Source: Pseudomonadales bacterium (lineage in GTDB: Bacteria; Pseudomonadota; Gammaproteobacteria; Pseudomonadales; Azotimanducaceae). From it: 64,000 bases of DNA. A program made the translations under genes and the position numbers. Below are positions 1 through 64,000 of the stretch, one piece after another (position 1 is the stretch's first letter; each line of letters starts with the position of its first letter). The stretch covers positions 1 through 64,000 of the forward strand of contig JAESSY010000036.1 in the NCBI GenBank assembly GCA_016763855.1. Direction: 5' to 3'. Below the pieces are notes generated by a model. The model was not told the origin of the DNA. It worked only from the letters and a program-made list of their open reading frames with translations, and made no database searches.

Positions 1-1
1 A

Positions 2-109
2 CGCTTGCTACACCTCAATCTATTTGAAAGGCGGGACTTGATGGCATTGCTTCGGGGTGAGCCGCATAATGAGAAACCCATCAACATTTATCAGTTGGCT
101 TTGATATGA
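2..109 (+). pseudogene. C-terminal tail of a truncated ORF running off the left edge (RLLHLNLFERRDLMALLRGEPHNEKPINIYQLALI*), possibly a transposase end
   Basis: Open frame from the window edge to TGA at 107-109. The tail resembles transposase C-termini from memory only. Confidence 0.3.
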
Positions 110-114
110 AAGTT

Positions 115-225
115 AACGGGACAGCAATGATGTCTTATCCGAAATGAATCTACAAACAGAAACTGTTAAAACCCCTTTTGGAGATGTAACATTAGCAGGA
201 GACATCGTGTTCTATAATCCTGATC
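115..225 (+). pseudogene. Fragment of an MTA/MTI phosphorylase gene, a diverged partial copy of the gene at 3509-4255
   Basis: MNLQTETVKTPFGDVTLAGDIVFYN aligns with MNLKTETVKTPFGEVTLEIAGDIIFLN; the DNA is also similar around CTTAYCYGAAATGAA. The rest of the gene is missing. Confidence 0.75.
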
Positions 226-328
226 TCTTCTATTTGTTTGCGGACAAAAATTATGGCGCAAGCAGCAATGCTAATCCACGATTGAGGTCAGAACACTTTG
301 TGGGAAGCCATTTAATCGAGAACAAGAC

Positions 329-643
329 ATGACAATAAACATCGACGATTTCACAGAAACCGAATTAATGGCACTAAATCATCAGATTGTAGAACGGCTT
401 AAGTTTCTCGATTCGGTTAATGCTCATCACGAAATGATGCAGTTCTCCCTAGGTGATCAGGTCAGCTTCGATCCCCTAGGTCGTGAGAAACAACTTGCGA
501 TATTAGTGAAATTCAACAAGAAGACCGTTACAGTACTAACTGCCGACGGACAAAAATGGAACGTGCCCCCACATTTACTAAGCAAGGTAAAAGCGGTTGT
601 CGGCAACGAAGATAATGTAATTGGTATTCACCGCAACAAATAG
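329..643 (+). CDS. Conserved hypothetical protein (about 104 aa), KOW/SH3-like pattern
   Basis: Complete ORF; central GDQVSFDPLGREKQLAILVKFNKKTVTVLTADGQKWNV segment. Confidence 0.6.
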   Translation: MTINIDDFTETELMALNHQIVERLKFLDSVNAHHEMMQFSLGDQVSFDPLGREKQLAILVKFNKKTVTVLTADGQKWNVPPHLLSKVKAVVGNEDNVIGIHRNK

Positions 644-874
644 AGCTTTTCGTCGCGTAGCCGAGTATCTCTAACCCTCAGCCGCCAGAATTCCTAAACC
701 CGATTCGGCACGCAGTAACTAATCTGCATAGGCTCCAGACTGATCTTCAGGTTCAGACCTCAAGGTCAAGGCTTGCGTTTGCCATTCGCTAGTAGTTATC
801 ATCTAATAGCGCTCCAAATCGCTAAGGATGGCGGAGTATTTCGTCTTAGCAAAGACAGGTGGGTAGGGGGAAAA

Positions 875-1075
875 ATGGATCCTGAGAAAATAATGACTGG
901 CATTTCAAAAGAAATTAATGTCGCCCTGAAAGCTATGGGAAAAGCAAAGACTCCAGAGGAGAAGCTAATGCACAGTGAGACAGTAAAGAACCTATGTGAA
1001 TCGCTCGGGGTATTTCTAAATTTAGTGAGCGGCATGATGCCATATGATGACGATGAAGAGCTCATCCCGTTTTAG
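875..1075 (+). CDS. Small hypothetical protein (66 aa from ATG 875)
   Basis: MDPEKIMTGISKEINVALKAMGKAKTPEEKLMHSETVKNLCESLGVFLNLVSGMM. The internal ATG of the 773-1075 ORF looks like the better start. Confidence 0.5.
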   Translation: MDPEKIMTGISKEINVALKAMGKAKTPEEKLMHSETVKNLCESLGVFLNLVSGMMPYDDDEELIPF

Positions 1076-1138
1076 ACCAATCAGTACCCTGTGAAAATGC
1101 GTCGGCTCAGAGGTCTTACTAGTAATAGAGTCGTAGCT

Positions 1139-2719
1139 TTACAAACTTATTGCGCCATTTTCAAAATGAATCAGTTGATCGCGGATTTGCGTCCTAGTTT
1201 TTCTGTTCCGCGACTTCACGCCATCGTTATGCGTGATTATCACTTCTGAAATGTCTAAATCGCTAACATGCTTCCCTTCTAGGTTTTGCAGTTCTGTGTC
1301 AAAGAATGTTTTCACGATGGTGTTGATAAGTTCTAAGCCACGCCCGGGTTCGATTGTACCTAGCACTGACGTGCCAATTAGAAGTGGAGAGAGCAACGCT
1401 AAGTCGGTGAAATTTGCATGTTCGGTTTCCGAGACGCTAACAAGATACGAGCGTGATATAGCACTAGCGAATGTAACTCGGTTCCACTGATACTTCATTT
1501 CAGAAATTATGAGTAGTGGGACTTGTAGCGGCGGCAGGTAGATTGAATTAATCTGAAACCCATCGATGTTCGCAACCGCTTTACATCTTGTATCGAGGAC
1601 ACAAGTCTGTAGGCTCGTTGTTCCGCCAAAGGACATTCCGAAAACTCCAATTAAATCTGTGTTTAATTTTCCCGCAAGGAGCGGTTCATCCTTTTCAAAT
1701 TCAAATAGCTTATCAATTACAAAGATTTGATCTTTGGACCAAGTATCAATGTTGTCCTGGTGGAAGGCAGTCGTCTGCTTCAGAATTTCCCCAGCTCTAA
1801 GCAGTAGATTCGTTAGATCTTCCAAGGAGTCGGTTGAGTGAATGGATAAATTGTCCAACTCGTCAGTTTGCTCTAGTTCAAATATACGTCTAGATTTTTT
1901 CTGAATCTTTTCAGATCGTGACATTCGCCCATCTGGGAATCTGTAGAACAACCCGCCGTAGGTATGCGTGATTGATACAACGAGGTAACCGTAACTGGCG
2001 AGATGTTCCATCAAAATTGTGTTCTGTTCACTAGTTCCAAAATTAAGCGCGTGTGAAAAAATTAAGATGGGGAACGGGCCAGATGCTACCGGTGCATTGA
2101 CATGGCTATTGGTAACAATTCCAGCGATGTGAGAAAACAAAAAGCCAAAGGTTTCGGGCGCCTTAAATCCGGCAAGCATTGCTCTGTTTCTCTCATGACT
2201 GTTTGACCAATAATTTGCTTTTGGGTAGTCGCTTGTTGCGCTGGGATACCAAATTTTCAGACCAATTTCCCTTTTGTCCTCTGGATTAATAGTCGCAGTT
2301 TCCGGCCTGGTGATATCAATCAAATGTCGCGTAGTAGTTCCAACGCCATAGGGTCCCTCTGGGGCGGGAATTTCAAAAACCGGGAGTACATACGACAAGC
2401 CAAGACTCGTAACAACAAGTATCAAGTTCAGCGTTAGTCCGAGCTTACTAGACTCGGTTCTTCTTCCAAGGATTCGCAACCAAGCGACTAAGGTGATCAT
2501 GTATGCGGGTATCATCTGCCAACGATAAGTCTCTATCCAAATGTGCATAGCAAAACAGATGGATGTAGCAATTAGAAACCAGACTGACAACTTTCTACAC
2601 TTCGTGAAAGAAACAATAACATAGCCTGTGGCAACTAGAAGGAATAGGGAGTCAAATAGAAGCAACCGATTGCTCCACTGGATCATGACAATATAGTTGT
2701 TGTAGGGATTGTGCAGCAT
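1139..2719 (-). CDS. Membrane-anchored alpha/beta hydrolase, platelet-activating factor acetylhydrolase-like
   Basis: N-terminal hydrophobic segments, IGLKIWYPS, FPILIFSHALNFGTSEQN, nucleophile elbow GMSFGG. Confidence 0.75.
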   Translation of the reverse strand: MLHNPYNNYIVMIQWSNRLLLFDSLFLLVATGYVIVSFTKCRKLSVWFLIATSICFAMHIWIETYRWQMIPAYMITLVAWLRILGRRTESSKLGLTLNLILVVTSLGLSYVLPVFEIPAPEGPYGVGTTTRHLIDITRPETATINPEDKREIGLKIWYPSATSDYPKANYWSNSHERNRAMLAGFKAPETFGFLFSHIAGIVTNSHVNAPVASGPFPILIFSHALNFGTSEQNTILMEHLASYGYLVVSITHTYGGLFYRFPDGRMSRSEKIQKKSRRIFELEQTDELDNLSIHSTDSLEDLTNLLLRAGEILKQTTAFHQDNIDTWSKDQIFVIDKLFEFEKDEPLLAGKLNTDLIGVFGMSFGGTTSLQTCVLDTRCKAVANIDGFQINSIYLPPLQVPLLIISEMKYQWNRVTFASAISRSYLVSVSETEHANFTDLALLSPLLIGTSVLGTIEPGRGLELINTIVKTFFDTELQNLEGKHVSDLDISEVIITHNDGVKSRNRKTRTQIRDQLIHFENGAISL

Positions 2720-2860
2720 CCCTTAAGAAATTCAATTGAACTGAGCCGACTGTATAGCACAGTGAAGAAGGACTGTTTGATCTTCTCCCAGATTTTCGGA
2801 TAAGGATTAGAAAGTACACTTTGACTCGTCACGCTCGCAGAAATAATGAAACAAAGTGGT

Positions 2861-2890
2861 CGGGGGCAAATCCGGTCACTTGTCTATTTA
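2861..2890. repeat. About 30-bp dispersed motif, copy A
   Basis: CGGGGGCAAATCCGGTCACTTGTCTATTTA; similar to CGGGGTAAATCCGGTCAACCGTTTATTTTA at 34164-34193. Confidence 0.55.
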
Positions 2891-3508
2891 GGTAACAAGA
2901 TCGTTCCCACTAAACCAATCTCATCATAGCATCGTAAACCTGCTATATCATTTTCAAAATGACTTGATTAATCGCGTATTCGCCCCGCCCAGAGGTTCTA
3001 ATAACAATGTTGGTTTCACTTCGGATGAAATTCATAGATAAAACCCAAGAAACTTGTTCTTGAAGATCGATTCTATTTCCCACCCATGTAATTCAATTTT
3101 ATGTGCCTATAACGTTTTCAAGATTGAGCCTTTCTAGTTCTTAGTGCTATATTATCATTCATGGGGATAAGGATTTTGAAGACAAAGGGAATTACTAACA
3201 GTTCGTGCAGCGGCAAAGTTAATGTTGAGTTGGAATAATAAAGCCAGCCAAGCGATCATGGCGTCGTAAATGGACATGAGGTCTTCAGCGATTTAACAAT
3301 GGGAGCGACGTGACAAACAACCACAAGGTGCGTCTCTGAAGTTACTCAACCTCGCCAATAGAAAAGGACTGTCCATGCCAGGATAACTTGATCAGAACAA
3401 AAAATTCGAGACACCCAACCTTTCTATGCAGAACGCTTCTTCAGTAGAAGATTATTATTTACGACTCTCGTCCCCAAAAAACCACTGAACCAATCAATTG
3501 GAAAGACA

Positions 3509-4255
3509 ATGAATCAAATAGCGGCAATAATTGGGGGCACAGGTATTTATGCCTTACCTGAAATGAACCTAAAGACGGAAACGGTAAAAACCCCTTTTGG
3601 AGAAGTGACTTTAGAAATCGCAGGCGATATCATTTTTCTTAATCGCCACGCACCGGAACATAGTATTCCGCCACATCGTGTGAACTATCGAGCCAATATC
3701 AAAGCACTTGATATATTGGGTGTAAAACGTATCTGCGCTACATTTGCTGTTGGCTCAATCAACAAAGATTTTGAGCTTTCAGTACCGGTCATTCTGGATG
3801 ATTTTATTGATTATAGCTCAGGCAGATCACACACCTTTTTCAATTTATTAGAACAAGCTAACGGTCACGTTGATGTGAGCAAACCGTTCTGCCCAATATT
3901 GAGTAATGCCTTAGAATCAGAAGCAAAAAAATTGAGCATGAAAATTCGCAGAGGCGGTGTCTACGCCTCAACCAACGGCCCCCGCTTTGAAACACCAGCG
4001 GAAATAAAAGCCTATCGCATTATGGGAGCTGATGTTGTCGGCATGACGCTTTGTCCAGAACTTCCCCTCGCGCTGGAACTGGGTATGAGTTACGCGGGCT
4101 TAGCATTTTCGATTAATTGGGGTGCAGGTATGACATCAGAAATTGAACTGATACACGAAGGAGTCGATAAAATAAAATCCGATATGTTGCAGACGATGAT
4201 TAATACTTTAAGTGCTACAAGTAACGGTGATTGTCAGCCAGCACCGATATTGTGA
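3509..4255 (+). CDS. S-methyl-5'-thioadenosine/thioinosine phosphorylase family protein
   Basis: AAIIGGTGIYALPEM, LNRHAPEHSIPPHRVNYRANIKAL, NGPRFETPAEIKAYRIMGADVVGMT. Confidence 0.9.
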   Translation: MNQIAAIIGGTGIYALPEMNLKTETVKTPFGEVTLEIAGDIIFLNRHAPEHSIPPHRVNYRANIKALDILGVKRICATFAVGSINKDFELSVPVILDDFIDYSSGRSHTFFNLLEQANGHVDVSKPFCPILSNALESEAKKLSMKIRRGGVYASTNGPRFETPAEIKAYRIMGADVVGMTLCPELPLALELGMSYAGLAFSINWGAGMTSEIELIHEGVDKIKSDMLQTMINTLSATSNGDCQPAPIL

Positions 4256-4299
4256 TTTATCATCACGACAAAAAATTTAAAATGGCTTTCTGAAAGCAA

Positions 4300-4794
4300 C
4301 TAGAAATTTACGGTTTCCAAACTGTAACCGTACTTTATACAATGCGTGAGTAACTCTCCAAGATAACGATTTATTTGAGATTTCTCATCGGGTTGATACA
4401 TTTTAGAGTTAGGCAAAGCATATCGAAATTTAAAATTACGATGTTCTTCAAAACTGATAACCTCTGCAGACTTGGCATCGTCGTACACTCGCACTTCCAT
4501 GGTGGGCCACCTAACCCAAGGCGCATCTTCACTATTCACTACTGTCACTTTTAACATAGTCGTGTAGGGACAGCGTTGATAGATTTTTATCTCAACTTTC
4601 GCCGTGACAGGTTCATCATTTTGCATGTAATGGGAAAAAGCTTGTTGTGACGCATCTATGCCAAATTGCAGGCAATCCTGTTCTTTCATGTGCGGAAATA
4701 ATTGATAGAGACGCATGTAATTCGCATCACACTCTGCCATATCCGTAATCAGATTGGGCACATATCGCTTGCGCTGTGTCATTGATTTATTCAT
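4300..4794 (-). CDS. DUF1249 (YqiB-like) family protein
   Basis: KRYVPNLITDMAECDANYMRLYQLFPHM and overall length match the family. Confidence 0.8.
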   Translation of the reverse strand: MNKSMTQRKRYVPNLITDMAECDANYMRLYQLFPHMKEQDCLQFGIDASQQAFSHYMQNDEPVTAKVEIKIYQRCPYTTMLKVTVVNSEDAPWVRWPTMEVRVYDDAKSAEVISFEEHRNFKFRYALPNSKMYQPDEKSQINRYLGELLTHCIKYGYSLETVNF

Positions 4795-4894
4795 ATAAAC
4801 TTTTGCTGAACCATGCTCTCTTCAAACTCGCCCTAAGTAGCCATCATAGTAGTAATACTGCTGTTTTGTAAAACAAATACTAGAAAGAAAAGGT

Positions 4895-5311
4895 TTAACT
4901 ATGGTCTGGTTTTTGCAGTCCCATGCCGACTATATAAGCTTGAATTTCATCGCGAATTCGTCTAAAGCCTTCCAAAATTTCTGCTTCACTTCCGATAATT
5001 TTTGCTGGATCCTGAAGAGGCCAATGCAGTCTTTTACAAAGCTTGTCGACCTGCGGACAGAATTCTTCGGCGTGTCCACAAACAGTGACTAACAAATCAA
5101 TTTGTTCTAGTATTTCTGGCGTCACGATATCTGAAGTTTGATTTGAAATATCCACTTTTCGTTCTGCCATGATTTTTACAGCACGCTCATCTAGACCATG
5201 GGCTTCTATTCCCGCAGATTCAAATTCAACATTTGGCCAAAGTTGTTTTGCGAAACCTTCTGCCATTTGTGAACGGCAGGCATTGCCAGTGCAAAGAAAA
5301 AGTACTTTCAC
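4895..5311 (-). CDS. arsC: Arsenate reductase ArsC / low-MW protein tyrosine phosphatase family
   Basis: [21 protein letters not shown]-loop (CxxxxxR), [12 protein letters not shown]. Confidence 0.85.
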
Positions 5312-6555
5312 CCTATCTCCTCTATGATTTCGCGTTCGATAAGATCGAGAGCGCCTCTATTTCTTTTCATGACTAATTCAGCCGCTCCGGACATTGATCC
5401 ATGAAGCACATCATCATTGAACAAGGTTGACACCGCAATATTAAGCCCCGTTTGGTCTGAAATTCTTATCATCGCCCCCGCATCAATAAAGAGCTCAGCA
5501 ATATCATCAATGTTTCTTGTAAAGGGACCCATCATCATCGGCACGCCAAGACGGCCTGCTTCCATGGGATTGTGACCACCGATGTCAACAAGGCTACCAC
5601 CAATAAACGCCATCTTGGCGATACCATAGAAATAGATTAATTCTCCCATTGTATCGATAAGATAAATGGCAGATTCGATATCTAGGTCGTCGCTACGTTT
5701 TTGCACACTCAAACCTGATGTTTTACAGAGGCTTAGCACTTCTGTTGTACGATGCGTGTGACGAGGGGCGATAATCAAAACCTGAGAGGCGCTTGGCCCA
5801 AGGTTTTTAAACGCCTTGATCAGCTTATCTTCTTCTCCCTTATGCGTACTCGCCCCAAGAAAGCACTCTTTCCCATTAAACAACCTTTTTAATTCCACTT
5901 GGCGTTCCTGGAAATCCACAGGCAAGCTCACATCGAACTTAATACTGCCTGGGACAGAAAGTTGAGCATCACTCAAACCCATTGAAAGAAATCTTTCTCC
6001 CTGAATATCTGATTGCGAATAGACTTGCCTCAAAGTTTTCATCATCGGTAAAGTTAGCATCGATATCTTCTGATATCCACGCGCTGATTTATCCGACATC
6101 CTCGCATTAACCAAATAAATAGGCATATTTTGCATGGCACTGTAGTGGAGCATATTAGGCCAAAGTTCGGTATCAATAATGATCAATGCCTTGGGCTTGA
6201 CTGTTGATAGAAATCGCTTAATTGATCCTGGAAGATCATAGGGCGCATAATATTGTTGTACTCTATCTCCTAATAAAATCGTTGCCCGTTCCCGACCTGT
6301 CGGTGTCATTGCCGTCATCACGACCGCATGCCCTCTGTCCAGAAGTCTATCCACTAATGGTACGGCAGCAATAGTTTCGCCTGCCGATACGGCATGGACC
6401 CAAATCGGCCTATCGTGATTAGTCTCAACAAAGCCAAATCGTTGACCCAGATCTGATTTGTAGTACGGCTCTTTTATAGATCGCCAAACAACGCGCATGA
6501 GTATTAAAGGCGTGAGGCAATAAAAAAATAGGCTATAGAGCAATCTTGCTAACAT
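5308..6555 (-). CDS. waaA: 3-deoxy-D-manno-octulosonic acid (Kdo) transferase
   Basis: [58 protein letters not shown]. Confidence 0.93.
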
Positions 6556-6700
6556 GGGTAAAGCATATAAGGATTTACACTATCTAGCCAGCAAGCAAAC
6601 CTGCCAATGTTTCATTCGATTTTTCGTTCTCTGGCAGGCTGCTAGGGTTGTTAGACAAGGATTGATATACTAGAGGTTTATTGACCTAAACAAATTTCTG

Positions 6701-7882
6701 ATGACGCTTAACCAAAACAGGCATGACACACAGATCGCCATTATCGGTGGCGGTATTTCTGGATTGTGGTTGCTTAATTTATTAAGAAACCAGGGATACC
6801 ATGCCTTACTCTTTGAGAAAGACGCTTTAGGCGGCCAGCAGACTTTTGCGTCCCAAGGGATGATTCATGGCGGCCTAAAATATGCGCTAGGCGGCTTCAC
6901 CACCACAGCCTCCGAAACGATCAAAGACATGCCGAATGTGTGGCGAAATTGCATCGAGGGGAAAGGTGATATTGACCTTAGTGGTCTCGAGATACTTTCC
7001 GAAGATTACTACTTGTTTTCTGATGCGGCGCTTAGTTCAAAAGTCACTGCTTTTTTAGCTAGCAAATCTCTTAAGGCGAGAATCGACACATTGGATAGAA
7101 AGGATTTCCCCAGTGCATTCGCATCAACAAGTTTTAGGGGGCGCCTGTATCGCCTGCAAGATATTGTACTCAATACGCCGGCACTGATCGAGAAACTAAG
7201 AAACAAATACAGTCGCTATATTTATCAATGTGCCCCCATTGTGCAAAACCATGAAGGACGCATTACTGGCCTTCATCTAAACGAAAACGATACTTTACGG
7301 GCAGATCGATATATTTTTGCCGCAGGTAGCGGCAATGCCCAACTTATCCAAAATACCCAACTCTCTCAAACCTCCATGCAAATTAGACCCCTGCAACAAG
7401 TGATGGTTAAAGGCAACTTACCGACTATCTTTGCCCACGCTGTTAGTCTAAAGGCAGGCAGTAAACCCAGAATAACTTTTACATCTCATCCACATCCAGA
7501 TGGTCAAACCGTTTGGTACTTAGGCGGCAATCTCGCAGAAGAAGGCGTCGGTAAAGATCCGATTGATTTGATTGAAGACACGAAAAAGGAATTAGCTGCA
7601 CTCCTGCCCTGGATTGATTTGACAGACACCTCTTGGGCAACGCTCAATGTCGATCGTGCTGAACCTTCTCAGAACACCCATGCCCGCCCAGACTTCCCGT
7701 TTGTTGAAGCGAAAGATAATGCCATGGTTTGCTGGCCTACCAAACTGACACTTTGTCCCATGCTAGGAGACCAGGTTCTTGAAAAACTAAGCACCGCGCA
7801 ATTCACACGTCATGAAGAAACACTTCTTCAGTTACCCACAGTCCAAATCGCTAAAACACCTTGGGAGCTTGCTTTTGATTAA
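6701..7882 (+). CDS. FAD-dependent oxidoreductase (DAO family)
   Basis: IAIIGGGISGLWLLNLLRNQGYHALLFEKD dinucleotide fold; SQGMIHGGLKYALGG. Confidence 0.85.
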   Translation: MTLNQNRHDTQIAIIGGGISGLWLLNLLRNQGYHALLFEKDALGGQQTFASQGMIHGGLKYALGGFTTTASETIKDMPNVWRNCIEGKGDIDLSGLEILSEDYYLFSDAALSSKVTAFLASKSLKARIDTLDRKDFPSAFASTSFRGRLYRLQDIVLNTPALIEKLRNKYSRYIYQCAPIVQNHEGRITGLHLNENDTLRADRYIFAAGSGNAQLIQNTQLSQTSMQIRPLQQVMVKGNLPTIFAHAVSLKAGSKPRITFTSHPHPDGQTVWYLGGNLAEEGVGKDPIDLIEDTKKELAALLPWIDLTDTSWATLNVDRAEPSQNTHARPDFPFVEAKDNAMVCWPTKLTLCPMLGDQVLEKLSTAQFTRHEETLLQLPTVQIAKTPWELAFD

Positions 7883-8639
7883 GGAAAATCAATATCGACT
7901 TTTGGGGGACGTCAGAGTTTCACCTATCGGCCTCGGTACGGTGAAGTTCGGTCGGAACACAGATGTCAAATATCCCAAGCGTTTCGAGATACCTGATGAC
8001 ATTCAATTAAGTACCTTACTCAGCCACGCCTCTGAACTCGGCATTAATCTTATTGATACCGCCCCCGCTTATGGTAATGCCGAAGAAAGGCTAGGGGAAT
8101 TACTCCAAGCGCAAAGAAACAATTGGTTTATCGCAACAAAAGTAGGGGAATACTATAAGGACGGACAGTCTCATTATGATTTTACACAAAGGGCTATAAC
8201 AGAAAGCATTGAGAATAGTCTGAAGAATCTGAAAACCGATTATCTCGATCTTGTTTCAATTCATTCTAATGGTGATGACGAATCCATCATTGATGAAACG
8301 GATGTCATTATGACACTTCAGACATTAAAGTCAGCAGGGAAAATCGGTAGCATAGCAATGTCAACAAAGACGCTCATCGGCGGTTTAAAAGCGCTGGAAG
8401 TAGTGGATGTTATCATGGTAGAGCTAAATGAAGCCAATCAAAGTCAGATTCAAGTTATTGAGAAAGCAGCCTCACTTGGTAAGGGGGTTCTCATCAAGAA
8501 AGCGCTTTCCAGTGGACATGCAGTGAAGCCTGCTAAAGCCATTAAGTTTGCTGTGGATTTCCCCGGCGTTAGTAGTGTGATTCTTGGTACCATCAACCCA
8601 ACCCATCTAAGAGAGAATATTCTCGCGCTTTGGCCTTAA
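7875..8639 (+). CDS. Aldo/keto reductase family protein (probable TTG start)
   Basis: VSPIGLGTVKFGRN, LIDTAPAYGNAEERLG, KTDYLDLVSIHS; GGGAG upstream of TTG 7875, short overlap with the preceding CDS. Confidence 0.85.
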   Translation: MIKENQYRLLGDVRVSPIGLGTVKFGRNTDVKYPKRFEIPDDIQLSTLLSHASELGINLIDTAPAYGNAEERLGELLQAQRNNWFIATKVGEYYKDGQSHYDFTQRAITESIENSLKNLKTDYLDLVSIHSNGDDESIIDETDVIMTLQTLKSAGKIGSIAMSTKTLIGGLKALEVVDVIMVELNEANQSQIQVIEKAASLGKGVLIKKALSSGHAVKPAKAIKFAVDFPGVSSVILGTINPTHLRENILALWP

Positions 8640-9988
8640 CCCCAGAGTGAGTTCACAAATATGACTCCGATGATCAATGGGCAAACTAGGCGTACATACC
8701 AGGGCCAAATTTTCCAGAAGAAAGTCGATTCTACATCTTTGTTGCCTTTTTTCAATTCTTGAAGCAAGCCCTCTCTATTCCAAATCCAGCCAACAAACAC
8801 ACAAAGCAACAAAGCCAACAAGGGTTGGCTATATCGAGTCGTTAGTTCAATAACCAAGCCAAATAACATTTCGAAATTGAAGATAATGGTTGCGCTGATA
8901 GCTGTGATCACACCGCCTATAATCCAAACTGCTTTTTGCCTTTCTGCTCCATGATTTTCGATAGTGTATGCTACCGGTACCTCAAGCATTGAAATTGATG
9001 AAGTCACCGCCGCTATCGTCATCAGGAAAAAGAAAGCGAATGAGACCAGCAGACCCGTTGTCCCCATGGTATTAAACAAATTGGGTAACACAGTAAAAAT
9101 TAATGTGTCCTCTGAAATCAAGGCACCTGCTTCATTAAATATTTGAATACCATTGTGCTGCGCAACGTACATGGCTGGAATAATCAAGAATCCTGCCATT
9201 ACAGCAATCCCAATGTCTACCAGAGTCACATAGCCGCCAACCAGAGGAAGATTTTCTTCATCTTTGAGATAGGATCCGTAAATCAACATTGTGCCTACAC
9301 CAAGTGAAAGAGAGAAGAATGCAGAACCTAGGGCCGCGATAATAAGAGAGGGAGACATCACACGACCAAAATCCGGTAGAAGGTAAACCTTAAGCCCTTC
9401 CATCGCGCCCTCTAGTGTTAGCACGTACATTACCAATATCACCAACATAATAATTAACATCGGCATGAGCCGCCCTGACCATCGCTCAATTCCACCCTGC
9501 ACACCCTGTGAAATAATCCCTATTGTCATCAACATAAAGAGGCACATGAAGATCAGGTTTCTCGTTAAAGAAAATTCAACTAGCCAGGCGGCAGACTCGC
9601 CCATATCAAGAAAAGTGAGTGCAGCATTGATGCAAAAAGCCATCATCCAACCTGAAACAATGGCGTAAAAACTAAGAATGAAGCTGGCCACAATCAAACC
9701 AGCAATACCAGTTGCCCCACCGATAAACTTTGATATTGGACCGCGAGAAATGAGCTGCAGTGCCTGGACGGCATTACTGTGGGCATGGCGTCCAATGATC
9801 AACTCTGCCATTAACGCCGGATATGCTAAACAAAATGCTAGCACCAAATAGACTAGTAAAAAAGCGCCACCCCCATTACTGGCAGCTTGTGTCGGGAAAC
9901 CCCAAATATTGCCTAAGCCAACAGCTGAACCTGCAGCAGCCATTATAAAACCAAATCGAGAACTGAATTCACCACGTGTTGCGGCCAT
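8636..9988 (-). CDS. Sodium-dependent transporter, neurotransmitter:sodium symporter (NSS) family
   Basis: FSSRFGFIMAAAGSAVGLGNIWGFPTQAASNGGGAFLLVYL; multiple TM segments. Confidence 0.92.
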   Translation of the reverse strand: MAATRGEFSSRFGFIMAAAGSAVGLGNIWGFPTQAASNGGGAFLLVYLVLAFCLAYPALMAELIIGRHAHSNAVQALQLISRGPISKFIGGATGIAGLIVASFILSFYAIVSGWMMAFCINAALTFLDMGESAAWLVEFSLTRNLIFMCLFMLMTIGIISQGVQGGIERWSGRLMPMLIIMLVILVMYVLTLEGAMEGLKVYLLPDFGRVMSPSLIIAALGSAFFSLSLGVGTMLIYGSYLKDEENLPLVGGYVTLVDIGIAVMAGFLIIPAMYVAQHNGIQIFNEAGALISEDTLIFTVLPNLFNTMGTTGLLVSFAFFFLMTIAAVTSSISMLEVPVAYTIENHGAERQKAVWIIGGVITAISATIIFNFEMLFGLVIELTTRYSQPLLALLLCVFVGWIWNREGLLQELKKGNKDVESTFFWKIWPWYVRLVCPLIIGVIFVNSLWG

Positions 9989-10215
9989 AGTTATTCCTGT
10001 TATTTTTATTGAGTACGGCTAGTGCTTCTAAGAGTAAACTTTGCACTGAACTGACAATGCAGTCAAACTCTTAGAGTTACAGCATATGAGATGGGAGAAA
10101 AAGGATCAGTGTAGGTGGGCGCATTAAATTATGCCAGTATAAATCCCATCTTGCTTGCAGGTAAAAAAATGTTAGGGCACGAGACATCTTAGCGCTACAT
10201 TAAGAATAACGGAGA

Positions 10216-10554
10216 TTGAAATTCATGAACGGTATTACAAAAACAATTCCAGCGAGCGCAGGTATAGAAAGGCTTGAATCTCTCTATGATGGTTCAATAT
10301 CAGAGTATGAATTTCATATGGCAGGCAAGCCATCCAGGCTCTCAGCAGGAGATTATGTCTACACTATTTTTAACGATCAGCTCTGTGGTCGCGTCATCAT
10401 CGATCGCATTGAAGATGGCGCAGTTCACCCTAAATCAGGCAAACCACGAAGCCTGATTTATGTTTGCACACCGGGAGAACGCCTAGAAAATCCTATTCCA
10501 CGAAAAGGGCACCGAGGGACCCGGTATTATGACGGTGTAGACTGGCCATCATAA
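10216..10554 (+). CDS. Small hypothetical protein
   Basis: Complete ORF with no family recognised. Confidence 0.5.
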   Translation: MKFMNGITKTIPASAGIERLESLYDGSISEYEFHMAGKPSRLSAGDYVYTIFNDQLCGRVIIDRIEDGAVHPKSGKPRSLIYVCTPGERLENPIPRKGHRGTRYYDGVDWPS

Positions 10555-10634
10555 AGCGCAGCATAAGCAATTGGCGCGTGCTAATGAAAGTGAGCTTCAC
10601 TATAATCCAGCTCTTGTTTCTTTTAATGTGATGG

Positions 10635-12419
10635 GTGACAGCAAAAATCATGTCCGATGAAATAGAAAATCGATTGAAGTTAGTTCGCCAAGAAATGACC
10701 GTTGATGCTTTTCTGGTGCCGAGAGCAGACGAATATTTAGGCGAATATGTTCCGCCTCAAAACGAACGCTTACATTGGATTAGTGGCTTCACCGGATCTG
10801 CGGGGGCGGTCATTGTCCTTAAACAGACCGCCGTCATCTTTGTCGATGGTCGATATACTATACAAGTTCGCCAGCAAGTTTCAGAGTCACTTTTTAGCTT
10901 TAGTCATTTAAATGAGAACCCACCTATCAAGTGGTTATGTGAAAATCTTAATAAAGGCGCTACTGTCGGTATGGATACTCGCCTGCATGGCTACGCTTAT
11001 TACACAAAAGCCTTAACATTACTTTCAAAGGCTGGCATCAAGCTCATAGAGTTGAGAAGCAATCCAATTGACAACAACTGGCACGATCGTCCCATTCCAG
11101 AACCCCAACCTGCATTACTGTTAGACGAGCGTTATACGGGTGAACATAGCAGCCTAAAAAGGCAACGCATTGGGAAAGTGATCGAAGCAGCCGGTGCTGA
11201 TGTCGCACTCATTTCTCAATTGGATTCAATCGCCTGGTTACTCAACATACGCGGCAAAGATATTTCCAGACTGCCGGTACTACTGGGGTTCGCTATTCTC
11301 AATAAAACCGGCGATCTAACCTTTTTTACCGACCCCAGGAAGATTCCAAATGATCTTCATCTTCATGTCGGCGATGGTGTCAGTATCAAAGAGGAAGACC
11401 TGCTAACCGATTATCTTGAGGCGCTGGCAAGTTCAGGTCTCAAGATAATGCTTGATGAAAATACTTGTAATGCTTTTTCCCCACTACGCTGCGCTGAGCA
11501 AAATTGTGAAATAGTGCTACAAAACGACCCTGTTATTATCCCCAAAGCGCAAAAAAACTTAACCGAGCTTGAGGGTGTCCGTAATTGTCACATTCGAGAT
11601 GGTTCAGCTTTAAGCCGTTTTCTAGCCTGGCTTGAGAAAGAAGTCGAGAATAACAATCTGCACGATGAAGCTACATTGGCTGACAAACTGGAATCCTTTC
11701 GGCGTGAACTCTTTGATATTCATGATCTATCTTTCGATACGATTTCCGCAGCAGGTTCAAATGGCGCCATGTGTCATTATAGCCACACCAATGGTACTCC
11801 AGCGCAATTGGAAATGAACTCTCTCTATTTGGTGGATTCCGGCGGCCAATTCTCTGACGGTACGACTGATGTCACACGTACTGTCGTCATAGGCGAACCT
11901 AGCGCAGAACATAAACGTAATTTTACACTGGTACTCAAAGGGCATATCGCATTGAGTAATGCGATTTTTCCAAAAGGCACTTGTGGTGTTCAACTCGATG
12001 TTCTAGCGCGACAATTTCTCTGGCAAGAAGGATTAGATTATGACCACGGAACGGGCCATGGCGTGGGTGCTTTCTTGAGCGTACATGAAGGACCTCAAAG
12101 AATAGCAAAATAACCAACAGCACTCGGCGAGCTATTACCAGGCATGGTGCTTTCCAATGAACCGGGTTATTACAAAGAAGATTGTTACGGCATACGTTGT
12201 GAAAACCTTATGATCATCAATGGCAGAGATGATGGCATGATGAGCTTTGAGACTGTTACCTTCGCCCCTTTCGATCGTCGTTTGATCGACCAGGACATTA
12301 TGACTGAAGCAGAATTGTCCTGGCTCAATAATTACCATATTGAAGTAAGGGCTCATCTTCAGCCATTGTTAGCGGGAGAGGACTTGTCCTGGCTAGAAGC
12401 TTCTACTGAGACAATTTGA
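10635..12419 (+). pseudogene. pepP: Xaa-Pro aminopeptidase (aminopeptidase P, M24) interrupted by an in-frame TAA at 12111-12113
   Basis: ORF 10635-12113 and ORF 12144-12419 are in the same frame; M24 motifs DSGGQFSDGTTDVTRT, GTGHGVGAFLSVHEGPQRI, then NEPGYYKEDCYGIRCENL after the stop. Confidence 0.88.
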
Positions 12420-12459
12420 TAAGTACTTCCCGAACCGCAGAATCGTTCTCTTTGCAACA

Positions 12460-13092
12460 TTAACCCGCGCTTGCCGCCGCCTGATCTGCCACAATCTGTA
12501 TTGCAGAGTCACGTTTTGCCAATGCATCTGACAGCACTCGCGCCTCTGGAAGACTCCCCAAAAGATCCATATCGAGTACTCGCTTAGCACAGGCTCCTGC
12601 AAGTCCTACGGTATACAGAAACATAATATCCGCGTAGGTAAACGAATCACCTGCGAGGTAAGGAGAAAACTTGCCGCTTCTTTTCAAACAGGCTATACCT
12701 TTTTCTAGATTGGCCTTGGCTTTTTCTTTTGTTTCATCACTCACGGACCCACCAAAGAACGCTTCTGCGAAACAGGTTCTTGCGGGTAGCTCGATATAAA
12801 GTTCAACTTCCTTGATCAACTCTCTGACCTTTGCTTTCTCATAGGCAGATTCTGGCATTAACGAAGGACCTTCACCGACATCTTCGAGGTAGTCAAAAAT
12901 AACATCTGTTTCGCTGATTAAACCCTGTTCTGTTTCCAAAACCGGAACCTTCCCCATCGGGCTAATAGCAAGGAAATCAGCATCCTGACTTGGTTTTGCT
13001 TCAACCACTTCATAATCAATGCCTTTTTCGATTAGCGCCATCTTTACCATGTTGAAATAATTGCTGATGGCAAAGCCATGTAACTTGATCAT
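12460..13092 (-). CDS. Glutathione S-transferase family protein
   Basis: GFAISNYFNMVKMALIEKGIDYEVVEA, SPMGKVPVLETEQGLISETDVIFDYLED. Confidence 0.88.
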   Translation of the reverse strand: MIKLHGFAISNYFNMVKMALIEKGIDYEVVEAKPSQDADFLAISPMGKVPVLETEQGLISETDVIFDYLEDVGEGPSLMPESAYEKAKVRELIKEVELYIELPARTCFAEAFFGGSVSDETKEKAKANLEKGIACLKRSGKFSPYLAGDSFTYADIMFLYTVGLAGACAKRVLDMDLLGSLPEARVLSDALAKRDSAIQIVADQAAASAG

Positions 13093-13187
13093 GATATCTT
13101 CCTTTTTGTTAATTTATTGCGTTTGACTATAGTTCTTAAGACTACTGGTTCTTAAGACAAGAGCTCATTGGACTAAACTTCATGGGG

Positions 13188-14615
13188 CTAAAGCTCTTTT
13201 ATTTTCTGTGCGAGCCCGGTCGTCGAAAGCTCATCGACCAATTTAAGGACTTTCACGACACCGCCCTGGCCAGTGACTATATCAGCACCAACGACTTCGT
13301 CAATACTGTAATCACCCCCTTTTACTAATACGTCTGGATTCAACAATGCCAAGAGAGATTCAGGGGTATCGCCGTTAAATGGCACAACCCAATCCACAGC
13401 ACTTAGACCTGCAAGCATACTCATCCTGCGCTCAAGATTATTAATCGGTCTACCTTCACCTTTGAGGCGAAAAACACTTTCATCATCATTTATGGCAACA
13501 ATCAGGTGATCCCCTTCAAGTCTTGCTTCTGATAAATAGTCGACATGACCTGCGTGAAGAATGTCAAAGCAACCATTGGTAAAAACAACTTTCTTATTCT
13601 TAGATTGCGCTTCCTTAACAATCAAGCTCAACTGCTCTTCCGTCATAACGCCACTGTTAAATCCTAGATCCTTTGCGACAGCTAAACGTAATTCTGGTCC
13701 GCTTATGCTCGCAGTACCCAATCTACCGACTACAATTCCCGCAGCGATATTTGCCAGATTGACGGAATCTAACAAGGACTTACCGGATGCTAAGGCAGCG
13801 GCTGTTACAGCGATGACTGTATCTCCAGCACCACTCACATCATAAACTTCACTGTTCCTTGCGGGTAAATGAATCTCTTGCTGACCCCTCTGAACTAGCG
13901 TTAGTCCATCCGCACCTCTTGTCACCAATATGGCTTCAAGTTCAAGCTGACTTATTAGCATTTGACACTTTTCAACAAATTCAGCTTCACTTTGCCAAGA
14001 TCCAACTGCTTTCATAAATTCCTTTTGATTGGGTTTAAGCAGGGTCGCGCCTTTGTAGTGAGAAAAGTCTTTAAACTTCGGATCAACGAGAACAGGTATA
14101 TTGGCATTCTTCGCGGCAGTAATAAAAAATTGGGGGTCCGAAACTGTACCCTTGTCATAATCTGACAAAATAAGCACATCGTGTTCTGCTAGGCAGCGAG
14201 TCAGACTAGCATCAAAAACAATAGGGTCTATTGCAATAATCTGTTCAAAATCTGCCCTGGCTAGTTGCTGCTTTCGGCTGACAATTCGAAACTTAGTGCT
14301 AGTTTGACATTCTGCCAAGCTCACCAAGAAATCCTCTATCCCCGCACTTTCTAGTTTAGCTTTTATAATTGACCCGGAATCATCTTGGCCAATTGCGCTC
14401 ATCAAACTTGATTTTGCGCCTAGGGCAGATATATTGAGCGCCACATTCGCGGCACCACCAAGTCGATCCTCGACTTCGTCTATGTCAACTACTGGGATCG
14501 GCGCTTCAGCAGAAATTCGATCTGTATCACCATGCCAATATCGATCGAGCATGGCATCACCCATTGTGAGAACCCTCGCCTTCTCGAAGCTTAAGTCAAA
14601 ATCCTCTCGTTTCAT
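13188..14615 (-). CDS. hldE: Bifunctional heptose-7-phosphate kinase / heptose-1-phosphate adenylyltransferase
   Basis: PfkB-type N-domain (GDAMLDRYWHGDTDRISAEAPIPV, DVSGAGDTVIA) plus FTNGCFDILHAGHVDYL nucleotidyltransferase domain; start trimmed to MKREDF. Confidence 0.95.
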   Translation of the reverse strand: MKREDFDLSFEKARVLTMGDAMLDRYWHGDTDRISAEAPIPVVDIDEVEDRLGGAANVALNISALGAKSSLMSAIGQDDSGSIIKAKLESAGIEDFLVSLAECQTSTKFRIVSRKQQLARADFEQIIAIDPIVFDASLTRCLAEHDVLILSDYDKGTVSDPQFFITAAKNANIPVLVDPKFKDFSHYKGATLLKPNQKEFMKAVGSWQSEAEFVEKCQMLISQLELEAILVTRGADGLTLVQRGQQEIHLPARNSEVYDVSGAGDTVIAVTAAALASGKSLLDSVNLANIAAGIVVGRLGTASISGPELRLAVAKDLGFNSGVMTEEQLSLIVKEAQSKNKKVVFTNGCFDILHAGHVDYLSEARLEGDHLIVAINDDESVFRLKGEGRPINNLERRMSMLAGLSAVDWVVPFNGDTPESLLALLNPDVLVKGGDYSIDEVVGADIVTGQGGVVKVLKLVDELSTTGLAQKIKEL

Positions 14616-14724
14616 CCCCTGTAATACCCTTCGCAAATGCAACGTTATAATAACACAAGCCAAAGGTTTGGAGCTTGTACCAACAAAACGTTAAACTTGG
14701 CTTTCAAAAGTCTAAATCACAAAG

Positions 14725-15645
14725 GTGAACAATATAACTTCCCTTTCACAGGGCAAATTTTTGCATCCTCGGCACTGGCCAACATGGGTGGTTTTCGGTA
14801 TTGCCTACCTTATTGTTCTCTTGCCTTACAGAGTTCAAATCAAAATTGGCGCAGGTCTCGGAAAGCTTGGCTATATATTCGCAAAGCAACGCCGGCATAT
14901 AGCCAAAGTAAATCTCGCACTTTGTTTCCCCCGGCTTGATGTCCCACAACAAGGCGAGCTACTAAAATGCACATTTCGTTCTACAGGAATAGGGCTTATC
15001 GAAACGATCAATTCCTGGCTGGGTAACCCTATAAAAATGCGAGATCGTTTTGAGATTAATGGGCTGCAACATTTTACAGATGCCCTTGAAAGTAATAAGG
15101 GTGTACTGCTACTGGGTATGCACAGCTCAACTCTGGATCTTTGCGGCGCAGTACTTTCTGGCTACGCCGGCTTTGATGTTATGTACCGGCGCAATAAAAA
15201 TGAACTTATTGAAGCCATCATGACGAAAAGCAGGGAAAAAAATTTTCCAAGCGCCATTCAACGAGATGATCTTAGAGCAGTATTAAAAAGTTTAAAGCAA
15301 GGCCATGCTGTCTGGTACGGGCCCGATCAGGACTACGGCAAAAAACACTCTGTCTTTGCACCATTTTTTGATATTGAAACAGCCTCTATTACCGCGACCG
15401 CTCGTATCGCTAGAATCAGTGGCGCAAAAGTGATTTCTTTTACACACTATCGCAGCAAAGACGATAGTAAATATATTATTAATCTGACCCCCCCCTTGGA
15501 GGATTATCCTTCGGACAACGAAGTAAAAGATGCCACAAGGATTAACAGCCTAATCGAGGCCGCCATACTCAAGGCACCTGATCAATATTGGTGGATTCAT
15601 CGTCGATTTAAAACACGACCAGAAGGTGAAGAACGACCTTACTGA
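14725..15645 (+). CDS. Lipid A biosynthesis lauroyl/myristoyl acyltransferase family (LpxL/HtrB-like)
   Basis: LGMHSSTLDLCGAVL (HxxxxD), VWYGPDQDYGKKHSVFAPFF, QYWWIHRRFKTRPEGE. Confidence 0.92.
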   Translation: MNNITSLSQGKFLHPRHWPTWVVFGIAYLIVLLPYRVQIKIGAGLGKLGYIFAKQRRHIAKVNLALCFPRLDVPQQGELLKCTFRSTGIGLIETINSWLGNPIKMRDRFEINGLQHFTDALESNKGVLLLGMHSSTLDLCGAVLSGYAGFDVMYRRNKNELIEAIMTKSREKNFPSAIQRDDLRAVLKSLKQGHAVWYGPDQDYGKKHSVFAPFFDIETASITATARIARISGAKVISFTHYRSKDDSKYIINLTPPLEDYPSDNEVKDATRINSLIEAAILKAPDQYWWIHRRFKTRPEGEERPY

Positions 15646-15707
15646 ACAGAGAAAGAGTATAGGGGGCAAGCATATTGGATTTGCGAATTACTGATACTGA
15701 TAAACGA

Positions 15708-16826
15708 CTAAGCAATATCCAGAGCGCTAAATAATCGAGATTTGAATTCGGCCTCTCCAAATTTATTTTGCAGCCGCTCATAGGCGTCATCAATTAACTT
15801 CTGGCTTTCTACGCCAGATCGCCCCAATGCTAATTTTAGTTTTTCACGAAGGTCGTCGGCATTATCGACATCAAAAAGCGTAGCTGAACTCCCTAGCACT
15901 TCCTTTGGCCCTGGTGCATTTGATGAAACGATAGCGACTCTAGCTTGCATGGCTTCTAAAAGCACTATGCCAAAAGCCTCCTCAGAATTTGAGGACAAAA
16001 CGAAAATGTCATAGGCGTTTAAGTATCGATAGGCATCTGACAGATAACCCGCAAAAATGACCGAGGCCTCAACATCCAATTCCGACGCACAGTGGCGAAG
16101 CTGGGATTCTTCTGGTCCACTCCCAATTATGAGCAATTGACTTTCATCTATTCCAAGTTCGGAAAAAGCCCGAATTAGTATCTTGTGATTTTTCTTTTTG
16201 ACCAAGCGTCCAATGGTTCCGATGACGAAACTGCTAGTCTTCAGACCCAGTTTTTCTCGGGCATCAGCTTTAGATATAAGCGTCTCAGCCCTTAGCTTAG
16301 GGACAGTGTTATATAAGGTATAGAGCCTTTTTTCGTGAAGTAGCGAGGGACATCTTAACGCAATCTCTTCTGTTACCACTTTAGAAACCCCTGCAACGCG
16401 TATCTTTTTACCCACGACTTTAAAAAACAAACGACGGGGCAATCGTAGAAACATATTGTATTCATGAGCGACTGCCAGAATTCGAGGCATCGTAAAAAAC
16501 AGACTCAAAATGCCCACTATATACAGCGCCTTATAGCGATGAGCGATAGCGATATCATAATGATTTCGCCGCAGCAGCTTTGCCATTTTGCACAACGTGT
16601 TAAGTTTTAGTCCTCTTAAGCCTTGCTTTGATTTTCCTTTTTCAAGGAAGAGGACGCGAGTTCCACCGACACGACGAAGCGTATCATAATCTTCCACACC
16701 TTTTAGAAAAACGGTTGTGACTTCATGCCCCTCAAATGCTGCTGCATATTGGCGACAAACTCCAATAAAGGGGCCTTTAGTATCATGGCAAACTTGAAGT
16801 ATGGATAATTTCTGTTGTTGGCTCAT
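15708..16826 (-). CDS. GT4-family glycosyltransferase, probably LPS core
   Basis: FVIGTIGRLVKKKNHKILIRAF, SSNSEEAFGIVLLEAMQARVAIVSSNAPGPKEVL (E-x7-E). Confidence 0.88.
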   Translation of the reverse strand: MSQQQKLSILQVCHDTKGPFIGVCRQYAAAFEGHEVTTVFLKGVEDYDTLRRVGGTRVLFLEKGKSKQGLRGLKLNTLCKMAKLLRRNHYDIAIAHRYKALYIVGILSLFFTMPRILAVAHEYNMFLRLPRRLFFKVVGKKIRVAGVSKVVTEEIALRCPSLLHEKRLYTLYNTVPKLRAETLISKADAREKLGLKTSSFVIGTIGRLVKKKNHKILIRAFSELGIDESQLLIIGSGPEESQLRHCASELDVEASVIFAGYLSDAYRYLNAYDIFVLSSNSEEAFGIVLLEAMQARVAIVSSNAPGPKEVLGSSATLFDVDNADDLREKLKLALGRSGVESQKLIDDAYERLQNKFGEAEFKSRLFSALDIA

Positions 16827-16841
16827 TCGAGGAATCTGCCT

Positions 16842-18302
16842 TTATGACGAGGATAGTTTTGCCAACAATCCTTCAAAGCGGCTTGATAGTTCTGGTTGAT
16901 CCTCCCAGTTTTTCATAAACCGGTCGAGATCTTTATCGAAAGCTCGCTTAAAGCTTTCTGCATTTTTGTACTCTCGCATTGCATCAAGATCAATAATGAC
17001 AGGGCCTTCCTTAGCCATCACAAAATTAGTCGCTTTCAAGTCGCCATGAGCGATCTTGCTTTTCGAGAGGTGATAAAGCATGGAAGCCAGCGCTTCTAGA
17101 TCACCATCTTCTGAATTTACTGTTGGAAGATAGGCAAGCGCATCTGGCCCCTCAATATACTCGGTAATAAAATAGGCCCTATTTCTCAACGGACCCAGGC
17201 GGTGTTCGAGCATGGCGACGGGTTTTAGGGAACGAATCCCTAAAAATTCCATGTGATAGGCATTGGACCAAGACACCCAGGCTCTGGTTTTTTGAAAGGC
17301 TCTTTTCATCCCATGCCACATACTCTTAATGTTGTATCTCTTTATCACTAAAGATCTATCACTCAATTGAACAAGGGCAACGGTTGCTGAGTTACCATCC
17401 TTTAGAATACGCCCAGCTTCAATATACTTGTCGGGATCATTGAGTAGTGCCTGCATTTCACTATTATAATGCTTCCTTTCGCAAACCATAAAACGGCTCA
17501 GTTTTTTATGACATACGAAGCGCGTGCAATCTCTGAAAGCCTTTTCCAAATAATCTTTTTTTCTGGACTCTCTACTTTGTGTGACATCTTCGAATAGGGT
17601 AATCACCCTCTCTGGGTCAGGGCCCCAACCTCTTACTGCTTCATAGGCCGGGAAGACTATTTGTATTAACTCGTCAAACTTCGGAAAAAATTGCGCAAAG
17701 AACCAACTCAAATTTTCAATGCTGTCATGGTCAGCTAGTGGGGGCTCAGACTTCCGAATAATGCCACCACCATCGATAGTGTATATTCTATTGTGACGTA
17801 TTAGAAAATTGCCAAGATGAATATCCTTCTGCACCACACCTTGATTGTGTAGCTTGGCAATAATGATCATTGCCCTTGTTAAAACGTCGACTCTATCTGC
17901 ATCTTCCTTCGCTTGATCCCAGCTCTCCTGCAGACTAATCGACCCATCAAGATATTCAAAAGCAAGTATCTTGCCTCGACCATCGAGAAGCTCACCTTGC
18001 CACAATAATTCAGGGGTACGCACACCAGCACCGGCGATATAGTCAATCCCTTCCTTCTCCTTTCCGGCATATCGACTCGCAGTTCTGCCGAGAAAAGTTT
18101 TTACGAGGATGGCTTGCTCACCAAGATAGGCTAACGCCACTAATCGTTTGCCAGGTAAAAGGCGGAGGATTTTTGCGAAAGTAAGCACGATCTTTTCGCC
18201 ACCCTGTTTTCTGACCCTCAAGTCAAAAGGCAGCTCCACATCGCGGTGAGCTTCGATCAGTAATTTTGAATCTACGATTGCCATACTGCTGATAAACCCC
18301 AT
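16842..18302 (-). CDS. Protein with two tandem kinase-like domains (WaaP/Kdo-kinase-like)
   Basis: Domain 1: ILVKTFLG, QKDIHLGNFLIRHNRIYTIDGGG. Domain 2: LVIKRYNIK, AHGDLKATNFVMAKEGPVIIDLDAM. Confidence 0.8.
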   Translation of the reverse strand: MGFISSMAIVDSKLLIEAHRDVELPFDLRVRKQGGEKIVLTFAKILRLLPGKRLVALAYLGEQAILVKTFLGRTASRYAGKEKEGIDYIAGAGVRTPELLWQGELLDGRGKILAFEYLDGSISLQESWDQAKEDADRVDVLTRAMIIIAKLHNQGVVQKDIHLGNFLIRHNRIYTIDGGGIIRKSEPPLADHDSIENLSWFFAQFFPKFDELIQIVFPAYEAVRGWGPDPERVITLFEDVTQSRESRKKDYLEKAFRDCTRFVCHKKLSRFMVCERKHYNSEMQALLNDPDKYIEAGRILKDGNSATVALVQLSDRSLVIKRYNIKSMWHGMKRAFQKTRAWVSWSNAYHMEFLGIRSLKPVAMLEHRLGPLRNRAYFITEYIEGPDALAYLPTVNSEDGDLEALASMLYHLSKSKIAHGDLKATNFVMAKEGPVIIDLDAMREYKNAESFKRAFDKDLDRFMKNWEDQPELSSRFEGLLAKLSSS

Positions 18303-18461
18303 TTTCCCTAACTATTTCTCAAAGATGACCTACCGAATGATGGGTAGTACCATTGAAATTCCTTTTGATAAGATAAGAAGCTACAGTTCAGCCGCCCCAA
18401 TCAATTAAATATCTAATCTAATATAACGTACAGTATATCAAAGCGTTTACGACAAATGAGA

Positions 18462-19304
18462 CTACAAATAAGATAACAGATGAGATGTTCTCCCATGCTC
18501 TTTCAAATATAACTTATGAGCCCTCCGGACAACGGCAGACCAAAATTTGTCCCCATCTTCGAAAGTCTCCCTAAGGGTTCTTCCAGTATATAACTTCACA
18601 AACCTCAATATATCGTTACGCGTTAGGCCGGTATCCGCTGCTGAAAACAACAAGCCCCCAAGGTCCTTAACACGCCATCTTGCAGGTGTTTGATCTCTAA
18701 TCTGCGCTCGATGTAAATCAATTAAATAAACAGTCAGCTTCTTATCCCTATTCTGCACCATTATTTTCTCAATAACTGTGACGCAATCCATATCTATAAG
18801 AAAATGGCAGAGATAAAAATCACGATGATTTATCCCCGAACCGTGCATTTCTTTTGCTACATTTGCTAACTTATCGATCAATTTCCTGCGTAAACTCACA
18901 CTTATTTGGTTCTTTACGCTCAGATCTTCCAGGCTTTGGGTATGTTCAAGTGCCTTTGTAATTATGCAGGAATGGAGCTTGGCAGGGTTACCTCCTTGAT
19001 TCGTGTAAGCGACAGGCGTCATAGTATCGATCCCCAACTCTCGGAGGCGATTAACCGCTAACCATTCATTCTTCGCGCCTAGCACTGGCAATCTCAGCTG
19101 GCTTAAGTTTTTAAATATCTCCTTCCACCCAACCCCAAAATGAAGCTTCAAAAAATATGCATCTTGGCCCACTAGAAAACGTAATGTTCTTCGACCTTCA
19201 AGTTCACGATAAACCTCACCCTTTGGTTTAGAGGCATCTTCAAAGAGGTTCTCATCGCTGAGCGTTCCCGCAAGTTCTGCTCCAAGATAGTGAGTCGACA
19301 TCAT
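18462..19304 (-). CDS. waaP: LPS core heptose(I) kinase
   Basis: FLKLHFGVGWKEIFKNLSQLRLPVLGAKNEWLAVNRLRELGIDTMTPVAY, INHRDFYLCHFLID, VYLIDLHRAQIR. Confidence 0.93.
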   Translation of the reverse strand: MMSTHYLGAELAGTLSDENLFEDASKPKGEVYRELEGRRTLRFLVGQDAYFLKLHFGVGWKEIFKNLSQLRLPVLGAKNEWLAVNRLRELGIDTMTPVAYTNQGGNPAKLHSCIITKALEHTQSLEDLSVKNQISVSLRRKLIDKLANVAKEMHGSGINHRDFYLCHFLIDMDCVTVIEKIMVQNRDKKLTVYLIDLHRAQIRDQTPARWRVKDLGGLLFSAADTGLTRNDILRFVKLYTGRTLRETFEDGDKFWSAVVRRAHKLYLKEHGRTSHLLSYL

Positions 19305-21553
19305 TGTATCGTCGCTGCAATAACATCGACTGCTCGATCCGGCATGCTATAGATATCCGCAAATCGTCCAAATTTGATACCATTTTGCTTCCACATAGAA
19401 GCATCCTCAGACAACAACATCTCCTTCAGTAAGGTATCGAAATTGCTCTGTTGATAAGGGGATTTAACCAGCCTCCCTGCCTTAGCTTCTTCAATATAGT
19501 GAGCATAACCACAGATATCCGTTGCCAGTACGGGTAATCCTGCAACTATTGCTTCAAGCAACACTGTGCCGGTATTTTCTGCGTAAGCAGGGTGAACCAA
19601 TAAATCGGATCCTTGTAAAAAACGTGGTATATCATTTCTGCCACTTAATATGGTGACCATGCCCTGTACTTCAAGACGTTTCGCCATTTTTAAGAAAGTC
19701 GAAGGATTATCCTGCCCAATAGCAATCAGATGCGTCTTGTTGCGTAGCGTTTCCGGTAACTTGGACAACCCCAACAATATTCTGTCTAACCCTTTTGTGA
19801 TAAATCCAGAGCCAACCATCAACAACAATTTGTGATCATGCGGAATTGAAAATTCAGATCTAAGTGAGATACGGATGTCTTCGCTATTATCTGGCGCCAT
19901 TCGATCTTTAGATATTCCCGGCGGCAAGAGATGAAATCGATTCAGGGGGGTTTGATAATACTTCTCGAAAAAGGGTTGCTGAACTTCGGAGATCATTAAT
20001 ATTTCGGTTTTCGATTCTACCTCGAACACAGACTTCTCAAAATAAGAGAAATGTCTATAACGAGGAATTAGGCGATAGAGTGTACTTCTCTGAGTTTGAG
20101 CCTTTTCCTCATAGCAACCATCCGCTGCATAATAGATGTCCAAGTTTGGCATTTTGTTGAATCCAATGACTCCCGACACTGGATTTTGATCAATATGTTC
20201 TTCTACCCAAGCAGCGTATCGTTCATATTTTTTGTGGTTGGTTATTGCTGTCACTGGGACGATGACAAGTTCGATATAGTCCGGCACATCTCCTTGCCAC
20301 GAAAGTGTATATACCCGAATTTGATATCCGCGATCCCTACATTTTCTTGCCACTCTAATAAAGTCTCGTTGCAGACCGCCAAAAGGAAAATACTTAAACA
20401 AGCAGAATGCTAACAAGCCTAAACTGCCGCGCTCTGACGCTGCTACATTTTCAATTATCCTCGCAGCTTCCTGAGACAAAGCATAAATGTTGGCTGTCTG
20501 AGAAAAATGACGACCATTTTCTCGCCATTCTGCCTTCCTGTTACTGAGTAATATTCGCACTAATTTTTCATTTAATTCAGTCTGTTGAAAAGGGCTCGAA
20601 ACCAACTCGCCAACATCCGCATCTACCACATAGTGACCATAACCGCATACATCGGTTGCAAGCACAGGCAATCCTGAAACGATAGCTTCTAGTAAGACTA
20701 TGCCAGCCGCCTCATCAACCGCAGGATGTAAAAGTACGTCCCCAATCAGCATCAACTCTGACACATCATTTCGCCCAAACATAAAAGTTACGATGTCTGA
20801 AATACCGAGAAAAAAAGCAAGGCGCTCAAAGGGAGCACTATTGTCTTCACCAACCACCAGAAAACGGGTTCGTTTTCGGACGTGAATGGGTAATGATTTC
20901 ACTGCGTAGAGCGCTCGTTTCAAGCCTTTTTTAATAAAACCGGACCCTACCATAAGCACTATATATTCATTTTCTTCGAGCCCTAGCTCTTGTCGCTTAG
21001 CGGATCGTATTTCATCAGCATTTGCCGGTGCCACGCGTTCTCTTGAAATTCCTGGGGGTAAAAATTTTAGTCTGGATTCTAAAGTTTGATAATGTTTTTT
21101 GAAGAAAGGCTTTTGAACTTCTGAAATCATCAAAATCTCTGTTTTATTTTCATTTCCAAAAACGGCCTCTTCGTACTCTGCAAAATGTTTATATCGCGGC
21201 AATAAACGATAAATCCATGATCTTTGACTATGGGCTTTCTCCTCATAACAGGAGTCTGCTGCAAAATAGACATCAAGATTCGGCATCTTGTTGATACCAA
21301 TATTACAATCCACTGGGCGCTGTGCCAGAGAGGTATGAACCCAAGCAGAATATCTTTTGTAGCGAGTGTGATTCGTGAAGGCTGTCACGGGCACAATGAT
21401 CACCTCAAACCCCACCGGAATATCACCTACCCAACTCAAACAATAGACTCTTATCGAATGACCTCTTTTTTGGCAATCGAGCGCAATACGCATAAAATCT
21501 CGCTGCAAACCGCCATAGGGGAAATATTTATAAAGGCAAAACGAAAAATTCAA
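19301..21553 (-). CDS. Tandem fusion of two WaaG-type LPS glycosyltransferase (GT4) domains, 750 aa
   Basis: MNFSFCLYKYFPYGGLQRDF and, about 380 residues later, LLAFCLFKYFPFGGLQRDF; both halves carry MPNLD.YFAAD/YYAAD, SCYEEKA/GCYEEKA, LMISEVQ, LPPGIS, and E-x7-E (EAAGIVLLE, ENTGTVLLE). Confidence 0.92.
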   Translation of the reverse strand: MNFSFCLYKYFPYGGLQRDFMRIALDCQKRGHSIRVYCLSWVGDIPVGFEVIIVPVTAFTNHTRYKRYSAWVHTSLAQRPVDCNIGINKMPNLDVYFAADSCYEEKAHSQRSWIYRLLPRYKHFAEYEEAVFGNENKTEILMISEVQKPFFKKHYQTLESRLKFLPPGISRERVAPANADEIRSAKRQELGLEENEYIVLMVGSGFIKKGLKRALYAVKSLPIHVRKRTRFLVVGEDNSAPFERLAFFLGISDIVTFMFGRNDVSELMLIGDVLLHPAVDEAAGIVLLEAIVSGLPVLATDVCGYGHYVVDADVGELVSSPFQQTELNEKLVRILLSNRKAEWRENGRHFSQTANIYALSQEAARIIENVAASERGSLGLLAFCLFKYFPFGGLQRDFIRVARKCRDRGYQIRVYTLSWQGDVPDYIELVIVPVTAITNHKKYERYAAWVEEHIDQNPVSGVIGFNKMPNLDIYYAADGCYEEKAQTQRSTLYRLIPRYRHFSYFEKSVFEVESKTEILMISEVQQPFFEKYYQTPLNRFHLLPPGISKDRMAPDNSEDIRISLRSEFSIPHDHKLLLMVGSGFITKGLDRILLGLSKLPETLRNKTHLIAIGQDNPSTFLKMAKRLEVQGMVTILSGRNDIPRFLQGSDLLVHPAYAENTGTVLLEAIVAGLPVLATDICGYAHYIEEAKAGRLVKSPYQQSNFDTLLKEMLLSEDASMWKQNGIKFGRFADIYSMPDRAVDVIAATIQ

Positions 21554-22575
21554 GTTAATCTACTCGTAGCGATCAATTTTGTCAGGGAATCCAAAACCCG
21601 TTCCGGCGTCATGTTTTCAAAACAGGGTGGGTAAATATTACCTTCTTCTGTCATGTATCGACATTGATTTTTCAGACAGGGTATACACGCCAAATTATCT
21701 GAAACAAGCACCTTTGAATGAATACCAATAGGACCTGTCAAATCTGGGTTTGTAGGGCCAAAGAGTCCAACCATTGGCAGATTCATCGCATTAGCCAAAT
21801 GCCCCAATCCCGTATCAACACTCACCAAGCCAGAACAGCTACCCATAATCTTAACCAAATCTGTGATGCTCTTAGGCGACAAGAGCTCAGACCCTTCGAT
21901 ACCATTTATGATGCGTTCTGCACGTGCTTGTTCTATTTCATTTCCATAGGTCAAAGTCACATCAAATCCACTGTCGCCTGCAAGTATGGCAAGCCTGCGC
22001 CAGTAATGTTCTGGCCAGTGCTTCGACGCCCAGGTCGTCCCGTGAAGGAGGAATAACTTAGGCTTGGTGTTCGTCGACGGCTGCAATGTAATACCATATT
22101 GAAGCTGCATACCTTTAAGGCGATAACTAAAAATTTGGGCAAACAAGGATCTCGTTTTTTCAATCGCGTGTGATTTTTTTTCGACGGTATAGCACTTATC
22201 ATAGAAAAAATGGCTGGCCGGTTCTTTTGATGAAGCCCTGTCTAGACCATGAACTTCTCCCTTTGCCATCTTTGCCAAGAGCGCGCTTTTCATGAGCCCC
22301 TGAGCATCAATAACGAGATCATATTTCTGCTCTCTCAATCTGGCACAAAATGCTTTTATCTCTGGTAAGGAATTTAACCAGGATTGACGCCATCGCCTGA
22401 TTGAAACCGGTATGGCAGATGCTACCTTCTGGTTAAGTAGGGGTAATTCAAGGAAGGATTCTTCAACCATCCACGTTAACTCAATCTCAGGTCTAACACT
22501 GAACAAGTCAGCCACTGCGGGCAAAGTATGAATCACATCCCCAAATGATGAGGTTTTTACGAGCAATACTTTCAT
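21550..22575 (-). CDS. waaC: LPS heptosyltransferase I
   Basis: MKVLLVKTSSFGDVIHTLPAVADL, LLHGTTWASKHWPEHYWRRL, VSVDTGLGHLANAMNLPMVGLFGPTNPDLTGP. Confidence 0.93.
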   Translation of the reverse strand: MKVLLVKTSSFGDVIHTLPAVADLFSVRPEIELTWMVEESFLELPLLNQKVASAIPVSIRRWRQSWLNSLPEIKAFCARLREQKYDLVIDAQGLMKSALLAKMAKGEVHGLDRASSKEPASHFFYDKCYTVEKKSHAIEKTRSLFAQIFSYRLKGMQLQYGITLQPSTNTKPKLFLLHGTTWASKHWPEHYWRRLAILAGDSGFDVTLTYGNEIEQARAERIINGIEGSELLSPKSITDLVKIMGSCSGLVSVDTGLGHLANAMNLPMVGLFGPTNPDLTGPIGIHSKVLVSDNLACIPCLKNQCRYMTEEGNIYPPCFENMTPERVLDSLTKLIATSRLT

Positions 22576-23624
22576 GGCGATTCGCAATGAGCCTCTATGA
22601 TCGGAATCAGAGATTCTGGCATTAGATCGACAAGACAAGCTTTATGCTTCAGGGGGCAATCTCTTTTGAAACAAGGACTACATGATAAGTTTAACGAGAC
22701 TATTTCAAGTTTGTTCGTCAACGGCGGTGTAAATTCCGGAGAGGTAGAACCATAAATAACGGTCGTATGACACCCGACAGCGGCAGCGATGTGCATCAAA
22801 CCAGAGTCATTCGAAACCACCATGGCACAAAGACTGAGTAAATCGATGACATCAAGCAGGCTCGTTTTACCCGTTAAATCAACACAGAATTCAAGTGTGC
22901 TCATGTTGATCAGCGATCTAATATTTTGCGCTGTATCTTGGTCTTTCGGCCCACCAAAAATCCAAACTTGCATGCCTCTCTCTATCGCCTGATCTGCCAG
23001 TTTTGCATAACGATTCTCAGGCCATTTTTTGGCATCACCAAACTCAGCCCCAGGGCAGATAGCCAGTATGGGTTTCTCTAAACTCAAATTAAACTTTTTA
23101 ATTAGTTTTTCACGCTTGTGTTCATTCACCGTCAGTGAAGGATTCTCAAGCTTGGGAACTTTCGCGCCTATTTCAACACCCAGACTGGCAAAACGATCAA
23201 TCATGCGCGGCAAAGTCCGCTTGTTTAGCATTCTCATATCGTTAATCAGGCCGTATCGGTACTCTCCACGAAAACCTGTTCGCAGTGCTATGTCAGCATG
23301 GAAAGGGACAAGCGCTGACTTAAGTGAATTGGGAAGAATAATAGCCTTTCGATAACCATTGAGTTTTAGTGATCGACCAATCATCTTCCGCTTTCCCAAT
23401 CCCAATTCGCCATGAGCAAGATCAAATCTGATACCACGGGAGACTTCTGCCATTCTTGAAACCAGAGGAAGTGTTGCAGGCGGCGCAAGAACATCTATTG
23501 CTGTATCAGGATGCCTTTTACGCAATACCTTGTACAAGGTTTGCGCCATCACCATATCACCGACCCAAGCAGGGCTTACGACAAGGATGCGATTGCTGGT
23601 CTTCAGACTATCGTTATCTATCAT
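22572..23624 (-). CDS. waaF: LPS heptosyltransferase II
   Basis: ILVVSPAWVGDMVMAQTLYKVL, CPGAEFGDAKKWPENRYAKL, VSNDSGLMHIAAAVGCHTTVIYGSTSPEFTPP. Confidence 0.93.
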   Translation of the reverse strand: MIDNDSLKTSNRILVVSPAWVGDMVMAQTLYKVLRKRHPDTAIDVLAPPATLPLVSRMAEVSRGIRFDLAHGELGLGKRKMIGRSLKLNGYRKAIILPNSLKSALVPFHADIALRTGFRGEYRYGLINDMRMLNKRTLPRMIDRFASLGVEIGAKVPKLENPSLTVNEHKREKLIKKFNLSLEKPILAICPGAEFGDAKKWPENRYAKLADQAIERGMQVWIFGGPKDQDTAQNIRSLINMSTLEFCVDLTGKTSLLDVIDLLSLCAMVVSNDSGLMHIAAAVGCHTTVIYGSTSPEFTPPLTNKLEIVSLNLSCSPCFKRDCPLKHKACLVDLMPESLIPIIEAHCESP

Positions 23625-23682
23625 GCTTAGATCAACAGCTCTCTAGTACAAAAATTTATTTTACACGCTCTTCGATATTGAT

Positions 23683-26589
23683 TCAGTTAATCAAACTTGC
23701 GTCTTCGTCAAAAAAACGGTTCCAGATATCCACTACACTTTCCCGGTAGGCGTTTAAGCTCTCAAAGGATGCTAGTTTCCCCCCTAGCCAGGTGTAGTGG
23801 ACTGCAGCTCGATAGGAAAGATAGGCTTCATGCAGCACTTTTGCTTCCTTGGACGATATAAGCCCTAAAGATGCCAAGGTTTCTAATAAGCGCACCTTAT
23901 CCGTCCACCGGCTGAGGACGGGGTATTCGTGACCATGAACCAGCACTAAATACTGTACAAGAAATTCAATATCGACAATAGCGCCTGCACTATGTTTCAA
24001 ATTAAATGGCAAATCAAATACCCTTAACTCAACATCCCTTACATTAGATTGAGTCGCGGCACCTGTCTCAACACCTGAGTTGCCAAGATGTTCTCTCATT
24101 TTTGCGCGCATCGCTTTTACTTCAGAACGAAGTTGCTCAGGATCTCGTTTCTTAGAAATCACAACATTTCGAATCTGATCAAAGCGCGTTTTGTAATCTT
24201 TATTACCTGCCACAAATCGACTTCGAACCAAAGCTTGATGCTCCCACGTCCAGGCTTCGTTATCGAAATATCGTTCGTATGCATTGAAAGTACCAACTAA
24301 AGCCCCCTTATTGCCATCCGGGCGCAATCTGAGATCCACTTCGTAGAGCAAACCAAAATTAGTTAAGCTGGACAGTATATGGACAATCCGCTGTCCCAAC
24401 CGAGAGAAAAATACATTGTTGGGGACAGATTTCGGCCCTTCTGTTTCACCTTGAATATCCCCATCATGAAGAAATACCACATCCAGATCAGATCCGTATG
24501 CAAGCTCTATCCCGCCTAATTTGCCGTAAGCAATAACGGCAAAACATCGACCCTGTGACTGGCCTGATCGATCACAAGGCTCTCCGTGTCTTTCGATTAA
24601 ATAGTCAAATGCTAGATCTACCGCCCTATCCAATACAATTTCTGCGGTGTTTGTTAAGTAGTCTGACGCCTTCATGACAGTCAATTTGTCGAGCAATTCT
24701 AACGTGGCTGCTTTGGTTTGAGCAGCGTTCTTAAACTGCCTCAACCCATCCATCTGTCCCTCTAGATCCTTAAACGGGATATTACCGACAATTTCTTGCA
24801 ACTCATTTGACAGAGACTTTTGATCAAGGGAGCCCGCTTCGGTCTTCACGTCTGTGAATTCATACATCAGTATGGGATAGGCCGAAACTCGGTCAACTAA
24901 CCATGAACTCATCGCACAAAGATGAACAAGATTTTTCAATGCATCCTTATTTTCAAGTAGATAAGCAAGATAGGTACTGCGGCGGGTGACGGCATCAAAG
25001 ACCTTCAAACATCTTTCGAGGGCTTCAAGGGGTCTCTCTTCAGATGCGCAAAGGCTCAACAATAAGGGGAGCAGTTTATTTAGACGATTAAGCGCTATCT
25101 CTTGTAGCTTCAGATTACGCTCCTTAAAACCATTAAGTTGTTCCGCTACTTGCCTTCCATCAGAAAACCCCTTGCTCATGAGCAGCGGAAGATTCTCCTC
25201 ATTCTTCGGGTCACGCCAGATGCTCACCCAGAATAAATTTCCTTCTATTAAAATTTCTTTCTCAGAACTATTTGAGCCTAACAAAGATTCAAAACAAACT
25301 GCGACGCGATTTCTATGTTCATCAAGTTTGATTAAGAAGTCATCATAAGTGCTTTCTCCCATAAGAAGAGCAAGGCGAGTTCTACTTAATTCCGCCGAAG
25401 GCAATTTTTGAGTTTGCTTGTCATTTTCACCTTGAATCCCATGTTCTGTATTTCGCAAAAAAATATAAGCTGCTTTTAGTTCAGCGACATCATCCCTCGG
25501 CAGCAATTTTTCATCTCCTAATGCAGACAAAGCCTCAAGGTAGCGAGGTTGCTGTAGAACTGTCTTTTTACCCCCCCAAACGAGTTGTTGGGATTGTACA
25601 ATGAACTCACATTCTCGAATCCCTCCAGAACCGAGCTTTACATCATCCAGTAGGTCTTTTCGTTTTACTTCAATATTGATTAAGCCCTTCATTTCACGGA
25701 GCGCCTCAATCGCACCATAATCTAATTGTTTTCGATAAACAAAGGGTAGCAACCAGTTAAGAAAATCAAAGCCTAGCTGTAGATCCCCCGCTATGGGTCG
25801 AGCCTTGATAAATGCATATCGCTCCCAATCCCGACCTTGATCAACATAGTAATTTTCTAGCGAACTTTGATTTACGATCAAAGGGCTGCTCTCACCATAA
25901 GGGCGCAACCTCATATCGACCCGGAAAACAAACCCGCTTGCTAGCACCGTATCCAATGAATTGATGATTTGCCGAGCGGTTTTCAAGAAAAACTCCTGAT
26001 TGCTCATTCTAGACTCCCCCTCAACTTCTCCCGACTCCCCGTAGAAAAACATCAGGTCAATATCCGAAGAAAGATTGAGCTCGCGCGCCCCTAGTTTACC
26101 CAGCGCAAGTACACACATTTTTTGTAATTCACCCGATTCGTTAAGAGGCCGACCAAACTTTTCTAAATTATTTTGATAATGAAAATTGAGCGCTACTTCG
26201 ACGCAAGTATCCGCAAGTAAAGATAAATCCCGGGTTGTTTCAACAAGGTCAGATCGACGCGTAAAATCTCTAAATATAATTCGACACATTTCTTGCTGTC
26301 GAAGTTTTCTGAGGGAAATATCAAATTTCTCAATAGCATCATAGACGAGCATCGATCTTTTAACTGAGAGAGCAATTGAGATGTCAATTGACAGACCAAC
26401 TGACTTAGAAGCATTCAATAACTCGCTGCTTTTCAGTAGGTTTTGCGCATCTTCAGTTTTTATAAATCGGTAAAAGTAATCACTAAAGCTCGCTACGCGA
26501 ATAATATCTCGTAGCAGCAACTCATCTACATCAAGTGACTTTGTGAGGGTTTGACTTATTTCGCGAAGTGTATCTGCATATAGAGACAT
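23683..26589 (-). CDS. glnE: Bifunctional glutamine synthetase adenylyltransferase/deadenylase
   Basis: Two nucleotidyltransferase cores: LGKLGARELNLSSDIDLMFFY and YGKLGGIELAYGSDLDVVFLHDGD. Confidence 0.93.
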   Translation of the reverse strand: MSLYADTLREISQTLTKSLDVDELLLRDIIRVASFSDYFYRFIKTEDAQNLLKSSELLNASKSVGLSIDISIALSVKRSMLVYDAIEKFDISLRKLRQQEMCRIIFRDFTRRSDLVETTRDLSLLADTCVEVALNFHYQNNLEKFGRPLNESGELQKMCVLALGKLGARELNLSSDIDLMFFYGESGEVEGESRMSNQEFFLKTARQIINSLDTVLASGFVFRVDMRLRPYGESSPLIVNQSSLENYYVDQGRDWERYAFIKARPIAGDLQLGFDFLNWLLPFVYRKQLDYGAIEALREMKGLINIEVKRKDLLDDVKLGSGGIRECEFIVQSQQLVWGGKKTVLQQPRYLEALSALGDEKLLPRDDVAELKAAYIFLRNTEHGIQGENDKQTQKLPSAELSRTRLALLMGESTYDDFLIKLDEHRNRVAVCFESLLGSNSSEKEILIEGNLFWVSIWRDPKNEENLPLLMSKGFSDGRQVAEQLNGFKERNLKLQEIALNRLNKLLPLLLSLCASEERPLEALERCLKVFDAVTRRSTYLAYLLENKDALKNLVHLCAMSSWLVDRVSAYPILMYEFTDVKTEAGSLDQKSLSNELQEIVGNIPFKDLEGQMDGLRQFKNAAQTKAATLELLDKLTVMKASDYLTNTAEIVLDRAVDLAFDYLIERHGEPCDRSGQSQGRCFAVIAYGKLGGIELAYGSDLDVVFLHDGDIQGETEGPKSVPNNVFFSRLGQRIVHILSSLTNFGLLYEVDLRLRPDGNKGALVGTFNAYERYFDNEAWTWEHQALVRSRFVAGNKDYKTRFDQIRNVVISKKRDPEQLRSEVKAMRAKMREHLGNSGVETGAATQSNVRDVELRVFDLPFNLKHSAGAIVDIEFLVQYLVLVHGHEYPVLSRWTDKVRLLETLASLGLISSKEAKVLHEAYLSYRAAVHYTWLGGKLASFESLNAYRESVVDIWNRFFDEDASLIN

Positions 26590-26593
26590 ATCA

Positions 26594-28383
26594 CTATTCA
26601 GTGCCAGAGAAAGGTGCCACACGCAGAACTTCATTTACCGTTGTTCTACCTGCCGCCACCTTTATAGCGCCACTTAAACGCAGCGTTTTCATGCCTTCCT
26701 TCATCGCTTGAAGGCGCAATTTACCAATCTCGGCTCCGCTACCGATTAGTCCTTTAAGTTTGTCCGTCAGTGGTAAAAGCTCATAGATACCCTCCCGACC
26801 TTTAAAACCTGTATCCCGACATTCCAAACATCCAACAGGATGATACATATTTTTAGGCATTGCCATTTTCCACGGTTTTACCAATGTCTGCCAACCTGTC
26901 TCATCACTATCTCCTAGCGCTTTGCAATTGGGACACAAGGTTCTCACTAATCGCTGGGCCATAATGCCCAAAACCGTCGCCTTGATTAAGTAAGGAGCAA
27001 CGCCCAGTTCTAACAGTCTTGTTATAGCGGAGGGAGCATCATTGGTGTGCAAAGTTGAAATCACAAGATGGCCAGTCAATGCTGCCTGAATTGCCATCTC
27101 GGCGGTTTCAAGATCCCGCACCTCACCTACCATGATGATGTCAGGGTCTTGCCTTAAAAGTGCGCGTACGCCATCTGCAAAACTCAAATCGATTTTTGTT
27201 GAACCTGCATTTGATTAAAAGCGGGCTCTACCATCTCGATAGGATCTTCAATGGTACAAACGTTGACTTCTTCTGTGGCAAGTTGCTTAAGGCTAGAATA
27301 GAGTGTAGTGGTTTTCCCCGACCCCGTTGGGCCCGTTACAAGAACAATACCATTGGGGTTTGCAGTCATGTTCGTCCAACGATCATAATCTTCATTTGCA
27401 AGGCCAAGCGCTTCAAAGGACTGCAAAAGAATATCTGGATCAAATATCCGCATGACCATCTTTTCACCAAAGGCGGTCGGAAGTGTCGAAAGTCGTAATT
27501 CAATTTCGTGCCCATCCTGAGTCTTGGTCTTTAGGCGACCGTCCTGAGGTTTACGTTTTTCTGCAACATCCATCCGCCCCAATACCTTTATACGGCTAGT
27601 GACTGCAGTCATGACAGAAGTGGGTAATTCATAGACTAAATGCAATACTCCATCGATTCGGAATCTAACGCGGCTTTTTTCCCGCCGGGGCTCAAGGTGA
27701 ATATCGCTCGCCCTTTGCGTAAAGGCATATCCCAGCAACCAATCAACAATATTAACGATATGAGCATCATTGGCCTCCATGGCATCGCCCTGGCCTAATT
27801 CCAACATGGCTTCAAGATTAGAAAGCGAGCTAGTATTCAGGCCAAGGGCATTCGCCTTACTGACAGACTTTGCCATATTGTAAAATTCTGTCGTGTATCG
27901 ACGGATATCAGCAGGATTAGATATTACCCTTGTGATCACTTTACCCGGCTGAGATTGCGATATCGTCGATTCCCAACCAGACATATAGGGTTCAGCGCTG
28001 GTGATAACGACTTCATCATCTCGTACTTCAAGTGCCAACAGTTGATGACGTTTAGCAAATTCGTAGGACATCACTCTTGTGATGATCTGTGAATCAATTT
28101 TAAGCGGGTCAATACGATGATAAGGTTGTTTTGCCTTATCACACAACCACAAGGTCAAACATTCCAGATCTAGGGCCTGGCCTTCATTTGCCTGATCATC
28201 CATGGGGTCATCTGCAAGAATCTCGATGGGGTGCCAAGTTATCTGAGCCTTGGTCCTAATTTTCAGGCTCAGATGATCCGCATCTTTAGCAGATAATCTG
28301 CCTTCCGAAACCAAATCATTAATCAGTGTTCGGTAGTTAAGTGAAATGTCAGGTTTCTTTTTATCGTTTGCTTGAATCGCCAC
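26594..28383 (-). pseudogene. GspE/PilB-type secretion ATPase split by a frameshift near 27195-27200
   Basis: 27184-28383 encodes the Walker A half ([46 protein letters not shown]); 26594-27187 continues with [31 protein letters not shown] in another frame. Confidence 0.9.
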
Positions 28384-28653
28384 TTTTTCCTCGCCGCCTT
28401 ATCACAAGAGATGGTCCCTAGAGATAGTCTCAAGAGATGGGAAATCTTATGCATCCTAGCTTACACCTTTTCCGGGTTGTTCGGTATGAGGCTTCATTCC
28501 CCCAAAGAATGTTTAGAATTCTTTCCTAAAGACCTTCCCTTGGTAATTTCTGATTAAAGTCTATTTCTTTCATGACAAATATATCCACTTAATCAAAGCT
28601 TCCCTTGCTATAATTCAAGCTGTTTTTACTACTATCAATTTATTTTTCAGCCC

Positions 28654-29967
28654 ATGAAAAAGATTAATCATATCCAACACGCCCAATGGTTCAGGGACTC
28701 GTCTCCCTATATCAATGCGCATCAAGGAAAAACCTTTGTACTCCATTTGCCCGGGAAAGCCATTGAGCACGAAAATTTCCGAAATATCATCAAGGATATT
28801 CTGCTTCTCCATTCTTTAGGGATTAAACTAATTTTGGTTCATGGCGCTGCAATACAGATAGATCGAGCATTAGAACAAGCCAATATCCAGAATCACCAGC
28901 AAGGTCATATTCGCATTACATCGATTGAGGTCTTAGGCATTGCTGAATCAGTGATGGGCAGGATCAGATTTGAAATAGAAGCGGCACTTTCCCGTGGTGT
29001 CGTTAATGCCCCCGCAGGCATCAAAGATGTGTTTGTCTGTTCTGGTAATTTTCTAAAAGCCAAGCCCATCGGTATTCTTGATGGTATTGATTTTCTCCAT
29101 ACCGGGCATATCAGAAAAGTTAATACCGAAGCAATTCAACAACAACTTGATGCAAGAGCGATTGTGCTCATTTCCCCTTTAGGCTTTTCTCCTTCGGGAG
29201 AAGTCTTCAATATTAATTCTGCGGAAGTCGCGACAGAAGTGGCATCTGCCTTTCCCGCAGATAAGTTAGTATTCTTTTGTAAAGAACACGGTATTCAAGA
29301 TCCAAAAGGTCAGTTGATAAATGAACTTCAGCTAGATGACATTCTCGATTCTCAAATCGAAGATCATGGCCCCCTCTCGTTTGCTCGCCAAGCGTGTATA
29401 AAGAATGTCGATCGATGTCATCTTATCGGATATGGCGAAGATGGCGCCTTACTAGAAGAGCTTTTTACACGTGATGGTTCTGGCACTCAGGTCACACGTA
29501 ATAGTTATGAGCAAATCAGAAAAGCAGAAGCAACAGACGTCGGGGGAATTATTGAATTGATTCGACCTCTTGAAGATGAAGGCATATTAAAAAGAAGACC
29601 GAGAGAGCTTATAGAAGCTGAAATCGAGCGATTTTTTGTAATCAGCCGAGATGGCATGATTGTCAGTTGTGCCGCACTCTACCCAATGGGCCAAGACGGC
29701 GAACTCGCCTGTCTGGCAACCCACCCAGATTATAGAAATGGCAACCGAGCCGAGCGACTGCTGAATGCCATTAACGCAGAAGCAGAAAGCCTCGCTTACA
29801 ACAAACTGATTGTACTCACAACGCAATCGGCACACTGGTTTACTGAAAGAGGTTTCGAGGAAGTATCCATTTCCACCCTGTTAGAATCTCAACAGTTCCT
29901 TTACAATTTCCAAAGAAATTCTAAATTATTTACCCGAGTGGTAAAAAAATCCGCACAAAAGGAGTAA
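28654..29967 (+). CDS. argA: Amino-acid N-acetyltransferase (N-acetylglutamate synthase)
   Basis: Amino-acid-kinase-like N-domain plus C-terminal GNAT domain ([47 protein letters not shown]). Confidence 0.93.
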
Positions 29968-29972
29968 GACCC

Positions 29973-31808
29973 ATGCCCGCTTATCGATCAGCTACATCCA
30001 CTCAAGGGCGCAATATGGCCGGTGCAAGAGCACTCTGGCGAGCAACAGGAATGACCGATGAGGATTTTGGCAAACCCATCATTGCCATTGCAAATTCATT
30101 TACTCAATTTGTGCCAGGCCACGTTCATCTCCACGACCTAGGCCAATTAGTCGCACGGGAAATTGAAAAGGTGGGAGGTGTTGCAAAAGAATTCAATACC
30201 ATCGCTGTAGATGATGGCATCGCAATGGGACACGACGGTATGCTCTACAGTCTACCCTCCCGCGAGCTGATAACTGATTCCATTGAATACATGGTGAACG
30301 CACATTGTGCAGATGCATTGGTCTACATTTCAAATTGCGACAAGATCACACCAGGCATGTTAAATGCCGCACTTCGATTGAATATCCCAACTGTATTTGT
30401 CTCTGGGGGCCCGATGGAAGCCGGGAAAACAAAGCTGGCCAATCATAATACTAATTTGATACATGCTATTGTCGTAGCCGCAGACGAAAAATATACGGAT
30501 GAGGAGGTTGCAGAGTACGAGCGATCCGCTTGCCCGACTTGCGGCTCTTGTTCTGGCATGTTCACTGCCAACTCAATGAACTGTCTAACAGAAGTGTTAG
30601 GGCTTGCATTACCCGGTAACGGATCACTCCTTGCAACCCACCTTGATCGAAAAGAACTTTTTCTCAATGCCGGTCGAACAATCGTTGAGATTACCCAGCG
30701 CTATTACCTAAATGATGATGAATCTGTTTTGCCTCGCAATATTGCAGACATGAACGCATTCAAAAACGCGATGTCTATGGATATTGCCATGGGTGGATCA
30801 ACCAATACTATTCTTCACTTGTTGGCCGCAGCGCAAGAGGCAGAGCTTGATTTCACTTTGAAAGATATTGATGAACTATCTCGAATGGTACCTAATCTTT
30901 GCAAAGCGGCACCCGCCATAGACAAATATCATATGGAAGATATACATCGAGCCGGCGGCATGATGGCCCTTCTTGGTGAACTCGCACGGGGCAATCTCTT
31001 GGACTTAAACGCAAAAAGCATTCACAGCGAATCCTTAGGCCATGCACTTCAAAAGTGGGACGTGATGGTGACAGAGGATGATGCTGTTCGAGAATTTTAC
31101 CGCGCAGGACCCGCAGGTATTCCAACCCAAACTGCATTTAGCCAACAAACTCGGTATAGCAATCTAGATCTTGATCGACAAAATGGTTGCATTCGGGACA
31201 TGGAGAACGCCTACAGTCAGGAAGGCGGCCTTGCTGTTCTCTATGGCAATATCGCAGAGGATGGATGTATCGTCAAAACAGCAGGTGTGGATGAAAAAAG
31301 TTGGGGTTTTTCTGGCCCCGCTCGGCTATTCGAATCTCAGGATACTGCGGTAGAAGCGATATTGAATGACAAAATTGTCGCTGGGGATGTTGTTGTCATT
31401 CGTTATGAAGGCCCAAAAGGTGGACCCGGTATGCAAGAAATGCTTTATCCGACGAGCTACCTTAAAAGCAAAGGGTTGGGGTCATCTTGCGCCCTCTTAA
31501 CCGATGGGCGTTTTTCCGGCGGCACCTCCGGTTTGTCGATTGGACATGTTTCACCTGAAGCCGCTCAAGGCGGGACAATTGGACTGGTTGTCGAAGGTGA
31601 TGAAATACAAATAGATATCCCGAATCGCAAGATCCATTTGAATGTCGATAAAAGCATTCTGGATTCAAGAAGAAAAGAAATGGATCCGCTTGGATCATGG
31701 ATGCCCAAGGAAAAACGCACCCGGGTTGTTAGCGCCGCATTGCGGGCTTATGCCGCATTAACTACCAGCGCTGATAAAGGTGCCGTCAGGGATGTAGATC
31801 AACTCTAG
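29973..31808 (+). CDS. ilvD: Dihydroxy-acid dehydratase
   Basis: [86 protein letters not shown]. Confidence 0.97.
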
Positions 31809-31811
31809 AGA

Positions 31812-32360
31812 TTAGCCTGCCCACTCTGATTTAAGGACGCTATAGCGAATATGGTTAACATATTCGCCGTAGAGATTTTCTGCATCTCTTTCTAGACCCT
31901 CATTAACAAGGGATAATCTTTCACAGATCGCTCTGCTGGCAACATTCTTTTCACCTACTTGTATCACAACCTTATTAAGGTTTAAGTGATCAAAGGCGTA
32001 ATCGATAAAAAACTTCACACATCGAGTGACGATGCCTTTTCCGGTTTTGTCTTCCGCCAACCAGTATCCGAGACTAACGCTCGCATTACTTTTGTCAATC
32101 ATATGATAACCACAGCTACCCACTAACTTACCTTCAAAATATATACCACAGATAAAACCAAGATCCTGGGCCAGTTGATCTAACGTAAATTGAATGAATT
32201 TTTCTGAATCTTCAACTTGATAATTCTGATCTAACCAAGGCAACCACTCTCGCAAATACTCACGATTGATATCAATCAAGGCGATCAGTTCTGGGGCATC
32301 GGTCAATTGGTAAGTACGTAGAACGATGTCATCGTTAAGTTGAAAGTGTTTTGTTTTCAT
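31812..32360 (-). CDS. GNAT acetyltransferase (RimJ/RimL-like)
   Basis: VSLGYWLAEDKTGKGIVTRCVKFFIDYAFDHLNLNKVVIQVGEKNVASRAICERL. Confidence 0.9.
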   Translation of the reverse strand: MKTKHFQLNDDIVLRTYQLTDAPELIALIDINREYLREWLPWLDQNYQVEDSEKFIQFTLDQLAQDLGFICGIYFEGKLVGSCGYHMIDKSNASVSLGYWLAEDKTGKGIVTRCVKFFIDYAFDHLNLNKVVIQVGEKNVASRAICERLSLVNEGLERDAENLYGEYVNHIRYSVLKSEWAG

Positions 32361-32497
32361 TGTTGTCTGGATGGTCGTTGTTTTAATTCACCCTTGCAAT
32401 TAGGGCAAATTTGATCAAGAACGCCCTTTGCGCATTCGCGACAAAAGGTACACTCATAGCTGCAGATCACGGCATCAGTAGAGTTCATTAACATCAT
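32357..32497 (-). CDS. Short DUF1272-like Cys-rich protein (46 aa), apparently N-terminally truncated
   Basis: Below the ORF-track size cut-off. MMLMNSTDAVICSYECTFCRECAKGVLDQICPNCKGELKQRPSRQQ; stop overlaps the downstream GNAT start (ATGA). Confidence 0.65.
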   Translation of the reverse strand: MMLMNSTDAVICSYECTFCRECAKGVLDQICPNCKGELKQRPSRQQ

Positions 32498-32815
32498 TTA
32501 CTTATGATAAAATATATTACCAATAGTAGCAACGTTACACATTCCCACTAGGTAATTTAGGCGAAGGGTTGGTTATATTACAGATATGATGAATTCGGAT
32601 TCTATATCGATGGAGACGTATTTGTGATTGATTTTGTTAAGGGAAGGCTTTCGACAGCCGTACGGAGAATCATTATATCTTATACCTATGTACACTGGTT
32701 TATACTTCCTATCTACGGGCATTACTCTCGCCACCAGCCATCCAAAACTACTTCACGAACAGGAATCGTCTTTGAAGAAAGTTTAGCAAGCGTTAGGAAC
32801 ATAAAAGACCAGACA

Positions 32816-33856
32816 TCAGTTATGATCTATCATTAGCTTTCGGGGGGAAGTCCTTCGATCACCCTGCCATAATCCTAAACAACACTTTTTATTTTGTGAC
32901 AAGATTTCTTTAGCTAGAAGTACTGCCCGAGCGTTCTCTGAATGAGACAACATATTCGATCTTTCTTCTAACTTTGCATCAGCTCTTAATCTCTCGTAAA
33001 AAGGTGAAACCCTACCATCAGGATCGGACAACGCTATCCTACGAAGCTTATCTGCCAATAATGCGTATGCATAAGACCTAACAGGATCTGAACCACCTAC
33101 AGCCCATCCCTCTTCATATGATTTACTTAGCCAACCCGATGCATTGTAGTCGCCCAATTTCCATGCTCTTAAATAGAGGGAGAACTTCTCTTCATTTCGA
33201 GGTAATCTCTGTGCTCTGGTACGAATCGCGCTTAGAGAACCTGCTTCAATTGCCATATTTCGAAATTCTGGTATGCGGAGGTATTGATCCCGGGAAATCC
33301 CTTCACAATTTCTATATGAAGATTCCATTCGCAACCGCTCACTCAAAACATCCACACTTCCATTTTGATCTGGAGACAGACTAACTACCATCCCATCTAT
33401 TGCCCTAGTGAAGGAATGTGTTTCTTCTAATGATGTTAAAGCTTGATTAAGCTCTTCCTCTGTCTGAAAACCGAAGTAAGTGCACTTAACTAATGCCTGC
33501 ACCAATTCTAAAGCTGCAGGCGCATTACCTTCTTTTGCTTTAAACTCGAGATCATCGAATTTTTCCCCGACCATCTCAACCTCAAAAAATGTCTCATACA
33601 CCCAAGGTCGCATTGCAATTTTCAAGGCAGTGCTATCTGAAAATTCGATTTCGTATCCAACCGCTTCAACCGAACCATCTTCTTTGAGAACTACTTTCCG
33701 GGGCTTCACTTGCCTCACATCCGTCGCCACATCTCCACGCAGACTTGAAACGTTGTAGATCTGAGTTTCTTGTGAATACCCATGAAAAGCAAATAGGGTC
33801 ACAGCCAAACATACGCTTACCGATATCAAATATGTGAATAAATTCATCACTACCAC
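32816..33856 (-). CDS. Hypothetical secreted protein
   Basis: N-terminal hydrophobic signal-like segment (LFTYLISVSVCLAVTLFAFHGYSQ); no family recognised. Confidence 0.6.
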   Translation of the reverse strand: MVVMNLFTYLISVSVCLAVTLFAFHGYSQETQIYNVSSLRGDVATDVRQVKPRKVVLKEDGSVEAVGYEIEFSDSTALKIAMRPWVYETFFEVEMVGEKFDDLEFKAKEGNAPAALELVQALVKCTYFGFQTEEELNQALTSLEETHSFTRAIDGMVVSLSPDQNGSVDVLSERLRMESSYRNCEGISRDQYLRIPEFRNMAIEAGSLSAIRTRAQRLPRNEEKFSLYLRAWKLGDYNASGWLSKSYEEGWAVGGSDPVRSYAYALLADKLRRIALSDPDGRVSPFYERLRADAKLEERSNMLSHSENARAVLLAKEILSQNKKCCLGLWQGDRRTSPRKLMIDHN

Positions 33857-34163
33857 CTTGCTAATTTAGCACGAAGTTCGATTGCACATCTTAGGCTAAA
33901 TTACCGGTTGTTGATCAAAAATTGTACAATTCCTAGTTGAGTATTTAAGTGCACTTCCAGAAAATCCTTTCCCCTTACGAATATTGTTTACTGGCATCTC
34001 GCAGGCAGACAAAAGGAAAAGAGTTTCAAAGAAAGGATAAACCTAGATTAATCAGTTAAATTTCGACTAAACTCGTAAAGCATTGAAATTTAGGGAAAAT
34101 TCATGACGCATCCATTTAATCCCGTTCATCCTGAGGGTGGAGTTTTGGGTCGGAGTGAAGTGC

Positions 34164-34193
34164 CGGGGTAAATCCGGTCAACCGTTTATTTTA
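34164..34193. repeat. About 30-bp dispersed motif, copy B
   Basis: See copy A at 2861-2890. Confidence 0.55.
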
Positions 34194-34492
34194 AGCAGGT
34201 GAATCATCGGTTAATTCTTTAAACTGTTTTCATTCCCGATGCTGGCGAACCATTCGGTTTCGGGTGGCACCTCGGCCTGCTGATGAAATTCAGCTTTGAC
34301 GAGCTTGCAGCCACCGGTTTCGAAGAGATTTGTCATGCAATAAGAATAATAAATTGACGCATATCTAGAAATTTCCAATAACTAAGTGAAGTCAAGATAA
34401 GCATAGAGCTCCAATTTCAAATTTCTTTTCTTAAGCTATAAATTAAACAGCTTCCCTCAATTTACCAACGTAGGCACTGTAGTGGATTGGGT

Positions 34493-35128
34493 TTACTCCA
34501 GCACTTCACTCCGAACCCAAAAGGGATCATTGCTTGTCCCCTGTGCAGGTACCGCAGGTGGCCTTATGACCCGACTTGCATCCAAGCCTTTTGCCAGAAA
34601 ATCCTCGTCCAATGCCTCTATGATCGGGCCGGCCACTTCCATCATCGGCGTGCCATCCCACCCCCCTGTTTGCTGACGCCACCAGTTCTTGGCAAAGGTG
34701 CTGCCAAAATAGTATTGGGCACTGTTGAGGATGTGTTGCTCGGTATCTTTAGCGTTTACGAGCCCACCGTTCTGCATATGGAACATCAGATCCCACTGCA
34801 ACATCGTGGCAACCAAATGAGCCTCGACAATCCTGATCTCGACATCTGTCAGATCTTCTGGCGTGCGGATTGATTTCACTCAAGTGGCCGCGACCTGGGG
34901 TGTGGAAACACTGAACTCAATCTCTATGAGCATGCGATTTCTTTCCAATTGCAACTCTGTGCGGGTGAGTGCCGCGTTTTGCCGTACCTCAAAAATGAGA
35001 ATGATCAGTCCAAGGAAGACACCGATATTGGCGCCGAGCGCCAGCCAGCGATTGATCCGAGCAAAATTGTCAGTTTTTGACTTAGCGGTTTCTACCCCAC
35101 TGTCATTCGGCTTTATTTGCTCACTCAT
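34493..35128 (-). pseudogene. Membrane-anchored hypothetical protein interrupted by in-frame TGA at 34880-34882
   Basis: ORFs 34880-35128 and 34493-34879 are contiguous and in the same frame; TM segment then EVRQNAALTRTELQLERNRMLIE...TPEDLTDVEIRIVEAHLVATMLQWD. Confidence 0.75.
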
Positions 35129-35241
35129 ATATCACACTCCTGTTCAAGCTGGGCGGCGGACTTCGCATACAATTTCCTATGCTAAAAATAAGAGGCAACT
35201 AAGAGGGGCTTGCGTCCCCTTTACACCCTCACCTTAAGTTG

Positions 35242-36336
35242 CTATTCACAATAACTATTTAATCCCTGTAGTGCATCTCTGGTTTGCTTAACAAGATCTT
35301 CCATCACTTCTGCAACGGGTCGGACAGAATCGAAATATCCAATACTCTGACCAGCACCAGAGTGAATCAGAGGTTCGATGTCATGTTCTTCAATTGCCCC
35401 CAGCAGGTCACCTACCAAGACATCCTGATAGGGCATTTTTAGGGGTGACGGTGCTGAATCAGATTCCCACTCTGTACTCCAGGCTGTTCGAATCTGACGA
35501 AAGGTTTTGCCACTTTCGGATCTCGTTATCACCGTATCCCCTAATCCCGCATCTTTTAGTTTTTTAATGTTCGCCGGATGGAGGTGAGAGCGATGTTCTT
35601 CTGTTAGTAACCAGGCGGTTCCCAACCAAACACCCTCTGCGCCCATCGCAAGTGCCGCCGCAATGTGCCGGCCTGTGGCAACGCCACCCGCAGCTAGGAC
35701 AGGGATATCCCCTGCCTCATCAACAATCTTGGGCACCAATGAATAGGTTCCGATTGGCCCCGTGTGCGCGCCTGCGTCATAACCCTGAGCCACCAGTATT
35801 TCAACACCCGCTCTACGGGCGCGATCAATATGATGAGGAGCGCCAATTAATGCGAGGGTAGTTTTACCGATCGCTTTTGCTCTTGAAATAACCTCAGGAG
35901 GCGATCCGATACCACAGGCAAACATGTTCACAGAGGAATCCAGAACAGCATCAATTTGCCCTGCTTCGATTTCGGCTGAACGAATAAATCGTGTTCGCAT
36001 GCCCGGACCACTGGCTTTAGGGACTTGGTATTTACTAATCAAACCTTCAACAAAATCTTTATGTTCTGCGGGTATTTCTGCTTCAATTGCCTCACGACTA
36101 TTATGGGTTGGCATACCTGGCGGCAGAACCAAATCAACGCCAAAAGGTAAATCACCTACGCGTTCTTTTATTTCAGCTAACTCAGTAACAATCTCATGGG
36201 GGAAACGCCGGGTCGCACCATAAACGCCATAACCACAGGCTAGCGTGATCGCTGCTACGACTTCGACGGAGTGCGCAAAACCAAATATAGGGTATTTTAT
36301 GCCAAGCTTTCTGCTTAAGGAGGTGGACAATTTCAC
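35242..36336 (-). CDS. Nitronate monooxygenase / 2-nitropropane dioxygenase family
   Basis: AQGYDAGAHTGPIGTYSLVPKIVDEAGDIPVLAAGGVATGRHIAAALAMGAEGVWLGTAWL. Confidence 0.9.
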   Translation of the reverse strand: MKLSTSLSRKLGIKYPIFGFAHSVEVVAAITLACGYGVYGATRRFPHEIVTELAEIKERVGDLPFGVDLVLPPGMPTHNSREAIEAEIPAEHKDFVEGLISKYQVPKASGPGMRTRFIRSAEIEAGQIDAVLDSSVNMFACGIGSPPEVISRAKAIGKTTLALIGAPHHIDRARRAGVEILVAQGYDAGAHTGPIGTYSLVPKIVDEAGDIPVLAAGGVATGRHIAAALAMGAEGVWLGTAWLLTEEHRSHLHPANIKKLKDAGLGDTVITRSESGKTFRQIRTAWSTEWESDSAPSPLKMPYQDVLVGDLLGAIEEHDIEPLIHSGAGQSIGYFDSVRPVAEVMEDLVKQTRDALQGLNSYCE

Positions 36337-36483
36337 TGTGGGTTTACCTATAGTGTATTAATGAGATTGTCGCAGATCTGGCACTTGATGAAAAACAAAA
36401 GCGCTTCAAAAATAAAAGCTATCCAGACATCTACTCGGCTATTAGGTGTAAGATCAACGCCAATATTCAGAAGGGATTTCTCC

Positions 36484-36894
36484 GTGCTTAAGATCGCAGG
36501 TATTGATCACATTGTCTTGAGAACAACAAAATTGTCAGAGACGCTTCATTTTTACAGTGAAATACTGGGTTGCAAAATCGAGAGGGAGACGTCACCAGAA
36601 ATTGGATTAACTCAGTTACGTGCCGGTGCAGCATTGATTGATCTAGTCACCGTAGATAGTCAACTTGGAGAAATGGGCGGAGGGCCTCCAAGTTCTGGTG
36701 AAAATAACCTCGATCACTTTTGTCTTCAATTGACACCCACAACTGAAGAATCCATTACTGAGCATTTAAACAACCACCAAATTAAAACGGGTAAATTCTC
36801 CCCTCGCTACGGTGCTGAGGGTATGGGTAATTCCATTTATATTAAGGACCCCGAAGGAAATACTGTTGAGCTTCGCATTAAACAGTACGGTTAG
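36484..36894 (+). CDS. VOC (glyoxalase/bleomycin resistance) family protein
   Basis: IDHIVLRTTKLSETLHFYSEILGC, DHFCLQL, YIKDPEGNTVELR; start trimmed to the GTG at 36484. Confidence 0.85.
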   Translation: MLKIAGIDHIVLRTTKLSETLHFYSEILGCKIERETSPEIGLTQLRAGAALIDLVTVDSQLGEMGGGPPSSGENNLDHFCLQLTPTTEESITEHLNNHQIKTGKFSPRYGAEGMGNSIYIKDPEGNTVELRIKQYG

Positions 36895-36919
36895 CGCTTG
36901 GTAAGATGTAAAAGTTCGC

Positions 36920-37849
36920 TTATCGAGCACCCTGCTTTCTCAATTCAACCATCCATTCCTTTCCGGAACTAACACTAAATTTCTTGGCGAAATTTCCTTG
37001 ATTAACAGCAAGACTCAAGTTTCCGCTCGAATCAATAAACAAAAGTACTTCTCCCAGAGGCACATCAGCAAAGGATCTTGAGTAAGGCACAGTTTGCTCG
37101 AAGGCTATTTCAGCACTCTGTCTAATCACTACATCGTATTGCTCACCATAGACAGGCTTACCTTCATCAAACAAATGCTGATCAATGCTGAAAGTAATAT
37201 TGCCTAACCTACCAGTACCCCCGGAAACAAAACCACGTAAAACACCATCCACGAGCCCGCTACTTAGTACATCCAAATGGACAACTTCAGGTGCCATCAA
37301 AGGGCCCACTTCTTCAAAACTAATCACGCCTGCCGCTAATCTCGCACCGACGTAGGAATAGACATCCCGGCCATGGAATGTATGGTAGCGTTCACTACCA
37401 GATATTCGGTTTACTTTCTCATCGATTTCACGAAGAGCATCAATACCATACTCCTTTACAGGGTCAGACAAAGATCCATTGTCTGGGCTGACAAAATATA
37501 AACCATTCTTCGTTTTTAGTACTACAGATTTTCGATCAGTACCCACGCCTGGATCAACCACTGACACAAACACTGTGCCGGCAGGCCAAGTTTGCGCGTT
37601 GTAGGCCAAGCTTTGACTTGCCGCTTTGATGTCATATAAAGGAATAAGGGGGCGAAGATTAAATATACTCAAATTCTTGTCTACGGAATATGCGACGCCT
37701 GTCATCACCAAACCGGAAAAGTCAGCCTGTATTATCAACGCGCCCTTTTCAACTTGGTTGTTATTCGAATCGTTACTAGCTTGCGCGGAAACAGCAAAAA
37801 GTAAACTGGACAAAATAATAGTAAGTGATCTAGATGCTGCCTTTGGCAT
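36920..37849 (-). CDS. SAM hydroxide adenosyltransferase (DUF62) family with N-terminal signal peptide
   Basis: VDPGVGTDRKSVVLKTKNGLYFVSPDNGSLS, TFHGRDVYSYVGARLA; signal-like MPKAASRSLTIILSSLLFAVSAQA. Confidence 0.85.
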   Translation of the reverse strand: MPKAASRSLTIILSSLLFAVSAQASNDSNNNQVEKGALIIQADFSGLVMTGVAYSVDKNLSIFNLRPLIPLYDIKAASQSLAYNAQTWPAGTVFVSVVDPGVGTDRKSVVLKTKNGLYFVSPDNGSLSDPVKEYGIDALREIDEKVNRISGSERYHTFHGRDVYSYVGARLAAGVISFEEVGPLMAPEVVHLDVLSSGLVDGVLRGFVSGGTGRLGNITFSIDQHLFDEGKPVYGEQYDVVIRQSAEIAFEQTVPYSRSFADVPLGEVLLFIDSSGNLSLAVNQGNFAKKFSVSSGKEWMVELRKQGAR

Positions 37850-37991
37850 GATATCTTCCTCTTATCTTCGGTAGTTAGATTTCTTTGACTATATCAAATC
37901 ACCACGTCGAATACCCTCAACGAGGGCCGAGCAATTCTACAAAATTAATATAGGTGGTAGACTGAGCACTTACCCTAGCGCGAGGTCGCTA

Positions 37992-38846
37992 ATGAAGAAC
38001 TCAAAATCCATGCTTTTAATCCTATTGTTCGTTCTTGGGAACAAGGTGGTGGCTGCCCCCGCCTATGTGATGCCAAACACCCATATGCACCCCCTCTCGA
38101 CCCCAAACACCATCAACAAAGATTATCTACTCTACGTACATTTACCTAGGTCTTATGAAGTAGACAAAAAGGTCGACTTTCCCGTTCTCTATTTACTTGA
38201 TCCTTGGTGGGATTTCCCGGTGGTCGCAGGATCACAGAGCGGATTGGTCTATGATGGCGTCATCCCAGCTATGATCATTATCGGTATTGGATATGCTGAC
38301 CTCAGCGCCGACCCTAATCTGTTAAGAAATTCAGACTACACGCCTACACTAACCACAAGTCTTCCCAAGTCAGGCGATGCTAGTGCCTTTCTCCAATTCA
38401 TCAACGAAGATATAATTCCTTTTATCGAAAACCAGTATCGCGTCGATGAGAGTTTTAGAGTGCTGGCCGGATCTTCCCATGGCGGCCTGTTTACCTTGTT
38501 CACGCTTTTTAAAAAACCCACTTTGTTTCAAGGGCATATCGCAATATCACCCGCTGTCAGTTACAACCATCGGTGGCTTTTCCAGAGAGAGTCGATATTT
38601 TTTGCAAAAAATGATTCACCTACACTTAATACAAACCTTTATATGACAGTAGGAAGTCACGATCAGATAGACAACTTTACAAATGAAACGATAGCATTTA
38701 ACAACATTATCAAAGACAGACCTTACTCAAAATTCAATTACAAATTTGAAGTACGCAAGAACGAGCACCATGCCAGTGTCAAGCTAGGCGCTTTCAGTCA
38801 GGGTCTTACCCACGCCTTTTCTACTTACAAGCGCAGCAAAAAGTGA
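37992..38846 (+). CDS. Secreted alpha/beta hydrolase, esterase-like
   Basis: Signal-like N-terminus; YLLDPWWDFPVV, LAGSSHGGLFTLFTLFKKPTLFQGHIAISPA. Confidence 0.8.
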   Translation: MKNSKSMLLILLFVLGNKVVAAPAYVMPNTHMHPLSTPNTINKDYLLYVHLPRSYEVDKKVDFPVLYLLDPWWDFPVVAGSQSGLVYDGVIPAMIIIGIGYADLSADPNLLRNSDYTPTLTTSLPKSGDASAFLQFINEDIIPFIENQYRVDESFRVLAGSSHGGLFTLFTLFKKPTLFQGHIAISPAVSYNHRWLFQRESIFFAKNDSPTLNTNLYMTVGSHDQIDNFTNETIAFNNIIKDRPYSKFNYKFEVRKNEHHASVKLGAFSQGLTHAFSTYKRSKK

Positions 38847-39463
38847 AAGCTTTAACAAGTATTGCTGAATTGGAAGCGGTATATGGTCAACCCATGGATA
38901 GAGCATTGTGGAAAGAAATTGATCATATCAGTGATCACTATCAATCATTTATCAAGCAATCTTCTTTCTTGATCCTCGCGACTATCGGAGACAAAGGCAT
39001 TGATTGTTCACCCCGGGGTGATCCACCTGGATTTGTCAGTGTACTGAATAAGAAGTGCATTCAGATTCCTGATAGACGCGGTAATAACAGGATAGATTCA
39101 CTGCGTAATATTATTGTGAACCCGGAGGTTGGTATCATCTTTCTCATTCCGGGAATAGGAGAAACCATTAGACTCCGCGGCAAGGCAAAGATACTCATTG
39201 ACCCCGAGCTTTGTGAATCATTTTCTATCAAAGGCAAACCCGCCTCAAGCGTACTTTCGATTGATGTGACTGCAGTCTTTTTTCAATGCCAAAAGGCACT
39301 AGCCAGATCACAATTATGGAAATCAGAAAATCACATTGATAAAAACAGCTTGCCCACAGCAGGCGAAATGGCAGGTGCATTTGCCAAAGCCAAGAACATA
39401 GATTTTGATGCTCGAAGCTATGACAAAAATTATCCGGATTATATGAAAGAGACAATTTACTAA
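38843..39463 (+). CDS. Pyridoxamine 5'-phosphate oxidase-related FMN-binding family
   Basis: SSFLILATIGDKGIDCSPRGDPPGFV, IPDRRGNNRIDSLRNIIVNPEVGIIFLIPG; GTG start overlapping the upstream stop. Confidence 0.85.
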   Translation: MKALTSIAELEAVYGQPMDRALWKEIDHISDHYQSFIKQSSFLILATIGDKGIDCSPRGDPPGFVSVLNKKCIQIPDRRGNNRIDSLRNIIVNPEVGIIFLIPGIGETIRLRGKAKILIDPELCESFSIKGKPASSVLSIDVTAVFFQCQKALARSQLWKSENHIDKNSLPTAGEMAGAFAKAKNIDFDARSYDKNYPDYMKETIY

Positions 39464-39500
39464 TGGTGCAAATCAGACATCAAACTTCAGGAATCGAATC

Positions 39501-39989
39501 ATGTTAGGTATTACACAAACCAAGTTACCTGATCATGCTTTGCTTGCACGCTATACAAAAGATGGCTCACATACCGATTGTTACAGCTGTAATATCGAAA
39601 AACCTGTCAGCCTTGCAGAGTTCATTACTGCCTTTTACGGTACTCCTCTCTTTAAACTTGAAAGACTGATGCTGAAACTTATTGGTAAACCTTCAAGTGA
39701 TGTAGACCTATTAAATTTAGCGGCAGCATCAACAGACAACTTCTCCGCATGGACGGTTGAAACCAGAGAAGAAGATCAGATATTACTTTGCGATTTCCAA
39801 GGTAAAACGCGATCCTGGCTTATGCTTAGCAAAAAAGACGATAGTACCTGTTTATTTTTTGGTTCTGCCGTGATTGTACAAGAAGCGAACGGAGAGATTG
39901 GTATGGGATTTAAATTGTTAATGGGCTTTCACAATCTCTATTCTGTCTTACTACTATATTCAGCCCGGAAAAAGTTACAAAGCGATTAG
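39501..39989 (+). CDS. Hypothetical protein
   Basis: Complete ORF closely following 38843-39463, same strand; possibly DUF2867-like. Confidence 0.55.
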   Translation: MLGITQTKLPDHALLARYTKDGSHTDCYSCNIEKPVSLAEFITAFYGTPLFKLERLMLKLIGKPSSDVDLLNLAAASTDNFSAWTVETREEDQILLCDFQGKTRSWLMLSKKDDSTCLFFGSAVIVQEANGEIGMGFKLLMGFHNLYSVLLLYSARKKLQSD

Positions 39990-40043
39990 GCTCTTTCAGA
40001 TCGCGTCGTTCAGTAATATCTGACTAGACACCATAGTCCCGCT

Positions 40044-40323
40044 CTACTTTAGCAACCCTAGTTTTGTAACGGGTATACCAACGATTCTTTCCATTGTCTT
40101 GTGCTTCGCGGTGGCAGCGTTTGCCTTCCATGCCTTTATCGATTCTAGGTCTGCCCAATATGAAACAGTGATACTCGATTCACCACTAGCAGACTCAACA
40201 CCTAAAAATCCAGGTTGCTCCATTGCAAGTGCAACCATTTTTTTCGCCATTTCATCATAGCCTGAGTCATCATCTGACTTCTGTGAGGTGAAGATGACAG
40301 TATAGTAAGGGGGTGATGGCGTG

Positions 40324-40337
<14 letters not shown>
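40044..40337 (-). CDS. Antibiotic biosynthesis monooxygenase (ABM) domain protein
   Basis: YDEMAKKMVALAMEQPGFLGVESASGESSITVSYWADLESIKAWK. Confidence 0.8.
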
Positions 40338-42537
<2,200 letters not shown>

Positions 42538-42710
42538 GTCATTAGGGAGAGGCCATTAGAACAACGAGAATAAAATGCTAAGCTTGATCTTTATAAGGCT
42601 TTAGTCAGAAATTATCAATTTCAATTCACATCCTGAAATTGGCGAGTTAGGATAGCGGTCTAAATTCTACAACCGCAAACTATTTAACAAAAAGAAGGAG
42701 CAAATTATCC

Positions 42711-43034
42711 ATGTCTGAGATTAGCCATGTAACAGACGCCAATTTTGAAGCCGACGTTCTCAATTCCGATGTACCCGTATTAGTCGATTATTGGGCAGAA
42801 TGGTGTGGACCTTGCAAGGTCATAGCCCCCATCCTCGAAGAAATCGCATCTGAATATGACGGCAAAATGAAAGTATGTAAGCTGGATATCGATGCAAACG
42901 AAGCAACACCACCAAAATATGGTATTCGTGGCATACCCACACTGATGCTATTTAAAGACGGTGAAGTTGAGGCAACCAAAGTAGGCGCACTTTCAAAGTC
43001 TCAGTTAACCGCCTTTCTGGACTCAAATATCTAA
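42711..43034 (+). CDS. trxA: Thioredoxin
   Basis: [40 protein letters not shown]. Confidence 0.97.
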
Positions 43035-43048
43035 TCAGGGATGTATTT

Positions 43049-43083
43049 AAGCAAGGTATAGTGCGCAAGTGCTTTGCTTTTTT
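43049..43083 (+). terminator. Possible Rho-independent terminator after trxA
   Basis: AAGCAA...TTGCTT followed by a T-run; stem only 6 bp with a long loop. Confidence 0.35.
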
Positions 43084-43095
43084 ACCAATTTATAC

Positions 43096-43126
43096 TTGAC
43101 AAGCGCATCAAAAAACGAGATATATA
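43096..43126 (+). promoter_or_regulatory. Candidate promoter for rho
   Basis: Perfect TTGACA at 43096-43101 followed at 17-19 bp by GATATATA; about 320 nt upstream of rho. Confidence 0.4.
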
Positions 43127-43447
43127 CCTTATTCAAGGCTCCACATCCTAAGTAAACGACTAATCAAGATGATCATGGGTAGTCAAGAGCCTCGATTCGA
43201 AGAAAGAAATTTCACAGAAAACCCTTCCTGAGCCTTCAAAGCAGCACTAATGCTGTTGTCAATTGTAGGGGTTTGCATCGAAGCCTGTTAAGACCTAGGT
43301 TTTGACCTGGACAAATTTCTTTCGAATTTTACTAAATCTAAAATAGTTTTTGAGCATATAAATAATACTTCAAAGATCCTCTTCTAGATCCAATTCAAAC
43401 TAATCTTTGCGCACTAGCGCCATTCCTTAACTTAAGACCAAATAATT

Positions 43448-44710
43448 ATGAATTTAACTGACCTTAAAGCAAAACCTATCCCCGAACTGTTGGAAATCGC
43501 CCACGAAATGGGTATGGACAATCTCGGCCGTTCTCGTAAACAAGAAATTATCGCAAGCGTACTCCGAAAGCATGCTAAAGGTGGGGAAGCGATCTTCGGA
43601 GACGGTACACTTGAAATTCTCCAAGATGGTTTTGGTTTTCTAAGATCCGCGGACAGCTCCTATCTTGCCGGACCAGACGATATTTATGTTTCGCCTAGCC
43701 AGATTAGGCGTTTTAACTTAAGAACAGGCGATAGTGTTTCAGGAAAAATTCGACCCCCGAAAGACAGCGAAAGATATTTCGCCTTACTCAAAGTTGACAA
43801 GATTAATTTTACAGATCCAAGCGAATCCAAAAACAAAATCCTATTTGAAAACCTCACACCACTCTTTCCAGACGAGCCTTTAATACTTGAAGCGGGTAAT
43901 GGCAGCACGCAAGATCTAACATCAAGAATCATTGACCTCACCTCCCCGATTGGCAAAGGACAACGGGGTTTAATTGTATCGCCACCTAAAGCAGGTAAAA
44001 CCTTAATACTTCAGAGTATCGCCCAGGCAATCGCGCGGAACAATCCAGAATGTCATTTAATCGTCTTATTAATCGACGAAAGACCTGAAGAAGTAACCGA
44101 GATGCAACGTTCTGTTATTGGGGAAGTCGTTGCCAGTACCTTTGACGAACCACCTTCTAGACATGTACAAGTCAGTGAAATGGTCATTGAGAAAGCAAAA
44201 CGATTGGTTGAACACAAAAGAGATGTCGTCATCCTACTCGATTCAATCACCAGACTTGCCAGAGCTTACAACACGGTCATCCCTGCTTCCGGTAAAGTAT
44301 TAACCGGTGGTGTGGACGCCCACGCGCTAGAAAGACCAAAGCGTTTCTTCGGTGCAGCCCGAAATATCGAAGAAGGCGGAAGCTTAACCATCATTGCAAC
44401 CTGTCTTGTCGATACCGGTTCAAAAATGGACGAGGTTATTTACGAAGAATTTAAAGGAACAGGTAATCAGGAACTTCATCTCGAAAGAAAAATCGCAGAG
44501 AAGCGCGTTTATCCAGCTATCAATATTCGTCGCTCTGGTACTAGACGAGAAGATCTACTCATGTCTGAAGAGGATCTACAAAAAGCCTGGATACTTCGAA
44601 AGATTCTTCATGAAATGGACGATCTTACTGCCATTGAATTTTTGTTAGAGAGGATGAAGAAAACCAAGACAAATGAAGAATTCTTTGCATCTATGAAGCG
44701 AACTAAGTAA
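43448..44710 (+). CDS. rho: Transcription termination factor Rho
   Basis: [64 protein letters not shown]. Confidence 0.98.
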
Positions 44711-44725
44711 ACCCTCAACTATTTC

Positions 44726-45478
44726 ATGACAATACGATGTGAAATTGAGTCAATTGATTATCTCAATCAGGATACTAGGCGGGTTATTCTGAGAACACCT
44801 CATCATATTGAGTTTCATGCAGGACAGTATCTAGAAATTGTCCTGCCCGATCGCCGCTGCCCATTTTCAATCGCGTCGAAACCCAAGGATGATAATCTAA
44901 TTGAGCTACACATTCGTCCAACTGGAGACTCAGAAGACTCAGACCTCATTGAAAACCTATTAGATACGGAACGCGTCGTCGATATCCAATTACCCCTCGG
45001 TGAATGCTTCGTAGACACACTACCCACGGGACCACTACTTCTGATTGCAGCCAGCACTGGTGTAACACAGATGAAAAGCATAGTTGAACATTTGCATGAG
45101 GTAGGATTTACCCATGAAATATTTTTATATTGGGGTGTCCTTAAAGAAGAAGATATCTACCTAAGATCAACTTGCGAGGCCTGGAGCAAAACCAATAGCA
45201 ATTTCTTTTTCGCACCGGTTATTAGCGAACCCACGCTATCACCTTCGTGGACAGGACGCACAGGCTTAGTTGGCAAAGTCGCACTAGATGATTTATTTGT
45301 AACGCCTGGATCCAAATATCGTAAGGTCAGTATGGACAAGTTCAGCGTTTACATCAGTGGCGGACCTGGAATGGTATACGCCACTACGGATCTGTTTGTA
45401 GAAATAGGTTTGCCCATAAACAATATATATTCCGACATGTTCGCTCTAGCACCAAGGTCGGTCCTAAAAACTCAGTAA
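44726..45478 (+). CDS. NAD(P)H-flavin reductase-like (Fre/LuxG family)
   Basis: FHAGQYLEIVLPDRRCPFSIASKP, LLLIAASTGVTQMKSIVEHL, YISGGPGMVYA. Confidence 0.88.
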   Translation: MTIRCEIESIDYLNQDTRRVILRTPHHIEFHAGQYLEIVLPDRRCPFSIASKPKDDNLIELHIRPTGDSEDSDLIENLLDTERVVDIQLPLGECFVDTLPTGPLLLIAASTGVTQMKSIVEHLHEVGFTHEIFLYWGVLKEEDIYLRSTCEAWSKTNSNFFFAPVISEPTLSPSWTGRTGLVGKVALDDLFVTPGSKYRKVSMDKFSVYISGGPGMVYATTDLFVEIGLPINNIYSDMFALAPRSVLKTQ

Positions 45479-45483
45479 GGGGA

Positions 45484-46626
45484 TCAGGAACCGGATCGAA
45501 AATATTCATTACTCTTTTCAAAATCACCATCGAAAGCTAATAAATTAGCCAAGTTCAGACTAGCAGTTTTGTTTTCGCCAAGCTCAATACTACGCTCATA
45601 CTTCAATTTTGCCTTATCTCGATTCCCGGACAATTCATATAATTGACCTAGACAATAAGACAAAGTTGCATCATTCCCATGACGAGTCTCCCACTTTTCT
45701 GCAGTCTTGATACGCCGCTTTAAAGTCTCCATACCCAGCTTGGCATAAATTTCAACCAATGCAGGTCGCCAAGATGATTTGATTGCACTCCGGACTATGG
45801 ACTCAGCTTCTTTTTCATTTTCTAGGGTTGAACAGAGAATCTTTAAAACATCGTCATCATCGCGAATAGCAGCCGGAGCTTTTTTAAATATTTTTACACG
45901 AGCCTCATCACTTAGCTCACTACGAGACAGTTGTTGTATCACAATGGTCTTTTCCAGTGCATCCGTTTCTGCTTTTGATTCTGACGGGGCCTTTCTGACA
46001 TGAGGCATAATTTCCGCTAACCCATTCCAATCCTCTAAAGCAATTAGCGCGCGCTTCTTAAGATCGGTAGTCAAATCATTTTTTCCACTAGATTTAAGAT
46101 GCTCGAGGCATTTTTTCCAATCCCCACGTTCCGCCGCCATTTCTGCAGAGGCTACTGAAATCGCTTGCGTCGCCTGAGGATTCACTACTAAAGCTTCCCG
46201 GAGATAATTTTCTCTTTTCGCAGACTTACCTAATCTATCAACCGCCTTCGCCGCAGCAATGTAGTTATAGGCAGGATATTCGCCTTGTTTCGCTCCGCTG
46301 ACCAAGTATTTTTCAGCTCGTTCAAAATTCCCTTCTTGAAAAAAGACCAAACCTTTTGAGCTTAGCTCAAGGGATTTATTGCGTTTTTTATTATCGCCCC
46401 ATCGTTCTAATTTTTTATTTGCGCCACCGAGAAACTGAGCCAACTTAACGCTATAGAACGTCCCAAGCCCTAATACCGTCAGCATACCCACCATGACCCA
46501 CAAACTTGTTTGCAACGTCGCTCCACCGTAGGAAACAAGCACATATCCAGCGTCACGAGCGATAAGCGTTCCTACCCAACCAGCAATTACGATAACGATA
46601 AGAAAATAGAAGAGAGTTCTTTTCAT
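45484..46626 (-). CDS. hemY: HemY-like heme biosynthesis-associated TPR membrane protein
   Basis: N-terminal TM segments plus TPR-like C-terminus, position in hemCDXY cluster. Confidence 0.85.
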   Translation of the reverse strand: MKRTLFYFLIVIVIAGWVGTLIARDAGYVLVSYGGATLQTSLWVMVGMLTVLGLGTFYSVKLAQFLGGANKKLERWGDNKKRNKSLELSSKGLVFFQEGNFERAEKYLVSGAKQGEYPAYNYIAAAKAVDRLGKSAKRENYLREALVVNPQATQAISVASAEMAAERGDWKKCLEHLKSSGKNDLTTDLKKRALIALEDWNGLAEIMPHVRKAPSESKAETDALEKTIVIQQLSRSELSDEARVKIFKKAPAAIRDDDDVLKILCSTLENEKEAESIVRSAIKSSWRPALVEIYAKLGMETLKRRIKTAEKWETRHGNDATLSYCLGQLYELSGNRDKAKLKYERSIELGENKTASLNLANLLAFDGDFEKSNEYFRSGS

Positions 46627-47750
46627 TTTTCCGAACTCACTACTTCAGCCGAAAATCCTGCCATTAGCTTTCGCATTTCCTTTAAGGAGCCTGATATTTC
46701 TGGCATTGGTACTTCCACCTGAACATCTTGCAGGGAATTCAGCGTCGTTAGCATCGCGATGCTAACATTGTGCTGCAAGTCAAAATATTGATTAACCCAC
46801 ACAATGCTGTCCGAAAGACTTGAATCGAATATTTGTTGGTTTTGCCTTAATAGGGCAAGTTGGGCATGTTGTAATTTCATCACCAAATTCTGGCGCAAGT
46901 AGTAATCTTCCTGAGGCGGTAGGATGGGAGTGACAAGTTCACCGTCTCTCCTATAATCCACGAGACTAGCTAGTTTCGTCCCTATGGCGCGAAAAAAAGC
47001 CAGAGTTTCACCCTCTGCTTCATGCATGTCTGGAGTCAGGTTTTCAAACTTTAGTTTCTTTTGCTCCAATTTGCTGACCTGATTCACTAACGCACCAAGT
47101 TGAACAAAGACACCGTCTGTATCTAACTGACCAACGGATTTCAGTGCCGCCATATCTTCAGCAAGACTTTTTCTCAAATCATAGGCAACGATACCTTGCG
47201 CATCCTGAATGATCTCATCTGCAGCTATAAGTAGAGTCAAGGCACCCGCAGCATCTTGTTCCATCTTCACATGTTGATTTGCGAGCCGAATTAGATATTC
47301 AGCTTCTGCCAATAACCAATCTTCACTAGTGGTTCCTATTGACTGCTTCAAGCCAACGACCATTGTTTCTATTTCTTTCTTCGCCAAAGAGAGAGAGGCT
47401 TCTTGCTGGGTAATAGATAAATCCAGTTTTTCCTGAGTCAGCATACTTTTGCTTTGTGCCTCAATACTTTTGATAGCTGATCCCAAGCTCAAAAGATTTT
47501 CAATAGTCTCTGGATGTTGCGGGCTGGATAGGGAAGCAGATTGCTTTAATTCAAATGCTATAAACGCAGCATAACTCGCGAGACCTATAGCAATGAGAGA
47601 AAAGCTGACGCCCAACAAGCTCCATATAGAAGATGATGTTTTTGCCGGTATGGGTGATTCCTGATCTTTTTCCATCAGATCCAAGGCCGCTTCTAATCTT
47701 TCTTCCTTCGAGGTCTCACTCATAAATTTATTACTCTTTGTACCTTGCAA
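46623..47750 (-). CDS. hemX: HemX-like protein (uroporphyrinogen-III C-methyltransferase-related)
   Basis: Single TM, coiled-coil, WLLAEAEYLIRLANQ motif; between hemY and hemD. Confidence 0.87.
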   Translation of the reverse strand: MQGTKSNKFMSETSKEERLEAALDLMEKDQESPIPAKTSSSIWSLLGVSFSLIAIGLASYAAFIAFELKQSASLSSPQHPETIENLLSLGSAIKSIEAQSKSMLTQEKLDLSITQQEASLSLAKKEIETMVVGLKQSIGTTSEDWLLAEAEYLIRLANQHVKMEQDAAGALTLLIAADEIIQDAQGIVAYDLRKSLAEDMAALKSVGQLDTDGVFVQLGALVNQVSKLEQKKLKFENLTPDMHEAEGETLAFFRAIGTKLASLVDYRRDGELVTPILPPQEDYYLRQNLVMKLQHAQLALLRQNQQIFDSSLSDSIVWVNQYFDLQHNVSIAMLTTLNSLQDVQVEVPMPEISGSLKEMRKLMAGFSAEVVSSEK

Positions 47751-48471
47751 GGCATTTTCTTAGTACCGCTAGCATGGCTGAATCATTTTGACTGCCCGCT
47801 AGTTCAACTTTATCAAAACCCTTATCAAAAGCCATTGTTTGTAATCGTTTTGATGGGACTATTAATCGATAGCGACCCACGGTCTCACCCACTAACTGTC
47901 GTAATCGGGATAAGGCCTCTCCACTGTATATCAGCGTAATAAATTTGCCAGGATGCCTACCATTAAAATTTCCATCATAAACACGCCCCTTTCTTTGGTA
48001 CACCTCCAGATAATCGACCTTGACGCCTCGGGCAACCAATCCTTCCCTAAGCGTTTCACGACCCCCAAGCCCTCGAACAATGAGCACTTTTTGAATCTGG
48101 GCATCCCGTAGTTCAGACAACTCCAGCAAGCCTTCTGAGGAGGCAAGTTTAGGTGAATATACCTTAATATCCTCAGTTTCCATCAAGCGTCGAGTTGCCG
48201 GCCCTACTGCAAACCACAATAGTGAATGAGGCCATTGGGGCCAGTAAGATTGTAGGTGCGGTAATCCATAGCGAACTGCATTCTGACTGATGAAGATTAG
48301 CGCATCATACAAATTAAGATCAATGACGCGCTGCGCTGCTGTACCTTCTATACTAATAGGGCAATAGGTTAGCAAAGGCTTACTAACTACATTAACATCG
48401 GGTAAATTTAGCTGAGACTGAAAGTCAGCATTCTGTTCAAAGAGTCGAGTCAGGATGACCTGATAGGTCAT
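47731..48471 (-). CDS. hemD: Uroporphyrinogen-III synthase
   Basis: ALIFISQNAVRYGL, VGPATRRLMETED, LIVRGLGGRETLREGLVARGVKVDYLEVYQRKG. Confidence 0.9.
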   Translation of the reverse strand: MTYQVILTRLFEQNADFQSQLNLPDVNVVSKPLLTYCPISIEGTAAQRVIDLNLYDALIFISQNAVRYGLPHLQSYWPQWPHSLLWFAVGPATRRLMETEDIKVYSPKLASSEGLLELSELRDAQIQKVLIVRGLGGRETLREGLVARGVKVDYLEVYQRKGRVYDGNFNGRHPGKFITLIYSGEALSRLRQLVGETVGRYRLIVPSKRLQTMAFDKGFDKVELAGSQNDSAMLAVLRKCLARYKE

Positions 48472-48473
48472 GA

Positions 48474-49406
48474 CTAAACTTGTTCTCCTATCATTTTTGC
48501 AGCTCCCTTAGCTAAAAGCACTTCAACAACGCCTTTGGCAAGAGAGATGCCCTCTTGTCGCGAACCTTGCTTAATTATTCGAATGTGCTCACGTCCTTCT
48601 CGATCACTCACATAAGTGCTCAATTCTATTTCATCTCCGATCAAGCGCGCAAATGCTGCAATGGGTAAACTGCAATCCGCACCTAGCCCCGATGAGATTG
48701 TTCTCTCGCAAATGACTCGGTCGTAAGTATCTTGATGATTTACCGCAGCAAGAAGTGAATTCACTTCTTCATCATCAATTCGAGATTCAATTCCGACTGC
48801 CCCTTGCCCAGCGGAGGGTATGCACAGTGATGGATCAATTTTTTCCGATACCCGATGGCTGAGTTCAAGTCGGATTAAGCCCGCTGTTGCCAGGATAATG
48901 GCATCGTATTCGCCAGCATCAAGTTTTGATAATCGTGTTCCCACATTACCCCGTAACTCTTCATAAACGAGATCTGGCCTGACAAGCTGCAATTGCAATC
49001 GTCGCCGTAAGCTAGAAGAACCAATTTTTGCCCCAGCAGGCAATGACATAAGAGAGGTGTAATGTGCACTGACAAATGCGTCCCGTGGATCTTCTCGCTC
49101 GCAAATGGCACTAAGCTGTAATCCATCGGGTATAACGGAGGGCACATCTTTCATAGAGTGAACGGCAATATCAGCTCTGCCCTCGAAGAGCGCAATTTCC
49201 AATTCCTTTATGAAGACACCTTTGCCGCCCATCTGACTAAGCGGAGATTGCTTATCCCGGTCTCCAGCGGTCGTCATACCCACAATCTCGACTTCCAAAC
49301 CTGTATGCGCTCGTTCTAGCGCTGCTTTAACATAGTTCGCCTGCCACATGGCTAAAACACTTTCTCTCGTGGCTAGTCTTATGCATTTAGTCATCTCATT
49401 TACCAA
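48474..49406 (-). CDS. hemC: Porphobilinogen deaminase (hydroxymethylbilane synthase)
   Basis: IRLATRESVLAMWQANYVKAAL, KGVFIKELEIALFEGRADIAVHSMKDVP, GSSSLRRRLQLQLVRPDL. Confidence 0.96.
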   Translation of the reverse strand: MVNEMTKCIRLATRESVLAMWQANYVKAALERAHTGLEVEIVGMTTAGDRDKQSPLSQMGGKGVFIKELEIALFEGRADIAVHSMKDVPSVIPDGLQLSAICEREDPRDAFVSAHYTSLMSLPAGAKIGSSSLRRRLQLQLVRPDLVYEELRGNVGTRLSKLDAGEYDAIILATAGLIRLELSHRVSEKIDPSLCIPSAGQGAVGIESRIDDEEVNSLLAAVNHQDTYDRVICERTISSGLGADCSLPIAAFARLIGDEIELSTYVSDREGREHIRIIKQGSRQEGISLAKGVVEVLLAKGAAKMIGEQV

Positions 49407-49424
49407 GCATTAACATCGGACATT

Positions 49425-49451
49425 AAAAAGGCGGCATTATAGCCGCCTTTT
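49425..49451 (-). terminator. Rho-independent terminator between algR and hemC
   Basis: AAAAGGCGGC-TATAAT-GCCGCCTTTTT on the - strand: perfect stem with flanking A and T runs. Confidence 0.85.
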
Positions 49452-49498
49452 CACTTTCGGTGTGACCCATCTTAGTTAGCCATGGGTATTTTCAATTC

Positions 49499-50236
49499 CT
49501 ATAGGGTTTGTACAAGTCGTCGTAATCCAGAAACATGACGTCGACTGACATCAAGCCTGTCATCTACACCTCGCATTCTGACTCGGTAATGTCCAGCGGA
49601 ATCTCGCTCCAACCCTTCAATCTGCGCCATCACCACAAGTGCATTTCGATGGATTCTGACAAGTTTGTCCCCGAACTCATCCTCTAAATCCCTTAAAGTA
49701 TCATCGATTAACACTTCACCGCTCTCATGGCGAACAGTTACATATTTGTGATCAGCCTGAAAAAACCTTACTTCTGCGAGGGGGATAAGTTCAATCCCCC
49801 GACGGGTTTTAGCGCTAATATGTGTTCTCGTTCTTGGGCTCTCTACTTCATCTCCGCCAATGCTTCTTACCTGTACCTTATTGACACGGCCTATTTTAGA
49901 AAGTGTGTCAACCAAGGCATCGCGACGAACTGGCTTCAGCAAATATCCTGCAGCATTTACATCAAAAGCTTCAATGGCATGCTCTCCAAATGCTGTACAA
50001 AAAACAACGGCTGGTGGGCTCGGTAGCTCTGATAATTGATTACCCGCTTCTAAACCATCGATGCCCGGCATACGAATATCAAGCAAAACAATATCGGGTT
50101 CGAATTCAATCGTTTTACGGATAGCCTCATCACCAGACTTAGCTTCAGCAACAACTTCATAAGCATCAAGGGTACTCACCATGCGAACAAGTCGTTCGCG
50201 GGCTAATTTTTCATCATCGACTACCAGCACCTTCAT
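49499..50236 (-). CDS. algR: LytTR-family response regulator, AlgR-like
   Basis: MKVLVVDDEKLARERLVRM receiver; LytTR domain ISAKTRRGIELIPLAEVRFFQADHKYVTV...RIHRNALV. Confidence 0.92.
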   Translation of the reverse strand: MKVLVVDDEKLARERLVRMVSTLDAYEVVAEAKSGDEAIRKTIEFEPDIVLLDIRMPGIDGLEAGNQLSELPSPPAVVFCTAFGEHAIEAFDVNAAGYLLKPVRRDALVDTLSKIGRVNKVQVRSIGGDEVESPRTRTHISAKTRRGIELIPLAEVRFFQADHKYVTVRHESGEVLIDDTLRDLEDEFGDKLVRIHRNALVVMAQIEGLERDSAGHYRVRMRGVDDRLDVSRRHVSGLRRLVQTL

Positions 50237-50411
50237 GGTTCTTACCTCGCTATTGATATTAGATCTGTTCCTGCTTGTGACTGTAATTTACTCGTTTCTC
50301 GCTTTAAAACTGCGACAGAGCGCACAAAAATGAAACAAAAGTTGTCTGAATTAGCAGTTTGTACGCCAGAAAGCGTGTTTTAGTTCTCGTTTGACCGGGG
50401 GGATCCGACAC

Positions 50412-51482
50412 CTAAAACTCTTCTCTTAAAGGATAGCTGATAGTTATTTTAAAGATAGTTTCTGAAGATTCGGCTATAAGGGATGCGCTAGATCCATAAA
50501 TGGCATCAAGTCGACGACGAATATTGTCTAAAGCCATTTGATTGCCATGTACATGAGCATTGTGACGAGAAAGTTGTTTAGGAGAAACTGGATTGGTAAT
50601 TTCTACAATCAACTTATTGGCTTTCTCATAAGCATGAAAGAGTACGGTTCCACCTTCAGGTAAGGGTTGTATCCCGTGGTAGATGGCGTTTTCTAAAAGG
50701 GGCTGCAAAGTCAGCATCGGAATGCGGATACGATTAGCGTCGACATCTATCTGCCAATCAATACTCAATCTATCATCCAATCTGAGCCCTTCAATGTGCG
50801 CATATTTGCGACAGAGATCCAGCTCCTCCGTAAGGCTAACGGGATCATTGCTAGAATCATTCAACGAAGCACGAAAGAGTACGGATAAATCTTCGACGAC
50901 TTCTTCAGCAGTTTCAGGATCGACACTGATTAAGCTCGCGATAATATTCATTGAATTAAACAGAAAATGAGGACGAATTCTCGACTGCAGAGCTTGAATT
51001 CGAGAATTCAACTCTGCCTTTTCTTGCTGCCGCAATTGATGCTGCAGAAAGAAATAGCGAAACGCGATTCCGGTCATCACCGCCGCAATAACAAGATTCC
51101 GCGCTATTGTGCCGAAGAAATCGATATTGATGCTCTGCTCTTCTAGCGTAAACCATTGGCCAATGAGGCTAATTAGCAACGTGAGAGAAAGGATAATAGT
51201 GTAGGCAAGCAAAGTTGCAACGGGTATAGACATCCTCATCAACATGGGACGGAAATTACACAGAACACCCGCTGAGGCAAGAACGATCCACTGGACAAAC
51301 AAGGAGCTTAAGCCAAGGTCCACCCAAGAAAAATTCACTAGATTAGAATTGGCCAGAACGAGCACGATAACCAATAGTTCAGCTACCAGTACGAGGAACA
51401 AAATACTCTGGACCTGACAGAGATTGGGCAAAAAGAAATCCGCTTCCATTTTGTCATCCTGAGTCATAGCTCTCCTCGTCAC
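50412..51482 (-). CDS. algZ: LytS/FimS (AlgZ)-type sensor histidine kinase
   Basis: LQSRIRPHFLFNSMNIIASLI His-kinase box, PMLTLQPLLENAIYHGI; upstream of algR. Confidence 0.9.
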   Translation of the reverse strand: MTRRAMTQDDKMEADFFLPNLCQVQSILFLVLVAELLVIVLVLANSNLVNFSWVDLGLSSLFVQWIVLASAGVLCNFRPMLMRMSIPVATLLAYTIILSLTLLISLIGQWFTLEEQSINIDFFGTIARNLVIAAVMTGIAFRYFFLQHQLRQQEKAELNSRIQALQSRIRPHFLFNSMNIIASLISVDPETAEEVVEDLSVLFRASLNDSSNDPVSLTEELDLCRKYAHIEGLRLDDRLSIDWQIDVDANRIRIPMLTLQPLLENAIYHGIQPLPEGGTVLFHAYEKANKLIVEITNPVSPKQLSRHNAHVHGNQMALDNIRRRLDAIYGSSASLIAESSETIFKITISYPLREEF

Positions 51483-51632
51483 TAATACTGATATACTTGA
51501 TAACTGACATTATCCTAGAAACCGCTGTTGGGCGCAAAAAGATGTGCACACTCTATGATGCGAAATTTCGTGATCCAACTTCGGTTTCTAAAATTATAGA
51601 CTTGTATTAATTTAAAGTGGAATAGACATCAA

Positions 51633-53045
51633 ATGGCACCCAAAGACGATAAATCAACCAAGAAACTATGGGATGGTCGATTTACTGAAGCGACAAATGA
51701 ATTTGTCGAGAAGTTTACTGCATCGGTAGATTTTGACTATGTACTCGCCGCCTATGATATTCAGGGATCCATTGCTCATGCCACTATGCTCGAATCCGTA
51801 GGTGTTATCAGTAACAACGAACTCTCTTTGATGGTAGCCGGTCTTCAAGAAATCAAGGCAGAAATATTATCAGGGGACTTCAATTGGCAAATCAGTCTTG
51901 AAGACGTGCATATGAATATTGAAAAAACGTTGACCGACAAAATCGGTGATGTGGGCAAAACACTGCATACAGGGCGCTCTAGAAACGATCAAGTTGCCAC
52001 TGACATACGTTTATACCTTCGCGATAAAATTGATTCAATTTCTATTCTACTTAGCCGCCTTCAATCAGGTATCACTGATTTGGCCGAACGAGAGCTCGAT
52101 ACAATTTTACCCGGGATGACACACCTGCAAGTCGCACAACCCATCACTTTTGGTCATCATGTAATGGCATGGCACGCCATGCTGGATAGAGATTATGAAC
52201 GCTTAATGGATTGCAGAAGAAGGGTGAACATCATGCCCCTTGGTGCCGCAGCACTTGCAGGTACAACTTTCCCAATCAATCGACAACTCACTGCTGATCT
52301 ACTGGGCTTCGATGGCATAGCTGAAAATTCGTTGGATGCTGTCAGTGATCGAGACTTCGCAATTGAATTTGCCTCTTTTGCCAGCATATTGATGATGCAT
52401 TTATCAAGATGGTCAGAGGAGATGATTCTATGGTCTTCTTCGCAGTTTGAATTTATCGAACTGCCTGATAGATTTTGTACAGGCTCCTCGATCATGCCCC
52501 AGAAGAAGAACCCAGATGTGCCAGAATTAGTCAGAGGTAAATCTGCCAGAGTTTTTGGCAGCCTAACGACCCTATTGACCCTAATGAAAGGACAGCCTCT
52601 GGCTTACAACAAGGACAACCAAGAAGATAAAGAACCGTTATTTGATACCGTAAAAACCGTAGAAGACTGTCTGACTGCGTTTGGAGATATGATTCCTGCC
52701 ATCATCACAAAGCCTGATAATATGAGGGCGGCGACAAAAAAGGGTTATGCAACTGCAACAGATTTGGCGGATTATCTAGTCAAAAAGGGTCTCCCTTTTC
52801 GAGATGCTCATGATGTAGTCGGCAAATTGGTTGCAGAGGGAATCAAACTAGAACTGGATCTCTCAGAGCTAGATTTAGCTATAATGTTGAAAGCTAGCCC
52901 ACTTATTGAAGAAAATGTTTTTGACGTTTTAACCTTAGAAGGCTCTGTTAATGCCCGCGATCACCTCGGAGGCACAAGCCCCAATCAAGTGAAGCAAGCA
53001 ATTTCACGAGCACGGAAAAGGCTTGCGGCAAGACAAACGACCTAG
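51633..53045 (+). CDS. argH: Argininosuccinate lyase
   Basis: [50 protein letters not shown]. Confidence 0.97.
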
Positions 53046-53046
53046 G

Positions 53047-53376
53047 TCATGCTGATGATAGCAAAGTCACCGAACGACCAAGTTGTTCGGTAAACACACG
53101 ACTCAATAGCGCCCCTAGTGTTTCATCTGTGGTTTCGCAAAACCATCCATTCTGCCTTAAACTAAGATGGAACCCCCCTGACACAGCAGCGATCCATATT
53201 TCATGCTGTGCAATTTGTTTGCTTAAGACGATTGTGGAATTTGCGGGGAATGTCACGGTCAATAAACCACCACTGGTATCAATATCAATGTCTTCATCGA
53301 ATTCATCCAACTCGTCCTCAAGCTGCATGAAAATTTCTTCCACCACATCAATAAATTTTGCGTCTTCCACTATCAA
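53047..53376 (-). CDS. cyaY: Frataxin-like iron-sulfur protein CyaY
   Basis: LTVTFPANSTIVLSKQIAQHEIWIAAVSGGFHL. Confidence 0.92.
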   Translation of the reverse strand: MIVEDAKFIDVVEEIFMQLEDELDEFDEDIDIDTSGGLLTVTFPANSTIVLSKQIAQHEIWIAAVSGGFHLSLRQNGWFCETTDETLGALLSRVFTEQLGRSVTLLSSA

Positions 53377-53520
53377 TTCTCTAAAACAAAAGGTCTATGA
53401 ATCTAAACTGAGTCCCGAATTTAAACTTTGACCTTGAATAATGTCATAATTCAGATACTAGCCATAGTATATCGCTTTTACATTCTCAATTTCACATCGA
53501 CTCAAAGGCCGCTGACAAAC

Positions 53521-55065
53521 ATGAAAACCACTCTGGCACTTATCTCCCTCCTCATCATTTTGTCTGCCTGCGCAGTCAACCCCGTAACAGGCAAAAATGA
53601 ACTGTCTTGGATATCTGAAGCAGAACAGATTCGAATAGGAGAGCTGCAATATGGACCATCCCAACAGTCACAAGGAGGCGTTTATCTCGCCGACCCCGAA
53701 ATCACCCAGTACGTCAATGAAGTTGGCCAAGCCATTGCAAAATTTGCCCCGGTGGATTTGCCCTGGGAATTTATTGTCCTCAATAACGACACGCCTAATG
53801 CTTGGGCTTTACCCGGAGGTAAAATTGCTATAAACCGCGGCCTCTTATTGGCACTAAATAATGAAGCTGAATTGGCTGCGGTCCTGAGCCACGAAGTAGT
53901 TCACGCGGCGGCAAAGCATAGCGCTCAGTCCATGCAGCGCAACACGATTACTCAGGGTTTGTTAGCCGCAACCGCTATCGCTGTAGCTCACACTGACTAT
54001 AAGGAGTACGCAAATTACGTTGTCGGGGGAGCCCAACTTGGCGTTCAACTCATTAGCACAAAATACGGCCGAAGCGCCGAATTGGAATCTGACTATTATG
54101 GTATCCAATATATGAATAAGGCAGGCTACAATCCCGAGGCCGCAGTATCATTGCAAGAAACCTTCGTCCGCCTGTCTTCAAATAAAAAGAGCAATTGGCT
54201 AAGCGGACTTTTTGCAAGTCATCCACCTTCAGTGGAGCGGGTCAATACAAACAAAGCCACTATTGCTGCTTTAGAAAGCACCAAAGCAACAGAATTATTT
54301 GCACAGCGCTATCGCTCAAAGATGACTCACTTGCTGAATACTAAGCCAGCTTATGAGTATGCTAATAAGGCTAGAACCCTTGCCTCTGATGGTGAGTACG
54401 AATCAGCCCTGAAAGCGCTTAACAAGGCAATTCAACTCGAACCCCAAGAATCCTCATTTCATGGCGAGCGAGGCAGTATTTATTTTCAAACAAAACAATA
54501 TGGCAAAGCGGATCAGGCATTTAGTTCTGCCTTGGCACTCAATGACAACTGTTTTGAATATTACCTAGGAAGAGGCTTAGCGCGAAATCAACAAGGTAAA
54601 CATCAAGCGGCACGACAAGACCTAGAACGAAGTATTGCCCTATTACCGACGGCGAGCGCTAACAAAAATCTCGGTGAAATGGCCCTAGCTGGGGGAGATC
54701 GCTCTAGCGCCAAACGCTTTTTTCAATTGGCGATGGGAGCGCAAGGCCCACTCGGAGACTATGCAAAGCTTGCTTATTTAAAACTGGATATACAGGATCA
54801 TCCGACACATTATATTTCAGTCGAACTCAGACCAAGCCCTAAAGGTCAAATTCTAATTGTTGTGACTAACCGAGCTAGCCTCGACATCATGAGTCTTAAA
54901 CTTGAAGTGAACGCCTTGGTAGGACAACAAAAAGTCAGCCGAACTTTGGGTATTCAAAAACTCTACGCCAAAACAGCAAAACAATATGCGAGCGCCTGGT
55001 ATATTAGCGAATCTACTGAGGCTCAAATACAGGGAATCAATATTTCAGCAGTCAAACTCAATTGA
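53521..55065 (+). CDS. M48-family metalloprotease lipoprotein with C-terminal TPR repeats
   Basis: Lipobox LIILSACAV; HEVVHAAAKH (HExxH); RSAELESDYYGIQYM; TPR region. Start trimmed to ATG 53521. Confidence 0.92.
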   Translation: MKTTLALISLLIILSACAVNPVTGKNELSWISEAEQIRIGELQYGPSQQSQGGVYLADPEITQYVNEVGQAIAKFAPVDLPWEFIVLNNDTPNAWALPGGKIAINRGLLLALNNEAELAAVLSHEVVHAAAKHSAQSMQRNTITQGLLAATAIAVAHTDYKEYANYVVGGAQLGVQLISTKYGRSAELESDYYGIQYMNKAGYNPEAAVSLQETFVRLSSNKKSNWLSGLFASHPPSVERVNTNKATIAALESTKATELFAQRYRSKMTHLLNTKPAYEYANKARTLASDGEYESALKALNKAIQLEPQESSFHGERGSIYFQTKQYGKADQAFSSALALNDNCFEYYLGRGLARNQQGKHQAARQDLERSIALLPTASANKNLGEMALAGGDRSSAKRFFQLAMGAQGPLGDYAKLAYLKLDIQDHPTHYISVELRPSPKGQILIVVTNRASLDIMSLKLEVNALVGQQKVSRTLGIQKLYAKTAKQYASAWYISESTEAQIQGINISAVKLN

Positions 55066-55153
55066 ACCGCTGGTTGATCTCCACAAAGAAATAGATGCGC
55101 ATTACTTTCTCGCGTATTATCTTGCTTAACTATTCATCACTGGTTTAAGCCCC

Positions 55154-55321
55154 ATGCGCGCCTCACTATTTATCCTCCTAGCGGCACTGCTTACTGCCTG
55201 CGGCCAAAAAGGCCCTCTCTTCTTACCTGAATCTTTGGAGACAGAAAACAAGGGGGTCGTAAAGGATAGCCGAGAGTCACTTCAAGAAAAGAATACAGAA
55301 ACCATCGAGGCGTCTAAGTGA
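55154..55321 (+). CDS. lptM: Small lipoprotein LptM (YifL)-like, 55 aa
   Basis: Below ORF-track cut-off. MRASLFILLAALLTACGQKGPLFLPESLE...; overlaps the lysA GTG start (GTGA). Confidence 0.88.
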   Translation: MRASLFILLAALLTACGQKGPLFLPESLETENKGVVKDSRESLQEKNTETIEASK

Positions 55322-56592
55322 GTCATTTTGAGCGCCAAGATGGCATCCTGCATATTGAACAAATTTCATTAGAAAAAATTGGGCAAGACTTCGGCACACC
55401 GGCCTATGTGTATTCAAAAGCAGCTATTGAAGAAGCCTATCTTCAATATACAGAGGCTTTTACTGGACAAAAACATTTGGTTTGTTATGCAGTAAAAGCG
55501 AATTCGAATTTGGGTGTTCTCAGCATTCTCGCCAATCTCGGAGCGGGTTTCGATATCGTTTCAGGTGGTGAACTCGAACGCGTTGTACGAGCCGGCGGAG
55601 ATCCGAGCAAAGTCGTTTTTTCTGGCGTAGCCAAGCTCGAATGGGAAATAGGAAAGGCCCTCGAATTAGGCATTGCCTGCTTCAACATTGAGTCAGAAAC
55701 AGAGTTGGATCAAATCAACCGTATCGCAAGTGATATGAACGTCCAAGCGCCTATTTCAATCAGGGTCAATCCCGATGTAGATGCCAAAACGCATCCTTAT
55801 ATCTCCACAGGACTTAAAGAAAATAAATTTGGCGTTTCCCGAGACCTTGCCATGAGTATGTACATCCGGGCGGAAGCGCTTTCCAATATCGACATCAAGG
55901 GTATCGATTGTCATATCGGCTCCCAGATAACAGATCTCCAACCTTTTATTGAAGCGATGCATCGCATCATAGACATGGTAGATGAACTGGAGAAAGTGAA
56001 TATCAAACTTGAACACATTGATCTCGGAGGTGGCATTGGCGTCCAATACAAAGACGAATCCACAATCGATGTTGAGGAATATGCAGGGGCCATTCAGCAG
56101 TCACTCGGACATCGAAAGCACACACTTATTTTTGAGCCAGGTCGATTTATTGTTGCCAATGCTGGGGTTTTGTTAAGCCAGGTCTTGCACCTAAAAAATA
56201 ACGAAGGAAACAATTTTGTGATTCTCGATGCGGGCATGAATGATTTGATCAGACCGGCCCTTTATCAAAGCTGGCAAGCGGTGTCGGTAGTGAAAACCGC
56301 TGCGGCCGAATCAGCACGCTATAACTTAGTTGGGCCTATCTGCGAAAGCGGTGATTTTCTAGCCCGCGATAGAGAGCTTACGGTTGCAGCGGGAGACTAT
56401 ATTGCCATTCATTCATCCGGCGCTTATGGGTTTAGTATGAGCTCAAATTACAATAGTCGAAATCGAGCCGTTGAACTCATCGTTTCAGGTGATACTGTAC
56501 ACCAAGTGCGTAAACGAGAAACTATAGATGATCAACTTAATTTGGAATCGCTTTTCCCTAGCGCTTTTTCCTATTCAACGCACGATAAATAG
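55318..56592 (+). CDS. lysA: Diaminopimelate decarboxylase
   Basis: GTPAYVYSKAAIEEAY, CYAVKANSNLGVLSILANLGAGFDIVSGGEL, CESGDFLARDREL. Confidence 0.97.
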   Translation: MSHFERQDGILHIEQISLEKIGQDFGTPAYVYSKAAIEEAYLQYTEAFTGQKHLVCYAVKANSNLGVLSILANLGAGFDIVSGGELERVVRAGGDPSKVVFSGVAKLEWEIGKALELGIACFNIESETELDQINRIASDMNVQAPISIRVNPDVDAKTHPYISTGLKENKFGVSRDLAMSMYIRAEALSNIDIKGIDCHIGSQITDLQPFIEAMHRIIDMVDELEKVNIKLEHIDLGGGIGVQYKDESTIDVEEYAGAIQQSLGHRKHTLIFEPGRFIVANAGVLLSQVLHLKNNEGNNFVILDAGMNDLIRPALYQSWQAVSVVKTAAAESARYNLVGPICESGDFLARDRELTVAAGDYIAIHSSGAYGFSMSSNYNSRNRAVELIVSGDTVHQVRKRETIDDQLNLESLFPSAFSYSTHDK

Positions 56593-56612
56593 ACCGACAG
56601 AGAAATAACACC

Positions 56613-57461
56613 ATGTTACTTCGATTTACTAAAATGCACGGTCTTGGAAACGATTTCGTCCTATTGGATCTAATTAGCCAGGATATTGTCGTGCGAGATG
56701 AACAGATTCGCGCCCTGGCCGACAGACGTTTGGGAATTGGATTTGATCAGCTACTCATCGTTGAACCCCCAGGTAATCCTGAAATCGATTTTCGATATCG
56801 CATCTTTAACAGCGATGGTATGGAAGCCGAACAATGCGGTAACGGTGCCCGCTGTTTTTTACGCTTCGTTCGTGATCGAGGCCTAACAACTAAAACAAAA
56901 ATAAAACTCGAAACCAATACCGGCATCATTGAATGTAAACTTGAGTCAGACGGTAGCATCAGTGTCAATATGGGTGCCCCAAAGTTCGAACCCAAAGCCA
57001 TTCCCTTTCATGCAGACAAAGCCCAGATATGTCATCAAATTGATGTTCCAATGGGCATCACAGGCGATATAGAAAAAGTTGAACTCACCACTGTCAACAT
57101 AGGCAATCCCCATGCCGTCATATTTGTCGCAGATGTAGAAAAAGCACCTGTATTTAAATTAGGATCTGCAATAGAAAAACATAAGTGCTTCCCCGAGGGC
57201 GTAAATGTTGGCTTTGTTGAAGTGACCAATGCTGGCAACATTAAATTACGCGTCTTCGAGCGTGGCGTTGGTGAAACCAAAGCCTGTGGTACAGGGGCCT
57301 GCGCTGCAGTTGCAGCGGGGCGACTCCGAGGCTTGCTGGACGACGACGTCACTGTACAGCTCCGAGGAGGAGAGCTGAAAGTGGCATGGAAAGGGGAGGA
57401 AGCACCCGTTATGATGAACGGACCCGCTTGCCGTGTATATGAAGGTCGCTTACATATTTAA
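56613..57461 (+). CDS. dapF: Diaminopimelate epimerase
   Basis: FTKMHGLGNDFVLLD, EQCGNGARCFLRF, GETKACGTGACAAVAAG. Confidence 0.97.
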   Translation: MLLRFTKMHGLGNDFVLLDLISQDIVVRDEQIRALADRRLGIGFDQLLIVEPPGNPEIDFRYRIFNSDGMEAEQCGNGARCFLRFVRDRGLTTKTKIKLETNTGIIECKLESDGSISVNMGAPKFEPKAIPFHADKAQICHQIDVPMGITGDIEKVELTTVNIGNPHAVIFVADVEKAPVFKLGSAIEKHKCFPEGVNVGFVEVTNAGNIKLRVFERGVGETKACGTGACAAVAAGRLRGLLDDDVTVQLRGGELKVAWKGEEAPVMMNGPACRVYEGRLHI

Positions 57462-57536
57462 AGGCACTAGATAAGCGTTAGAAACCAATGCAAGTCACCG
57501 ACTCTATTTCGATATAAGTAAACTGAGCTAATAAAA

Positions 57537-58259
57537 ATGAAAGCAAAAGCAAAGACAGAAGCGATATCAATAGACGAGAGAGATGTCGCAAAGTATCTAG
57601 AGAAGAATCCAGAATTCTTCACTGACAGGCAAAAGCTTTTGATGAAGTTGAAACTACCCCACGAGAAAAGAGGTGCAGTTTCTCTGGTAGAAAAACAAGT
57701 GTCACTTTTGCGAGAAAGAAATCTTAACAATAAGAAAAAGCTTGATTCCTTTGTGAATACCGCCAAAGCCAATGACGCCATTTTTCTAAATTGCCAAAAG
57801 CTCGTTCTGAACTTGCTTGCAACAGAAAACAAGGCTGACTTTTTTGAAGCGTTGGAGAAAAGCTTCAAAAGAGACTTCAAGTCTAAAGCCTACAGTCTAA
57901 TTATTTTTGATGACCCACCAAAACAAATTAACCATTTTACAACCATTGTGACAAAAGCTGCGGCAAAAGAATATGTCGGCGGATTGATGAACAACAAACA
58001 ACCCACGCTTGGTGTACTCAGACCAAGCGAACAGGATTTCTTGTTTCGGCATCAGAGTTCAATGGTAAAATCAGCAGCAATCTTGCCACTTAGGTTTTCT
58101 AGTCTGGGCGCTAAACCACTAAAGAAAAAGAAACTGGCCCTATTGGCCATTGGTAGCGAGGATCCTCTTTATTTCCAGGCTGGTATGGGTACCGTATTTT
58201 TAACTTTCATCGCTGATGTATTATCTGCGATGTTGCCAAAAAATCTCGGTCTTGATTAA
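57537..58259 (+). CDS. DUF484 family protein
   Basis: VAKYLEKNPEFFTDRQKLLMKLKLPHEKRGAVSLVEKQVSLLRERN; conserved position between dapF and xerC. Confidence 0.9.
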   Translation: MKAKAKTEAISIDERDVAKYLEKNPEFFTDRQKLLMKLKLPHEKRGAVSLVEKQVSLLRERNLNNKKKLDSFVNTAKANDAIFLNCQKLVLNLLATENKADFFEALEKSFKRDFKSKAYSLIIFDDPPKQINHFTTIVTKAAAKEYVGGLMNNKQPTLGVLRPSEQDFLFRHQSSMVKSAAILPLRFSSLGAKPLKKKKLALLAIGSEDPLYFQAGMGTVFLTFIADVLSAMLPKNLGLD

Positions 58260-58267
58260 ATAAGGCC

Positions 58268-59203
58268 ATGGAAGATTCAGCGCTTTCAGTTCATCGAGAC
58301 GCCTTTCTCGAACACCTCCATCAAGAGCGTGGACTTTCAATCAATACAATTACAGGATACCGGCGTGACTTAGCCAAGCTAATGGTATTTTTAGAAAAGG
58401 AATCCATAAATCATTGGCAAGATCTCGCTGGACACCAACTGCGACATCATATTGCACGCAATCATCAAGAAGGTATTTCTGGCAAAAGTATCCAGAGACA
58501 ACTTTCTGCTATTCGCTCTTTTTATAATTATTTGTTACGGGAAGGCATCGCAAAAACTAACCCCGCACTTGAACTTAGTGCACCCAAATCAACAAAAAGA
58601 CTGCCCAAGACACTGGACACTGACCAAGTTTCTCAATTGCTTAATAGCCATGAAACCGGATGGCACGGCTTGCGTGATCACGCCATACTCGAATTATTTT
58701 ATTCATCAGGTTTGCGCTTGAGTGAACTCGTTGGATGCAACACTAACAGCGTGGACTTTGAAGACAAAACCATCAGGGTATTAGGCAAAGGAAGTAAGGA
58801 ACGCATCGTACCGGTCGGTACAATGGCAGTCGATGCCATTCTTTCCTGGCTTAAAATCAGAGAGATGCTTCCGACGAAAAAAAAACTCATTCACGACACC
58901 GATGCCCTTTTTCTTAGCGAAAGGGGTAAGCGCTTAAGCAATCGATCAGTACAAAGCAGACTTAATCGTTGGGCTATCAGTAAAGGATTACCAGGGAAAT
59001 TACACCCTCACATGTTGAGACATTCTTTTGCCAGCCATATACTCGAGTCCAGCCAAGATCTTCGGGCTGTTCAAGAATTACTTGGGCATGCGGATATCTC
59101 AACAACGCAAATATACACTCATCTAGACTTTCAACATCTGACAAAGGTTTACGATAAAGCTCATCCTCGCGCACAAAGAAAAACACCTGCTGAAGATTTA
59201 TGA
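58268..59203 (+). CDS. xerC: Tyrosine recombinase XerC
   Basis: YSSGLRLSELVG, KGSKERIVPVG, HPHMLRHSFASHIL, LGHADISTTQIYTHL; dapF-DUF484-xerC-HAD order. Confidence 0.95.
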   Translation: MEDSALSVHRDAFLEHLHQERGLSINTITGYRRDLAKLMVFLEKESINHWQDLAGHQLRHHIARNHQEGISGKSIQRQLSAIRSFYNYLLREGIAKTNPALELSAPKSTKRLPKTLDTDQVSQLLNSHETGWHGLRDHAILELFYSSGLRLSELVGCNTNSVDFEDKTIRVLGKGSKERIVPVGTMAVDAILSWLKIREMLPTKKKLIHDTDALFLSERGKRLSNRSVQSRLNRWAISKGLPGKLHPHMLRHSFASHILESSQDLRAVQELLGHADISTTQIYTHLDFQHLTKVYDKAHPRAQRKTPAEDL

Positions 59204-59895
59204 TCAAATTAATTGGTTTTGATTTAGATGATACTTTGTGGGATCTACTACCTGTCATCATTAGGGCGGAAGACGTCTTAGAAATATGGTTGCGCGACAA
59301 CGTTAGCGAACTTAATTTTTCTGTTAGGGAAATGAGACGATTCAGAAAACCCATGCTGCTGGAAACCCCGAATCTAATTCATCAAATAACTGAATTCCGT
59401 CGCAGATTAATTGAAAAGGCACTCATTCAGAGTGATATTAATCCTGTACAAGCCGATGTTATTTCTCGCGAAGCAATAGAAGTATTTCTTGTTGCACGAA
59501 ACCAAATTGATCTATTTGAAGGTGTAGAGTCTACGCTTCTTAATTTATCCAAGGATTTCCAAGTGTGCGCACTAAGCAATGGCAATGCTGATATAAATCG
59601 CTTGGGACTCAAACACCTATTTGATTTTTCTTTTTCTGCTGAGGAAGTGGGTGGCGCCAAACCCTCACACCATCTATTTACAACCGCGCTATCAAAAACA
59701 TCACTACAAGCACATGAAATGATTTATGTCGGAGATGACCCTCTGTTAGATGTCGATGCAGCCAAAGATTTAGGTGTACACGCTATCTGGATGGATAGAG
59801 GAAAAAAGAAGCCAGGCCGGCATCAAGCGGATCAAGTCATTACAAAGATTGCTCAGTTAGAAGAAGCCATAAAAGAGATTGCATCTCGGGTTTAA
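59200..59895 (+). CDS. HAD-superfamily hydrolase (YigB-like)
   Basis: LIGFDLDDTLWDLLPVI, ALSNGNADI, MIYVGDDPLLDVDAAKDLGVHAIWMDRG. Confidence 0.92.
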   Translation: MIKLIGFDLDDTLWDLLPVIIRAEDVLEIWLRDNVSELNFSVREMRRFRKPMLLETPNLIHQITEFRRRLIEKALIQSDINPVQADVISREAIEVFLVARNQIDLFEGVESTLLNLSKDFQVCALSNGNADINRLGLKHLFDFSFSAEEVGGAKPSHHLFTTALSKTSLQAHEMIYVGDDPLLDVDAAKDLGVHAIWMDRGKKKPGRHQADQVITKIAQLEEAIKEIASRV

Positions 59896-59914
59896 CGACT
59901 AAAGTTTACACTAT

Positions 59915-60313
59915 TTAGTGTTTACCTGGCGCAATTGCAACACCACTTCTCTCTTTAGCAAGATAGGCGTGAATAGCGATCATTTCAGGATCATCTGCGT
60001 CGAGTGGCATTCCTTCCAATGGATTACGAATACACCAATTAATCATCTCCCACATCATTGAAACACGGCCAATTTGTTTTTGAAACTTTGGATAGGTTTC
60101 CATGTGAGTATTCGCGCTATTGGGGTGACACTGTGCACAGGTAACACCATTACTGCCTAACTCGGGGCTCGTCCATAATCTTCTGCCTTCAGCAGCAACA
60201 TCATTGAACTGTTGGGTCCACCTGTCCAAATCATCTTTATCAAATTCGTCAGCATGAACAAATCCGGCCAATATGAGAGTCAGGCTGACGGTAAGTGATT
60301 TTATTAATTTCAT
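59915..60313 (-). CDS. Secreted monoheme c-type cytochrome
   Basis: Signal MKLIKSLTVSLTLILAGFVHA; CAQCH heme motif; start trimmed to MKLIKSL. Confidence 0.85.
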   Translation of the reverse strand: MKLIKSLTVSLTLILAGFVHADEFDKDDLDRWTQQFNDVAAEGRRLWTSPELGSNGVTCAQCHPNSANTHMETYPKFQKQIGRVSMMWEMINWCIRNPLEGMPLDADDPEMIAIHAYLAKERSGVAIAPGKH

Positions 60314-60323
60314 TCCCTTCTCC

Positions 60324-61385
60324 TTAGTAATGTTTTTGGGCTTCAGTACGAGCATGGGGCGAATGCTGAACATCTTCTGGATGGCCTTTCTTCTCATTGA
60401 ATTTTACTCGCCTGTTTGAATTTCCATAAAGGTTAAAGTTCACATCTACGCGACCTGAGTGCACATCAACTAACTGCCAACCCGTTGCATCTCTTTCATT
60501 AAAAGGATCTGCTCGATTCATTTCGACAGTCATAACCGGCATATGTGATTCCGCTTGAGCATAAGAACTTGGATAAGGCCATGGCCATGCTGTTGCCATC
60601 ACTGAATTAAATGCGATGTTACCAATCTGGTTGTACTGTATTTGATGAACATGTCCATACATGACATTGACCTTATTAAAGGGTGCAAGTATGGCCTGTA
60701 CTTCCTCAGCGTCTTCAGTCCAAAAGTTCCATCCTTTGTATATCTTCTGTATAGGTGAATGTGAAAAAACAACCACGGGGGTATCATGACTTACATTAGC
60801 TAGATCTTTGGCAAGCCATTTACGCTGGCGCTCCCCCACCATAAAGGGTGAACCGTTTGGGTTATCGAGACCCGCCATTTCATTCATCCTGCGCTCACCG
60901 CTCTCCCACCTATCATAGGTCCACTCGTCGTAGGTCAAAATACTATTCAAGACAACAAAGTGCACACCCTTTACATCAAAGCTGTAGTACTTATCCCCGA
61001 ACAAATCGCTCCAATAGTCACCGAGGTCAAGATAGTAATCGTGCTCCCCCATCACCATGTAAGGCTTGCTATTAAGAGCCGACAAGAGTTCTGCACCGTG
61101 ATCCAACTCCGGTTTGCTGCCCAATTGGGCTAGATCACCACCAAAGATTACAAAGTCAGGTTTTGGATCTAAGAGATTCGCTTCTGCAACGGCCTTCTTT
61201 AATCCTTGGTCCCAGTTTCTTACAAACTTATTCCCCTTAATCTGCTGAATATGGGAATCAGAAATATAAGCAAAGGTTACATCCTGATCACTACTACCGA
61301 AGGCCAGTTTTACAACACTGACAGGAAGCACACCTGCAATTAAACCGCTGGTTGCGGCCTTGATAAAATTTCGTCTATTTGTCAT
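60324..61385 (-). CDS. Tat-exported metallophosphoesterase
   Basis: TNRRNFIKAATSGLIAG twin-arginine signal; FAYISDSHI, FGGDLAQLG, MGEHDYY, VFSHSPI, YGHVHQIQ. Confidence 0.9.
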   Translation of the reverse strand: MTNRRNFIKAATSGLIAGVLPVSVVKLAFGSSDQDVTFAYISDSHIQQIKGNKFVRNWDQGLKKAVAEANLLDPKPDFVIFGGDLAQLGSKPELDHGAELLSALNSKPYMVMGEHDYYLDLGDYWSDLFGDKYYSFDVKGVHFVVLNSILTYDEWTYDRWESGERRMNEMAGLDNPNGSPFMVGERQRKWLAKDLANVSHDTPVVVFSHSPIQKIYKGWNFWTEDAEEVQAILAPFNKVNVMYGHVHQIQYNQIGNIAFNSVMATAWPWPYPSSYAQAESHMPVMTVEMNRADPFNERDATGWQLVDVHSGRVDVNFNLYGNSNRRVKFNEKKGHPEDVQHSPHARTEAQKHY

Positions 61386-61387
61386 GG

Positions 61388-62509
61388 CTATTTACCCCCT
61401 TCATTACTGGCAACAACTACACTCGGGCTAGTGAGCGCTTCTAGAAAGGCGACCAAATCATCAATTTGTTGCTCATTCAGATTGAGTGGTCGCATACCCC
61501 CGCTTATAAATGCATTAATCGGATCCACTTCATTCAACACACCGCCATTGTTGTAGTGTACGATTACATCTCGCAAAGTCTTTATGCTACCGTCATGCAT
61601 ATAGGGCGCTGTTACTGCAATATTTCTTAAGGTAGGTGTTTTAAATCCACCCATTGAACTGAGCTCTTCATCAATCGCGAACCGACCTAGATGAGACACA
61701 TTAGGATCTGTGAGAACGGCTATGTCAACATCAATGCCTTGACTTTTAGCTCTCATGAATGCACTTGCAAGGGCCGGCACATCCTCTTCAATATCATTAA
61801 TACCTACACCAATATTGTGAAATTTGTGATCAGTGAATATCGCATGATCTTGTTCAATCGTATGACACGACACACAGCGACCGTCAGCTATGAAGATGTC
61901 GAAACCCCGCCTCGCGGATACACTCAAGGCGTTCTCGTCACCGGCAAAATAGAACTGATCAAATGGTGAGTCACCTGAAATTTGGGTTCGCTCAAAGGAA
62001 GCAATTGCTTTGGTAACATGGTCAATGTTGATGTCAACTGGCTTAACACCGAAGACCTTTTTAAATTCACGCTTGTATTGTCTGTCATCATTTATGACAT
62101 TGAGTATTGCATCATGACTGCTTAACCCCATTTCTATAGGATTAAGGAAGGGATGCCTCGCTTGATCTTCAAGGCTCGGTGAGCGCCCATCCCAAAACTG
62201 AGTCTTGTTGAAGGCAGCATTTATAACGGTTGGTGCATTTCGCGTTCCCGTCAGTTTATTTATGCCTTCAGAGGTAACCAAAGGAGAATCTGTCATGGCT
62301 GCATCAGCCGCATGGCAAGTTGCACAAGCAACTTCACCCGTTGTACTAAATCGCTTGTCGTTAAACAAACGATCTCCTAGTTTAATTTTTTCAGGCGTTT
62401 GGGGGTTATCAGGAGGTACTGGGAGTGGCGGAAGCCCTAGGGGTTGGGCGCTCAGAATGCCTATAGGCATACAGAGTATACTGACAAAAATCCACGATAA
62501 TGCTCTCAT
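61388..62509 (-). CDS. Di-heme cytochrome c peroxidase / MauG family
   Basis: Signal peptide; two heme sites CATCH and CVSCH; TGTRNAPTVINAAFNKTQFWDGRSPSLEDQARHPFLNPIEMG; FKTPTLRNIAVTAPYMHDGSIKTLRDVI. Confidence 0.93.
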   Translation of the reverse strand: MRALSWIFVSILCMPIGILSAQPLGLPPLPVPPDNPQTPEKIKLGDRLFNDKRFSTTGEVACATCHAADAAMTDSPLVTSEGINKLTGTRNAPTVINAAFNKTQFWDGRSPSLEDQARHPFLNPIEMGLSSHDAILNVINDDRQYKREFKKVFGVKPVDINIDHVTKAIASFERTQISGDSPFDQFYFAGDENALSVSARRGFDIFIADGRCVSCHTIEQDHAIFTDHKFHNIGVGINDIEEDVPALASAFMRAKSQGIDVDIAVLTDPNVSHLGRFAIDEELSSMGGFKTPTLRNIAVTAPYMHDGSIKTLRDVIVHYNNGGVLNEVDPINAFISGGMRPLNLNEQQIDDLVAFLEALTSPSVVVASNEGGK

Positions 62510-62634
62510 TAACCTGTCCTTTCTGTGGCTGGTTTCAAAAAACAGTATAAGGCGGCATCAGAGTATTGCTAACAGAAAGAATCGATCGTTGTAATTGAAT
62601 TCTTCTATGGTGCTTTTTTGAAATGGTCGCCGAG

Positions 62635-63993
62635 CTAGGATTCAATTAGAGACTTAATCCCGTCAACATCCGTAGCCATTACCTGCTTTCTCGTCGGTAA
62701 ACCCTTCAGGGCTTCCAGAGTCGGGTGTGTGGCTTCGATATCAGCTAGCGCTAAGACATCATCAAACTTAGCCGGATGAGCTGTTGATAGACTCAACATC
62801 GGGATGCCCGGCTCTTTTTTCCGATTGGCAATGCAAAGTCCAACGGCAGTATGGGGATCAACGACATAATCAAGATCCTTCTTAATTCGTCGGATCGTCT
62901 CAATCGTCTCTTTATTCGACACAGAAGCGGCAACAATGGAATCATCAAATTGTTTTGTGTTGAGCTCAATTTCCGCTTTACCGGTTTGCAGGAATTGATC
63001 AATAAATTCACTTAATTTTTCGGAATCTTTGTCATACTTATAGTAGAGATAACGCTCAAAATTACTGGCCACTTGTATATCCATCGCTGGGCTGTGTGTG
63101 AAATTCACATCACCTCTTTGATAAACGCCGGTATTGAAAAACTGCGTCAGTATATCGTTTTCATTTGTCGCAATAATGAGCCGACGGATGGGTAACCCCA
63201 TTTTTTTTGCTATATAAGCAGAAAATACATTTCCAAAATTTCCCGTGGGCACGCATACATCAAATTTGTCGGGGCTGCCCATTTGATAGTAAGCAGAAAA
63301 GTAATAAACAATTTGTGCCAACACTCTTGTCCAATTAACTGAATTGACTGCGGCGAGATTATATTTTTCCTTAAATTCCAAATCTGAAAACACTGCTTTC
63401 ATCAGTTGTTGGCAATCATCAAAGCTACCTTCAATGGCAATGTTATGGACATTGTCATCTAATATGGAAGTCATCTGTAGTTCTTGAGCGGGACTAGTTT
63501 TCCCTTCGGGGAACATAATGTAGATATTGATATTGTCTTTACCACGAATGCCCGCAATAGCTGCGCTGCCGGTATCACCACTGGTGGCGCCCAATATGTT
63601 GACGGTTGTGCCGCGCTCCTTAAGAATGTGCTCAAGAACATTACCTAAGAATTGCAAGGCAACATCTTTGAATGCCAGAGTGGGGCCATGAAATAGTTCA
63701 AGTAGATGTATATCTTCAAGTCGTCTAAGGGGTGTCACTGCTTTATGATCAAAAGTGGCGTAGCTGCGGGTGATTATTTCTTTTAGTGCTTCAGAGTCTA
63801 TGTCATCGATATACAAAGACATGATTTCAAAAGCCAAGGATTGATAGGACAAAGATTCCCAATCAGCGAGTTTGCCCCCTACAAAAGGAATAGTTTCTGG
63901 CAATAGCAATCCGCCATCTGAGGCTAAACCCATAATGACGGCATCCTTAAAAGAAATGCCTTTCACACTGCCGCGTGTGCTTTCATATTTCAT
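62635..63993 (-). CDS. thrC: Threonine synthase
   Basis: MKYESTRGSVKGISFKDAVIMGLASDGGLLLPE, HGPTLAFKDVALQFLGNVLEHIL, GATSGDTGSAAIAGIRGK. Confidence 0.96.
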   Translation of the reverse strand: MKYESTRGSVKGISFKDAVIMGLASDGGLLLPETIPFVGGKLADWESLSYQSLAFEIMSLYIDDIDSEALKEIITRSYATFDHKAVTPLRRLEDIHLLELFHGPTLAFKDVALQFLGNVLEHILKERGTTVNILGATSGDTGSAAIAGIRGKDNINIYIMFPEGKTSPAQELQMTSILDDNVHNIAIEGSFDDCQQLMKAVFSDLEFKEKYNLAAVNSVNWTRVLAQIVYYFSAYYQMGSPDKFDVCVPTGNFGNVFSAYIAKKMGLPIRRLIIATNENDILTQFFNTGVYQRGDVNFTHSPAMDIQVASNFERYLYYKYDKDSEKLSEFIDQFLQTGKAEIELNTKQFDDSIVAASVSNKETIETIRRIKKDLDYVVDPHTAVGLCIANRKKEPGIPMLSLSTAHPAKFDDVLALADIEATHPTLEALKGLPTRKQVMATDVDGIKSLIES

Positions 63994-64000
63994 GAAAATT

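Follow-up and report, generated by a model that had tools for sequence, protein, structure and literature searches.

WaaG sets the first sugar of the outer core of lipopolysaccharide (LPS) and is pursued as an antibiotic adjuvant target (PMC10579960). With the help of one engineered mutant, its donor specificity was assigned to five residues of the pocket (PMC10579960). In the E. coli enzyme (EcWaaG), which uses UDP-Glc, these residues are F97/R208/A282/A283/I285, and in the P. aeruginosa enzyme (PaWaaG), which uses UDP-GalNAc, they are Y97/T208/N282/T283/T285; the hydrolysed donor switched when all five were swapped in PaWaaG. R208 was also proposed to contact the acceptor phosphate in addition to the donor (PMC10579960). 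As for other core enzymes, WaaA is a bifunctional LPS transferase adding two Kdo residues (PMC6286764), and in C. jejuni only the glucose on heptose II is lost when lgtF has a late frameshift (review). Little was found on two-domain core transferases in the open literature searched, and no description of a WaaG-WaaG fusion was found in the open literature searchable here.

The window, i.e., the whole stretch of DNA that was analysed (64,000 nucleotides of contig JAESSY010000036.1 from a Pseudomonadales bacterium), contains an LPS core gene cluster with a tandem WaaG gene, designated waaGG. The following genes were annotated:

15708..16826, minus strand: another GT4 glycosyltransferase of the cluster (profile matches)
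16842..18302, minus strand: two-kinase-domain protein of 486 aa, putative core kinases (Pfam APH/ABC1 at residues 67-181, Kdo at 314-467)
18462..19304, minus strand: waaP (rfaP), heptose kinase, downstream of waaGG with a 4-base overlap (NF011703, 4.1e-96)
19301..21553, minus strand: waaGG, tandem WaaG-WaaG fusion gene, 750 aa, TTG start at 21553
21550..22638, minus strand: waaC, heptosyltransferase I, upstream of waaGG with a 4-base overlap (TIGR02193, 2.1e-88)
22572..23624, minus strand: waaF, heptosyltransferase II (TIGR02195, 6.4e-130)

The gene order is waaF-waaC-waaGG-waaP, followed by the 486-aa kinase protein and the further GT4 enzyme; lpxL, hldE and waaA also lie within the window. 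The gene waaGG starts with a TTG that shares bases with the stop codon of waaC (TTGA), and at its other end its stop codon likewise runs into the start of waaP. Based on these 4-base overlaps on both sides, waaGG is part of a tightly packed operon and has the waaC/waaF/waaP neighbourhood of a WaaG gene. The order waaF-waaC-waaG(G)-waaP is identical in tandem and single-domain relatives. The 486-aa protein, which adjoins waaP and is kept in relatives by synteny, itself resembles a fusion of an APH/ABC1-like part and a Kdo/WaaP-like part.

The waaGG frame runs on the minus strand from 21553 to 19301 with 752 open codons between stops; therefore, there is no stop/start at the junction. Pfam Glycos_transf_1 matches the protein twice (3.7e-62), and the two halves align with each other without gaps over 365 residues at 53% identity (E = 6e-153). 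The same architecture, with both WaaG domains intact in one open frame, was read at the loci of 49 genomes of the bacterium's family, from 15 genera. The earlier note's description of a single 750-aa frame with two full WaaG domains is thus borne out, and one uninterrupted WaaG-WaaG chain with two full GT4, GT-B domains at 19301-21553 is confirmed. The parts of this chain are as follows:

20450..21547, minus strand: N-terminal WaaG domain, aa 3-368, pocket F97 K208 A282 A283 I285 (phmmer against PDB; AlphaFold pLDDT mostly >88)
20414..20449, minus strand: linker NVAASERGSLGL, 12 residues, aa 369-380, stop-free
19316..20413, minus strand: C-terminal WaaG domain, aa 381-746, pocket Y97 T208 N282 T283 T285, numbered as in PaWaaG (aa number minus 378; phmmer against PDB, AlphaFold)
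20687..20713, minus strand: E-x7-E motif of the N half, E281-E289, EAAGIVLLE
19553..19579, minus strand: E-x7-E motif of the C half, E659-E667, ENTGTVLLE

That the gene is an assembly artefact, or two genes translated separately, is extremely improbable. At the DNA level the halves share 55% identity and no exact stretch of more than 10 bases, which makes a repeat-assembly error implausible, and this low identity together with the occurrence of the same fusion in 49 genomes rules out an artefact. The only alternative start near the junction, an in-frame TTG at codon 380, could begin a separate second half; however, no AGGAGG-like site was found upstream of it, relatives carry other residues at this position, and the frame is uninterrupted in 49 independent genomes.

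Based on phmmer against PDB, residues 3-368 and about 380-746 match WaaG structures, with both halves scoring 437-503 bits to 8b5s and 382-393 bits to 2iv7. In the AlphaFold model (mean pLDDT 91.5) there are two GT-B folds, and a helix whose last residue is 374 is followed by a short linker; the best PDB matches of the model in Foldseek are the P. aeruginosa and E. coli WaaG (TM 0.94-0.97 on target). The relative placement of the two domains is left open by the model, since its pTM is 0.54. By sequence and fold each half is thus a WaaG, while the protein as a whole departs from the single domain of about 370-380 aa expected of this enzyme. We file each half as a WaaG domain and the whole protein as a variant architecture.

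R18, D19, R173, K209, E281 and E289, the catalytic and UDP-binding residues compared, occur in the N and the C half alike; at position 13 the N half has Y and the C half F. The E-x7-E motif had been noticed from the first reading in both halves, and the other catalytic residues checked are likewise intact. The further claim that the N half has diverged at the motif does not hold, as EAAGIVLLE is identical to the motif of E. coli WaaG. Both halves are therefore probably catalytic, as had been suggested. Across the tandem proteins, mean pairwise identity is 66% for the N halves and 64% for the C halves, and the two appear to evolve at similar rates.

A single catalytic half with the other serving as a scaffold seems to be the case in two related genera, g58 (L095, L097-L102, L118-L122) and g6 (L093, L094, L103), in which the second WaaG domain is about full length and has lost K209 and the E-x7-E glutamates. 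These degenerate domains, in about 15 genomes, are candidate pseudo-glycosyltransferase domains, and they lend this reading some credit for waaGG as well. For the window protein and 48 other tandems it is nevertheless very unlikely, given the intact catalytic set and the similar conservation of both halves.

The pocket residues of the two halves were compared with the published determinants. The C half reads YTNTT, identical to PaWaaG in all five positions, and fits the UDP-GalNAc-specific P. aeruginosa type, to which the N half does not belong. The N half reads FKAAI and equals EcWaaG in four of the five positions, with K for R at 208, so it also falls outside the UDP-Glc-specific E. coli type. 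This lysine speaks against UDP-Glc as its donor, since the E. coli assignment rests on R208. Overall, the N half scores 437 bits to PaWaaG vs 393 bits to EcWaaG; its E. coli-like pocket is therefore convergent or ancestral and not a sign of close descent. The N half may work like the E. coli type, but it is not filed as a member, its descent also being separate. Taken together, the pocket residues strongly suggest a change of donor specificity between the halves. The earlier note had raised such a change, of acceptor or donor, as possible; a donor shift is upheld at this strength, but not the N-half motif given as a sign of it. GalE is encoded in the genome. A search for a PIG-L deacetylase like the DnpA of P. 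aeruginosa gave none in the genome, so that a GalN core like that of P. aeruginosa is not predicted.

The difference between the halves was then followed through the tandem proteins. The codons of the main position are:

20930..20932, minus strand: codon for K208, K in all N halves (column scan of tandem rows)
19796..19798, minus strand: codon for T586, which corresponds to T208; T in every C half (column scan of tandem rows)

In the tandem rows, all N halves (50/50) carry K at position 208 and all C halves (50/50) carry T, and this is the only column wholly fixed for different residues in a scan of about 368 columns over 49 tandems; position 360 shows a near-fixed split of L vs M. One public record (L033, a Caspian Sea MAG) matches G168/L037 in all tabulated features and was counted once in the scan. 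Among the window-type fusions (26 proteins), positions 283 (A vs T) and 285 (I vs T) are also split, so that three of the seven differential columns fall among the five published determinants (hypergeometric p = 4e-5, a guide only, as the sequences are related, although the determinants had been defined by others before the scan). The second type, T2 (22 proteins), carries S282, G283 and I or M285 in its C half, and the donor of this half is therefore less certain. Since many N halves of relatives have N282 or T282, and Y97, consistent splitting appears only at 208, 283 and 285. In 56 WaaG sequences from outside the family, residue 208 is T in 47, R in 6, M in 2 and L in 1, and K208 was not seen among them.

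These data bear on the possibility that both halves catalyse the same reaction, the fusion being a matter of dosage or processivity with specificity unchanged. Two WaaG domains with intact catalytic residues are what this reading would predict; however, every tandem has a fixed difference at donor-specificity position 208, and the N and C types remain apart in the trees, whereas drift or conversion would be expected if the copies were redundant. We regard it as unlikely.

To place the architecture among genomes, 207 genomes of the same family were searched, and 111 gave a strong match. Among the 49 tandem genomes, one (L048) has an in-frame TAG in the second WaaG domain, which is a sequencing error or marks a broken gene. 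Outside the family (about 730 genomes, from searches of 392 genomes of the order and 369 of the class), there was no match covering both halves and no second match at threshold, in a search that scored few candidates per genome and could thus miss rare tandem cases; all loci fetched from outside the family have one WaaG domain. The WaaG-WaaG architecture is thus common within one family, where it is lineage-wide, and unseen outside it in the sampled genomes. Of the concern that it might already be known as common, only the part concerning this one family applies; waaGG is a new architecture variant of the known enzyme WaaG, undescribed in the open literature searched.

Other arrangements were also observed in relatives. 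In-frame WaaG-WaaP fusions recur across several families (L013 and L117 in the same family; L056, L069, L070, L072, L074 and L078 in other families of the class). In genus g6, two loci (L028 and L096) each encode a single chain of about 900-930 aa made up of a WaaG, a truncated second WaaG and a WaaP. One single WaaG domain fused to WaaP (L143, genome G171) has a match to the window protein that spans from the N half into the C half; it sits on a very long tree branch and is possibly a recombinant of both waaGG halves.

The origin of waaGG by duplication and fusion, proposed from the first reading, is supported by the trees. With a better model, PaWaaG falls with the C halves, and the N halves form a group with most single-domain WaaGs of the family (support 97/71 on the N side, weak on the C side). 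A first FastTree run had placed N1 beside C1; under the better model the N halves joined each other, as did the C halves. The fusion types T1 and T2 differ in linker length (12-16 vs 8-10 residues). Two independent fusions were considered, and one duplication gave the better tree; T1 and T2 may nonetheless go back to two separate duplications (AU p 0.34 and 0.38 for the two-duplication trees). On the simplest reading, one duplication and fusion took place in the family ancestor; the C half is then orthologous to ordinary WaaG, the N half is a new paralogue, and later losses left K-type and T-type single-domain genes. A single K-type WaaG only is found in about 24 relatives, including a single-contig genome (G064), and T-type single genes in a few. 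Genome G101 carries both types as separate genes (L138 T-type, L139 K-type), and such separate genes argue for different jobs of the two types. Proteins that have lost the C half, or in which it is degenerate, do not always retain K208: the N-lineage domains of g6 and the single-domain N-lineage proteins L125 and L141 carry T208.

Based on the above results, we suggest that waaGG probably encodes a hetero-bifunctional glycosyltransferase of the LPS core that works with two donors. The donor-choosing residues differ between the copies, a difference conserved in at least 15 genera, and two different sugars are therefore probably added by one chain. An ancestral P. aeruginosa-type waaG would have duplicated in the family ancestor, with the copies fused head to tail. 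The C-terminal domain would have kept the ancestral pocket and is predicted to use UDP-GalNAc or another UDP-sugar fitting the PaWaaG pocket. The N-terminal domain would have become a paralogue with an E. coli WaaG-like pocket, lysine replacing arginine 208, and is predicted to use UDP-Glc. We predict that both domains work as retaining (alpha-forming) GT4 enzymes and that each binds its own UDP-sugar. The predicted acceptor is an inner-core heptose or the first sugar on it, after WaaC and WaaF have acted and near WaaP. As relatives with only the K-type exist, among them the single-contig G064, the K-type may act on the heptose itself without the T-type sugar; the T-type would then extend the K-type's sugar or act at a second site. 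The fusion would hold the two steps in a fixed ratio and at the same membrane place. The full proposal, in which glucose-type and GalNAc-type sites on a short tether add two different sugars per binding event and the split is held family-wide by residue 208, is plausible but tentative, its chances falling a little short of even.

It is less probable, though worth serious consideration, that both halves are active on different acceptors, such as heptose I and heptose II or different glycoforms, giving non-consecutive sugars from donors that may be other UDP-hexoses. The contact proposed for R208 not only with the donor but also with the acceptor phosphate (PMC10579960) would fit this, as would the K-type-only relatives noted above, in which the K-type would act independently of the T-type's sugar; two of the differential columns, however, are the donor-pocket residues 283 and 285.

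In comparison with known systems, the closest solved relative of both halves by score is P. aeruginosa WaaG (PDB 8B5Q, 8B5S, 8B62, 8B63; PMC10579960). Its five-residue pocket is identical to that of the C half, with which it is grouped in the trees, and the order waaF-waaC-waaG-waaP is the same in the relatives clustering with it; but it is a single domain of about 370 aa without a K208-type partner. E. coli WaaG/RfaG (PDB 2IV7, 2IW1) shares F97, A282, A283, I285, EAAGIVLLE and a GRNDVSELM stretch with the N half. It is also a single domain and has R208 where the N half has K208, so the likeness lies in the pocket and not in descent. The WaaG-WaaP fusions of related genomes likewise join WaaG to a core enzyme of the same operon, but the partner is a kinase and not a second WaaG. 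WaaA adds two inner-core sugars with one chain, as proposed for waaGG, but has a single active site and a single donor. The LgtF of C. jejuni is a two-domain, bifunctional fusion in which one polypeptide is likewise responsible for two inner-core sugars, but its domains come from other glycosyltransferase families.

The strongest of the five determinant positions, 208, is fixed differently in every tandem and offers a natural test of the specificity code; if the proposal is true, the specificity split is held by this residue across a whole family of environmental bacteria. For LPS core synthesis, waaGG would provide a defined example in which an enzyme was duplicated, fused and then specialised. 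Neither WaaA nor LgtF is a WaaG duplication with two donor pockets, and in waaGG evolution appears to have run the same experiment as the engineered PaWaaG mutant, with two pockets in one chain.
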